DNA of 64,000 nucleotides, taken from assembly GCA_025267735.1 (NCBI GenBank), contig CM046311.1, positions 28,687,399-28,751,398 of the forward strand, in the 5' to 3' direction. Positions 1 to 64,000 of the stretch are shown here, in pieces. The notes below the pieces were generated by a model. It did no database searches, was not told the DNA's origin, and saw only the letters and a list, made by a program, of their open reading frames with translations. Both the position numbers and the translations under genes were made by a program. Numbering within the stretch: the first letter of the stretch is position 1; every line of letters starts with the position of its first letter. This DNA comes from Mactra quadrangularis (taxonomy: Eukaryota; Mollusca; Bivalvia; Venerida; Mactridae).

Positions 1-2016
1 TTATCTTGTTTTTTTATGCAGTATTTTAGCACGTTTGAAGTTACGTCTAAGCTGACATGTAATTCCACCCACGTGATACGACAAATTATTATTGCTTTAT
101 TTGTGGAAATTGATTTGATGAACGAAACACTCAACAGTTTCAAATGTGTAAAGGGTTCAGAAAATAGCGGGTTTGATGCATTTAATAGATTAGTTGGCCT
201 TATAACTAATTATTGCTATACTTTAAATGTAATATATCAAAATTCAGATGCTATCAAAGTTCTAAGTCTACTCATCATGGTAGGAGCTACATAAAATAGT
301 TTATAACTACAATTTTAGGCAGTTGGCGCGGTTCCTCGTCCAAAATGAGTCATCTATGGTGCTAATTCTCTTCACTTTTCAATACCAAGACAAAATTTAT
401 TTGTGTTTGAATTCATTGGTTTTAGAACAGTTTACCGTTTAACGCATTCTTTGAATTTGTACAATCTTTGGCTATATCCGGTACTAGGAAACCCGGAGCT
501 TGTTAAACTGGACTCAGGAAAGTGAATATATTTTAATTCATGTTAGACTAGTTGATAAATTGGTCAATAATATAAACATGTAAGACATTGTATTATTATA
601 AATATTTATTCATAATACAATATAATTTCAAACAATACATGTTCATACACGGTATACAAACATTTGGCAATAATAACAACATGATATCTTTCATTGATAT
701 AAACGACATGAAAAATAATAAAACAATGATATAATAATCAGTATACAGTCTAACTAGAGAGGTCATGACCCTTAGCAACACAGAATCCTTAAAGTTCTTT
801 AATATTTAAGTGTCTCAATTTTAACACCTCGGTTCCGTATTTTCAACGGTCTAACAACATAGTTTAGTTTTAAATACTTCTATATTTTATGGTTTTAATG
901 TCAAAAGAACTTTGATGGAATGCTGTCATGAAACCGATGAAATCTCGAAAAAATTTCAGAATTTAGCACGATTGTTAGAGTCCCTATTTGAATGTCCATA
1001 TTTATTACAATTTGATTAATGTGGAACTCTGTACATTTTAAAAGATTTTTTTACATTTTTTATAGATCTATATTGTTCGGTCCCTGAGGTGCTCGGATTT
1101 CGCAGGTTAGCCTGTACACAGTTGACTGTTTAACTAATGAATTACAAACACAATATATCAAACAATACAGCCTGTTCATAATGACCTGAGACAAAGAATT
1201 AAACTTCTTATTTATATTCGTTCAAAATCATTTAGTAACAATACAGTTACTAAAGATAAAATATATGCTGGGACCACCCAGTCTCAGGTCTATGTAAAAT
1301 GCTATAAAAGTGTTGTTTAATCGGAAAACATTAACCCTCATCCATCTGACTTATAAAATGATAATCTCAGGTCCGTTAAAAGTGTCTACCGGCATTTTTC
1401 AAAATAGATAGTTAGTTAATGCATAAAATATTCATATTGTGAAAATTCTAAGCTTATGCATCTTGTTTTCATGCAACCAAATTATAAAAAAACACCATAT
1501 ATATATATATGTATTGTAATTTTCCCGGAAAGGAAAATATACATGAATATTACACTTCAACTGTGAGTATTTAAACAGTCTTATGAAATAAAATAAAATT
1601 CATTTAATATCAATTATTAATTAATATCAAAATGAACACACGAAATGGTTGGCGTATTCGACATTAAATACGTCTTATACCTGATCACGGCAGACCAAAA
1701 ACAATATTAGCCGAAATTTAAAATTCTAAATAATGTGGATGTGTTAATTCGTTTATAACTAAATACATAATTTTGATAACTCTGGTAACAAAGCGAAACT
1801 TAAACTCGTAGTTCGAGTAATGTAAAACATTTTGCATTTCCACATTCTTCATAAAACTCTCAAAAAGTGATAATAAATTAATTACGATGTACCTGTGCAG
1901 ATCATTCATTTCCTACCCTAGGTGAGTTGCACGGTCCCAATACACCACAGATACTTTAAAATAGGCCCACTATTATATAAATGTACACTTACTGAATAAA
2001 TCATTTATATAAATAC
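1..2016. other. Intergenic, downstream of the Lhx3/4 gene
   Basis: AT-rich sequence with short reading frames on both strands, none resembling a known protein and none with coding-like composition. A short AT-dinucleotide run lies near 1498-1512. I see no RNA gene or mobile-element end here. Confidence 0.6.
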
Positions 2017-2617
2017 CTCCATCCCTGTCTAGCTTGTTCATTTTGACCTAAGATCAACATGCGGAATTCCAATATCATTCTATTTGTCGGCTTTCCTCGT
2101 TTTAAGAAATGATGTGGTATGGAAACACTTCAATTAAATATATCTTGGTAAACAGGTTACTACTTTTCTTGAATACATGTACCTAAAATATGCTAAACAT
2201 TGCCGAAATGATGGTGAAAAAATGTACTATTGAAGTTTGACATCTTTCATAATCATTTTGTGACTAAAGCTTGTATAAATCAATTTTTTAATCATGGCAT
2301 GTTAATGTACTTTAAATTTTGGACTCATCTTTTTATGGGGGTAATTCAAAAGCCCAGTATAATATTGTACAGTTTCAAAGTATTTAATCTTAAGAATGCA
2401 AATTTATTTAATTTGTGTCGAAATATTTATCACATAAATCAAAAAATCAATGAAAACTTGTATTTAAATCCATGACAAAAGAAAACTTCAATATATTTAT
2501 CATTTTTCCCTGTTTTTGCCAAGTAGACTTTTCTTTTGTTAGACTGAGAGACTAAGTGGAAACATCAGATTATTGTGTACAGTTTTGTCTTAGGTCAAAA
2601 TAAACAAGCTGGGTGTA
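2017..2617. mobile_element. Non-autonomous inverted-repeat DNA element, hAT-like by target duplication
   Basis: The left end contains AGCTTGTTCATTTTGACC near 2031. The right end, read on the other strand, contains AGCTTGTTTATTTTGACC near 2612. The flanks 2009-2016 and 2618-2625 are both ATAAATAC, an exact 8-bp duplication. The outermost bases of the two ends do not align well, so the element edge is judged from the duplication. The interior has no recognisable transposase. An 8-bp duplication fits hAT-type integration (known family behaviour), but the superfamily is inferred. Confidence 0.5.
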
Positions 2618-3390
2618 ATAAATACGTATACATACATGTATACTTAAACTGAATAATAATGAATATAAAATAATAATTATAAAATACCAATTGATATGTA
2701 ATTAAATATTGCACTCATACCCAGTTTCTATCTCATCCCACATACATTTAAATACAGTGTATTTCTGAGAAATCAAAACTCCTCAGAAATTTCCTACGAT
2801 TTATTCGAAAATTGGTCCCTTTCAATACATTTCAAGAAAAAGGATGAAATAAAAATGAAACCATTAAAACTGTAGGATTTACTTTCTAAAGATATTCGGA
2901 TTTCTCTGTTATCACCGTTCAGTACATTAAAATTATATTATATCTATAGAATAAATTATAAAAATTAAAATATTTAATAAAATTTTCAATACTACACGTA
3001 TTATCAACAAAAGATATATTTCATAAATTATAAAATAAACGAAAATCCTTTCATACATAATAATTCTAACAAAATTTCACACGTCTGCAATTTTACCAGA
3101 AGAATGATCGTCTTAAACGTTCTTCAATTCAAAAAAAAAAATGTGTTTGTTCCAAAAACTTTGAATAATTTCATAGTATGCAGTATTCAACAGCACATAG
3201 ATCTACACATCAATTCATTAGCTCATTACGGTTAACATTTATCCAGAAAAAATAATTATCATTCAAAACCAAAAATTAGTAAAAATAATAATGTAAATTT
3301 AACTTTGTAAACATACAATGGACAATGATAATAATAAAATAACATAAATCTAAGAATCCATTTCATATATACTCAACACTTATAGGGCTA

Positions 3391-3541
3391 TATATTGATA
3401 AATGTCATTCAATTGCTAGTGGTGAATGTATTAACCCTGCTGATTTAAATATTCAGTACAGCATTTCTGTACTCTCAATCAATTTAAATCAGCGGGGTTT
3501 ATGCATACACCACTGATAGTTGAATAAAATGTAACAATACC
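3391..3541. mobile_element. Foldback MITE, TTCAACTGTTAGTGG family, copy 1
   Basis: The two halves are inverted copies. The left arm has TTCAATTGCTAGTGGTGAAT then AACCCTGCTGATTTAAAT. The right arm, on the other strand, has TTCAACTATCAGTGGTGTAT then AACCCCGCTGATTTAAAT. The outer ends read about GGTATTGTTA. The same structure recurs near 15.6, 43.2 and 60.3 kb. It is non-coding. Confidence 0.7.
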
Positions 3542-3544
3542 GAT

Positions 3545-3785
3545 GTATAGACTTTACTATTTTTACGAAACATCTTAAGACAAAAACCATCGTAAGTCAA
3601 TAGCAGAAACCATTCATAAGCCATAAAATGTCTTCTATGGTGTCCAGAAAGACTACAGTCTCACAGAGTTGCGAGTACTGTGTGGACATCTGATGAAAAA
3701 AATCTTATTCAGTCTTTGAACTATTTGCAACAATTTAATAAAATAGACTTACGATAATTTTGATCGTAAGATTTTCTGTGAAAAA
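3545..3785. repeat. Recurrent short hairpin-rich repeat
   Basis: It contains CTTAAGACAAAAACCATCG near 3574 and the near-palindrome TTACGATAATTTTGATCGTA near 3750. Similar pieces occur near 7705-7760 (opposite orientation), 42265-42420 and 60905-60940. It directly follows the foldback copy at 3391-3541. Element boundaries are not resolved. Confidence 0.35.
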
Positions 3786-4041
3786 AATATCTACAGTTTA
3801 TCAACATTTCTAGCACACTAAGTACAAACTTTGGCTGAATCAAAGTATGTCATAAATCTAACACGTCAGAATATTTACTTAATATTTTAATTAGTTCTGC
3901 TGAATGTTTCTATGTCAATAGTAAAACACAAACCTTCGACAACGATTCTATTCTAAAGAATAATCATCAAATCACGTGCACTTTTCTAAAAAAATATTAC
4001 TTCTTCTGTGTGACGTCAGTTTAACGTAACGAGTGCCGTCA

Positions 4042-4047
4042 TTTATT
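4042..4047 (-). other. Candidate polyadenylation hexamer for the Lhx3/4 gene
   Basis: On the minus strand this reads AATAAA, about 380 bases past the stop codon. A hexamer is expected by chance at this AT content, so this is only a candidate 3' end. If used, the 3' UTR would include the MITE at 4092-4222. Confidence 0.2.
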
Positions 4048-4091
4048 AGAACTTTGAGTGACGCCATCAGAGATGTTACCTCTTCATATTA

Positions 4092-4222
4092 TGGTGGCTG
4101 ATTTATGCCATGTCGCATTGTTGTCCCGCGGGGCGCCACACGAAAACACGAAAGTACGACAAAATGGTCTTTTTGTCGTGGCATAACGCACAACAATGCT
4201 ACGTGGCATAAATCAGCCACCA
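4092..4222. mobile_element. 131-bp palindromic MITE with TATTA flanks, possibly in the Lhx3/4 3' UTR
   Basis: The ends are a perfect 19-bp inverted repeat, TGGTGGCTGATTTATGCCA at 4092 and its complement ending at 4222. The arms remain similar further in (GCATTGTTGT in both). The flanks are TATTA on both sides (4087-4091 and 4223-4227). A smaller nested palindrome, CGACAAAA...TTTTGTCG, lies in the middle. It is GC-richer than its surroundings and non-coding. It lies 205 bases past the Lhx3/4 stop. Confidence 0.75.
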
Positions 4223-4426
4223 TATTACATAGAAAGGAGCGTCACTTTTGGATAAGATTAAGGATTTTTCTTGTCATAATGAATGACGTCACTTTTGTTC
4301 ATAAAGAATGACGTCACTGCTGTTCATAAAGAATGACCTCATTCTTTCAGAATCTTTAGACATTTGAACACTAAATGCTATTTTCAAACCCTACACGATT
4401 TAACTACGCCAGAACTTATCTTGCTT

Positions 4427-4776
4427 TTAATAAACTTCCACATGATTTGAATTCTGTCCATAATCCGGATATCCACGGCCATTATCATTCATATCTGGAG
4501 GCATCATTCGTGGTCCCATTTGATTACCAGACATCATAGCTGGTAGACCATCCATGGGGAGTAAATGTCCATTCATATTTGGAGATCTACGCTCCATGAA
4601 AGTTGGATTTCCTAACATTCCACCGTATGGCCCCCAGTTATCCATTGGCGGGGTCCCTGGAGGAAGATGTGACCCATGACTTCCCATAGTTTGTTCATGC
4701 TCCAGGGGACTTGTGAATATATCACTAGAAAGCCTGCCACTGTGGACTGAGCCAGGATCCATTTCGTCTATGTCTG
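4427..4776 (-). CDS. lhx3: LIM-homeobox protein Lhx3/4, coding exon 6 (C-terminus, stop)
   Basis: Terminal coding exon, about residues 268-383. It encodes an acidic start (DIDEMDPGS) followed by a Met-, Pro- and Gly-rich tail, with GRGYPDYGQN near the end and VEVY before the stop. Lhx3/4 proteins have a poorly conserved C-terminal transactivation region that often includes a GGYPDF-like stretch, which GRGYPDY resembles. The acceptor lies in TACTTCAGCAG. Both CAG triplets can serve (exon start 4776 or 4773). Both keep the frame and differ only by one residue. The assignment as part of Lhx3/4 rests on strand, order and matching phase with exon 5 rather than on strong similarity of this exon alone. 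Confidence 0.8.
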
Positions 4777-7371
4777 CTGAAGTATAAATAAAAACAAATT
4801 ATAATATAATATCAGTTTTAAATTTTGGCTGGTTTCGGCAATATCATGTTTACTACAGATTTTTATTATGATTAAGAACACTGGCCCATGACATTATACA
4901 TATATTTGATAATAAAAAAAAACAGATTTCGTGTTCATATAATATAATGCTTTTCGGTGGTTTTATTAATTTGGTCATTATTTTCATGTATGTTTCAATA
5001 TTTTGATTAACTGTATTTAGACTGTATATGTGTATTTTACGTCAGTTAGTACAAAATGACCATTTTCTATTCAAACTAAGTTGTTTGTTGAATTAAGTCT
5101 TTCATGAACGTGATGAAGAAAATGACAAGATACCCTGGTAATCCTTGATATATCTGAAACCAGTCATATTGTAATTTAATAGAGGTACTTCATATCAAAC
5201 AGAAATAGAAGTTTTTGTGCCAACCACTGAGAATATTTTTCTACAGTTTTGTTCATAATAAAGGTGTTGTTAATAAAATGTAGAATAGTTGATGAAAATA
5301 CAAATAAATTCCTCTTATCCTTTGAGTCACTAACATAACAAACATTGATGCACTCGGAACAACCTCGGCGATAATTTTCGAAGATATCTGCGTAAAAGAT
5401 CGCCGAGGTAGTTCCAAATGACATTGAAGCTATAGTTTAGGGGTTTGTCGGCTCCATAAAAGGATTCATTGTTCATACTGCATGGATAGGTGTACAATGT
5501 ACAAATTACTGAGTCTTAAGTCACGTGATCTACAACAACACTTAATGAATTAAACAAATAATTGTCTTTGCCTATTTCTCTTTCCATAAAAACAAATAAA
5601 TGCCATAATATAACGCGAAGAATTTCTATAATATCTTTTTAACTCGACTCGAATATTTCCATTTATCTCGTGAGTTTTGTTCGTCGAAACAAATCAATCC
5701 AACGGTAAACTATGTCATGTGGAAAAATAGTTTGTGCAGAGGATTTAAAGTAAAAAATATAACTCACAGGCTTATGTGAGTATTGTCGAAGAATGACATG
5801 TAACAATTAATATATGCATTTTATTTTGAACCATTTTATCTATTGTAAAATATTACGAAAAGCAAATGTATGTTGACATTCTAAAACTCACATGACTATA
5901 TATCCTGTAGCTAGTCTTTATTGTTTTCTAGATACACACATATAGGTATCTTATATATCATAGGTTCTATCTAACAAAACCATTTTATAAATAATAACAG
6001 ATTGCATTACGATGAAACATTTCCTTAACGCCCACTTCACTTTTCAGTAGCATTCATCTTGAGACAGACTTTGTTATTACAAAATTTTGTGTTTGACCAT
6101 AGAAAATTTCTCAGAAAAATGATAATTTATTCTTGGTTGTATTTCCTATGTTTTCGTTATGTAAGAATTTTACATTATATATTTACTATTATTTTGTGGT
6201 AATAGTTCGTTTTCATAAAAAGCGTTCATGAATTTATAATTTTGCAACACAGCGTTGTTTTCTTAATCTAACGATTGATAATGTGTAATATTGATGAATT
6301 TTAATGTTATGTTATCATTTATTATTGTTTTCAAATGTATTAATGACTGTATATGTATAATATGGAGATTCTACCTAACATGTTAGATAGATATAGATAT
6401 ACTCCTTTTTGAGAACTAAAAATTAAATTGATTAAAAGTCACTTTGGTGAAAACAATAATGAAATCGAAAAGTCAACGATTTACCCAATTTAAGTTTTTC
6501 CATAATATGAAATGCTGATAAGTATATTTTGTTTGGTATTTATTAAAATGAATGCAATTGTATTAAACATGACAATTGTATTGCACTGTTACACAATACT
6601 GTATTATTTGTTGAAGAGAGGATTCACTTTGCTTATGCAAATGATATATTCAATATTCATGAACCAGGTTCCTTCTATATGGTATATATAATGTTTATTG
6701 CCCTATTTTACTATAAAAGCATTCTAAACCATAACATTCAACAACATTCTGACCTATATTGATTAACAACAGTCTGAAAGTAAATTAGTCCATAGGTAGA
6801 TGTTCTAGGATAATACTGACACAAAATCGTTGATAGCTCTGATATTCAGCAGATAGACTTGTACATGTACTAAAACAGTTAACTAGCATCTTTTATTAGA
6901 CATGTGTTCAACCGTTGAATAGAGTTCGCCATATTAGACAAGAGCTAATTTTATCTTTCTCATGATGTCACTGTCATGAAGTAACTCGTAATTATAACGC
7001 TTTGTGAGCTGTAGAATTTTGTTTATAAAGTATACATCGCTCATAGTCACGTGGTCATGAACAACAACACAATCTTCCGAACAACAAAATGAAAGAAATA
7101 ATTCCCTTTAGTCAATTTTTTGTCGACAACAATTTGAAAAGTATTTCGCTAAAATTTGATCTTCATTATTGTGACGAAAATACACCTACTTAATGGATGC
7201 TTACGGATTATACTAAGTTTTAAATCTAGAAAGCAGATTTTTAGATACAAAAGTTTTAGATAGCTCATATAAAAATTGTACTGAATGAAGTTAGTAATTG
7301 TTGTTTTTTTTACCATGTGACTAGATGGCGGTGTTTATAAAGTTTATAAATACCGTGATAGTCCGTCATAC
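4777..7371. other. lhx3: Lhx3/4 intron 5 (2.6 kb)
   Basis: GT-AG intron on the minus strand, phase 1. It contains the 70-bp MITE at 5351-5420. A phrase TCGGCTCCATAA...GGATTC near 5448 recurs near 34610 and 34958 and marks another dispersed repeat. Apart from these I see nothing recognisable in it. Confidence 0.8.
5351..5420. mobile_element. 70-bp minimal MITE, CATTCGGAAC family with 9-bp flanks
   Basis: A nearly complete palindrome. The left end is CACTCGGAACAACCTCGGCG and the right end, on the other strand, is CATTTGGAACTACCTCGGCG. The flanks are ACATTGATG (5342-5350) and ACATTGAAG (5421-5429), a 9-bp duplication with one mismatch. The ends match those of the elements at 50626-50977 and 56961-57621. 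A 9-bp duplication is typical of Mutator-like (MULE) transposition. That superfamily assignment is inferred. Confidence 0.7.
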
Positions 7372-7493
7372 CGTCCTCGGATCTGTCGTCACTTAGTGAG
7401 CTATCCATGTCGCCATTCTTTTTTAATTGACGTAAATACGGACTCCATCTTTGTCGACCAGCATCCTTCTTTAATCGCTTCTCTTTGGCTCGT
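7372..7493 (-). CDS. lhx3: LIM-homeobox protein Lhx3/4, coding exon 5 (homeodomain end and GRQRW tail)
   Basis: The acceptor TTCTTTTTCAG is followed by codons completing the homeodomain: exon 4 ends QN plus AG, and here A completes Arg, giving QNRRAKEKRLKKDAGRQRW across the junction. KRLKKDAGRQRW directly after the homeodomain is diagnostic of the Lhx3/4 class. The exon then reads SPYLRQLKKNGDMDSSLSDD, a Ser/Asp-rich linker. The preferred donor is GAGGACG followed by GTATGA (exon end 7372). A second in-phase donor 18 bases on (GTATTT, exon end 7354) would add six residues. This part corresponds to residues 227-267. Confidence 0.93.
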
Positions 7494-8779
7494 CTGAAAA
7501 AGAAGCCCTTTTGTTAAACAGTCCCTTTTCACAGTAATTCCTCGAAAAAGGTTATCGTTAGTCTATTAAAAAATTTCGTAGTTCAAGGTCAGTAGAATAA
7601 TAAACATAATTATGATATTATGATATTCAAAAGGTATACAATATTCTACACAGTTCAAGAATATTTGGAATTGATTGGCCGAAGAAATGACCATATGGTA
7701 AAGTCTATTGCTTTCGACTTACGATGATTTTTATCGTACGATTTTTTGTGAAAAGCGTCACTGAAGTACAAGAGTCGTTAAATAAATTATGCATTTACAG
7801 TTTATTATCAAAATGAAAACGCTAAATATTCATATAAAATAGATTCATTTTACTCCAAAAATGATTGTTTTCTTACTCAAATGCAATAAATGGTCAGTTT
7901 CTCCATAAAAAATTTGGGCAGTTTCTTCGTTGCAAATTATTCTATTTCATAGATTTATTCATGCATTCACAGCTAAGGCTTTTCTCTTTAGAAAGTTACC
8001 ACTATGGTTAAAATAAACATGTACGTGTACAAGCGGACTTCCAACGCCGCGAACAACGCAGATGTTTTGTCGACACTAAAGTCAGAAGATCGAAATTGAA
8101 ACTTGGTTTAAAGCTACCATAGTTTAGTTATATAACTTAATATTAAATAGTTTTATTGTATAGGCCGCCCATGTCACGAAACAAAGAACGGTCTACATGT
8201 TAAGGGTAGTTTTTCACGCAGAAAATTTTCTACGAAACATAAAATATTAATATTCAAGTGTGAGAAAATATTTTAACATACAGGAGAATGGGGTGCTACT
8301 GAAATACGGGTCATGACAAGCAACGTTTATTGGTAATGTGTTGTACGATTCTTTTTACTTATCTAGAGCCTCAAATATATTCTAATTTGTTCTTCTACTT
8401 CATTATTCATGTAAATATACAAAAACAGAACATAATAATTTTTTATGACTGAAAGTTTATCTACTGTTTAGCAAAATAAATGAGCTTCTTGACTGAGCCA
8501 GAAAGATGCTTCCTTTGTACATATACATTGGAGGCCAAAGTCCTAGGTCAACCCCTTCTGTATGACTTCTTCGAATAACTACGTTGTAACATGTCTTAGT
8601 GTGCGACTGTTTTAGGCACTTGCTAATTGATGCGCTACAACTTATTATCTCTGTATTGATGGGGAAATTACAACAATAACTAAAATCAACAAGCCTTTGT
8701 TAGAGCGTGGTATGTCTAATTCATGGACACCAAACACGTCATTATTTATCTACTTTCAGTGTAATTTTTCAGTGTACTA

Positions 8780-9233
8780 AAATCCGTATTGCAATATATT
8801 GCAATATACGAAACCCAAATCGCAAAATATAGCAATACGTATCGTGTTTTTGCGTTGACAATCGAAGCAGTAATTAAAAACACATTAAATGTCCTCATTG
8901 GATCAGCATCACATATATGTGCATTTAAATACTCTCTTAAACAAACTTTTGTATGAGTTGTGTAAAATGAATTATATATAAGAAAATGCCTAGCTTGAAA
9001 CAGACTTTCGGAGTGAGTTATCCTTTTTTGACAAAATGTTTGAACTACAAAAGCACATTAAGATAATTTCAAATGTTATTTGTCCAAATCTTAAATTTCA
9101 GAGTCTGATAAAACAATCAGCATGACAATTTACTGCATACATAAACCGGTTCATGGAAAATCGAACCGGTTAAAACCGTCAAAATTCGTATTGCAATATT
9201 GACCTTATATCGGTTAAGCGTTACACCCCTAGC
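8780..9233. mobile_element. Degenerate hAT-like remnant
   Basis: The repeated words CGTATTGCAATAT (near 8787 and 9188) and CAATACGTATCG (near 8834) resemble the interior of the element at 9538-9949. The right edge TTACACCCCTA resembles hAT termini. No target duplication was found, and the edges are approximate. Confidence 0.35.
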
Positions 9234-9537
9234 AAAAAATCTTATAAAACCCCTTAGGTTCTTGTTTTTGGTATTTGTTTGTAGTGTCCCTTTTATAATA
9301 AAAATATCTAAAAACAGTCCACTCTTTGCTTTCTGACCATGTGGTAGGGCTGTGTTGTTTACCGTTGTTGTTCTTGAAATGTTTGTATAAACCTTTTCGT
9401 AACAATTCAACAATAATGTTGATCAACCTTTTAAACATGTTAAAATTTTAGCGGAAGGGTAAGAAAGTACCGATTTGGCAATAATGACACAGAAAGCTGT
9501 AAATAACATGAAAGACTTGATAATAATTGCTTACTCC

Positions 9538-9949
9538 TAGGGCTGTCACGATATACCGGAATACCGCCATTGCAATACGCAGCTGCGGCAATACGTACCG
9601 CGTTACAATTTTAACGTACCGGTATTTGGCGATATTTTTTATTTCATTGGGAAATTCTTCCCTTCGTGAAATAAAGTAGCAAAACGTCAGTTTTCCATTG
9701 TTCAGTCCATCTAACATTAAGTTACAAGAATTTAACCGATTGGGGCACGTCACTGTCCTAAATGACCGTAAATACTTAAGAGGCTAGATTCTATCAGTAG
9801 CTGCATGTTAGATGTGCAATGTTTCTGTTAAATACAGTAGAAGCACAACGAATGTAAAAGCCCATCATATATCGTGGTACGTATCGCGATACGGTGACAG
9901 CGTATTGCAGTATATCGCGATACGCTTATGGCGTATCGTGACAGCCCTA
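9538..9949. mobile_element. hAT-like MITE 32 bp from the homeodomain exon
   Basis: The terminal inverted repeats are TAGGGCTGTCACGATA and TATCGTGACAGCCCTA. The flanks CTTACTCC (9530-9537) and CTTATTCC (9950-9957) form an 8-bp duplication with one mismatch. Subterminal CGATA/GTATCG words are frequent. Termini reading AGGGCTGTCA plus an 8-bp duplication are characteristic of hAT elements. There is no transposase, so it is non-autonomous. Confidence 0.8.
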
Positions 9950-9982
9950 CTTATTCCCTCCGTTTTAAACAAAAAAACATAC

Positions 9983-10169
9983 CTATTTTGGAACCAAACT
10001 TGAACGACTCTCATATCTAGACCTGTCTCAGCACTCAGTTGTTCTCTAACATGTCTTGCTGGCTTAGGACTTTCATTATAAGCACGTTTTAAAGCTTCCA
10101 GTTGTTTGGCTGTTATTGTAGTACGAGGTCTTTTACTAGCATCATCTAGGCCATAGTCACCAAAACCCT
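9983..10169 (-). CDS. lhx3: LIM-homeobox protein Lhx3/4, coding exon 4 (homeodomain)
   Basis: This 187-bp exon encodes about residues 165-227: a short linker ([11 protein letters not shown]) and then the homeodomain to its recognition helix. Visible homeodomain marks are [20 protein letters not shown], the Lhx3/4-type [20 protein letters not shown], and VVQVWFQNR with Gln at position 50 and Asn at 51, which set TAAT-type DNA binding in this class. The acceptor is ACTTACAG and the donor AATAG followed by GTATGT. Both phases match their neighbours. The protein is a nuclear transcription factor. In other animals Lhx3/4 specifies motor neurons and interneurons and, in vertebrates, pituitary cells. 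Confidence 0.97.
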
Positions 10170-11293
10170 CTGTAAGTGTACAAGTATTATATCTGTGTTT
10201 CATCATATGAAATATTTGCAACTATTGCACATAGGCGTCATTTCAAAAGGGATTTTAGATATGTATGTACATGTATTTATCAATTGATATTCTAATGCAC
10301 GTTTGTTTAAATATTTTTAAAGTTTTAAAACAGTTTTCATGTCTGCTGTATATGAATATAGTTATATCCATAGTATGGCGTTATCGAGGCTATATCAAAT
10401 CTTAATTGCATGCGGATCTCGGGTCATTTCTTTGTTTACAATTTGTCTTCCTTTATTCTTTTCATCTTTGTTTTATTATGTTGTGTCATTATATGAAACC
10501 TGATACTGAAATAAATATATTTTTCTATCTAACAAAATAAACTTTTTATACAGTACAGTACAAATTTACCTCAACCCTCGAAATATTTGGGTTTTCATTG
10601 ATACAAAGTTGTTTAGATGTATCTTTGCAGTAGGATAATTATAATAGATTGTAACATTTGAAAGGTTAGGATTGATACTTTTGTACAGTTGTACACTGTT
10701 ATACATATACAAGCATCTAAAGTTGTGTTTTTATTCCTTGAGTATTATCAACAATTTAAGAACAAATCACACATTTACAAATATGTACAGGTATTTATGG
10801 ATGACACTGTATTTACAAGTACACATGAGAGAATGAACTTTTTAGACGACAACCTTGGCTTGACCTTTAAGTTAATTAACATTATGTATGATGACAGCAT
10901 GGTCTTTTAATTAAAAAATGAAGCGTGTGTCAAGTCAAGAACTTATTACTTAAATAACGGCAACTTTCCGTGGTATATCTGGCAAGCTGGCTAACAAGAT
11001 AATAACACATATCACGTTTTATGATAATGTCGAAAATTGTTAGCATCAAAATTCTCACTTGAATTTATCAGATGTTTCCGATGTTGTCATTGTAAGCGAT
11101 GGTAACCACATTCTATGGTGTTAAAGCAACACCTTCTTTAATACAGATCTGACGTTATTTGGTTACGTACATTTATGACAACACATTATTTGATAAACTA
11201 GTACCAACAATAAAAACGCCGACATACTCAATTCTCCTCGGCATTTTTCACACGCATTATTCACATGTAAAAGACACACGGAATTATTCAATC

Positions 11294-11402
11294 GAGAAAG
11301 CAAGCGCTTAAATGATCGATGGCTATTGGTGTTGGTCACGTGGTATGATAAAATGGAGAAGCAAGCGTCTGAATGATCGATGGTGCTAATTTTGGTCACG
11401 TG
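11294..11402 (+). repeat. Two-copy 60-bp direct repeat, each ending in a CACGTG box
   Basis: Copy one (11294-11342) and copy two (11355-11402) share AAGCAAGCG, GAATGATCGATGG-like and TTGGTCACGTG segments at a 60-base offset. The E-box palindrome CACGTG falls at 11337-11342 and 11397-11402. Intronic position and paired binding-site-like words make it a weak enhancer candidate. Confidence 0.6.
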
Positions 11403-11600
11403 AGCTGAGAGCTTGGTAATTATTTCTTAATAAGATTAGTGCCGACGTGAGGATGTGTAGCCAATGTAAGCCTATTATCAAACACCAAACAAAACTAGAT
11501 CAATTTTTCAACAATACTGGACGGAAGCCATGTGTGAAAATTACAGAAATCGGATCAGAATAGCATCGTGGTGTATTTTATTATGCATATACATGTACAT

Positions 11601-11702
11601 TTTTGTTGCTGTTAACGCCATAACAACACATTGTATAGGTCATATCATGTCGGTCATTTAACCAACTCACCGTTCCTGGAAAAACCAAATTTCTATGAAC
11701 AG
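11601..11702 (-). mobile_element. SINE family B, tail fragment
   Basis: It matches the other family-B copies over GTTAACGCCATAACAACAC, ATTGTATAGGTCATATCATG and CACCGTTCCTGGAAA. The tRNA-derived head is absent, so this is a 5'-truncated copy lying on the minus strand. Confidence 0.6.
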
Positions 11703-12064
11703 GTAAAATAGATAAAACAAAACGAAGACCACTCGATTTTGATATTTGTCATTCGTGATAGACTAAAAGAGAAAATGTAAAAAACTACCTAACTATTTCG
11801 CAAAATGACGTTTGTTTGTTTATGTCTGGTACCATACGAAAACGGTTTTATTCTTCATCCTGTATATATACATGTAGTAAAGTTTTGTTTGACCTGTCAA
11901 AAAGTCAAAATCAGTTCACGGTCGGTCGCACTTTGAATTAGAAGTCGCGCAACTCAGTTTACCTATTTATTGTGCGACCAACCATGAAATGGTATGGACA
12001 TTTTGACTGGTCAAAAATTACTCTATAACATTGATTCATTGTGTTAATATTGACTCACCCTCAC

Positions 12065-12267
12065 CTCGTGCCTTGGCAGCCTCGTAGTCTGTTTTACATA
12101 CAAGTTTTCTGTCCTCCATTAAATAAAACTCATCTCCTGTGTTTAACTGACGGCTACACATAAGACAGGCGAAACATTCTAGATGATATACATTATCTTG
12201 TGCTCGACGTACCACCTCAGTCGGTGGTATCCCTTTATCACACCCTGCACACTTTGTACCAAAATGT
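12065..12267 (-). CDS. lhx3: LIM-homeobox protein Lhx3/4, coding exon 3 (LIM2 domain)
   Basis: Encodes about residues 97-165, the second LIM zinc-binding domain. The zinc ligands follow the LIM pattern: C103, C106, H125, C128, C131, C134, C154, D157. [20 protein letters not shown] and [20 protein letters not shown] are close to Lhx3/4 LIM2 sequences. LIM domains mediate partner binding, notably to the LDB/NLI cofactor. The acceptor is ATATTTCAG. The donor is either CGAG followed by GTGAGG (exon end 12065) or, six bases on, GTGAGT (exon end 12059). Both are phase 1, so the choice adds or drops two residues in the linker. The first keeps the linker closest to the family. Confidence 0.96.
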
Positions 12268-15098
12268 CTGAAATATAGAAACAACAAAATATTGTACATA
12301 ACCATGCACATACTCATTGGCTAAGGAGAGGGCGTGGTCAAATGATAACAGTGTTTGACTGGTAATCTGGTAGATACCAAACTCTGAGTTGGTTCCAATC
12401 ACATCAAAACCTACATCGTTGTTTTCTTGGACAAGAATGTTATCTTACTGAAAAGGTCAGTTCGGGGTGATCAGTAAACACTCGAGAATGGTTAATCTAA
12501 AGTGTAAGACTTAGTGTCATAAATAAATTAGATAGTTTAAATAAATTGGTATAATCTAAAATAAACTAACAAAGTTTAATATAGCAACATTTAATGTTAT
12601 TTCATAAAATTATGTTCAACCATAAAAAAATATGTATTAAACAACAGGGACATTAACATAGATGCATTTTTGTATACATGTGCATCAAAATGCCAAACCA
12701 ATACAGTGTTCTATATTGTATAGTTTATGTAGAATAAAATATCTATTCAGCTGTGTATATAATTATAAGTACAATTTAATATACACTACTTAATATCACA
12801 TACGTTACTATTGTTTATGGTTGTGTGGCTTTATATAATCAATTTATAAGATTGCTATAGACACATAATTTACTAGGATATTTGTTTTCATACACATTTT
12901 ATATAGTATCATTCGATACACTATTTCACAATTATCGGCCATATAACTTTACGAGTTGATGTGTCGTTACAGTATATAAAACTATTACTGACGTACATGC
13001 ATTTCTAGGGTATGCAACTTCAATGGCTTTATATCTTCTATCTATACTATTAAATTTGCGAGTTTCCTGTTTTGTGGAAGAAACTGCGCAGCTTTGAATA
13101 AATCTTTTGTTTGTCGCTGGAGCACCTATATACCGGCATATCAAGTTGACAATTCTTTTTTTGACAAAGCCTCTTGATATTTGCAAAAACTGCCAAAAAT
13201 CAACAAAAATAGTTAGTTTTTTGTGTCTAAAAATAGTTCTAGATAAAACTAAAAATAGACACGTCAAACCAAACTCCCCGCAGCGGTTATCTCCCTTTAT
13301 CAAATCGTAGCAAAGCGTGACTTAAGCACTGTCAGGAGTTTGCTAAAGCCCGTGCTTGCACGAGCTCCCATCTAGTTGTTATGGAAAAAAACTTCATTTT
13401 ACCAATTTCTATTTTCAACTCTTTGATAATTTAGTCATTTCTTTCTGTGATTATCCTTATTTGATATTTTATAGGCTATAATCTTTAATTTATTATGTGT
13501 TTTGAAATGTCGTATGTTTCAAGAAGTAGACCTTTAGTGCCTTGCTAGCACATGTATTCATTTATCTAAGCACCACAATGGAAACAAGGTAATCCACATT
13601 ATTCTATTTTGTGATATCCACAAAAAATGAAAATATGTCCTAGCACAATGAATGTATTTTACTTACAGTATATACCGTATATTTTACGTTGTTTTTTTTT
13701 CGGTATTTTTATCATTTGTGTTTATGTAATACAATGTATAATTTCTATTTATTGAATAAACTCTATCCATGTAACAAATATTGTAAAAATGAAATTTCTC
13801 AAATTTGATACACACACTTGGTCATGACATAAAAAGCCCCAGAAAACTAGAGAGAAACAAAAAGGAGCAAACATGATGAATACGAATAGATTAAACACCC
13901 GGTGCATATGAACTTATGGTTTCATTTCGAACTTTCGAACATTTCCCCAAATAGCCTTTGTCATGAAACCCTATTTATATGTACCCATGAAAATCATGGA
14001 TACAACGGACGTGTCATCTAAGAAAATTCCGAAATCAGATTTAATCACCACAATTATTATTCTAACTATGTTTAGTGGGCACTGTACTGTAAAATAATTG
14101 TTTTCAGCAATCATCATAATAATATGTTTTGTCAAACAAACAGATCAATATATTCTGCTTTATAAATGTCTTCAACATACACAAAATAAACATACCGATT
14201 GTGCATCATCGCGTGTTTCCGTACTTGTCGTAAAATACCTTATTGAGAAGCAAAATAACTGAAGTGAGGAATTTTCAATGTGATCACATATGATATTAAT
14301 ATGACGTCAGCTATAATTTATACGTCTTCACATGGTCCAATGTTTTCATATCAAACAAACGTTTTCCAGATAAGAATAAATTCCTGTCATCCGGACTTGA
14401 TTTACGGTCTAAAATATCTCCTCCGAGTATTTGTACAGACAACATCGAGGGAATGAGTTAAAGAAAGAGGGCAAAACAAACATTTTACAAGATTTCAATC
14501 ATTTGTCGTTGAGACGACAACGATACGGGCTCCAAAGGATTCGTGTTTTAACAAACATAACCTCAAACTTTGTAACATGGTCTTCCCTTGATAATTTAGA
14601 AATTAATTCAAATATCTTGGCTGTCATTGTTCCACTCGTCATAGAAAAGTTTAAACGATACATGTAGCCAAATGACGGAATCACCTAGGGACTTAATTTT
14701 ACCACACCGACGACGACGTTAGACTTAATTTAGATTACATAATTACAGATGTATCATGTTTTGAGTGTTTATCTATACACGTACAAGAATGATGAAAATT
14801 ATTAACATGAAATAGAAGCCTGTGCCGTAGAATTGTTTTAGGAAAAAGAGTGATTATTTAAAAAAAAACAACAGAAAAATGCGTCAAAGCCAATATTGTT
14901 TGAATGCGGTCATTGATGGTTTCCCACTCAACTACATGGACTATAAGTCCTCCACTGAACTATTTGGTGGAACATCATTGTTTGAGGAAGGAAACTTGAA
15001 AAAAAAGAATTGAGAATTGAGGGTTTTTATTTAAATCTACCTTTTACCAAAATATTTATAAATAAACCAGTAGATTCTGATCACTAATTAATGATCAT

Positions 15099-15128
15099 AG
15101 AACAGAACAGAATAGAACGGAACAAACT
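15099..15128 (-). repeat. Short GTTCT-pentamer tail, minus strand
   Basis: Degenerate AGAAC units on the plus strand (GTTCT on the minus). The sequence beside it, CATTTATACAAGTTTGTTC on the minus strand, resembles the end of the LINE-type tail at 20330-20401. It is probably the last bases of a truncated LINE or SINE. Confidence 0.4.
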
Positions 15129-15561
15129 TGTATAAATGAGTCTCTACATTTGTCTTAAAAAAAGAGATAAGCAATCGTTTAAAATACACCACAAGTTAAT
15201 AATCGTCAAAAGCCACGAAACTTAAAAAACAACTTTAAGCAGTCTTTGAGTTACCTATTTTTAGCTGTCAAAATTGTTTAAAAATGAATACATGTACTGT
15301 ACAATTTTCAAATTATCTAAAACCAACTTTTCACTGTTAAGAAAATGAGGAATAATTTGAAATATTAAGAAAACTTCATTAATCTAACAATTTAAAAAAA
15401 AACGTGCTGAAATGAAATAATTTCATTCTCTTTCGTACATGGTAAATGTCATTTCATGATGTATGTACCTTATAAATTGTTGAACTATGATTTATATAAT
15501 AAACTTAACACCTGCGTTTTGTTTAGTCTCTGATATACAGTGCTCTTCAAAAGGTTACATT

Positions 15562-15724
15562 GGATAGTGTTATATTTTATTTAAATGTCAGTGGTACATT
15601 CATCATAACCGCTGAGTTAAATATTTACTACAATCAATCTGAACTCACGATTGATAATTAATTTATTTGAAGCTGCGGAGTTAATGTATGCTTTAATGAC
15701 AGTTGAATAAAATTTAACGATACC
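15562..15724. mobile_element. Foldback MITE, TTCAACTGTTAGTGG family, copy 2
   Basis: The inverted arms begin GGATAGTGTTATATTTTATT on the left and GGTATCGTTAAATTTTATTC on the right (other strand). They continue with TGTCAGTGG-like words and CCGCTGAGTTAAAT versus CTCCGCAGCTTCAAAT. It is more diverged than copy 1. Confidence 0.6.
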
Positions 15725-16597
15725 GATTGTTATTTAATGAATCAAAGCGTATTCGTGTAACATATTATATAATTTGAATTATATGTTGACAGTAATGATT
15801 TTAAATATTGTTCAGATAACTATTTGGTTTTTTATTGATAAATGTGAAACACTGTATTCTAAAAGCAGTATTTTTTATGGATTTTTGGAGGACACAATTA
15901 ATAAACTATACACGAGTATAAAGCATAACTTTTTATACTGATGTCGGGTACAAGTATTGTATCTAGTTATATGACCCGTGAATTTTCTTGAACAACGAAA
16001 AATTTAAGAAAATCTGAGTAGAAAAACTAGCATACTATTTAATTATAAAATATGCATCGTAAGAGTGGTCATAAAATTATATACTGATAGAATGAAAAGT
16101 TGAGACTTATGGTATTGACAAATTCATTCAGATCAGTTAATATTTAGAAGCCAGTGAGCAAGCAGGTAGATCTTGAGATGTTTATTTAAGTTTGTTAAAA
16201 GTCATTATGGAGGCTGGAACAAAGGTTAGGAAAACTAGCGTTGAGCCCCCTAACCGTATTCATATCATGTTATATTCTTAATAATTATTGTTAATGATTA
16301 TAAGTCATCATGTTTATTGTATGTTATGTTTTGTGAATTATAGAAGAATAAAAGAAGAGACATTTGTGAGTTAAGCTATATTTGCGGATGATGGTTTGTG
16401 TGAGTGTGGACCAAATAGAAGACAAAAGTTATGGACCAAAGAATGGTTTGCTACGGGCTGTACTAAGATTTACATGTAATTTTTCTCCCACTGAATGGAG
16501 AGTGTTTGCTCTTTCTTTTAGTGTATAATTTGTATATGCATGATTAAGATGTAGGTCTCTAGGTTACATGTACCAATCCGATTATTTCTGGATCGTC

Positions 16598-16645
16598 CCT
16601 CGTACATTGTGTTACTATGGCGTTAAACCCAACAAAAAATAAAGG
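16598..16645 (+). mobile_element. SINE tail fragment
   Basis: It contains GTGTTACTATGGCGTTAAAC followed by CCAACAAAAAATAAAG, the shared 3' tail of the SINE families in this window. No head is seen. Confidence 0.5.
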
Positions 16646-18472
16646 CGTTTTGATTTAATATTACTAACTGAATACAAGGATAGTTTAATGTTTACTGAAC
16701 TAATTGATGTGCTAACAATGCTCAATATTTATCCTATGATGTTATTATTAATTCATAATCTATTTAACCGAAGATATTCAGAGTTGTAAATATCATTGAT
16801 TGTTCTAACCGGAAGTTACGTAATAAGATCTAAATATTCAAATCGAACCCAACGATTATTTAAGTCAAGAAAGAAGCTCTTCAAATATTAATGAACAGAC
16901 TCGTCATCTTCGGCTTTATTTTTCTTTATCATGATAAACAAATTCGATGAATGAGTGAAAAGTCCATCGTTTATTGTTTAGACTTCGGGTATTGATAAAA
17001 TACGGTACGGAGGTTAAAACCGTTTTTCGTGCGAGTGTAACAGTTACATTTTCTTGCACATATAATGAAAGCATTTAACATAAAACACGTTTTTGTGCTG
17101 AAAATTTTAGTTTTTGACGAAGAAAATCAGCAAAATAATACATCAGAAATGCGTTTTGGAGGCAGTTATTGCTAGAGCACTTGCTACATGTACCTAACGC
17201 TACAAAGCGGCTTTCCCTGCAACGGTTTGCGACAACGTAGTTTTAGTTAACATTTTTGTTTGCAAGCTATATAAACTCAGAGCACTCAGTCGTTTGGTGG
17301 GCCCTAAATCTTAATGTTTTACTAGCTTGAAGCAAAATCGTTGCATATAACTTGGTGTTTACAAAAAAACACTTAATTAAAGCGCTAGGTAGCGCTCGAC
17401 ATCTTTTTGCGACTGACTCCTGAACTCCAAATCGTCTCAAAATCATCCCAAAGTTATCGTTCCAACTTCCTTCAATATATATATATCTTCATATATCTAC
17501 AGTCTACAGTCTAGACAATGGTGTATGTATGAAAAACAAAGAACGGCAACTCTAATTGCCCCGTCGTTTTTTTCTTCTCCAAGTTGTTTGACTATAAAGG
17601 ATTGATTGAAGCTATATAGACAGTACTGTGACAGTCAAAATTGAATAATTGGTTTGTCGTAAAATAAGGGAGTATGTAAGTAAGTAAGAAGTTTTAAACA
17701 TCTTAAGTCTAGACTAGTAATTAACGTTACATAATGTAGGAAGTTTGACTGTCACACATTGTCGCAATGTAGTAAAAGTTTTCACTAGTTAGACTCTGTA
17801 ACAGGCTTTACACAAATATAGGTTGGAACAATTTAATTAAATCTAGATTGTTTTATTTTTTAAATGATTTCTGTTGCTCTTTTACCTTTCTTCATGTAAG
17901 TACGTGTTGTAGATTGAAAATAGTGTAAGTTTCTAACGTGGTTTATCTTGGAATCAACAACGACATGACGTTTGCTGCTCCAGGGGAAAGTCGTATACAA
18001 GAGTGGATTACAACTAGTACAGCAGTACTGAACAATTACCGGGTTTATACTAGTATAAGTTTAGAATACCAGAATTCTATGCTTTTTTCAATGATACAAC
18101 ACATACAGAACCCAAAACGAGATAAAAATATGTTAATGTATTTTTCTCTAAACTTCTATGACAAATTAATTTATGATATTTTTTTTAATTTATTGTACTT
18201 TATGTGAGCCCTCTCTAACATTTACCATAAACTATTAATGTAATAACTTACTAAATAACATACAGTTGTCTATACTTTGTAGAAGAATACAAACATACTA
18301 GACACATCCTTCATTAACAAGTACGTGAGTACTAATGTTTAATTCTTCCACAAATAAAAAAAGCTTTTGAATCATACATAGAAAAAGATAAAAAATATTA
18401 TTTCGTCATAAGTATCTCTCAGTATTACCAACAAGGGAACAAAACAACTCTGTATTAGATCTATGTTGTCGT

Positions 18473-18752
18473 TGTTGGGTTTAACGCCGTAGCAACACGT
18501 TTTGGTTAATTAACGACGTCCAGCGTACTTAACCTAGCTTTCCTGGACCCATGTATAAAACCAGTACTGACCCAACCTTCCACACGGCCGGAAACTTCTC
18601 CATATACATGATCAATGGAGGGAAATTGACATAATTGTTAAATTTTCATGGAAGGGTACAACCTCCCCGGGTGGGATTCGAACACGTACCTCCTTCGGGT
18701 CACGAGATTTCAAATCCTGGTGCGCTATCAACTGCGCTACCGACCCGGGTCG
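18473..18752 (-). mobile_element. SINE family A, full-length-like copy with tRNA-derived head
   Basis: On the minus strand the head reads CGGTAGCGCAGTTGATAGCG (A-box region) and GTTCGAATCCC (B box), forming a tRNA-like unit at about 18660-18750. It is followed by a 180-bp body and ends GGCGTTAAACCCAAC. It is homologous to copies near 30.5, 41.7 and 45.6 kb. It is a pol III-type SINE, not a tRNA gene: the acceptor arm runs into the SINE body. Confidence 0.8.
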
Positions 18753-20329
18753 GTATTTGTTCTATATTGAAATAGTGTAGAAAATGTCTCGTTAAAATTA
18801 GAGTGAAAACGCACCCGCTTATGTAAGAATTTATAATAACTTGTTCTAGTTGACAGACATTGAAATTATCAGCCCGGATTTCTGGCCGTTAAGCAATTAA
18901 ACTAATATAACATATTCCAATATGAGCAAACTTTATATTTTAAATATTAATTTATTCAAAACTAATCAGTGTTAATGTATGAAATCATAAACGACGTTGT
19001 ATGACTTTTAGTAATACCAATCTATGAAACTGATGATAGAATACACTAATTTTGATTTACTATCAAATTCATTAGTCACGTGTCAATATCAGTGATGTCA
19101 TCAAGAACACGTGACCTTCTTAATGAAGGTCCCAATAAATCAAATTAGTTCACCTGGGATATATTGCAAAAAAACTAGTTCGTATAGTACGGATACGGAG
19201 TTTCCCGAGGTCTTTCGATTTAGATTTCAACACTTTGAACTCGACCGGAAATTTCCGAATAGTTATGATTGTCTTTTTAATCGATAGTTTCGGAAATGCC
19301 CGATGTTTTTTTCGACTTAATGCCATTGATTTGAGATTCATAAAACATCATGTCAATGAGCATCTATGTACTTAACCCAAATTAGAAAAAAATGATACTT
19401 GGTTTTTTAATTATACTTTTTCATAAAATATTAAATCTTCAATAGTATTCATATGATATCAATGAATTTTAAATGCCTCTAAAATGTGACACATGGACGA
19501 TACTCGCAATCTTTTTATTAACTGTAAAAAATACATCTATTGATAGACTGCGGGACAAGTGTCATAATTGTTCATTTAAAGTAATTAACTCACATCAATT
19601 ATTAAAATTGATTATGCAACAACCGTTCACGTTTCATTATTTTCATTTTTATACAAGCGAAGGCCATCTTAAAGCTTATCGTTTCCAGATTTCAAATTAA
19701 AGATCATCTTTTCTTAAACTCTTAAAATTGTCTAAAAACATTTTCCAAGCAGTAAAGTGAGGTATTTGATGCAAGTTGACATACAAATGTATTAGATGGT
19801 GATATTGCGTGTAGGAACCTATGCTGTTGTAAAAAGAAACATTGTATATGTATATGTACACAATTTTGTGACTTTTTATATTTCTTATAAAATATAGGTC
19901 AGACGTTTTTCAAAACATTAAAAAATAACTTCTTTACACAATTACAGTCACTGGCAGAAAATTCTAAAATATTTTAGAATGACGTCATCTCGGAGCGAGC
20001 AGCCGTAACGTAATTAGTTTTATTCATATTCATAAAAATCACAGTACAATATCTAAATTAAATGCATTGGTTATTGGACATAGAAAGCATAAAAATAGAA
20101 TTAATTATCAAGTTTTTCAACATAGGCACATGTGCTTACGATAAACGGATGAAATAAACGACGCCGTCAGTATTTTATGAAAAAAGTGAGCTACTGTAAC
20201 ATGATATATCTTGTGATTTTAGATTCGTTAAAAAGTTATAATGATAATACTCGAGATTTGAAAAATTGGAATTCTGACGAATGTCAGCAGTACAACGATA
20301 TAAACCCATTCTATATTTCGTATATGCAT

Positions 20330-20401
20330 ATAATTTTGATCTATTTTTGTATTTGTATTTCTGTTTTGAGAAATAAAGGTTTGTTCTGTTCTGTTCTGTT
20401 C
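20330..20401 (+). mobile_element. 3' end of a LINE-type element with a TTCTG pentamer tail
   Basis: AATAAA at 20372-20377 is followed at once by four TTCTG units. The same arrangement, AATAAA then GTTCT units, terminates the LINE at 55598-55633. Only the extreme 3' end can be recognised. Confidence 0.45.
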
Positions 20402-21879
20402 AGCAAGAAACTACGACTTGCTTCCCAAGATACAACTTAGTCTTTGGTTCCATTGTGGTCATTGAAAACATACAATTGTATACTTCATTTAAGAATTAAC
20501 ATAAAGTTGTCTTTATTTGTCGTAGAATAGAACATAGCTACGAGATTTGGTACGCAAAACGAATAGCTAGAGCTTTAGAACGAGCTATTTAATGACACTT
20601 CAAAAATGTGTTTTTCCCATGACAAATTTTAGAAAAAAAGCGATTCTTACATTTTTTTTTTATAATTTGGCCGTTTTATAAAAGAAGAGTTCTAGTTATA
20701 ACCGCTGTGTATTTGTTTAACATAGATGACGGAACGTTAAATGTTAAGTGAAAAAGCAAGTGCAAATGTTACAATTGTACATAAAAGAATAGTCTAACAA
20801 CTTTCAGCTACGACAACCTGTATTTGATGTAGGTTCAACGATTCATCAGATCTAAGACTTCATTCTGGCGGCATTGTAGCTTTTAACACAAAAATATGTT
20901 TACATTGCGTGACCAAGAATCATCTACATTGTTGTATCAATTCGCGCACAGATGCTTCGACTGTTACAAAAACAGACATTTTTTATGAACGAAAAAAATA
21001 TTCTTCCTTGCATGATACCGTTCTTAACATTTTGAAAAAAAATATTTTATTGTTATATTTATTTTTACCCGGGGCATTGTTTAAACCAAAAGGGAGTTCT
21101 GGTGAATAAATAATTGCTTAGAAGAGAATATAACGAGGTTTTGCTCTGAGGAAAATGGCTAAAATAAATCTCTATAAATTTATATCATTTTCCAGGGAAA
21201 AAACGAGAGTTCTAGAAATTATTCTCCATTACACATTGCCTTGTGATAATTCAAATTTAATTAGATTTAATTGATAGTTAGATCGATATGAACTATTAAT
21301 TTTGATAACAGCAGTCCATACTATCGAAAACGTCGCTTTGATTTTCAACGAATGAGAAGGGAATGAAATGTTTATTTCAGGTTTTAAGTTATACTCATCA
21401 TCCATATAAATACAAAAGACATACAATTACATACGACATGTGAACATATCATTTAATATCTCATATAGAATGGTCAAAATACATACATATTTATAATCAA
21501 GTCAGATTGAATTATAGAGTTTGACAATGATATGTCAAAGGTTAACATGAGATAACAACAAGATTTTATCAAAAGTGACTCGTTTACAATCTAAAAAGAC
21601 ATCTTAGCGCTCCTCTACCCTACCGCTTTAGACCTGAAGACAAACCTATTGGAGTAAAGCTCATTTTGCACACAGTGATATTTTTTCTTAGTTTAGCAGA
21701 TACAAAATATCAACTGTATGCCCTAATGTTATTTTAATGACAATTCTTTAAATATATGTTACAGTCATACTAAAATTACACGTACATGTGGTATGCATGA
21801 TCATTTTTTAAAAAAAATCATTTGTCCAAGAATTGTTTAATGCATTATATTTGGTATAAGAAATGAAGTTAATTCTTAC

Positions 21880-22054
21880 CTAAAGAAATCATCCTTACAA
21901 TATACATGGTCTCCTTTAGAGAAACATTTGTCTGTAAGTTGTGCCTGGCAATCAGCACATTTCAAGCATCTAGCATGCCAACATCTATCTAATACTTTTA
22001 ATATAAATCTATCCAATATAGGCTCACCACAACCTGCGCATTTTGGTATAGCCG
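21880..22054 (-). CDS. lhx3: LIM-homeobox protein Lhx3/4, coding exon 2 (LIM1 domain)
   Basis: Encodes about residues 39-97, the first LIM domain. The zinc ligands are C44, C47, H65, C68, C71, C74, C91 and D94, an exact LIM spacing. [20 protein letters not shown] and [12 protein letters not shown] are typical of Lhx3/4. The acceptor is TATATTTCAG and the donor TTTAG followed by GTAAGA. Phase 1 in and phase 2 out both fit the neighbouring exons, and the Arg codon split to exon 3 gives [11 protein letters not shown], the canonical LIM1-LIM2 junction of this class. Confidence 0.97.
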
Positions 22055-22144
22055 CTGAAATATACAAGTAAAACAAGATTTTATAATTAGACATCAAAAT
22101 AGCACGACTTCCATTTGGGTTATCTATACAATACCATTTACTGA

Positions 22145-22352
22145 TTTCTTTTCTGAACGCCAGAGCAACACATTATAAAGGTCATTTTACGGCGGAAAGT
22201 CAGCATAGCATTCTCACTGTTCCTAGAAAGACCAAATCTCTGGATAAAGTTGTTAACAAGGTAACGGGCGAATACTTCCGTCAGTAACTGACAACTGCCT
22301 TACATTATTTAGAATCATGACCACGCTCCTCAAAAATGTGCCCCGCCCAGGA
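22145..22352 (-). mobile_element. SINE family B, 91 bp from the LIM1 exon
   Basis: It shares GAACGCCAGAGCAACACATT, TCCTAGAAAGACCAAATCTC, ACTTCCGTCAGTAACTGACA and GTGCCCCGCCCAGGAAT with the copies at 42012 and 57960. It lies on the minus strand and lacks most of the tRNA-like head. Just beyond it, ATTTAAATCAGCGGGGTTAA (22375-22394) is a scrap of the TTCAACTGTTAGTGG foldback family. Confidence 0.6.
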
Positions 22353-24336
22353 ATAAAGTATTTTTTGTGAGTATTTAAATCAGCGGGGTTAATTTTTGAT
22401 AACTTCTAAATAAAGATTTAGTTATTTGGTTACAGATTCGAAAAGCCCATGAGTTCAGTTTAGTTTAGTCGTATGTGTGTCTTATTGTCAATCAGTGGGT
22501 CTCGGGTTCGATTTCTAGGCGAGACCTGCATACTATCGTAAAGTTTGACTACGAATTGTTTTTAATACCTTTTTCCTTAAACTTCTGTATCGAAAAGTGA
22601 AATATCGAGCCCTTGACGAACATTAATGCTTAGCTCTGATTAAAAACTTTAGCATGAAGCTTCCTAATCCTAACCCATTGGCTGAGAGTTTGTCGACTCT
22701 CCGCCATAATAGGACATAAATAACTGTCAGAAAAGGCGGCGTCAAAAATGTGATAAAAATCTGCACCGAATAGTGAAATATAGATTTACTAGCTTTAAAA
22801 CCCATACATCTAAATTTACAACCAAAGCTGTAGAAAAATCTGCGAAGGAAACCTCGTTCAATATATAACATAATATATTTCCTTGCTATGGTGATAGATC
22901 TTCTCATTCATATTTCAATTTAATTTACACCAAAAAGCTGAAAGTAATATTTCATACATAGTTCTTGAAAACATGATGAGATAATTCTTAAATACAACGT
23001 AGATATTCCTGAACTAAACTCCAACAATACTAGAGACCTATCAAAAAACTAGACATGAAAAATTGCTATACGTTCGCCCAATTCGCTTCTCGGCACTTTT
23101 TCACACATCTTACGGAAGGCAGAAATGATTTACCGAGAATTTAATTCAACTAAAACTTCCAAGTTTGTTCACTAACTCAATTAGTAGAACCAGTAATTTC
23201 CGAAAGCACGAATAATGTTCCACGGAGCAATTAAATTACTATGCCCGCTTATAGTCATCGCTGCCTATTCCGAGCAACCTTTTATAACGTGAAAATACTA
23301 GTAATTCAAATAGAACGGTAAAAGAAGAAAAAAACTCCAAAAGGAATAATCAACATTGTAGAAATTTGTAGAGATATTTTCATCTAGAGTATGTGAACAA
23401 TTTGCCATCTTAATAGTTTCAAGTTTTTTTCTCAATGAAACAGGGTTTCTTGCAATCGATTTTAAGCTTATAAATTAGTAAAATAACTCGATTCTTCTTT
23501 GAACAAATCTGTCAAACTGTTCATCACTTTCCAGAGAAAACCTGCAAAAATGTTATTTTATCTTCCGACGATCCTTGAAAATTTCATGTGCTGTTTTATT
23601 ACTTTAAGTCAATTTTGTTAACCTTTCTAAAAGGTCATCATTTATTTGTACTGGATGATAAGGTCATAGAACGCTTGTTCACAATGTATTCGTACCACGA
23701 CGCAATCACACCAGTAACATTCGCACCCTCAATTTTATGTTATATAATAAATTAGCACTTAATTTCTAAACATAACATGTTTTCTTTTATTACCGTGTAA
23801 GAATATCACATCCTGATTTTTAATAAGCTATGGTTTCATGTCGAAACCGTCAAAGCTCTGGTTACATGTACGTCGAGCCCGTCAAATAATATAATACATT
23901 GATAACAGTATTGTCGGTTTCATATTTTAACACAATTTGTAACAATCCGTTGTTTTCGTGTTCTTTGTAAAATGCTACATGCAGATGGCTATATCAATAA
24001 CAGAAATGTTGAGCCCGCTCCGCAAGGAAATCGCTAAGTAGCTCTTTTTGGGCTTTTAGACGCGCTTTTTGTACTGTACGAGTTCTATGGAACGACTTGA
24101 TTCAAGCTAGCAATTCCAAGATGGCGACGTCCGCAAACAATTTTTTTACAACAAAGAATTGTAACGAATGAACAATACATGTATATTGTCCAATTTAATT
24201 AACCTGCCCGGTCTGCATGCATACACGTCATAATGAGATACTATTTAAAGCCTGAGTATTCCCTCGATATGCTCTAATGCGCACAGATCGACAGTTATCA
24301 GAGTTAAGTATAACTATTTGAATTGAATTGCCATAT

Positions 24337-24430
24337 GCCGTCGTAGTATAATCGGTGAAGTCGCAACACAAACATTCTCGATATAACTGATTATTTTTTT
24401 AGCTGTGAGTTCGAATCCTACTGAATGTGG
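24337..24430 (+). promoter_or_regulatory. tRNA-like pol III promoter module, left half
   Basis: The A box TAGTATAATCGG (24344-24355) fits the consensus TRGYNNARNNG, and the B box AGTTCGAATCC (24408-24418) fits RGTTCRANTCC. The box spacing is about 52 bp. It is not a convincing tRNA gene because stems do not close well around it. Confidence 0.55.
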
Positions 24431-24689
24431 GTTTTAGTATTGTTTATTTTTTAATATCAATTAATAAATTTTCTCTCTTTGATATATTTTTTCCATTGTC
24501 TCTTTTCATATTATCTTTTTATTTTGTTACTATTTAATACATGTTTCATATATAAATTCAACAATTCAAAACACAATTCAAAGACAATCAAGATAAAAAC
24601 AAAACAATACTCACTACTTTATCGATTTAACTATGAGATCTATTGAAATTTTGAAAATGTGTAAACTACTATTTTGAATGGTAAAAAAA

Positions 24690-24775
24690 AATAGTGGTTC
24701 TAATGAGATTCGAACCACGTATCTCTGGTACCGGAGGGCAACTCGCATCCACTGTGCCACATTGACAGACGCACA
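24690..24775 (-). promoter_or_regulatory. tRNA-like pol III promoter module, right half
   Basis: On the minus strand the A box is TGGCACAGTGG (24749-24759) and the B box GGTTCGAATCT (24706-24716), 32 bp apart. GTGGTTCGAATC and its surroundings form a T-arm-like unit. It faces the left-half module. It could be read as a degenerate tRNA, but the anticodon arm is not clear. Confidence 0.6.
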
Positions 24776-26735
24776 TAACAATCAAATAAATCCATGTCAC
24801 CGATACAGATGTATAGCGGAATTCCATCGCCTACGTCATATAAGTTCTGCTCGATCGGCTAAGCTATAAATAGCACTGATTAACCTCTCGTTAATGTATG
24901 TATAGGGCAGGTTAATAAAATTGGACAATACTTATTAATTATCAACACGCATATTGCCTATAATTGCTCTGACGAAATTTATGTATTTAATAAAGAAAGT
25001 AATCAGTATTTTTAAACAAGAAAATATTGCAGATGGTAGTTGGTCATTCATGTAGCTTGAGTTTAACAACCAGATTATCGCAGAAACTTGATAACCTTTT
25101 GGTTTGAGAATGTATTGTGATGTGATCAGGCGACTAGTTAGTAACGCTAAAATTGCAGCAAACAGTTTGCATTGAATAAAAGAATGATAATATTGTGAAA
25201 GAAATCATGATTGTTTTGTTACTAGATTGTCACTGGTCAACATACTTATCACAGAATTGTACAGAAATCTTCACAGGGTTTTTTTATTAACATGCTCTTT
25301 TATAATTTGACTTTTCATGTTTCGTGCTAAAAGAGAGCTTGTCGCAACCTATTGTTTTATCCGTTTTAAGGCCAACGATATTCTAAGGCTTTATTTCGAT
25401 TTTTGGTCCCCGATATCTGCATAATTATATATCGGGAACATTGACCCGAGACATGCGACGCATGAACAAAATTCAGTATCGTCACTGTCACAAATAACTG
25501 CAACAATAAACTATGAATATGAACTCTTAAAACAAAATTTAAAGATGTTAGACTTCCACATACGTACGAACTGTAGATTATCATGAAATTATGATGCTTA
25601 TTGTGAATGCCATATGTAAGGATGAAAATATTGTGTAGCGCAGTTAAATTAGGCCGTAACAGCCGACAAGTTCTACATGCACAGCGTTTTACTGTCGGTC
25701 TCTGACAATACATGAGAGTCGCTGGAAGTTTCTGATTTCTAAAATAGTTTATTATGTGAACTGATCAATGAAACATGTTGTGGAATATTCATGAACAATC
25801 AGATTTCCTTTTTTTGTATTTTATTAGGGGAGACGATAAAAACCTATCGCCAGATGTTAAAATCATTAACCGTGACGAGCGCGTGCAGTTTTATGATTTT
25901 ATCACAACTGTTTCATTCTTACGCTTCACCTGTTCTATGAGTGAAGTCCACGTACGTGACTCAATCAATAATTTCTAACGGTAAAACATCTCTGTCACTG
26001 AGATTTCTTTTTCATTGAACTTTATAGGCCAAAATAGCTTTTTATTGATTTTATTTGATTGATATTTTTGATGACTCCAAGTCAGAAACACATGTATAAG
26101 ATCTGACGAGAGAACTAATTCCATATTATATTTAACATAGTCAGTGATGTGTAAGATAGGGACCAAACAATAATTATATTATAGTATATTTCAGTTATTC
26201 TCTTTTTTGGGGTTATACTTAGTACAAATGTATATACATCTAAAATATGGATAGCATTATATTTTTATCATGTTCATTTTATTACATGTATGATTATTTA
26301 TTTATAATATTTATTATTTATATTTTTTGACAGAAATTACTATACCTGTCTTCCTAACGGACTAGAGCTCATCGGTTTTAACTTTAGACGTGTTTATAAA
26401 CAACAAATTTTAAAAAATACATAATGTATTTACTTGACATAAGATTAACAAATTATAAACAAAAACAAAAATTAATTGACTAAAAAGTTAAATGCCAGGC
26501 TGAGGCACGTTCATCGACTTTACGTACAGCTATGACCAATGTGACTTTCTTTTATCTTCATAGAGATGACTGGAGCTGCTAGACGGACATTTGAATCAGT
26601 GGAATATGTTTAGGCTAAAATATAACTCTTACAGTATACTGGTATTGATCACTGGCTCTGGAGTCCGTAAGTTATGGTAATAAAATAATCCTTTCCTACA
26701 ATAAAGTCCCTCACGTGCATCAACACTACCTTATA

Positions 26736-27107
26736 CAGTGCCCATTTGGTTTGGAGACATTTTCACTTTGTAGACCTTCTATTACGCTTTTATCAAAAGT
26801 TCGATTACTGTTTATTTTGAAATTCTTTTAAGTTTTTTTATCTATCTTTGTTAAGATAATTTTTATAGTTTACACCATCAAACTAGCATAAAATCTATGT
26901 TATAGAAAAAATGTACATTAAACTTGGTTTTGAAGGCTTTGGAATAACAGATGCTAAATCTTATAAATGTGATGCATTCACGCTTTCTTTTCCATTTTAT
27001 CATAAACCATGTCATATATATTCAAAACAATTGTTCTGCAAAATCAATCATTCAAATTAAAGAATTTTATTAAATTTCCTTCGTCTCCAAACGTTTGGTA
27101 GACACTG
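26736..27107. mobile_element. Tc1/mariner-like MITE, GTTTGGAGACA family, copy A
   Basis: The left end is CAGTGCCCATTTGGTTTGGA then GACA. The right end, on the other strand, is CAGTGTCTACCAAACGTTTG then GAGAC. TA flanks both sides (26734-26735 and 27108-27109). The interior is alignable along its length with the element at 44599-44969, so this is a family. It has no transposase. Confidence 0.75.
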
Positions 27108-27983
27108 TATACATACATGCAATCTTAAAAATCATATTGAAAGTATAATCACATCTCGTACACGAAAATATGTAAGGTGTCATTGTTTGATTTCTGTTCG
27201 TTGACGAAAAAATATTATGAAAGCATATTTGCACGTATTATATCGAATTTAAGGACTCTGGTGCCAGTGGTATTAACAACTTGAAATTCTACAACATTTC
27301 TCAGATAACATCCTCGGACAATACCCGGACAGATGTATGGATATTTTCGCCACGTGCTCAATAGGGTTATGTTATTAACATGCTCTCAGACTTTGATACT
27401 TCCGTTACTCCAACAATCCCATAGTTCCTAGCGTCAAATCTTAACTTCCGTCCAAACAAACGTACGGCACGTGCCGGTCACGTGACAATATGCCGCCCTC
27501 TGGTGAGTTAATTGGTAATGATTAACCGAGAAAATTGAGAGTTTGAAATGTCAAGCCCTATTGACGGATGTCGTGAATGTCGTATCCCCCAAATATCTGT
27601 AGGGTTTTTTAAAAACATTGTAATCGATATGCTAGTATAAACTGCTGTGCTAAATATAGTTGAAGTTTGTAAGCTACAAAGTTGCTTCGGTGCAGTTTAA
27701 AATCCGTTTCTTGTACGAGAAGACCGTTAACGCAGTAATCTAATAAATGTTTTAAGTGAGTAGATCTATACAATCAAACAAATAAAATGCTGTAAGTTAA
27801 AAGCTAAACAATTTAATTATGATCAAGGAAATAGCAATGCCTTCAGCTCACCGGTTATAGAATTAGAGTCGTTTATAAACACTGAAACCCTGACATTTGT
27901 AACACTATGCAGAGGAGGGCATGCACTCTCTCTCTATCTCTCGTTAAAATATCTAGATTTACACGTAAATGCATTTAATGTTA

Positions 27984-29457
27984 GGGCCCCGTTACACCAA
28001 ACTAGTTCTCAGAACGTTCGACCCCGTCCTAAAAATATCGCGAACTGGTTGTGAACGAGTTAGAACGTGCCGTTTAAATCGAAAAATATCAGCTATACGA
28101 TCACAGTTCGTTCACAACCAGTTCCCGTTGCGTGCATTTCGTTTTTATCCCGTCTGTAGTCAGACAAAATTGCTCGTTCTCGTCACTAGACACCGTCTCA
28201 AACTAGTCCAAACCCGTTCGTAGTCAGTTTTAACCCGTTCATAACTAGTTATTCTAAGCTTCTTTACACTTGACCATCCCGTTTAAGACAGTTCAGCTCG
28301 TTCTAAGTACGTTCTTATCTCAATCTTAGTGCGTTTAGAACGAAATAAAGTCACGTTCTGACCCGATTTGCTATACATATCCAGAACGTTTCTTCCCGTT
28401 CTCATTCTCGCTCCGCGCTTCAAGCATTGAGGACACAATTCGTCAAGCATCACTGTGACCATCATGCCTCCAAAAATGAGCAGAACGAGACAGACCGCGT
28501 GTTTGTTAAGACAATCGCTTCCAAACATCCAAAATCACCTGCACATGTGAAGCTCGTGAAGACCAGCATCAAGATAAGTAGTGGACCATATTAAAAATTG
28601 GTTTTAGCCAAATATGTTATCCACTTTAAATAAAGTCGTTATTATTATTATTATCATTATTACTATAAGCCACAAGATACTAAGCCTCCTAGGCCAGTCA
28701 ATAAAAATGAGGGTGTTTCTCTTCTACCATGTAATTGTATTCTTGCTGCGCTTCTATAAAAAAAGAGTACAAAGCCAACATTCAAAGCATTAACGACTTC
28801 CATGGTTCTAAGCTAAGAGCTTGGGCCCAGATAATAACTTGGTGAGAAATGGTCTGTATTTGTACCAAACCTTATCAGATCGTATTGTAGACGTTATGGA
28901 CGTGGTACGAACTGCATACGAACGCAATAGACTTACTAAAAACGAGTAGAACGTACCAAGAACCTACTGCGAACTTTAAGAACTCTGTGTAAACGTGTTG
29001 CAAACTGGTTCAGAACTTCGTATTTTGTTTTTGTGCATTTAGACGCACTAGGGACGTAATTAAGTCGAGTTAAGTCTGTTTGCAAACGGAAAGAACGAGT
29101 TACAAACGGAACAGGTCGGTGTGGAAACGTACTGCAAATTGTGGCCCGATCGAACTACGACAAGGCACGTCCCGAGTACAATGCTAGTACGGCAATTTCG
29201 TTCGCAGTACGTCCTTTCCGTTGTCAGTACGTTGTCACTCAGTCCAATTGCAGAACGGGGTGGCCGCAAAATTTTTTTGAGTCGACTCAAAGTTCTGAAA
29301 CCCCATTCCCGTTCAACCCCGTCCGAGCTCGTCCAAAACGCTCGAACACAGACCGTAGAAAGTTGGAACTACGTCCAGTCCGTTTGCACACAGTTTGAGC
29401 TCGTTCGGTCCAATTTTTTCAGAACGTAGTGAGAACGAGTTTGGTGTAACGGGGGTA
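27984..29457. mobile_element. 1.47-kb non-autonomous DNA transposon, Harbinger-like by target site, with GTTC/GAAC arrays
   Basis: The inverted ends share CCCCGTTACACCAAACT followed by GTTCTCA. TTA flanks both sides (27981-27983 and 29458-29460), as in PIF/Harbinger integration. The left half is filled with degenerate CCCGTTC/AGTTCGTTC words and the right half with AGAACG/CGAACT words, so the arrays are inverted to each other. Reading frames inside (for example 27969-28223 and 29121-29429) follow these arrays and are not genes. A region at about 28560-28660 ending in a TTA run looks like a nested insertion. Confidence 0.7.
28638..28662 (+). repeat. TTA microsatellite, probable 3' tail of a nested retroelement
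   Basis: It follows AAATAAAGTCG directly, an arrangement typical of short-repeat-tailed LINE 3' ends. It sits inside the 27984-29457 element. Confidence 0.4.
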
Positions 29458-30517
29458 TTAAAAATGCTACAATAAATAGGGCCTACTCCACTCAAACCTA
29501 TATTTAGGTATGAAACGTTTTACAAATGTTAAAAGTTGAGTAATTTGAAACATACTATCCAATTCCTAACATACATGTATATAGCACATCAGCTATAACC
29601 TAATACAGTTTGATAATCACCAAATCTACATATAGGCTTTTAGGAGCAAAATTATCATAGTTTTACCACAATTACAATTTACAAACTACCATATTTCATT
29701 GGTAAATCTCGCATATACGAAAATGCCATTTTAACAAACATACTGTTATTTTATCAACTCGCAAAGTCTAAAACTACAGTGGACAACACACACATATTTG
29801 ATAGTTTTCTCCATGACTTGTGTTAAGTTCATTTCCGTTCATCAACGTCTATACTTACTTATTTACGTACTCACTATATTTTGTAGACAATGTAGACTTA
29901 GTGTAGGTATTTTAAACTTTAATTTAAGACGTCATCTCGTTTTTACCACCATACCAATTGAAGTAAACCCAGACTGACAGAAAGTAGTAAATGGTTGACA
30001 TCAGTGCCCGTTTGTAAACATTAACTATCTTTCTCTCCAGGAGGAAAACTAGATGTATCTAAAATGTTGACAATATCTTAACGTTTGACAAATCACAATA
30101 ACTTTCTCGAGGAGTTATCAATATGTATTAACGTCGAACATGATTAAACGAGTAACCTGATTTCCGGTGCAATGATTTGTGTGCTTGCAACAAGCAGTTC
30201 TACATTAATGGTAAATTAATCACTCCGCGGAGAAAAGAAGTTCCACCAAATCAATGAATGGCCGGATATAAAACATGCCATTATATTTGTATTCTTCCGC
30301 GAATCTGTGTCTTCAGAAACACTTTTATTTTCCTTACACAGGCCCTAGCGTAGAATAAAACACGTCAATGATTTTATTGCACGCTAAAATAACGAAAACA
30401 TCCCTTTTACGCTTTTATTTAATGTTGAGCTATGGAAATTATGAATTCACGTTATTGATCAAATCAAATCATCATGTTTTCAGACTTAATTCAATCGACC
30501 GACTATTAAATAACTAC

Positions 30518-30700
30518 CCCGGGTCGGCAGCTCAGTTAGTAGCGCACCTAGATTTCGAATCTAGTGTCCAGAAGGATTCGAATTCCACACAATAATGTCA
30601 ATTTTCCTGCATTTATGTTAGGTATTCCGACAAGGACAGGGGTCCAGAAAAGATAGGTTAGGTGCTGTAAAAATTATGTTGACACGGCGTTAAACAATCT
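30518..30700 (+). mobile_element. SINE family A, plus-strand copy, internally shortened
   Basis: The head has CGGGTCGGCAGCTCAGTTAG (A-box region) and AGGATTCGAATTCC (B box). The body includes GTCAATTTTCCTGCATTTAT and ACAGGGGTCCAGAAAAGATA, ending in GACACGGCGTTAAAC. It is homologous to the minus-strand copies at 18473 and 41661. Confidence 0.75.
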
Positions 30701-31027
30701 ATAAATGAATTAAAATAACGATGTTGATAAGTAAGACATCGAGGTGTTGAAACAACAAATTAATTTCGATCTCGAAATATCATTTTTAATATATTCAAAA
30801 TAAAATGTGAAGAAGAGTTTGTTTCCTCTACATTGTTCCCGGTTAGATGTTGAACGCTTATTGATATAATCAGATTAGATAAAAAAACAAGATAGTCGAT
30901 AACTAAACACTCAACTGCTGGTCAAGCCCTATCTATACAGTTCGAGAAAGAATGAAGGAACCCACAATAAGAAACGAGAAAACGTTTGTCAAATTCTAGA
31001 CTCTTGAACCGCGTTCATTACATGAAA

Positions 31028-31161
31028 GAGATTACTTGAGATATAGAATTGGTGTACATTACATAAATGAGGTTGTTACACGTTAAGAATGGTGTTCATT
31101 TCATATATGAGATTGTTTGATATATAGAAATGGTGTACACTACGTTATTGAGATCGTTTAG
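31028..31161 (+). repeat. Degenerate tandem repeat, about 41-bp unit, 3 copies
   Basis: Each unit starts GAGATT.. or GAGGTT.., contains AATGGTGT(A/T)CA, and ends in ATAAAT or ATATAT. Units start near 31028, 31069, 31109 and 31150 (partial). Confidence 0.6.
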
Positions 31162-32929
31162 ATTGAACTTGAGATCAAGCTTCAGTTGGTTTTGCTTACT
31201 AGTATATGTTACATTATGTTTTAGTAAAATTACAAAGAACACAATATAAAACAAATTGTTGTCGAATAAGAGATAGCTATTATTTCGATGAAGTAATAAA
31301 ATAAAGTATTTGGTATAAGTATAAGCGGGCAGATGAGAGATTTGCAGACAGATCTGGATATAATCAAATGATATTGTCTACAAATTAAATAGGGGATAGT
31401 GTCAAAATACAGATACATTACTTTTTTTAGATAAGAGGAAGGAAAATGTAAAATCTATGTTTCAATGATAATGGTGCGTTCTGGTTGAGTTTTTCATCGG
31501 GACCAGTCCGACAAATTAAGATATAAATGTTGTATATGCAATGCCCAGCTTGAACTTGACTTGATGTCAACATTAGGGTTGCCTTATTTCAGAACTACTA
31601 AATGGAAACAATTTTCTATCACCATGTTTTCATATAACGTCTGCATTTATTTATCTTTATGGTCACAAGTAACAATGTACTCTGGGTCTAGCAGAATATA
31701 GTGTGATTTTTAGGCTCACGAGCCTAGATCGGACACAGTCCGGTTACATTGCTTCTGCTCAATGTCGGAGATTAAATGACAGTTCGACTTTTTATAACCG
31801 CAATGTTTACATAAACGAGTTGTAATAATCCATTAATGTAAAACTCTTGCACCAAGACATATCATTCTTTATACATGCAGCAGTAACAATTCCTCAAATA
31901 CATGCTAGCATTGTTGTCCGCTATTTTTAGGAAACACAACAGGAAGTGGATGCTACAGTCAGGTTTCCCTAGAAGACCCTGAAATTGATCCTTGAAACCC
32001 TCTCAACACGGGGGGACATTATCAGGGTTTCACTCGAAGCAAGGTCTGACATCAACATTTATAAACAGTTTCAAGGATTCTACGTCGATTTGTTTGAAGC
32101 ATGAAACAAGAGTTATTTTTACAGGATATTTATGTATGGTTTCTATGATTGTTCTTCGTTCAACCAGACAGATGGTTAAAATGTCAAAACTGAAACTTTA
32201 CGCTGGTCGTTAAAACAACAACATGTATGGAAAGAAGAACTGATACATGTAACTGAAGACTGATATACAGTACCTACCTAAAGTTCTTGGACTGGTGAAA
32301 CTTTGGAAAAAAATGATTATGCAAACTGCGAGTAATTTTACTATGATTATAAAGCTAATTCATCGTTTGAATAATATGTTGATGAATGCATTAATGCTGA
32401 CTTTAAAAATTGCTAATAAGACTCTTCGTTTTTTATCAAGCGTAAATATAAATTGGTAAATCCTAATTGCGTAATTTTATCCACGGTCTTTTGGAGCACA
32501 CCGTATGGTAGTAACATATTACAAAACATACCATTATACATACACAATGATAAATAATAGAAAATATAGGACAGTTTTTTCTCTAAAATCGTTTTTAGAT
32601 CGATTTTCATTGCCCTGAATGAACTAAATAATCATCAACATTGGTGGCTAGTTAAAAGTAAAATAATCATTTTCTTTGCGCACCAGTTTTCATGAAATAC
32701 CCCCAAAGCGAGTACATTGTTTCTGTTAAGTTGTCGACGTTTTCTATGGCACGTTGACCCTTCTTATTTTTATGACAGTTAAAAAAAGATTGGCTACTTT
32801 ATTTCAATTGTTCAGTTTCAGTGAAGAAAAAACATATATCGTCGTATATCATAGAAGACTATTTTAGTCGTAGGAAATTAACAGTTTTATATCTTGATAA
32901 AAATAGTTAGGGAATGTCGAGAATACAGT

Positions 32930-33071
32930 GAACAGAACAGAACAGAACAGAACAGAACAGAACAGAACAGAACAGAACAGAACAGAACAGAACAGAACAG
33001 AACAGAACAGAACAGAACAGAACAGAACAGAACAGAACAGAACAGAACAGAACAGAACAGAACAGAACAGA
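32930..33071 (-). repeat. Perfect pentanucleotide array, GAACA/TGTTC, about 28 units
   Basis: 142 bases of uninterrupted GAACA on the plus strand. Its complement is the GTTCT/TTCTG unit found as the 3' tail of the LINE (55609-55633) and of the remnants at 15099 and 20330. It may therefore be an expanded retroelement tail on the minus strand. The sequence beside it (33072 onward) has no recognisable LINE body. A frame read through it encodes repeated NRTEQ and is not a gene. Confidence 0.85.
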
Positions 33072-33946
33072 CTTATATTACAAAAGACGATACAGTAAGT
33101 TTCTAATGTTTAACAATAATAAACCATAGAAACACTGTGGATATTTTAGGTATCAGAGTTTATCACAGACCACCTAGCCCCTGGTTGGGTAGATATTCTC
33201 ATGTTAATTTATATTACATATACACTACTTACTGCACAAATCTTGTTTTATCAAGAATTTATGGGAGTGATTTGTGAGAAGGAAAAATTGTTTTTAAATA
33301 TAATGCTATATAAAGCTAGGAATGATCTTAACTGAACCCTAAATAACCACACTTAATTGACAAGGGGATGTTTTTATATTTATTTCTTAAAAATATTATA
33401 AAAATATAAATAACAGCTAATTGCATGGATGGTCAGAAAAATCTTCCACACAAAATAGATACAGTTTATTTTATTAGGATATTAATACATAGTGCTTATT
33501 GCTAGCCAAATAACATAAAACATATATATAATATATTCATTCTACAGTTCTGTGAATTCTACTTTTAAACTTTGCTATTATTATGATACATACAATGTAT
33601 TTATTTAAGCTAGATTGGAAACAAGTGCTTACAACTAATATTATTCACTCTTGAGACCGTTTCCGGGTCCTTCCCAATATAAGATTCCCCTGGTCCCCAG
33701 CACTTAGCTGTACAGGGATAAATAACAACGAAGTGGACTTTGGATTTGATTCGAAGCAACTGTGGTCTGGCTATTCAATGATAATCATCCCAACATCGTA
33801 ACCACATCATTAAGGACATTGACATTAAAATTATATAAATGCTTAAATGTAACTATAAACTACAATGTACCACAAAAAGTCAAATAGAATAATATTATCC
33901 TTAGTTTGGATCAGAAATTATTAAGTCGATAAAAAATATTATTATC

Positions 33947-33990
33947 TTTATTTATCAATTAAAGAGCGTACTCTTTAATTGATAAATAAA
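33947..33990. repeat. Perfect hairpin: 20-bp arms, 4-base loop
   Basis: The arms TTTATTTATCAATTAAAGAG and CTCTTTAATTGATAAATAAA are exact reverse complements around CGTA. No other copy was noticed in the window. Confidence 0.85.
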
Positions 33991-35217
33991 TAGATTTGAA
34001 ACTTTTACCAATGTTGAACTGTTTTAACAATTATGCCATTTACTTGTTCGTATTAAGGTTTTCAATGTCTTGAAATTTTATAACATGGCGTTATCTGTAA
34101 GGTACGGGTTATTATTATGACTTCTACATGTAGTAGCATTTATAATAAGTGTTAAACATTGACAAAAAAAAAAAAATACTGCAAAATATCACCCAAAGTG
34201 GAGTTTGATTCCAGTCGTGTATAAAATAATATTATTGCAGGCCATTTTAGGTAATATTTACATTGACAGTTTTAGTACCTTTTTAATCTTTAAACTATTT
34301 TTTTTAACTTCACAAGGCATTTATGTCAGGTTTTTTTATTTTATGTTTTGATTTATTATTTCAAACCTTTTTTGCAAGAACTACACTACTGTGAACCGTT
34401 ATACAGTAGACGGTGTCATTATTAAGCAGGTGTTCGCGTGCGGCGGTCTCTTTGATCTCTTTATGACGGCTACCTGTTATAGGTCACGCATGAGTTAGTT
34501 ATTATTGTCAATGCGTTCACCTGGTCGTGTGGCCTTCTATCTAAACAGGTAGTCAAGCTCAGAGGATCAAGATGTCAATCAGGATATGACTTTAAGCTGG
34601 GCTAAAGTCGGCTCCATAAGAGGATTCTTCCCGGTTGCTATTGACAACAAGATGGCAACCGTAGATATGGATAAAACCCGTACTTTACACGGAATGTATC
34701 CGGGAAAGATCTAAGATGATAACATTGGCAAAACGAGATAAAATGAAAAGTCTAATTTCTCGTCACGATATGGTAAATACCAAGAAAACGCAACGGAAAT
34801 ATTTTGTTAAAACTATTAATATATTTTCTCAACTTATTGTCATAAAATTATTAATTTTTGTCTGTAGTGTCTCGCTGTTTATTTGTTTATCTTAAATTAG
34901 GCTGAATTTGCCTTGAAACGGAGACGTTTGTTTTGTTTGGATTTAATTAGGGCCCGTCCGCTCCATAAGGATGCATTATGTGCAGACCCCAGGATGTGAC
35001 GCCTCATACCTTTAAAGATTGGTTTTTGAATCTAAATTGAGTCAAATTTTGAAAAAAAATCCTGATATATTTTATATCTGGATAGTTTATTATATACCAA
35101 AATGAATTTTTGTTATAGCCACTGGTATGAAACGGAGGCTGAATTTGCCTTGAAATGATAACCTTCGTTCAATGTTGTTTCTGCTGTTGTGATGCATTAC
35201 TTTTGAAAATGATATAT

Positions 35218-35443
35218 AGTTCTGTTTTATTAACCTGTCACAACCTAAATAATTAAACGGTCACTGAATTTGTTATTTTTGATTTCTTTCGAGTTTGTTA
35301 TTTTCCTGATATTCTAAATCTCCGCATATATAGTTAGATCATATAAAAATGGATCGGTGGCCCAATGGTTAAAAGAAGTTAAATAATAAAACATTCAGTG
35401 TCCGTGTAATTATTCAAGCTGTGACAGGTTAATATAACAGAGC
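35218..35443. mobile_element. 226-bp foldback MITE with arms of about 65 bp
   Basis: The left arm is AGTTCTGTTTTATTAACCTG then TCACAACCTAAATAATTA and CACTGAAT. The right arm, on the other strand, is AGCTCTGTTATATTAACCTG then TCACAGCTTGAATAATTA and CACTGAAT. The interior contains TGGCCCAATGG, an A-box-like word, with no B box found. No clear target duplication. Confidence 0.7.
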
Positions 35444-37838
35444 TATTTAGTCCGTGCAAAATGACCTGAGACAGATATTTACTTCAAAATTTAGTGACTA
35501 CGCTACTTATAAATGATTCAATGTATGCAAAATATATTTCGATGTAAACGTTTTCTAAGGTCAATTTTTACTAGGTATAGCTATGTTATACATTCTTATT
35601 TTTTAACTTTTATGGTAAACATTGTTGATCATCTTGACTATTTTCATAAATTAACACTAGAAAGAAGGGAAAGTCTACTTGAGTCAATAACATGAAAACA
35701 AAGGTTTGGTAAAAATTATTTACGTTTCTAAGATATGTGTTAATTTAGCAGCTACGTTGTTAATTGTTTTTCATCTGAGTCAGACACAAGTTAATTGGTT
35801 GAAATGTCAGAAAAGTCGTACAATAATATAATTAGTAATGCTTTGGTGCGTGCAATATTATTTCCAATGCAGAATGTCAATTAGATATAACATATTATAC
35901 ATTACACCACATCTCGGCAGCGGACCTTCGGCCTCGGAGGTCCTCATGGGTGTGTACTATTTCTTAAATAAAGTTGCATGAATCGATAACAGGGGTTTGT
36001 AGAATAATTTCATGTTGAAAATATGATATTGATTTACAATTTATTATATTGATTAAAACGAACACCAGTCGTTACAGGGAGGTTTGCGTTTTAAAGACTA
36101 TCTTACCCTTAGTCATCGCAAAAATAAAACGATTTTTGACAATTGTTTAGTACAGTTGTGCCAAATGCTTAATTTCAGAAAGAAAAGGTCCCTGAATTAA
36201 AACCATTCTGCTATAATGAGCATCAATTTTGATTGGTTCTCATAGTGTAACTTTACTTTCTCAAAGTTTAGTAAATAGAGAACACAATTGTTAAAACGTA
36301 TGTGCATCTACTTTTTCCAAATACTCGTATTAGTGCAAATTGGAGTTACGACAGTTTTCCGCAAGGCATTTCATGCGTAATTTGGCTTCAATGTGCCGTA
36401 AGCAACCAATTGAGAATTAAAACATCTCACTTACAGATTTGGTTATGTTTTATAAGTTTGAAAACTATTTTTTAGTGTATGTTATAGTGAAAAGGAAAAT
36501 ACAAATCATGGCATTTTAAACAAAACTGACCTATAGATTGTAAGAATATGAATTCATGTCACAAAAAAGGCTCAAAGCGTCGTTTACATATATGTTTGTT
36601 AATTTTTACTAAAATGATCATTATCAGAAGGTTGCTTTACTATTTTCAAACTGTTATATATAATTAAGAGTGTTGAAAAACGTGAGCAAACAGATTTAAA
36701 GCACTGCCTGTCGGTCTGAAAGAGTCCCCTACGAAAATTACAAAATATATATACCCCTTTAACAAAATATACCATAAACACTTATACTTTTTATTACTGT
36801 TTAAGGGGAATCCTTCAAACCGAGATTTTGTATTTCAATGTACCAAATTCAACATTTCATTATTTCTACAAATTCGGATTTTACTAATGCCTCTCACAAT
36901 ACATTTAAAACAAATCATATTTATCTAAAATGAAGTTAAACAGCACGAGACTTTGATGTATTAATACTGCCGCGGGCGTCAATTATATCATTTTTGTTTT
37001 CACAAAAATAAATTAAGCGAAAATGTATGATATGATAGAATCTTTGAAAACACACGGTATGTCAGCATTATCATGCAATTTGTAAATGATCGAAAATCGG
37101 TTATACTAAAGTTTCATAAAAACAAAAAGAATGGAGATGTCGGACAATAATATAACCACTGTCCATAATCGTAAGTCTATCGGTACGAAGTAAGTTAAGG
37201 TGGATGCTGACAAAAATGACAATCTAATGATACATTGGTTTAAACAACATAAATTATTTATCAACAAACACGTATATATGAGAATGATCAAAATAAATTT
37301 GAGGTTGGAAGAGATGTCATTGCTAGTTTTATACTTTTATCGTCAGGTAGTTTAGTCAAAGATATACTTAATGGCACATGTTTAGATAATTTGTGAGTTT
37401 TAATTTTTGATATTTCTCAATGTTGGTCTTATATACAATACAATATATAATAATTATATTTATTTTATATTTTCAAAATATAAAACACACACACAATATT
37501 TTCGCTATTTACATTGCACATGGATCAAACTGTTAAATGTATTTTATCTAAAAGGTGCGAAAACGTTGAACTATAGAATAGTTATGAAGACGAAGTGGTC
37601 TAAATTCTATGAATGATGTCACGATATGTATACTAGTAATTTATTTTTGATAAATAATCCAGATTGCTGCTTGTTACTATTGTTTGTTTTTTAATTTATC
37701 AATTTATTTTTGTTTTGTTTAATGCTCTGATATTTGTTGTTTATATTGATCATATATATAAAATTGTTATTATTTGTTAGATGACCTTCTGGGAGATAAG
37801 CCTTGCGCTTAAGAAGTACTCATCTTTAGATAAAGATA

Positions 37839-37864
37839 TATTATTATTATTATTATTATTATTA

Positions 37865-37913
<49 letters not shown>
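37839..37913 (+). repeat. TTA microsatellite
   Basis: About 24 TTA units with one TCA interruption. The preceding CTTAAGAAGTACTCATCTTT and AGATAAAGATA look like a retroelement 3' end with a TTA tail, but no body was recognised. Confidence 0.8.
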
Positions 37914-40829
37914 CGTTGTTCAAATTAGGAAGTTGTAAATGACCACATCAGTGGTCAGTGAGATTTTCTGTGAGCAAACAATTTTCACTGAATACTGTTT
38001 TTCTTCTTGACTTATATTTTGATATCATATTTAGATGTACATGTATACATCATTAAACTTGTGCAGATTAATGTAATATATCTGAACAAAATATATCTAT
38101 TGTTCATATATATCTTTAATTCCAGATGATATTCCTAATATATCTTTGGGCCCATTAGGCCAACCTATTTACATGCTTGAAATATACAGAACAGAACTGT
38201 ACAACTCAGGTTAGCTATACATGTAGCACCATGTGTGTATACAGGGTTGATAAGTAGCAATGTTTGAAATAAATAGCCACGTGCATGTGGTGTTGAAATA
38301 AATGACTAGAAAAATCTAGATAAATGATTATATACAAAATGGAGTTAAATTTTTAAGTAAAATTTACTAGTTACATAATACAGGTATTTGTGAATAATTT
38401 GATGAAAATCAGTTCTTACTGGCGTATCAAAAATTATTTATCGCAGTTATTATAATAAAGTATGAATCTATAACTTATCGATTTCACATAAATTCATTAT
38501 CATTTTTTGGTTTTATTGATCACCACATGAAGAAATTTTGTAAAACATATATTGCTGATTTAATAACATTTGTCAAAAAAAATGTAACTTTTGTTTAAAA
38601 AAATGACTTCGATCATGTTGCATGTTTATAATGTTTGCTGGAGTAATATTTGAATATACATTATGTTTCTTAAATTTTTACTCTATTAATGCCATTTGTA
38701 ATGATTCTATGAATAATTATTTTGTATATATCATTAGATATAAATTTATACACTTTAGAAGGAGAATGAATATTCTTATGTTACATAAGTTGACCACTGG
38801 GTTCACAAGTACTGACCACCGATCCAGTGAATACATGCAGCCCGCCTTATTGCGTAAGACTTGCCATATATTCACTAAAACGGTACATTTTCTAGCATTG
38901 CATAAAATAATAAAGCGCGTTTCGTCGGGTGAGAGCAACACTGCTGTATAAAAATATGTAAAATTTAATCAAAAACCCAAATTAGGCATACTGTTCCTTA
39001 AATATTCAAATCCATCCAAATCATCATAGTTAATGTTTTCATGGAATTAATTAAAGGAACGGTAAAAATGGGTATTTTAATAAGATTAAATAATACGTCT
39101 TTTATTCCACGTAATATGAAGAGTACCAAAAAGTACAATGATTTATTACATCATTACAACAAACACTCATGCATGTTCATGAAATACTACAGAAAACAAA
39201 TTATACATTCATGGTCGTAATACTGCATTCATACGGCGGTTTAAAAGACACAATGATTATTGTCAACGTTTATAATGACCCTTGATAGCTGTAACCGAAA
39301 ATGTTTTATTCAAACGATGTTGCTCAACTTGATAGAAATAGAAACATATCTTAAAGGTCTAACTATCTATCATGTTTAAATATAAAAGTCTAAAGTTAAC
39401 TCCGATGAGTCCTAACGCGTAAATTCACCAATCTTGTTGGTTTCGTGGTTATTTGAATATAAAATGACCGATCAATCTAGTCGCGTGTCAAATTGAAATT
39501 CGAGATTTCTGTGACTTCATTTAAGGTGAAATATAATGGACCCGTAACATGTGGCCAGGCGCCCGTGGTTTTGTATAAAAACTTGCATTCATACCTTGCA
39601 CTTCAACTCTTCATTCATCAAATTATTTTGTCATTAAGGGGTCGCGATCTCAGGTCCATTCAATGTTTGATACTGTCAGCTAAATCGTTTAAACTCAATC
39701 AACCGAAGTTAAATGTAAGAAAGAAAAGGAATAAAGGAAATTATATATTTCAATTCATATAAGTTTGGCTTTACATAATGATACACTTATATACAAATTG
39801 TCTTTAATGGCATGTTTGTATATTCATACTCTAAATTTACTGTTTTAGGGAAGAAGATTCACATCAAATTCTGCACATAATGCATTCTTATGTAGCTGTA
39901 GCGGACCCTTGTGAACCTAAACAATCATCATATTTTTGTAAGCCATGAATAGGATCCTATTATGTCGGCTCTAATATTGCACGTTAACTAAATCAGTTAT
40001 AAGAAGTATACAATTAATGATTCAAAATACTGAAATAGATTAAAACACATTTGAATTAGCACATCTTTGGGCTAAGTAATTGCTAAATGACAAAAATATG
40101 CACAGCTTATTTAATTAGCTGTAATAATGATGTTTCATTAGCGCTGTGATATGAATACTACTCATTTAACTATCATTATTATTAATTTATTTTATTAACA
40201 AGGTGTCGATTATTTCCTAATGATGACTGTAATTATGATAATAAAATAATTGTATTGTGAAGATGAATAAATAGTGTTCATTTAAATATATCAATCTGCT
40301 CATTCACAGATTTCAACGTACATGTATATAACAGTTTTTCTGAATCATATGATATTGTATAGAATCATTTTGGAAGCATTGAAACTGTGACTTCAGTTGT
40401 TAAATGATACTGTAAAAGACGGTGATTTTATGGATAAAAAGATACCCCTTTAGTAAAGGTAAAATGATTTTCAGTACTTTTGTTTGTGACTTTTAATTTA
40501 TATTTGGAAAATTTTCACGAACTATTGGTCAGCATGTTTTAAATATTACGAATTTATTCATTTAACCAAATATATACACCGACAGGTAAGTTTGAAATAT
40601 CAAATTAAACAACCCTCTAAGAGAACAGCTTTAATATTAGTTTATGTAGGGCTATCTCAAACAAGTATATCTATATTAAAAGAATTAAATTAAATTGATT
40701 TAATTAAAAGGGAAATTAGAACTATGTAAATTAAAAAAAAGTGTATCATTTGAAGATTAAAATTTAATTTGGGAAAATTTAAAAGTCAAATGAGGTAATC
40801 AAATTATACTAAGTTTATATAAGACATAC

Positions 40830-40944
40830 CTTCCAGCATTTTGTTCCGACTAATCATGTCGGCAAGTGAAGCCGGCGGGCTTCCCGGACTCCCCGTCGGC
40901 GGTGGTAAATATCCGTTGTGCGTGGACTCCAACCCGACGCTCAT
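40830..40944 (-). CDS. lhx3: LIM-homeobox protein Lhx3/4, coding exon 1 (start codon, N-terminus)
   Basis: Open from ATG at 40944-40942: MSVGLESTHNGYLPPPTGSP and onward to NKMLE, 38 codons plus one base. The donor is CTGGAAG followed by GTATGT. The single overhanging G joins the CG of exon 2 to give Ala, so LIM1 begins within a few residues, as in known Lhx3/4 N-termini. GC content rises here relative to the introns. The Pro/Gly/Ser-rich N-terminus is not conserved, and the start is chosen because it is the first ATG of the open frame, in the fair context GAA ATG A. Vertebrate Lhx3 uses alternative first exons. A second first exon elsewhere in intron 1 or upstream cannot be excluded. Confidence 0.85.
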
Positions 40945-41660
40945 TTCAAAGAAAAGTCCCAAAAAATTTAATGATTTTTTCCTCGATAAAATCTAGGCCA
41001 CACTTTGGTCCTAATAAAATCCAATCTGTATAAAATGGAATTCCCACAATACGAGTTTTCTAATACCCTCTTATCTTTCTACTTCTAAATTGGACAGATC
41101 CGAGGTTAGATTTTGTTGTTCTACCAAACTTTCAATTCTTATTAAATACTGACAATAGTTATTGGTTCTACGTCTCACATAGCACTTGCAGACGACAAAT
41201 CGAAGAACCACGTGACTTTTCTATGAATATTTATGAGCATGGCATTGATTATTTGGAAACGCACGAGAAAGGGGGTGTGTCCAAGCGAACGATGCTCTTT
41301 TGTGATTTCACCGCTGTCATTAGGCGGGCTGAATCGATCGTGAAGCAAGGGTATGATAATATATGAGCTAGCGAACCAGAGAGCTGTACTCGACGTTAAC
41401 ACTAGAAGGAGTGTGGAACACTCATCTCATCTGTTATACAAGTAATGTTTCCAAGAAACGTTCCTGGACTCTCTTTCCTATACGTAGATGATCTCAGTAA
41501 ATACAAAATCTACTCACAACATTAAAAGTATTTTTAATCAAGTAAAGTAGACTTTGTGATAAGACGTATTTGTTACTAGGCGACACTTTTATACAACGTC
41601 TACTCTTCAAAATGATAGTGTAGTCACATATAAAGTGTATATATATGTATATATTTTATA

Positions 41661-41940
41661 CTGGGTTTAACACCATGTCAACACATTTGTTAGGTTATTT
41701 TACGGCGTCCTGCGCACTTAACCTAGCTTTCTTGGACCCTTGTCTATAACCAGTACTCATCTACCCTTCCACAAGGCCGTAAACATCTCCATATACCTGA
41801 TTAATGGAAAAACATTGACATTATTGTCAAAGTTTCGTGGAACGGTATAATCTCCACGAATGAGATTCGAACCAGTAACCTCTTCTCTACACGATATTCG
41901 AAATCCCGACACGTTTTCAACTGCGCTACCGACCTAGGTT
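41661..41940 (-). mobile_element. SINE family A copy
   Basis: Aligned to 18473-18752 along its length: tail complement CTGGGTTTAACACCATGTCA, body ACTTAACCTAGCTTTCTTGG and CTTCCACAAGGCCGTAAACA, B-box complement GAGATTCGAACC, A-box complement CAACTGCGCTACCGACC. Confidence 0.8.
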
Positions 41941-42011
41941 GTAAATAAATATGATAATACATCAAAATATAGCCAGCGAGGACTGGGGAGGGTAGTGAGG
42001 AATGACATTTT

Positions 42012-42182
42012 GGTGGGTTTAATGCCGTAGAGTCACATTGTATAGGTCATATCATGGCGGTCAGTCAACCTACATACCGTTTCTGGAAAGTCTAAATCTT
42101 AGGATTTAGCTGCTAACCATTTACTAGGTGCATACTTCTGTCAGTGACTTATAACTGCTCTATTTGATTTAAAATCAGTAAC
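42012..42182 (-). mobile_element. SINE family B copy
   Basis: It carries GGGTTTAATGCCGTAGAGTC, ATAGGTCATATCATGGCGGT and ACTTCTGTCAGTGACT, shared with 22145, 55771 and 57960. It begins within 75 bp of the family-A copy, and the head is missing. Confidence 0.7.
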
Positions 42183-43178
42183 AATTCAATATTGGTGGAT
42201 TTGCGGTTACAATTCGACAAACGACCTCTGATAGTACGAGGCCAAGTAAATCTTTTCTACATAAAATCTTAAGACAAACACCATCGCAAATAGATAATTA
42301 TCTACCTTAACGCCATCTATGTTCACATGGATCTGCATGTACCTTGCAAAGCTAGCGAAAAATACATTTATATTTCATAAAAAAATCAGAATCTTTACGA
42401 GAAAAACAATCGTAAGTCAACTGCAACATCATTATGCAATGTTTAACTCTTTCCCTGGTCAAATCCTCTCTAGGCTTACAATATTCTTTTTATACATGCT
42501 ACTTAATAAATTTCAATTAATTTTCTAATTTTCCGCGTCAAAAATTATAACATCGATCATAACTCAACGTTTGATAGTGGTTTGGTAATAGATATTACGT
42601 ATTGCCAGAATGTTCATGCAAGTGTTGAGAAATCAAACCAGGTCGTTGAAATCGAACGCGATACACGTCCGATCCTCGAAGACACCAGATAAATTGGTTT
42701 TACAGTTATTTGAAATTCCAGTTAGTATAGAATATAAAATTGATGATAATAAAAAAATGAGGAAATAGTACACCTAAAGTACAGCGTTCTCCAGAAGTCC
42801 ATGGACCAAGTTTTGTTTTAGAATAAATTGATATATATAATACAATGTATTTACCCTTGAAAAACTAGCAAAGCTATGTCAGAGTAAATTTCAAAATAAG
42901 TATTACATGTAATTAGTTCATCAACATATAATTCAAACTATGTTACATAAATAATCTTTAATTATAGCTAAGATTACTTGCCAAATCAGTTGTTTTAGCT
43001 TCATTTGTTCAAAAACTTCATTGTGCACTGAACGACCAGAGTAAAAAAAACATGAATTAATAATTACCGTATACGCATGACCAATAATTTACAGTCACTG
43101 TTCATGAGCCCTTGGTGCTGCTCAAATAAAATGTAAAATTACAGCAGAATAACTCATCGGCTATAACATTGGACTTTT

Positions 43179-43377
43179 TATTGGTAAATTTTATTCAACT
43201 GTTAGTGGGACACATATTAACCCTTCTGGTTTAAATACTCACAGCATTTGTTTTGTACTCTCTATCGATAAAAATGGTCGCTCGTATCTATGTACGCATA
43301 ATCGAACAATTATCTAGTATCTAAATCAACGGATTAATGTATTCACCAGTGCCAGTTGAATAAAACATAACAATACC
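43179..43377. mobile_element. Foldback MITE, TTCAACTGTTAGTGG family, copy 3
   Basis: The left arm is ATTTTATTCAACTGTTAGTG then TTAACCCTTCTGGTTTAAAT. The right arm, on the other strand, is GTTTTATTCAACTGGCACTG then TTAATCCGTTGATTTA. The outermost right bases are GGTATTGTTA. It is longer than copy 1 in the loop region. Confidence 0.65.
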
Positions 43378-44183
43378 TAAACGCCAAAGTAAACTATTCG
43401 TGGATGTTTTGGGGATACTAAAAATATTAATTTCAATACAACAAGTTGCAGGAACAGCGTTAAATTCATTACTCTGTATGTTGTATCAACGCATAAAATC
43501 AAAAACTTTAACGTAGCATTATACTTTTTTACGAGTATTATGCTTATTACCATCATCTCGCAAATTTACTTTGACATCACATGTAAATTCTAGGGAGATA
43601 AAGTTTTGAGTATATTTACTGTTACCGAGTGCACATATATTGATGACGTAGCGGTTCATTGTGCACACATACTATCTCATGCACTCATTCATCTAGCCGT
43701 TGTATACTGTCTGTCATTGATAAAATAATACCAGCAGCATTATAACCGTTGTCTATAAATGACGCTAACGACATCGTAACTTCTGTATTTAACTATCTCT
43801 CAACACTTATGCTCAAATCACTGCAGATAGATATCGCCGCCATGACACCTACATTCGGTCTACCTTTGTGTTCTCCATGTAACTCTCGATGGGTGTCGTC
43901 ACGTACAGCCGAAATTTTAAAATCTCGCGTGAACTCTCGTGGTATTAGGTGTGATATCACGGTGTAAACTCAATGATGGTCATATACACTAAAAGTTCAA
44001 GCATATACTTATACACAAAACAAAGAAAACAAAAACAGCAACAAAAGATCAAACAGAAAATTTAAAAATGAGGTGAGAAAACAACGTGTTTATTACAGTG
44101 CATGCTGGTTGCTTGGTGAACATTATGACAACATAATATACGCAGGAGTGTTTCATGGTGTTTCAGTCTTTGTTTGAAATAGA

Positions 44184-44342
44184 CCCCGTTATACAACAAT
44201 TCTTTTTTTCAGCCAGCTCATCCAACCAGCCTCCCTGGACTTCTTTTTACCAGTATTCACTTACCTTTCCACGGGGAGTCGACAAGTGCTTATTACATCA
44301 ATGCAGAACGACATAATTGTCGAATTGCATGTAAAGGCGTTG
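44184..44342 (-). mobile_element. Degenerate SINE family A remnant
   Basis: It contains CCTCCCTGGACTTCTTTTTA and CCTTTCCACGGGGAGTCGAC, alignable to the body of family A, then GACATAATTGTCGAATT. Neither head nor tail is clear. Confidence 0.4.
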
Positions 44343-44598
44343 CCGGCATCATGCATCGAGCCAAAGACCCTATATGACATATTGTTATATAGAGTCCTTG
44401 ATCGAGCACAGTTTTATGAATTCGAAATCAGTCTTGCATAATGTACCGTTCAAGCGACAAGTTTTGAAATAAATAGGAACGAAATAAAAATATTTGTTTA
44501 CATTCTCTGCTATCAAATAACGATAAATAAAGTGATCATTTGCATTATATGCACTTGATATATGTTACCACCGTTATATACTTTGTTATATAATATAT

Positions 44599-44969
44599 AG
44601 TACCCACCAAAAGTTTGGAGACATTTTCAGATTGAAGGCCTATTGAATAACTATTAGCTAAAATTTGATAACTGTTAATTTTGAAATGCTTTGTAGTTTG
44701 CGTGATTTTTGTGGTGAGCATTATAATTATAACTGAGACTACAAAAATAGCATAAACTTTTGTTATGAAAAATTATTACAATAAACATGATTTTGGAGGT
44801 GTACGATATCAGATGTTGAATTTTATAAAGTGTTACATTCATGAAATTTGTTTTCATTTTACCACAAACCATACTTAAATGTATTAAAAAATGATTCTAC
44901 AAAAATAATCATTAAAATTCAAGAATTGAAGTTATTATTTTTTTGTCTCCAAACGTTTGCTGGGTACTG
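44599..44969. mobile_element. Tc1/mariner-like MITE, GTTTGGAGACA family, copy B
   Basis: The left end is AGTACCCACCAAAAGTTTGG then AGACA. The right end, on the other strand, is AGTACCCAGCAAACGTTTGG then AGACA. TA-rich flanks. The interior aligns with copy A at 26736-27107. Non-coding. Confidence 0.75.
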
Positions 44970-45554
44970 TATAAACGTGTAGTGTATAAAGCTATATAGG
45001 ATGTAATATACGTTCTAAATAATTATATATGACTTAATAACTTACATCTGTTATATTGTAAATATTTGTTTCTAATGGTCAGAATGGCTTTTAGAATTCA
45101 TGAACAATTGAGATTAAAGATTGTTCTCACATTTTAATGACGACAAAGTAAAAACAGTGTTGAAAATATGCTCTTGTGAGTTAGTACATATAATTGACGA
45201 CTCCGGGTTGTTAAGTTATGGAAAGGTCCATTGATTATGACATTAATTAAAATAAAATTTGCTCAACATAAATTTGCTCATCATTACCGATTGTGCTCGT
45301 CTGCTTATAGAATGGTATTAATTAAGCTACTCGATGAGCTTTATGTTACGTTTATCACAATTCAAGAATTCATATATGATAAAATTTACTGCAATAAAGG
45401 TGCTCTAAAGACCAAACTAACTGCAATTAACAAGCTGCTTTAAATTTCAACGAATTGTAAAAAAGATGCTCAAAAGTACCAATGAAACGCAAACAAGTTC
45501 AAAGTTTTAAAGAACAGAAACATTCTGACGGTAAGCTTGTATAACTCCTTTTTA

Positions 45555-45799
45555 TTGGGTTGTGTCAACACAAATTATGACCATTTTACGGCGGCTAGCT
45601 CATCTTACCTAGCTTTTTTACAACCAATACTCATCGGCCCTTACACAAGGCCGATAATTTCTTCAAAAACCTTATTGATGGAGAATGATCAAAATTGATT
45701 CCATTGAATGGTATATTTAGCCAGGTAAGGCTCCAACCAACAACCACATCAGGACTTCAGATTCCAAATCCTGCCCATTGACTAGTACACCACAGACTA
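45555..45799 (-). mobile_element. SINE family A, diverged copy
   Basis: It shares ACCATTTTACGGCGGCTAGC, CATCTTACCTAGCTTTTTTA and CAAGGCCGATAA with the family. The tRNA-like head at its right end has decayed. Confidence 0.6.
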
Positions 45800-45926
45800 G
45801 AATGCTTATATCTCTTTAAAACAGGAATTAAGTGTAATTTTTTGAATGATAGAAAAAAACATGTTGAAACCGCAATCACATCACAGTGATATAGTGCACT
45901 CTGATTCAAGTTCGTACGCTGTTTTG

Positions 45927-45975
45927 TATTCGAACAATCTCGGCGATCTTTTACGAAGATATACCTCGGATATCA
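45927..45975. mobile_element. Fragment of the CATTCGGAAC-ended MITE family
   Basis: TATTCGAACAATCTCGGCGA then TCTTTTACGAAGATATACCTCGG-like sequence matches the 70-bp element at 5351-5420 in order. The second terminus is lost and no duplication was seen. Confidence 0.45.
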
Positions 45976-46214
45976 GACATAGTAGGAAAACAACCAAGTT
46001 ATGAGGCAGGGTCGATAACTCGCTGGCAAGTAGTGTTTCTGCATGGCCGTGATTTTGTTTATATTTGCAAACGAGTTTTTTTCTAATTAGCTACATTACA
46101 ACTTTATGAGATCTTTCCCACTGCAAATGGCCAAGGTTAATTTACATATATATTGGATCACGACCATCTGTCTTTTTTGTTTACACACTTCACGTCTCTG
46201 ATTTACGTTGTTAA

Positions 46215-46836
46215 GGTGGTATGGTACATCTGACTTTTTTTAGATTTGCATATAATTGTTGGTACCGTTGTAAACTTGACGATATTTCCGATTCGGATCT
46301 ACACTTTATTTGACGTCATTATTGTTAATAACGTTACCATGACGTCGTAAACATGACGACCGCGTGCACTTTTTACGTCAGTCGACAATGGTAAGAAAAC
46401 GTCTATTATGTGTTGCTAAATCTTTATTTTCCGCGTCCCAGCATCAAATTATACATCAATTTAAAGCTTACATCATTATCTACCACCTGAACAGTGTAAA
46501 TATACGTTTAATATTAAAATATTCGAAAGAGACAAAAACTTCCGAATTGGCAACAACAGAAAAAATCTAGAAAATTTGCCTTCAAATCGGTTTTATGAAA
46601 AATCTGCCCGATAAATTTTTGCCAAGTTTTGATATGATGTAAAGCATGGTATAGACTTTCATACAGCAAAATTTGAGAAAAGTTGTCTATACGATTTTTC
46701 CGCTAAATGTGTTTAAGTATTATCGGTATGACGTCTAAAACCTCATTCTGACGTCAAGATAAAGGATTGTCTGTTTGTCAAAACCACGAATACTTGTTCA
46801 TATGTTTTATTTTTCTAGACAAAATGACCAGGAACA
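46215..46836 (+). repeat. Left 622-bp inverted arm of the TTAA element
   Basis: It begins GGTGGTATGGTAC and ends AATGACCAGGAACA. It includes several GACGTC-type words. A reading frame at 46364-46570 lies within it and is not conserved as protein in the other arm. Confidence 0.88.
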
Positions 46837-47307
46837 TGAACATATATGAAAGTTAAATAGTTTTAACATACAAATTTAACATAAAATTTTATATAAAGTA
46901 AGCCTTTATACATCCCTAGATACATTTACTCATGCATTCAATTGACTGAATTTGGAACTTAAATTGGAGGGTGTTTCCGTCCATGCACAGGTGATCAAAT
47001 CAAAGTTTGTTACACATTATTGCTGAAAAGCACTCACGAGAGAGTAAACAGTATTGTTCTGTGTGGTCTGACTATGCTCAACAAAATAGACAACTCCGTA
47101 CATCTTAAATGATTTTGCCGCTGTATTCCATATACTCGTATTCTTTAATATCGACATGACTTTGTTGTCGCCTTCAAAAAGAAATTATTTATGCCGTGTA
47201 TATTATATAAGTATTAAATCAGCATTTATACCTTTATACATATTGATATTTCATATATATGCGTGCAAACTATTTTTAAAAGTTGAAAACACATGGACAA
47301 TGGTGAT

Positions 47308-47380
47308 CGATTTTTCGCAACATGCGTTCAAGTGTTATCGGTACGACGTCAAAAACGTCATTTTGACGACAAGATATAGT
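47308..47380 (+). repeat. Diverged internal third copy of part of the arm
   Basis: CGATTTTTCGCAACATGCGT then TCAAGTGTTATCGGTACGAC aligns with 46692-46766 of the left arm in the same orientation, through the following GACGACAAGATA. It is older than the arm pair, judged by its divergence. Confidence 0.65.
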
Positions 47381-48666
47381 GCTGTAGTATACAACTCGGC
47401 ATTGGATAAAAAGACTTTCTCTTGAAATTTTACTATAATTGCAAACGTTTTAAGAGCTAGCCAAATAAATGTCACCAAGATGAAATTAAAACTATTTATC
47501 TTGAAATCGCAACAAAACAACTTGGGTACAGTCCCGAATTTTTAAAAATAGGTGCATACGTAAATGACGATGCGTCTATCAGTAACTTTATTGTTCCAGA
47601 TGGAAAAGTATTAGCGAATGCCACACATGTAAATGGTTTGAATGTATATGTTTAAAATGGAACAAGGTTGCTTTGTAAATACGCTTGCGAATTTGACGCA
47701 TTTCACCCAAATGAATGACTTTCCTTTTTTATTGACTGAATGGACGCATGACCAGGTAACATAAAAATCTGAATGCACACAACAGTCTCATATTTGACTT
47801 TCAATTCTGTAAAACTGAACTGCATGATATTATCTGATTGATAAGTGATTGGTGATAACTTGTTGATGATTTAAGTCATATAGCGAGCTAAAATTTACGT
47901 GCACTGACAGTTTGAGGATGACCTGACAAGAGGGGAAATATGCACGCTTGTAAACAACACTAACTAAAAAATGTTGAAATCGTCAATGAAAATTAGCTTT
48001 ATGTGACATCAGGACCATACAGACACTTCGGTTTTGTAAAACATCTGGAATTCTGTGGCGAAAATAATGCAAATAGAGATAGTATTTGTTAGTTCTCTTT
48101 TATTAGTTATTGAGTAACTGTATGATATTTGACTTCAAATTCAGGGCTGACATGTCGTTCACTACGGCTTATAACCAAATACTCAGCCACTATGGAAAAC
48201 ACGAACTTGATAAAATACCTCGGCTATTATAAGATTCAGGCATATTGATTCATCTCATAATTGCCGAGTTTTCTCATAAAGGGTCAGTTTTTTACCGATA
48301 AAATACCGCCGTTTTGAATTTTGGTAAAATCTCATGTGTTTTTGATTATTTACCCTTACGTAATATCCTTTATCTATTGTACTATTTTTTTCAAGCTAAA
48401 ATGAGTGTCTTCAGCCAAATTAAAAGGCCGTTATGAAAACACTTGATTATTAACATTATATTACTACATTACTTTCTTTCATATTACTGTGTGAAGGAAG
48501 ATTTTTTATGTTATGCTTATCATTCGCCTTGCATTTTCCATTTGATTTTCATACTTTTGAATAAGAGTTTGTACTCAACAATATAAGTAAAAAATTAAAA
48601 ATGCTGATTTTATACATTATTTATAATATTCAATACATAAACTATACAATCTTTATATATTTTTCT

Positions 48667-49288
48667 TGTTCCTGGTCATTTTGTCTAGAAAAATAAAACA
48701 TATGAACAAGTATTCGCGGTTATGATAAACAGACAATCCTTTATCTTGACGTCAGAATGACGTTTTTGACGTCATACCGATAATACTTAAACGCATATAG
48801 CGGAAAAATCGTATAGACAACTTTTCTCAAATTCTGCTGTATGAAAGTCTATACCATGCTTCACATCATATCAAAACTTGGCAAAAATTTATCGGGCAGA
48901 TTTTTCATAAAACCGATTTGAAGGCAAATTTTCTAGATTTTTTCTGTTGTTGCCAATTCGGAAGTTTTTGTCTCTTTCGAATATTTTAATATTAAACGTA
49001 TATTTACACTGTTCAGGTGGTAGATAATGATGTAAGCTTTAAATTGATGTATAATTTGATGCTGGGACGCGGAAAATAAGGATTTAGCAACACATTATAG
49101 ACGTTTTTTTACCATTATCGACTGACGTAAAAAGTGCTCGCGGTCGTCATGTTTACGACGTCATGGTAACGTTATTAGCAACAATGACGTCAAATAAAGT
49201 GTAGATCCGAATCGGAAATATCGTCAAGTTTACAACGGTACCAAAAATTATATGCAAATCTAAAAAAAGTCAGATGTACCATACCACC
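48667..49288 (-). repeat. Right 622-bp inverted arm of the TTAA element
   Basis: Reverse complement of 46215-46836 with roughly one difference in ten to twenty bases by eye and no net length change. Confidence 0.88.
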
Positions 49289-49292
49289 TTAA

Positions 49293-49662
49293 ACGCGTTT
49301 TAAAAATATTTTATTCGAAGCTATAAGTTCCGAAGTTCATGTTTCAATGTAATGAAAATCGTCGAGGAGTTCGTAGTTGCTGTTTTGCAAATCAAGTCCC
49401 TCCATCGAAATGTCAACATGATAATTAAATAGGAATGTCAAACTGACGTCATATAATTCTATTTAAAGTATATTTTAATAAATAAAAGCCCAACTGTAAA
49501 AATGTTTCCACGTAAACAACCTCACTTTAACCTTGTCAATGGCGGGCATAAAAAATTGAAAGATAAATAAATAGTTAAAAATTAAATATCAAACGGATTA
49601 ATAGTGTATTTTTTACCAAAAATTAAAATGTGGTATTGGATTTTCATTGAGTGTACTTAGAT
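49293..49662 (+). other. Gap between TTAA element and LINE ORF1, probably holding the LINE 5' UTR
   Basis: 370 bp, AT-rich. The LINE 5' end is not recognisable and no target-site duplication could be matched to the 3' end at 55633. Nothing else seen. Confidence 0.4.
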
Positions 49663-50661
49663 ATGGGTAGGAAAGCGAGAGTGAAACGTAAAAAGAGTGA
49701 GGATAGCCCAAACAATGGAAATTATCGTAAAGCGGGAAAATTTACTGAATCACCAGACACTGTAAATGTAAGACAGGTTCTAAATGAAACTCACTCTATA
49801 TTATTTGACAATGATGAATGTTCAAACCTGAACACAATATTTGACGATACAATTATGAGTAATCAAGATACAAATAGAGCCCCTGTGGAGACCCCATCAA
49901 CCACGGAGAATCCAAGTAATTCTGATATAATGAAATGTTTAAATTCAATTACCCAGAGACTTAAAGATATGGATACTAAATCTCAGAGTACGTTAAATAA
50001 ACTTGACCTGTTGGAGAAAAAAGTTGATAATTTTGATACGGAGATTAAAAAAATTTGGTTACATGTACATGATACAAATACTAAGATTAATGAACGTTTG
50101 ATTAGGGTTGAGGAAACTATTGATGGAAATGATTTTTGTTTAAATGAGGCCAGTGAAAAAATATGTCAACTTGAGAAAGAAAAAGATGTCCTAAAAAATG
50201 ACCTCATTTACCTACAATCGCAGTCCATGCGTAATAATCTTATATTCGGTGGTATTGATGAGGCCCCGACAGAGACTCCAGATGAATGTGAACAAACATT
50301 GAAAAAATTTGTGATTGATAAAATGAAGGTTGCATCAAACCTCGTGGATGATATAAAATTCGAGCGTGTACACAGAATGGGTGTAAAAAGGAGAAATGGT
50401 TCACGTGATATTGTAGCAAAATTTACCTTTTTTAAGGATCGAGAGTTAGTTAGGCGCCAGTGGAAATCCTTATCTGGTACACCATATTTTGTTCATGAAC
50501 AATTTCCACAGGAAGTGGTAGAGAAGAGAAAGAGTTTAATACCTAGACTCAAAAGTGAACGCCAAAATGGTAATCGTGCATGGTTATCATATGATAAACT
50601 TTACGTTAACGGTCATCCCGTGTCTCATTCGGAACACCCTCGACCTTTCACGAATGAATAA
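49663..50661 (+). CDS. LINE ORF1 protein, C-terminal tail altered by MITE insertion
   Basis: 332 residues from ATG at 49663 (MGRKARVKRKKSED). A basic N-terminus is followed by a polar region, then a heptad-rich coiled coil at about residues 90-190 (ITQRLKDMDTKSQ, LDLLEKKVDNFD, ICQLEKEKDVLKNDLIYLQ). Next is an RRM-like/C-terminal part (RNNLIFGGIDE, FERVHRMG, KLYVNGHPV). This layout is that of L1-type ORF1 proteins, trimeric RNA-binding chaperones of the retrotransposition RNP. The last eleven residues (HSEHPRPFTNE) and the stop are encoded by the inserted MITE. The uninterrupted element would encode two other residues and then TAA (50993-50995), about 323 residues in all. A GTG upstream at 49651 is in frame but is not a likely start. 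Confidence 0.85.
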   Translation: MGRKARVKRKKSEDSPNNGNYRKAGKFTESPDTVNVRQVLNETHSILFDNDECSNLNTIFDDTIMSNQDTNRAPVETPSTTENPSNSDIMKCLNSITQRLKDMDTKSQSTLNKLDLLEKKVDNFDTEIKKIWLHVHDTNTKINERLIRVEETIDGNDFCLNEASEKICQLEKEKDVLKNDLIYLQSQSMRNNLIFGGIDEAPTETPDECEQTLKKFVIDKMKVASNLVDDIKFERVHRMGVKRRNGSRDIVAKFTFFKDRELVRRQWKSLSGTPYFVHEQFPQEVVEKRKSLIPRLKSERQNGNRAWLSYDKLYVNGHPVSHSEHPRPFTNE

Positions 50662-50977
50662 TCTCGGGAGGATTCGTGGGGGGTCTTCACCAAATTTTGG
50701 TGATTTTTCTACCTACGCGAGGCGAAGCACGTAACGGTTACGCAAAATAGTTCTTGTAGTATACACACAGATCTTTGTCTAAACATATTTATTTGTTTTA
50801 AATTGAACCAAATATTGTTCATCGTAATCATTGAACTGTGTAATTTTAAATTTACGGATTAAAAACGGAACTTAAGTCATCGCCTCAACGATCGTGTAGT
50901 TGTTTACATAGTTTCAAAATGGCGCCTAAATATGTCCGAGGTTATTCGTTAGCGAATGGCCGAGGATGTTTCGAATG
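50626..50977. mobile_element. 352-bp MITE inserted between LINE ORF1 and ORF2, perfect 9-bp duplication
   Basis: Flanked by CCCGTGTCT on both sides (50617-50625 and 50978-50986). The ends are CATTCGGAACACCCTCGACC and, on the other strand, CATTCGAAACATCCTCGGCC, with similarity continuing to GAATAA.CTCGG. A reverse-oriented relative forms the body of the element at 56961-57621 (shared GACAAAGATCTGTGTGTA-type and ACGATCGTT words). A 9-bp duplication points to Mutator-like transposition (inferred). Non-coding, except that it supplies the end of ORF1. Confidence 0.9.
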
Positions 50978-50995
50978 CCCGTGTCTACTAAATAA

Positions 50996-53374
50996 GATTA
51001 CGACGGGAATGATCTTAAGATTCTGTCTTGGAATATTAATGGTCTTTCTACACACAAGAAACAATCACCAGAATTTGTTGACCTGATCTGTAAACATGAT
51101 ATCATTTGTTTGTGCGAGAGTTGGACTAATAAGGATAGTGATGTTGAATTGACTGGCTATATAGCCCATAACTTTTATAGACGATTCCAACATAGAAATG
51201 CCCGTAGGTGTAGCGGTGGCATTGTTATTTATTTCAAAGAACATTTATCTCCAGGTATACAAGTGGTTGAAAACCACCATGATACAATCATATGGCTTAA
51301 ACTTGACAAAGATTTTTTTCATGTTCAATCTGATATGTATATATGTTGTACTTATATATGGTGTGAAGATTCACCAGTTTATGATATATGTAATGTTGAC
51401 CTGTTTTATACCTTAGAAATGGATATTAATCGTTTTTCTAATCTAGGCTCTATGTTCTTAGTAGGTGACTGGAATAGTCGAGTCGGCAATAGGCACGATT
51501 TTATTGACAATGATTTTTGTAACACCGAGCTCGATGACATAGATTATGTTCCCGATATTTACATAGAACGGGCCTCATTAGATAACACTTGTAATAATTT
51601 CGGCGTTCGTTTACTTGATTTGTGTAAATCAACAGGTATACGGATTATAAATGGCCGTTTATTTAATACAACCGACTCGTTTACATTCGCTAATACAAAC
51701 GGTGCATCGGTCATTGATATGCTTCTATCGTTAGAACGTGATTTTTATATAATTGAAAATTTTCGGATAGAGTCATTCAACGAATATAGTGATCACGCTC
51801 CGATTTATTTTTCTTTAAAATGTAATGTTATTTCGGCACCTGATTATACCGACACTGGCCAACGTTTAAAATGGAATGATAGTTATAAACATGAATTTCG
51901 CTCACGAATAATTTCACAATTACCCTCATTTAACAATATTACACATAATATCAATACACAAAGTAGGCAATCGGTTAACGACGCTGTAAACTCATTTACG
52001 TCTTTAATTCGCGAGTCAGCGGACCCATTATTTTTTAAATCTTTCAAACATCGTAAAAAATTGCATATTTTCACAGATAAAAGTCTTTTTGAACATAAAG
52101 ACTGGTTCGATAATGAATGTATTGAAGCGAGGAATAAATATAAAAAATCACTACGCATATACGAATGTAATAAATCGAACGAAAATCGAGTAATATTTTG
52201 TCATGACAAATCATTATACAAAAATTTATGCAAGCGGAAACGCCTCGCGTATGAAAAAACAAAAATTATAGAATTTGAAAAATTAAGACATGCAAAACCT
52301 AAACAATTTTGGAAATATTTTAAATCATCAAAAAGTAGTTCTTCTAATATTAGTTTAGAGGAATTTAAAAATTACTTTTCTGAATTAAGTAATGGTATTT
52401 TTAACGCTAATGATTTTGATTCTGAACGTTTTTGCGAAAATCATGATTTTAACGATGTAAATAATCCTAGATTTGAAGAATTGGATGTTCATATAAGTAC
52501 TAATGAAGTAAAGAATGCCATTAAATTATTGAAAAATAACAAAGCATCCGGTTGTGATTTTATTTTAAATGAGTATCTCATTTCTTGTTCTGATATTTTA
52601 TGTTCACATCTATGTGATATTTTTAACTCAATCTTAGAATCAGGTTATTTTCCAGATAAATGGATGGAGGGGGTTATTGTTCCTATACATAAAAAGGGGC
52701 CATTAAGTGATGTTAATAATTATAGAGGGATAACCTTAGTAAGTTGTCTATCCAAACTGTTTACTACTATATTAAATACTCGTATTAATAAGTTTTGTGA
52801 AGCTAACGATTCAATTTCTGCTTCACAATTTGGGTTTAGGAGGGGCAAATCAACCGTCGATGCTTTGTTCATTTTATCGAATCTAGTAAATAATTATTTG
52901 TTTGAAAATAAACGATTGTATTGTGTTTTTGTAGATTTATGTAAATGTTTCGATACTATATACCGAAACGCACTTTGGATGAAACTTTATAATATTGGTA
53001 TACAAGGTAAACTACTTAGAATCATTAAAGACATGTATCAAAAGGTGAAATCCTGCGTCCGCAGTTGCAATTCCTTCTCCGAATTTTTTGAATATTCTGT
53101 TGGTCTGAGACAAGGAGAAATAATGTCTCCAATCTTATTTTCATTGTTTGTTGAAGACCTAGAATTATTTCTTCAACAAAGTTCCTCGTCTGGTATTCAA
53201 ATTAATGATATTACTTTAATTTTATTACTTTTTGCAGACGATATGGTTATCATTGGTGAAACGCCCCAAGAGTTACAAAGCAATTTAGATCTATTACATA
53301 CATATTGTCAAAAATGGGGGTTGGAAGTTAATACAACAAAAAACAAAAATTGTGGTTTTTCGAAAAAGGGGTAG
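50996..53374 (+). pseudogene. LINE ORF2, endonuclease and reverse transcriptase part (frameshifted)
   Basis: Open from just after TAA at 50993-50995. Apurinic-type endonuclease: ILSWNINGL at about residues 9-17, CESW with the catalytic Glu near 41, LVGDWNSRVG near 157, SDHAPIYF near 268. Reverse transcriptase: NNYRGITLVSCLSKLF near 573, QFGFRRGKSTVDAL, FVDLCKCFDTI, GLRQGEIMSPILFSLF, and the catalytic FADD at 746-749. These are the target-priming enzymes of LINEs. The first in-frame ATG is at 51335, inside the endonuclease. The frame ends early at 53374 because of a one-base shift. A run of six A at 53338-53343 is the likely site, since the reading continues in the next frame. Confidence 0.9.
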
Positions 53375-54431
53375 GGTATTAATAGATGAAAAATGGACTT
53401 ATAATGGACAAGATATTGAAGTTGTTGATTGTTTTAACTATCTAGGAACGTTATTTAATTACACCGGGACGTTTCACCTGAACCAGCATTATATAGCAGG
53501 CAAAGCCCTTAAAGCATTAAATGTATTGTTATTTAATTGTAATAAGTTTAAATTAAAACCGAAGCTTTTATGTCAGTTGTTTGATTCATTCGTTGGATCG
53601 ATTCTAGAATATTCCTCTGAAGTTTGGGGTTTTGACAAATGTAAAGAATTAGAAAGAATACACCTTAAATTTTGTAAACGTATTTTAAATGTTCGTAAAT
53701 CGACATCATCTACTGCTGTTTATGGTGAACTGGGTAGATACCCTTTATACATCAACAGATATGTTAAAATTCTAAAATACTGGTTTAAAGTTCTGCAATC
53801 TGACAATATTATTACGCTTCATGTTTATCAACAGTCTTTGCAGAATTTTAACAATGGTGCTAGAAACTGGATTTTTAATCTGAAAAAAATGTTGAATAAT
53901 TATGGCTTTCATTATGTCTGGGAAAACCCACTTTCTATCAATCATAAATCCTTCATAACTATTTTTAAACAACGCATTATTGATAATTTTATACAGGATT
54001 GGGGTTCTACAAAGGAACAAAGCAATGCATTATTACTGTATAATAATTGTAAAACTGTTATTGAATATGAAGAATATCTAGACATTTTACCGTTTGATTT
54101 GCGATATTTGATTACCAGATTAAGAACATCAGCTCATTCTCTTAGAATACAAACTGGAAGATACTCGCGTAATAACATACCTAGAAACGAAAGATATTGT
54201 CAGATATGTAACATTTTAGATATAGAGGATGAATACCATTTTGTTATAACCTGTCCTGCATACTCGAACATTCGTAAAACTTATATTAAACCATATTTCT
54301 TAAATAGACCTTGCATGATGAAATTTATCGAACTTATCCAATCGCATAATAAAGATATTTTATTAAACCTCGCACTATACTGTAAAAAAGCAATTTTCAT
54401 TAGGAACAATATATTAAGTCCTCTTGGTTAA
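53352..54431 (+). pseudogene. LINE ORF2, C-terminal part in shifted frame
   Basis: Continuation of ORF2 after the frameshift, overlapping the previous frame by 23 bases. It starts within the thumb (VVDCFNYLGTLF, typical of the segment after the RT palm) and ends with a zinc-knuckle-like CQICN...DEYHFVITCP near 54198-54255, the usual C-terminal Cys/His motif of many APE-type LINEs. The final codons (SPLG and stop at 54431) lie inside the first unit of the 3' minisatellite. The product has no independent start and would only exist with the first part. Confidence 0.85.
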
Positions 54432-55523
54432 ATTTACATGTATGTATTCTAATATATTCTCCTATCATTTCCCAAATATTGATATAACTGTTTACATATG
54501 CTTGTAAATGTTTATTGCCGTATATAAAGGTCCTCCATGATTAAGTTTACGCGCATGTATTCTAATAAATTTTCATATCCTCCAAATATTGATATAAATG
54601 TTTATATATGTTTGTAAATGTTGATTGCATCATATCCATGTCCTCTAGGTAAAATTTACATGCATGTATTCTAATATATTTTCCAAATAATGGTATAACT
54701 GTTTATATATGTTTGTAAATGTTGATTGCATCATAAACATGTACTCTAAGTAAAATTTACATGCATTTCTATTCTATATGTTTGTAAATGTTGACGGCAT
54801 CATAAACATGTGCTCTAAGTAAAATTTTACATGCATTTCTATTATATTTTCCAAATAATGATATAACTGTTTATATATATTTGTAAATGTTGACTGCATC
54901 ATATGCATGTCCTCTATGTTGCATTTACATGCATGTATTCTTATATATTTTCCAAATAATGATATAACTGTTTATATATGCTTGTAAATGTTGATTGTAT
55001 CATATGCATGTCCTCTATGTTGCATTTACATGCATGTATTCTTATATATTTTCCAAATAATGATATAACTGTTTATATATGCTTGTAAATGTTGATTGTA
55101 TCATATGCATGTCCTCTATGTTGCATTTACATGCATGTATTCTTATATATTTTCCAAATAATGATATAACTGTTAATATATGTTTGTAAATGTTGATTGT
55201 ACCATGTACATATCCTCCAGGCTACATTTACATGCATGTATTCTTATATATTTTCCAAATAATGATATAACTGTTAATATATGTTTGTAAATGTTGATTG
55301 TACCATGTACATATCCTCCAGGTTGCATTTCTTTTTTAATATATGTTCCTATTTTTTCCAAATAGTGATACATGTACAACTGATTATGTATGTTTGTAAA
55401 TGTTTAATGCCTTATATACATGTCTGCTAGGTTAATTATCATGTATATATTCTTATATATTTTCCTATTTGTTCCAAATATTGATATAACTGTTTATATA
55501 TGTTTGTAAATGTTTATTGCCTC
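54414..55523 (+). repeat. Minisatellite of about 100-bp units in the LINE 3' UTR
   Basis: About ten units of 97-118 bp, each with TGTATTCT(A/T)ATATATTTTC, CCAAATA(A/T)TG(A)TATAACTG, TATATATG(T/C)TTGTAAATGTT and a (CATGT)CCTCTA.GTT-like joint. Units at about 54934, 55035 and 55136 are nearly identical at 101-bp spacing, which points to recent tandem expansion. The ORF2 stop codon is in unit one. Confidence 0.85.
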
Positions 55524-55608
55524 ATTTAGGGATCCATTCCCGTGACAATGTAGATTATATTTATAATCAAAACTATGTACTATGTACACGTTTCTTGAAT
55601 AAACTAAT

Positions 55609-55633
55609 GTTCTGTTCTGTTCTGTTCTGTTCT
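55609..55633 (+). repeat. GTTCT pentamer tail at the LINE 3' end
   Basis: Five GTTCT units ten bases after AATAAA. It marks the 3' terminus of the LINE and matches the tail at 20382-20401 and the unit of the array at 32930-33071. Confidence 0.75.
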
Positions 55634-55770
55634 TTAAAAAAATACCGCGAGATGTCAACGTTAACAGGACGCCCTTTAAATCTGTTTATCACACGGTTGT
55701 AAGGGGCAATGCAATAGCAATGATATCATACACATTTATCAGTATATAACTTGGTCATGAAACCATTTTC

Positions 55771-55966
55771 ACGCCCATTCTCCCTCCTACCAATGATTCT
55801 TAATCATGCAGGGCAGTTGTCACTGACGAACGAATGCGCCTAGTACATGTACTTGGTTAACAGCTAAATCCAGACATTTAGCCATTCGAGGAACAGTGAG
55901 TCGGTTGACTGACCGCCGTTAAATGCCTATACACTGTGTTGCTTCGGCGTTAAACCCAACTAAAAT
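55771..55966 (+). mobile_element. SINE family B, plus-strand copy
   Basis: It runs ACGCCCATTCTCCCTCC, GGGCAGTTGTCACTGACGAA, GTTAACAGCTAAATCC, GTCGGTTGACTGACCGCCGT and ends CTTCGGCGTTAAACCCAACT. It is the reverse orientation of 42012 and 57960. The tRNA-like head is not visible. Confidence 0.7.
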
Positions 55967-56960
55967 TATTGGTTACATAGGTAAATCGACAGCACCATAC
56001 TACGATGTCATCATTTTTCAGTGCGTTAAAGCTCGATCACAGACTTTAACTTAAATATCATTATTATTTCTAAAAACAATACTCATAAGATTGTATAGAA
56101 ACAAGAATGAAATAGTGCTGACCCTGTTCTTAGCTTGCTGTGTCACATACCTGGGTAAAAGACCTTTAAAATAAACACAAACTCACATTTAAACGTTTTT
56201 ACTATATTATTGTATCTATCATCAACTCGCAAACTTTTAAATTATAGATGGATTTTCCCAGTATACACTGGTATCTAAATCAACAATAAAAGTACACCAT
56301 GTTTACGTCAACATTTTAAGTATTTCTTTAAATTATGGATTCTTAACCTCATTAAAGAATGCACACAAAAACTTTTATTTTCTTTAATCATAAGATCATA
56401 TTGTATGTGAGACAATTTAGAACACTACTCACGTCGTTACATAAATGAGATTGTAGAAGTAATATTTTCATTTTTATGGTGTAATTTCCCAAGACTATTA
56501 TGAGTGTTTAGGGCTTAGTTAAATTACAATTTTCATTTCTATTATAACAGGAAAGTTAAACAGATTGCGTTCATTCTAACGTTCCCGTTATGTTGACTTT
56601 AATGAGCATTGTTACACCTGTTCAGAAATTCTAAAACTGATTTTATGAACATCATCATCTCAGAAGTCAAAAGAAAAATCAATGAAAACGGGATGTATGA
56701 ATACATTTTCAAGTGCTTCCTGACGTTCTATTGCGACATTCTATTGCGACAATCGTCTTTCAGTGAAGCGATCAGTTTACGGTAAATTACGGGAACACTA
56801 GAGAAACGCTTTTGAACCGTTTTTCATGAGACTTCACCATGCAGTTACCCGTCTGTCAGTTTTTCAGGAACAAAAACACGTTGTGGCTTTGAAATGACTT
56901 TAGAATTTGTGACAAAATGAAGAAATACTTGATTACACGACTGATTATACAAATGTTGCA

Positions 56961-57621
56961 CATTCGAAACTCCTCGGCCATTCGCTACGAATAATCTCAG
57001 ACATATTAAGATACCTTTTCGTCACATTCCCAAACAAATTCTTTGATCGGTGTTGAAGTAAACAAATCCACGATCGTTTAAGCGATGAGTTATATTTCGT
57101 TTTTAGTCCATGAATTTGAAATAATACAATTCAAAGATACCGCTGAACAATATAAAGTGAAATATGTAACATACAGGTCGTCCACGTAAACATTGCGTAT
57201 ATAAACAAGGCCAGTTTCATTACACACAAATATTCAGGGGTGAATTATTTTACAATCTTATATTTTAGTTCTTTGGCACTGATTTTATAAACATGCCATT
57301 AAATAAAATTTAAAGTGTGCAAATACCGTATTTAAAATAATTTATAAAATGTTAAATATCAATGTTTTTGTGTTTTAATCCGTAAAATGCTGTTCATAGA
57401 TCAACTTATTCACCTATTTAGTGGACAGGTCCAATGTTTAAAGTAATTAACACGCATGACCTAGAATACGACCTGTAGGAATATGTTTTGACAAAGATCT
57501 GTGTGTACACAACAAGAACTTTTTTGCAAAATCATTACATGCTTCGCCTGTGCTTCGCCTCCATTCGGAACACCCTCGACCTTTCAAGCCGCCTGGGTAG
57601 ACACCAGTGTGTTCTGAGTAA
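56961..57621. mobile_element. MITE of the CATTCGGAAC family with a nested element
   Basis: The left end is CATTCGAAACTCCTCGGCCA. The right end, on the other strand, begins CTTACTCAGAACACACTGG and is diverged. The flanks AATGTTGCA (56952-56960) and GATGTTGCA (57622-57630) form a 9-bp duplication with one mismatch. Its body is a reverse-oriented relative of the insert at 50626-50977, interrupted by 57168-57479. Near its right end it has CATTCGGAACACCCTCGACC (57572 onward) in an orientation opposite to that expected, so part of the end has been inverted or duplicated. Confidence 0.6.
57168..57479. mobile_element. 312-bp nested element with 7-bp duplication
   Basis: AATATGT flanks both sides (57161-57167 and 57480-57486). 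The ends carry the inverted 9-mer ACAGGTCGT/ACGACCTGT near each border. Sequence on either side matches contiguous sequence of the 50626-50977 MITE, which has no insert at this point, confirming that it is an insertion. Non-coding. Confidence 0.65.
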
Positions 57622-57959
57622 GATGTTGCAGTTTACGTATACACTCGTAACTACTCGGCGATCTTCGTCATCTGGAAATCAATGGACATGCGCGATTCAG
57701 TCAGATTTAGTATTCACTGCGCTTTGGTACCCAGTCTTAGTTGACTCATGCATACAACCGCAAAATGCAAGTTCTGGTTCCCGGGAAAGTATATTAATAA
57801 GACTATAGGGATTAGAATGATGATTTGATTTTATAGAAAATCTGATGACAAAATATCATTACTGTTAAATTACTTTAGAATGTTACATCTGATATAACTA
57901 ATGGACGTGTTTTCACGCAGTGATCTCACTCTAGTACATTTGTATACGTTTCCTTGGTC

Positions 57960-58245
57960 AGGTTAAATACCGTAGCAACTCATTGTATAGGTCAAATCAC
58001 GACGGTCAGTCAACCTATTCATCAATCCTCGAAGGGATAAATCTCTGAGTTTCACTGTTAACCAGTTCTTAGGCGCATATTTCTGTCAGTGACTGACAAT
58101 TGCCCAACATGGTTCAGAATCAATTGAAGGAGGGATAATGGACGTAGAAATCATTTCATGACCAACTTCCACAAAAGTATGCCCCGCCTATGAATCTAAC
58201 TCACGATCTCTCGATCAGTAGATTAGTTAGCTACCGAGTGAAGTA
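57960..58245 (-). mobile_element. SINE family B, longest copy, with tRNA-like head
   Basis: Tail complement GGTTAAATACCGTAGCAACT, body TATTTCTGTCAGTGACTGAC and AGTATGCCCCGCCTATGAAT. The head on the minus strand is CGGTAGCTAACTAATCTAC (A-box region) and GTGAGTTAGATTC (decayed B box). This shows family B is tRNA-derived too and shares the tail of family A. Confidence 0.7.
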
Positions 58246-61200
58246 GTTGGGCAGACCAGTAATTTAGCTACACATATCATAGTGATATCGATAGTTCGAT
58301 CAACGAATAACACGGTTGTTACATGTAGCACAACAACGTGACACTGAAATATATCAAAATTAGTTTAAATTTATAAATATTTATAGGTCTCACATGAAAT
58401 GACCACAGTGATTTATAATGTTATTAATAAAAACCACAAAATAATTTAATCGGTTAGTTTTACTGTTTTGAGTTTGTTTATTTTTTTTCAATTCTTTATG
58501 TCGGCCCCAAATATGTTCGTTCATGAACTTGTAATCAACGAATGTTGAAAAAAATTTGTTGTTTCGCTTGTTAACGAGCAAATGACAAATGATAATAGTA
58601 CAGTAAATTTCCGCTATCATGACCACCTGTGTTATAGCAATATCATTTGTTTTTTGACAATTTTGAAGTCCTATATTCTTAAATTTAGCAGAAGAAAAAA
58701 TACATTCCTAAATCAACACCAGTTTCCTATTAAGACCATCTATTATAATGTTCCTAATAGCTGAATTTTATTGTATAGAAATGAAACAGGATTATCGCCA
58801 ATATAGGAATTAAATTGTTTTAGTTCTACTTAGAAAATGCCACTTTGCACTCAAAGCTAAGCTCGTTTTGAAAATATTCCTTGTTTACTCGTGCATTCAA
58901 TGAAAACAAAAATAACCTTACACCAAAAATATCAAGAAGTATTCTCTATATTGTTAACCTATGATTGTAATAAATTTATATTTGATGATCAGTTGATTCA
59001 ATACAAAACCATAACTTCTTAATAACAAACTCTTGTCTTTTACATCAAACAAGTTTAGAGCAATACTCAATACTCATTCTCCAGGACCATCGGTCATTTT
59101 CTTGTAGCAATTGGCTAAACGGAGCAATTGGTCAATACCCCGACAGATGATAAAAGGCCTAGGGTCAAGAGTAAGGTCCTAAGTTCAATGAAAAACTGAC
59201 AAGTTATCACTTAACCTTCTCAGCCTAGTCTCGGGTGGCCATATTGCACATAATAGTAAATTGTTCCATCAATGAAACTTTAGTCTTTTGTTCACTGGAG
59301 GATCGTGTTGTCGCATAAATAATTCACAATTCTACCAGTAACTAGCTATTATAGAGAAACCTCTCATAAAGTCAGTTGTTTGTCCTCTCATTATGGAATG
59401 GTATTCATAAGCGAGTATTGGGTAAAGTCTTAGTCCATGAAAGCGAGCTTCAACAAACTCCACCCCATGTCCGCTGCAAGAAACATAATAGTTCTCGCTT
59501 TTGAAAATGTTAACTTGAGTTTGAAACCCCTTTATATCAAAACTAGCACTGATCATTGAATACAAAGAAAATAAACAATTATCTGGTTCAAATTTTATTC
59601 CAAACACCTATTATTAGAAGAAAAGAACTTTTTAATAAATGTTATTAATATATAATATTCTTAATTGCATAATTAATTTTCGAACAATTTTGGATTATAT
59701 TAAGTCAAAATTAACTAAAAAGAACATAGGATGCTTTATAAAAAGGATTTTGAAGAAATCGACTCTTTATCAAACTTAAAATTATAAAGCGAAATGATTT
59801 GACATGCTTAGACTAGTGTAACTCAATGCATGTTATATTTTGATATAATAGTGCTTTAAATAAACAGTTTTCATATATGTTGTTGAAGGATATAAATAGA
59901 ATTAAATCTTTATGCAGAGGCTTCAAACCATGGGTAAAACAAGAGCTCATAAAAGCATACTCGGCAAGCAGACCAACGTATATTTATTGCATTCTACTTC
60001 TATAATACATCGTATTCTTAAACAGTTAAGTGTGACAAAATTATCTGGTACGCTATCTTTATTCAGAACATCGTCACAGTAATTGTAACAAACTTTCAAT
60101 TGGTATTTATTTAATCAGCTCGTTCACAGATTTCAACTTTTATATAAAAAACTGGTCTGCACTTTTCGGTCAAAACTGACTCACAGTTGTAAAATATGGG
60201 AAATTTATATATTAAAATCTACCCCCGTTAGTAACGGTACTGATGTTTTAGTGTAATTTTAATTTTATATTTCTATAGATCATTTTGCATTACAATATGG
60301 TAACATAATATTCAACGGTTAGTGGTGCATACATTTACGTAGCTTATTTAAATATCAACCACAATACTTCTGTACCCAGGATCAATAAAATAGATATCAT
60401 TGTTTATGTACGAAGATTATGGAATACATATTGATCATTTAAATCAGCGGGATTTATCTACGCGTCACTTACAGACGAATACAAATTAGCAATACTAAGA
60501 AGATATTTGCATATCCCAGTTACAGAAAGTGACAGGCAATTCTTAAATTGTATAAAAAACTAAATCAGTGAACTAGTCGTTTCAACAACACAAATTATAC
60601 TCAACATAAAATCAGAAACATCTTTAACTTAATAACCTTTATTTATCATGTCAAAGTCTTAAACATTTTCAATGATGTTGTTATAGTCGTTTCTGTAGAT
60701 ACTGTTGTTAGAAATACAATAGTGTCTACACATTTTAGTGCGGGCAGAAAATGTACGTGTGAGTATGTTGACAGATTCTTGATGATTGAAGAAGACAATA
60801 GTTCAACCTTTTCTTTAAGTAAAATACTACATACACTAAACAACCTATGAAAATTATTTCACTGCAGTGAAATATGGGAACAATAATAACCTTTTCTAGA
60901 ATAGCTTAAGACAAAATCATCGAAAGTCAAAGGCAGAAATATTTGCACTGTGCTCCAAAAGTTCTTGGATAAAATCATGGTTTAGGATCACCCTAATCAT
61001 CCTAGTTTTTAAGATAAAATTATTATTAATCTAAGAAAAAGAAATCCAGAGTCATCTGAGCAAACTCCAAAACTGCATCATTTAGTTCATCTAAGCAACC
61101 TATGACAAAATTCATATCCAAATTCAAGTCAAATTATATACAACAAATGTGGCGCTATAATTTACATAGTCTCTATATTTGCTTGCGTTTTACACTGAAT

Positions 61201-64000
61201 CACATAAAATGCTTGCATGTAAAAAAATCAGTTTCAAAATATGTATTTTTTATTTATGAAATTTTTAAAATATTGTAGATTAATTATTTTTAAATCTTAT
61301 GTTAAATTCAGTGTTATGGAAAATGTATACAAAATGTGAACACACTATTTACAAAAATGAACTAAACGTATCGCCGTTCCTGAACGGTGATATACACATT
61401 TATCTAGATTTTGTAGTCGACACCGGTTGCCTTAAGCCAATCAAAACGATGCATTTGAGGACACATGATGAAAAAATGGACGTCAAATTGTCAAATTAGG
61501 GGTGCGTGAATGGACTCGTCGACGGCATGTTTTGTCGGGTTACCTGTTAGTTTAACAAGAAAATACCATTATCAATATATGAACAAGTACCAGTTTCAAG
61601 AAAGTTGCAATGTAAGTGTAAGACCAGGAAAAATGAAAAATCAATTATTACATGTTTATTTTTTTAAAACTTGCATTTCTTGAAAGAATGCAAACTTATC
61701 GTCCCTTATTTCGGGCAAACTATTAGTTCATATCGAGAACGTTCGATTAGCTGCCGGGATTTGGGCGGAACATGTTCTTAAAACGAATACTTCTGTGAGC
61801 TAATAAATTTATTATAGTTTCGAAGTGACCAAAGAAACACAAAAAAAGGCTTAACTCTACAATAATAGCGCTTGTTCATTCGATGCATTTTTATCTGACC
61901 GGATGGTTCCGAACAATGAATCAAACACGGCTAAATTCCAGGAAGTCTATAAATAGACATGGGACGGTCAAAACCGCTGACACATATTGCTCGAATATTT
62001 TACTAAAACAGAAGATTTTATAAACAGCTAAACGGCGATTTCAAGCATGCGTTTCGGAAATGCTTCAACTTGTACTTATTGTTACAAATAGTGTTCATAT
62101 ACGTGGGTAATATTGATCAGTATTGTTAGTACTATATACATGTATTTACATAGCATACAATCCTTGTGCTTTAGGAGTGCTCACCTTTAACAGAACATAT
62201 TACTCATAGGATGCTAATTCAAACCAGTTTGTGCCTCCGTATACCTGTAAATTGAGCAATGCAAAACCGTCAAGCCAAAATTCCTACGACTTTTACCCAA
62301 AGTGTTCTGAATATTTTGAAGCTGTAAGTGTCCGTACGACCATTTGGAAAAGTGTACCATTTCGAAACGACGATGAATGGTTATGTACGTTTTTCATGAC
62401 TATGAATTATTTTTAAATTATGTTAATAGTATATCTTTGTAAAATTTTAATTTTTCTTAATCTTACTAGGGAGTGGAACTCTGCCTGGCTTGTGCGACTT
62501 GACCGACTCGTACATTTATTTCTGCGGACAAATGGGAAATTTAAATAAGCTCATGCACTTACTCACTATTCTAAACATTAAAAAATCGAAGGTTACCAAC
62601 TTTTTTAAGAACATTTAAAGAGACTAAAATTCTAAGGCCTATCAACTTTTAACTTTAAAATGAGTCCAATTGTAAAGGACGTTTTGAAATTACTCGGTTC
62701 TATTAACTCTTCCCTGGATAATTTGTTGTAACCGCAGACGTCACGGTTAAACACTCGCTACATCGTCTGTCCTAAAAATATTTTGACTGACTGGTGAGAC
62801 TCAGGATCAAATTTCCGACAATAAACCAAAATTAAATTTTATTTATTGAACTAAAATCTTCGTTAACCCGACTTCTTATTCCCAATGGATTTGTTAATTA
62901 TTGGGACGGTATGTGATGTTTCTCGCGCGTGCTATAGAACCCGGATGTAAAATCACCCCGTTTAACAAAATGTGTGAAAATGCGCCTGAAATCTATAGAA
63001 GGATCCAAGAATACGAGGGACATATTTCACAGGGACGAACAGAAAACTGTCAAGTCTCGTCCAATATCACAGAGTTATCACTCTAACTGTGTGTAATGGT
63101 AAACGCCTATTCCATCGCTTCTTTACACGTTTTCGCGACCCTCGGGCAAAGATTTTACCCTTAACACAAAGAGACTCTTGTCTAGGCCTGATGGTTTTAC
63201 GGTTAAAATGTGTGAAAGATGCTAAGGGGTCGTACAAACCAGAACACTGTTTAACATAATCGCAACTTAAGTTTTATTTTCTTGATTTTATATTAAGACG
63301 TTTCTAAAATCACAACAGACGTTATGATAAGGTAACCCTGGTAAATTTAGGATCATTCGGAACTCCTCAAAGACCAGTTCAAGAGTAAAATAATCACTTT
63401 TATTGTTAGTTCTTCTGGGGTGATAGTGAAATACCCGGTAGAATACAGGGAACAACCTGACATGACTGTACTGGTGCTTGAAGCAACTCGTGTTAAGATT
63501 TTGGTCAATATTTTTGATATTTTAAAATTGCCTCTCGGATTCCCAAAATTGATATTGGTGATAAAAGGAATTTTTTACATTTACGGCAAATTAACTTGTA
63601 GATTGTGGGAAAATACAAAATAGTACATTGTTATTTATACCGTTACTAGTTTCTCTGGCTGCTTTTTTCCTTCATCGGTTTTACCGTACAGATAGGTTTT
63701 CGTCATAATATTTTGGTTATATAATTTCATATTTTATTTTAGAAAGTTTTTTTGAATTTTAAAATAATTGCCCTAATAATCAATCAAAAACTGTGTTTGA
63801 TTTATTCCTCATCCCCACAAGTTCAAGCCTGTCTGTGAATTTTGGTGTCAATGATTATGGTAAAAATGATTAATACATTGTAATACTCATAATAATAATA
63901 TACAGAAAATAGAAAAGGCAGATAACAAATTGTGCAGTTAAAAGAGATTAAGTTGACCTGAAGGTATACAGTCCCTAATATCACACGCAGTAAAATTACT
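58246..64000. other. Intergenic region, no gene recognised
   Basis: Apart from the foldback element at 60297-60496 and a scrap of the hairpin repeat near 60905, I see no coding region or RNA gene. Short frames (59332-59607 minus, 61299-61499, 62231-62416, 62901-63086, 63420-63623) show no recognisable domain. A promoter or exon of a neighbouring gene in the slightly GC-richer 61700-63300 stretch cannot be excluded. Confidence 0.5.
60297..60496. mobile_element. Foldback MITE, TTCAACTGTTAGTGG family, copy 4
   Basis: The left arm is GGTAACATAATATTCAACGG then TTAGTGGTGCA and CTTATTTAAAT. The right arm retains ATTTAAATCAGCGGGATTTA, GCGTCACTTACAG and TTAGCAATAC. Long loop. Confidence 0.6.

Follow-up and report, generated by a model that had tools for sequence, protein, structure and literature searches.

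In-frame stop codon between ORF1 and an AUG-less ORF2 in LINE families of the bivalve Mactra quadrangularis: a candidate for stop-codon readthrough

The LINE in the window and its ORF1/ORF2 junction

The window (the whole stretch of 64,000 nucleotides of Mactra quadrangularis DNA that we analysed) carries on its plus strand a LINE that extends from about 49660 to about 55635. Its ORF1 (49663..50625, plus strand) begins at the ATG at 49663 in the open-frame listing and is of type II, L1-ORF1p-like: in the AF2 model (pLDDT 79.6) a long coiled coil is combined with a fold resembling an RRM and with a CTD. The model matches human L1 ORF1p (2yko, E 1.8e-9), and coiled coil, single RRM and CTD together define type II ORF1 proteins (PMC4120745). 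ORF1 had no Pfam match. A protein search returned 172 relatives, 120 of them listed, and the nearest, P0088, ends in NGKPVSDK. The last two codons of ORF1, ACT AAA (50987..50992, plus strand), were placed from the window sequence and from sister copies, with the P0088 tail for comparison; they are split off from the remainder of ORF1 by a MITE-like insert.

Searching the genome (979 Mb in 447 contigs) with a 360-base query, we found that the window LINE belongs to a family of five copies that are 99-100% identical over the query, and that the insert (50626..50977, 352 bp, no strand assigned) is present only in the window copy. The terminal inverted repeats of the insert are imperfect, with matches at 32 of the 40 outer bases. 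It is flanked by a 9-bp target-site duplication, CCCGTGTCT, whose left and right copies lie at 50617..50625 and 50978..50986 (strand likewise unassigned) and which occurs once, at the same point, in the sister copy L003; a search for such 9-bp duplications yielded two matches against a mean chance expectation of 0.11. Elsewhere in the window, stretches between 56961 and 57586 (two of them on the minus strand) match the MITE or its surroundings at 69-100% identity over 25-195 bases, which suggests a second, diverged MITE copy nearby.

The frame of ORF2 is open for 792 codons from 50996 (first open part 50996..53374, plus strand). It encodes an APE-type endonuclease domain (50996..51850, plus strand; Pfam PF03372, E 2.6e-6) and, at residues 564-785, a reverse transcriptase (PF00078). 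L1 endonuclease structures top the fold search with the endonuclease model; L1 and R2 structures score alike. The remainder of ORF2, with its final TAA stop, lies at 53289..54431 (plus strand), past a frame change within 53289-53374, where the reverse-transcriptase region is rich in A. The listing gives three sister copies an uninterrupted frame across this interval, so that the ORF2 of the window copy is itself broken, in addition to the damage done by the MITE; in three of the five family copies the listed ORF2 frame spans 1144 open codons. The window copy is otherwise well preserved, deviating at 3 of 173 near-invariant ORF2 columns, about the fifth lowest count among 30 rows. This is thus a LINE of the APE type: its ORF1 is L1-like, and its ORF2 has an APE-like endonuclease followed by a reverse transcriptase.

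A repeat search of 48500-56500 gave no terminal direct repeats (LTRs), only tandem repeats at the 3' end and short matches. The 3' untranslated region (54410-55519) contains about ten tandem repeats of roughly 101 bp, and the 3' end of the LINE carries a TGTTC repeat. A perfect 28-copy array of GAACA, the complement of TGTTC, is found at 32930-33071 and may derive from a truncated LINE copy whose tail has expanded.

A sequence-only reading of this DNA had proposed that ORF1 and ORF2 share one frame across a TAA stop, and its coordinates proved correct: the stop that divides them (50993..50995, plus strand) is in frame with ORF2, which opens at 50996; the endonuclease motif ILSWNING begins at 51020, eight codons into ORF2; and the first in-frame AUG is at 51335 (51335..51337, plus strand). 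The out-of-frame AUG that it had put at 51011 exists and is out of frame, though its position is 51009..51011 (plus strand), 51011 being only its last base; it opens a 25-codon ORF, and no ATG in any frame occurs in the equivalent stretch in loci of two other families (L013-L015 and L016-L019). All five copies of the window family read TAA-DYDGNDLKILSWN. The four sister copies that lack the MITE (L010/L023, L009/L024, L011/L022 and L012/L021) read ...YVNGHPVSTK-TAA-DYDGNDLKILSWNING, with ORF1 running uninterrupted into the TAA; these are natural copies, not a computed join, and the arrangement was first seen in L003 and L005.

The ten codons from the stop to the S of SWN (DYDGNDLKIL, 50996..51025, plus strand) contain no AUG in the window or in the other copies. 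The first endonuclease strand, LKILSWN (51014..51034, plus strand), corresponds to residues 7-13 of the AF2 model (mean pLDDT 90.7), and the six codons that precede it in the window include neither an AUG nor a near-cognate. Because of the position of this strand, starts at CTG 51023 or at AUG 51335 would cut the endonuclease fold; we rejected a non-AUG start at the former, and a start at the latter, 113 codons into ORF2 and inside the endonuclease, would cost nearly half of the domain in the AF2 model.

A similar junction might be produced by decay, if an indel in a single copy had deleted an ORF2 AUG near 51009 and merged the two frames. The ATG at 51009 sits where the related proteins P0033 and P0047 have a methionine, and a 1-nt lesion near it was the leading rival explanation until the sister copies were read. 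Since four further near-identical copies without the MITE carry the same junction, the junction of the window is not decay; with five of five copies concordant and 18 other families showing the same arrangement, we give such an artefact practically no chance of being the explanation.

The arrangement across LINE families of the genome

We extended the comparison with a protein search of the genome using the endonuclease, which gave 136 hits, a lower bound; 56 of these are listed with an open frame of at least 1080 codons. We took in 102 of the 136 places (109 loci, seven of which repeat a place) and left out 34, 5'-truncated ones among them. A script read the junction in 101 of the 109 loci, representing 94 unique places, and four more junctions (L095, L097, L116 and L117) were read by translation, for 98 of the 102 places; L041, L060, L062 and L096 were left out. 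At L097, the element whose junction was read lies on the opposite strand of the locus. Clustering of the 94 places gave 19 groups. Judged by sequence, L074 and L088 are variants of other families and not families of their own; counting L116 and L097 in their stead brings the number of families to 19. Between families the N-terminal part of the endonuclease is 32-71% identical (median 48%, from the 14 representatives that were long enough).

Such a reading will always return a nearest in-frame stop; that this stop is the one of ORF1, and lies at a near-constant distance from the motif, does not follow from the method. The C-terminal end of ORF1 immediately precedes the stop, in the same frame, in 91 of the 94 script-read places and in the four read by eye (95 of 98), and the three exceptions (the window copy with its MITE, L063 and L085) all have foreign sequence upstream; no copy showed a different frame relation, for which the sequence-only reading had proposed to look. 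Ten codons separate the stop from the motif in 88 of the 94 places and nine in four (L090, and the family of L113-L115), so that 9 codons are found in two families; L074 has 13 and L088 has 7. The tail of ORF1 before the stop varies, by eye, from about 5 to 18 codons. With 19 families showing this same in-frame layout, the junction is beyond what chance would produce.

A sense codon in place of the stop is found only in L074, a decayed copy in which the usual junction stop has become a sense codon and a new TAG lies three codons upstream; none of the five copies of the window family has one.

Two more distant families (L135/L136, and L137) were added later and played no part in defining the proposed post-stop signal described below. 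Both have a TAG stop followed by G at +4, their codon 4 is GAG, and about 11 and 9 codons, respectively, lie between the stop and the endonuclease motif; their upstream frame is only presumed to be ORF1, being open throughout the 61 codons covered in L136 and the 70 in L137 and having an earlier in-frame stop in L135. These loci came from P0045, which we had tried as a contrast group without the arrangement and gave up, as 36 of its 39 hits are places already counted and the three new ones (L135-L137) share the arrangement. The comparison covers only LINE families of this genome that have the arrangement.

No ATG occurs in codons 1-9 after the stop in the 21 family representatives, and no family has an AUG ahead of the first strand of its endonuclease. 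Near-cognates in codons 1-6 are found in only 6 of the 21 families, at differing places. We also looked for an AUG just upstream of the motif, which would have spoken against the sequence-only reading: the window family has none, and among the 94 copies, L084 has an ATG at -8, and one family has it at -1 in all of its five copies, where it falls within the first strand. Apart from L084 and that family, these elements have what is expected of retroelement readthrough, namely a conserved single in-frame stop and a downstream ORF without an AUG of its own.

Protein relatives of ORF1 and ORF2 come in part from bivalve records (Mactra, Mercenaria, Ruditapes, Mya and Dreissena). We placed 90 of the 140 ORF2-type database proteins; the remainder are more distant. 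Of the 59 relatives with at least 40% identity, 8 have a predicted start 5 or more residues upstream of SWN, as do 19 of the 31 with less than 40%, some of these identities being measured to P0006 and not to the window; the families of this genome below 40% identity also lack the AUG. As supporting evidence only, the database starts appear to fit an AUG-less ORF2. We rejected inferring starts from such proteins, in that gene callers may write M for GTG or TTG, contig ends truncate, and P0229 was misplaced. Three proteins whose frame is open upstream, P0214, P0046 and P0170, carry Q, S and S at the position of the stop, residues that could each be encoded by a codon one base away from UAG, which is suggestive. 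The arrangement is probably also present in other bivalves, in which most predicted ORF2 proteins have no start upstream.

Searches for DNA relatives in viral, prokaryote and phage collections confirmed none; a plasmid collection gave 12 partial matches, none with a coverage above 42%, and those with an annotation resemble bacterial reverse transcriptases. Two predicted proteins of distant LINEs, P0074 and P0258, contain NIEVNPG and DIEVNPGP near their N-termini, which we take to resemble 2A ribosome-skipping peptides.

Stop identity and the sequence that follows

The junction stop is TAG in 18 of the 19 families, TAA only in the family of the window, and TGA in none; by copy, there are 89 TAG and 5 TAA among 94. 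In 17 of these families the stops at the end of ORF2 are 9 TAA, 4 TGA and 4 TAG (Fisher P 6e-5 against the junction), so that the TAG bias is specific to the junction, TAG also ending ORF2 in some of the same elements. A TAG share of 24% would be expected from the composition of the window, giving P 1.3e-10 for 18 of 19 when shared ancestry is ignored; because the families are related, such P values overstate independence. TAG at the junction looks to be under selection. The TAA of the window's own family counts against readthrough, TAA being generally the least leaky of the stops.

Another process to which the identity of the stop is relevant is RNA editing, in which UAG would be converted to UGG (Trp) in a fraction of the transcripts, as happens in certain RNAs through ADAR. 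Among triplets, UAG is one that ADAR favours, and editing would account both for UAG and for the absence of UGA. It fails for the TAA family of the window, three sister copies of which are listed with 1144 open ORF2 codons, and folding gave no excess structure around the stop; we consider editing very improbable.

The sequence-only reading had asked whether GATTAC is conserved after the stop. Between families it is not, and only its first base is strongly conserved: across 19 representatives +4 (50996 in the window, plus strand) is G in 17 and C in two (P 1.4e-8, against 26% of codons that start with G), and +5 to +12 carry 0.04-0.52 bits. Conservation returns at +13 (G in 18 of 19), +14 (A or G in 18 of 19) and +15 (G in 15 of 19), a GRG triplet that reads GGG at 51005..51007 (plus strand) in the window and is absent in 4 of the 19 families; +16 to +18 are moderately conserved (0.57-0.89 bits). 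TAG together with GRG at codon 4 is found in 16 of 21 families, and the TAA family also has GGG. Codon choice points in the same direction: where codon 4 encodes Glu it is GAG in 10 of 11 cases, versus 29% elsewhere in these ORFs (P 3e-5), and where it encodes Gly it is GGG in 5 of 7, versus 8% elsewhere (P 7e-5). The third bases of codons 1 and 3 are free (0.07 and 0.04 bits) and that of codon 4 is not (1.09 bits); codon 4 is not unique in this, the third base of codon 5 being conserved as well (0.77 bits). This pattern suggests that +4 and +13 to +15 are constrained as RNA besides protein and constitute an RNA signal.

Variation within families was counted in clusters of at least three members, which leaves out single-copy clusters, including L074 with its replaced stop. 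In the 90 copies, 0 of 270 stop bases vary, 2 of 270 at +13 to +15, 12 of 2340 at other post-stop positions and 13 of 2700 just downstream; with a background rate this low the post-stop stretch is too uniform for the absence of varying stop bases to be telling.

If there is a signal, it does not appear to be a nested structure. Nested structure after the stop showed no excess over shuffled sequences in the 19 representatives (mean z +0.25 and +0.30; the window was also folded), no stem of 4-6 bp was common to families beyond permuted controls, and a pairing partner for the GRG arm was present in 1 of 19, with 2.4 expected. A stable stem or simple pseudoknot arm was not found near the junction in these folding and stem searches, in which the folding covered nested structure.

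Splicing could make use of the same bases, with TAG-G serving as the 3' splice site through which an upstream exon would be joined to ORF2. The consensus of splice acceptors is YAG followed by G, and the predicted Ruditapes protein P0229, which we take for a spliced gene model, has an ORF1-like piece continuing into the endonuclease. A pyrimidine tract is missing from the 19 representatives, C and T making up 40% of -20 to -1 versus 41% further upstream, and in the TAA family the stop offers no acceptor in frame; we hold splicing to be as improbable as editing.

A stronger competitor is termination-reinitiation, in which ribosomes would end ORF1, remain on the RNA and start ORF2 at a nearby non-AUG codon, as proposed for mammalian L1. 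Reinitiation is known or proposed for the LINEs SART1 and L1 (PMC5972666), retrotransposition of L1 stays high when the first ORF2 ATG is changed to another sense codon (PMC1965478), and here the stop and ORF2 adjoin closely. Reinitiation predicts, however, neither a shared frame nor near-fixed spacing, UAG bias or GRG, and in the 21 families codons 1-9 offer no AUG and no near-cognate at a common place. We regard it as unlikely, if better placed than the other alternatives.

Readthrough and its relation to known systems

The sequence-only reading had left ORF2 to either readthrough or non-AUG reinitiation. This pair of options is supported by our analysis, and of the two, frame, distance and a stop that is nearly always UAG favour readthrough. 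The same features (frame, spacing and stop identity) favour it over frameshift, splicing and editing, and frameshift is excluded because ORF1 and ORF2 are in one frame. We put the probability that ORF2 is made by signal-aided stop readthrough, as an ORF1-ORF2 fusion, at about 0.8. ORF1 and ORF2 would then constitute one frame divided by a single stop, normally UAG; most ribosomes would terminate there and release the ORF1 protein, and a minority would decode the stop as an amino acid, with Gln, Tyr or Lys expected at UAG, and go on to make a fusion with endonuclease and reverse transcriptase. The short conserved UAG-G-N8-GRG is proposed to lower termination. The comparisons above show a common frame, a spacing that hardly departs from 9-10 codons, no AUG ahead of the first endonuclease strand, the UAG bias, and conservation at +4 and +13 to +15 exceeding the expectation from codon usage; readthrough, its rate, the role of the motif and any processing of the fusion are inferred.

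The closest likeness is to gammaretroviral gag-pol, in which a structural ORF and a polymerase ORF share a frame across one UAG, a minority of ribosomes read through, and the downstream RNA context matters; about 5% of ribosomes read through the gag UAG, which is decoded by an ordinary glutamine tRNA, and the site depends on a pseudoknot located 8 nt downstream of it (PMC8310308). The LINEs differ in that nested structure is absent in folding, the signal looks short and linear, the element is an APE-type LINE and the family of the window has TAA. Tj1, a Ty3-like retrotransposon, also has a GAG stop that is thought to be suppressed and a POL without a start codon, but it has LTRs (PMC5911963).

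Among LINEs, TRE5-A and TRE3-A of Dictyostelium likewise produce ORF2 by recoding, but through a -1 frameshift (PMC5911963); the ORF2 of TRE5-A is in another frame, which is not the case here. SART1 and mammalian L1 couple ORF2 to the termination of ORF1 (PMC5972666; PMC1965478). They differ from the present elements, SART1 by an overlapping stop-start UAAUG (PMC5972666) that is absent from the junctions here, and mammalian L1 by a 63-nt spacer and an ORF2 AUG (PMC5972666; PMC1965478). Zorro3 of Candida is a non-LTR element with an ORF1 and an endonuclease-bearing ORF2, and changing its first ORF2 ATG lowers retrotransposition to under 5% (PMC1965478). Among the matches listed from the open-access literature, in the portions available, we found no report of stop readthrough between ORF1 and ORF2 of a LINE. 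We consider the novelty of the arrangement provisional, subscription papers and Repbase entries lying outside the survey.

How LINEs translate ORF2 is an old question, to which the answers so far, in the literature available to us, have been reinitiation and frameshift; readthrough would be added to these. It seems to us somewhat more probable than its opposite that UAG readthrough, yielding a gag-pol-like fusion, is the only means by which a whole, ancient group of molluscan LINEs makes ORF2, driven by a new, short and unstructured UAG-G-N8-GRG that was kept while neighbouring third bases drifted. The prediction follows that gene callers will truncate or misstart these ORF2 proteins. The varied flanks of about 20 families amount to a mutagenesis experiment that nature has run on a putative readthrough signal in an animal host, and the signal lends itself to testing with a short reporter. 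The in-frame stop, as the sequence-only reading supposed, would set the ORF1:ORF2 ratio of these LINEs, and readthrough, if true, would also tether ORF2 to ORF1.
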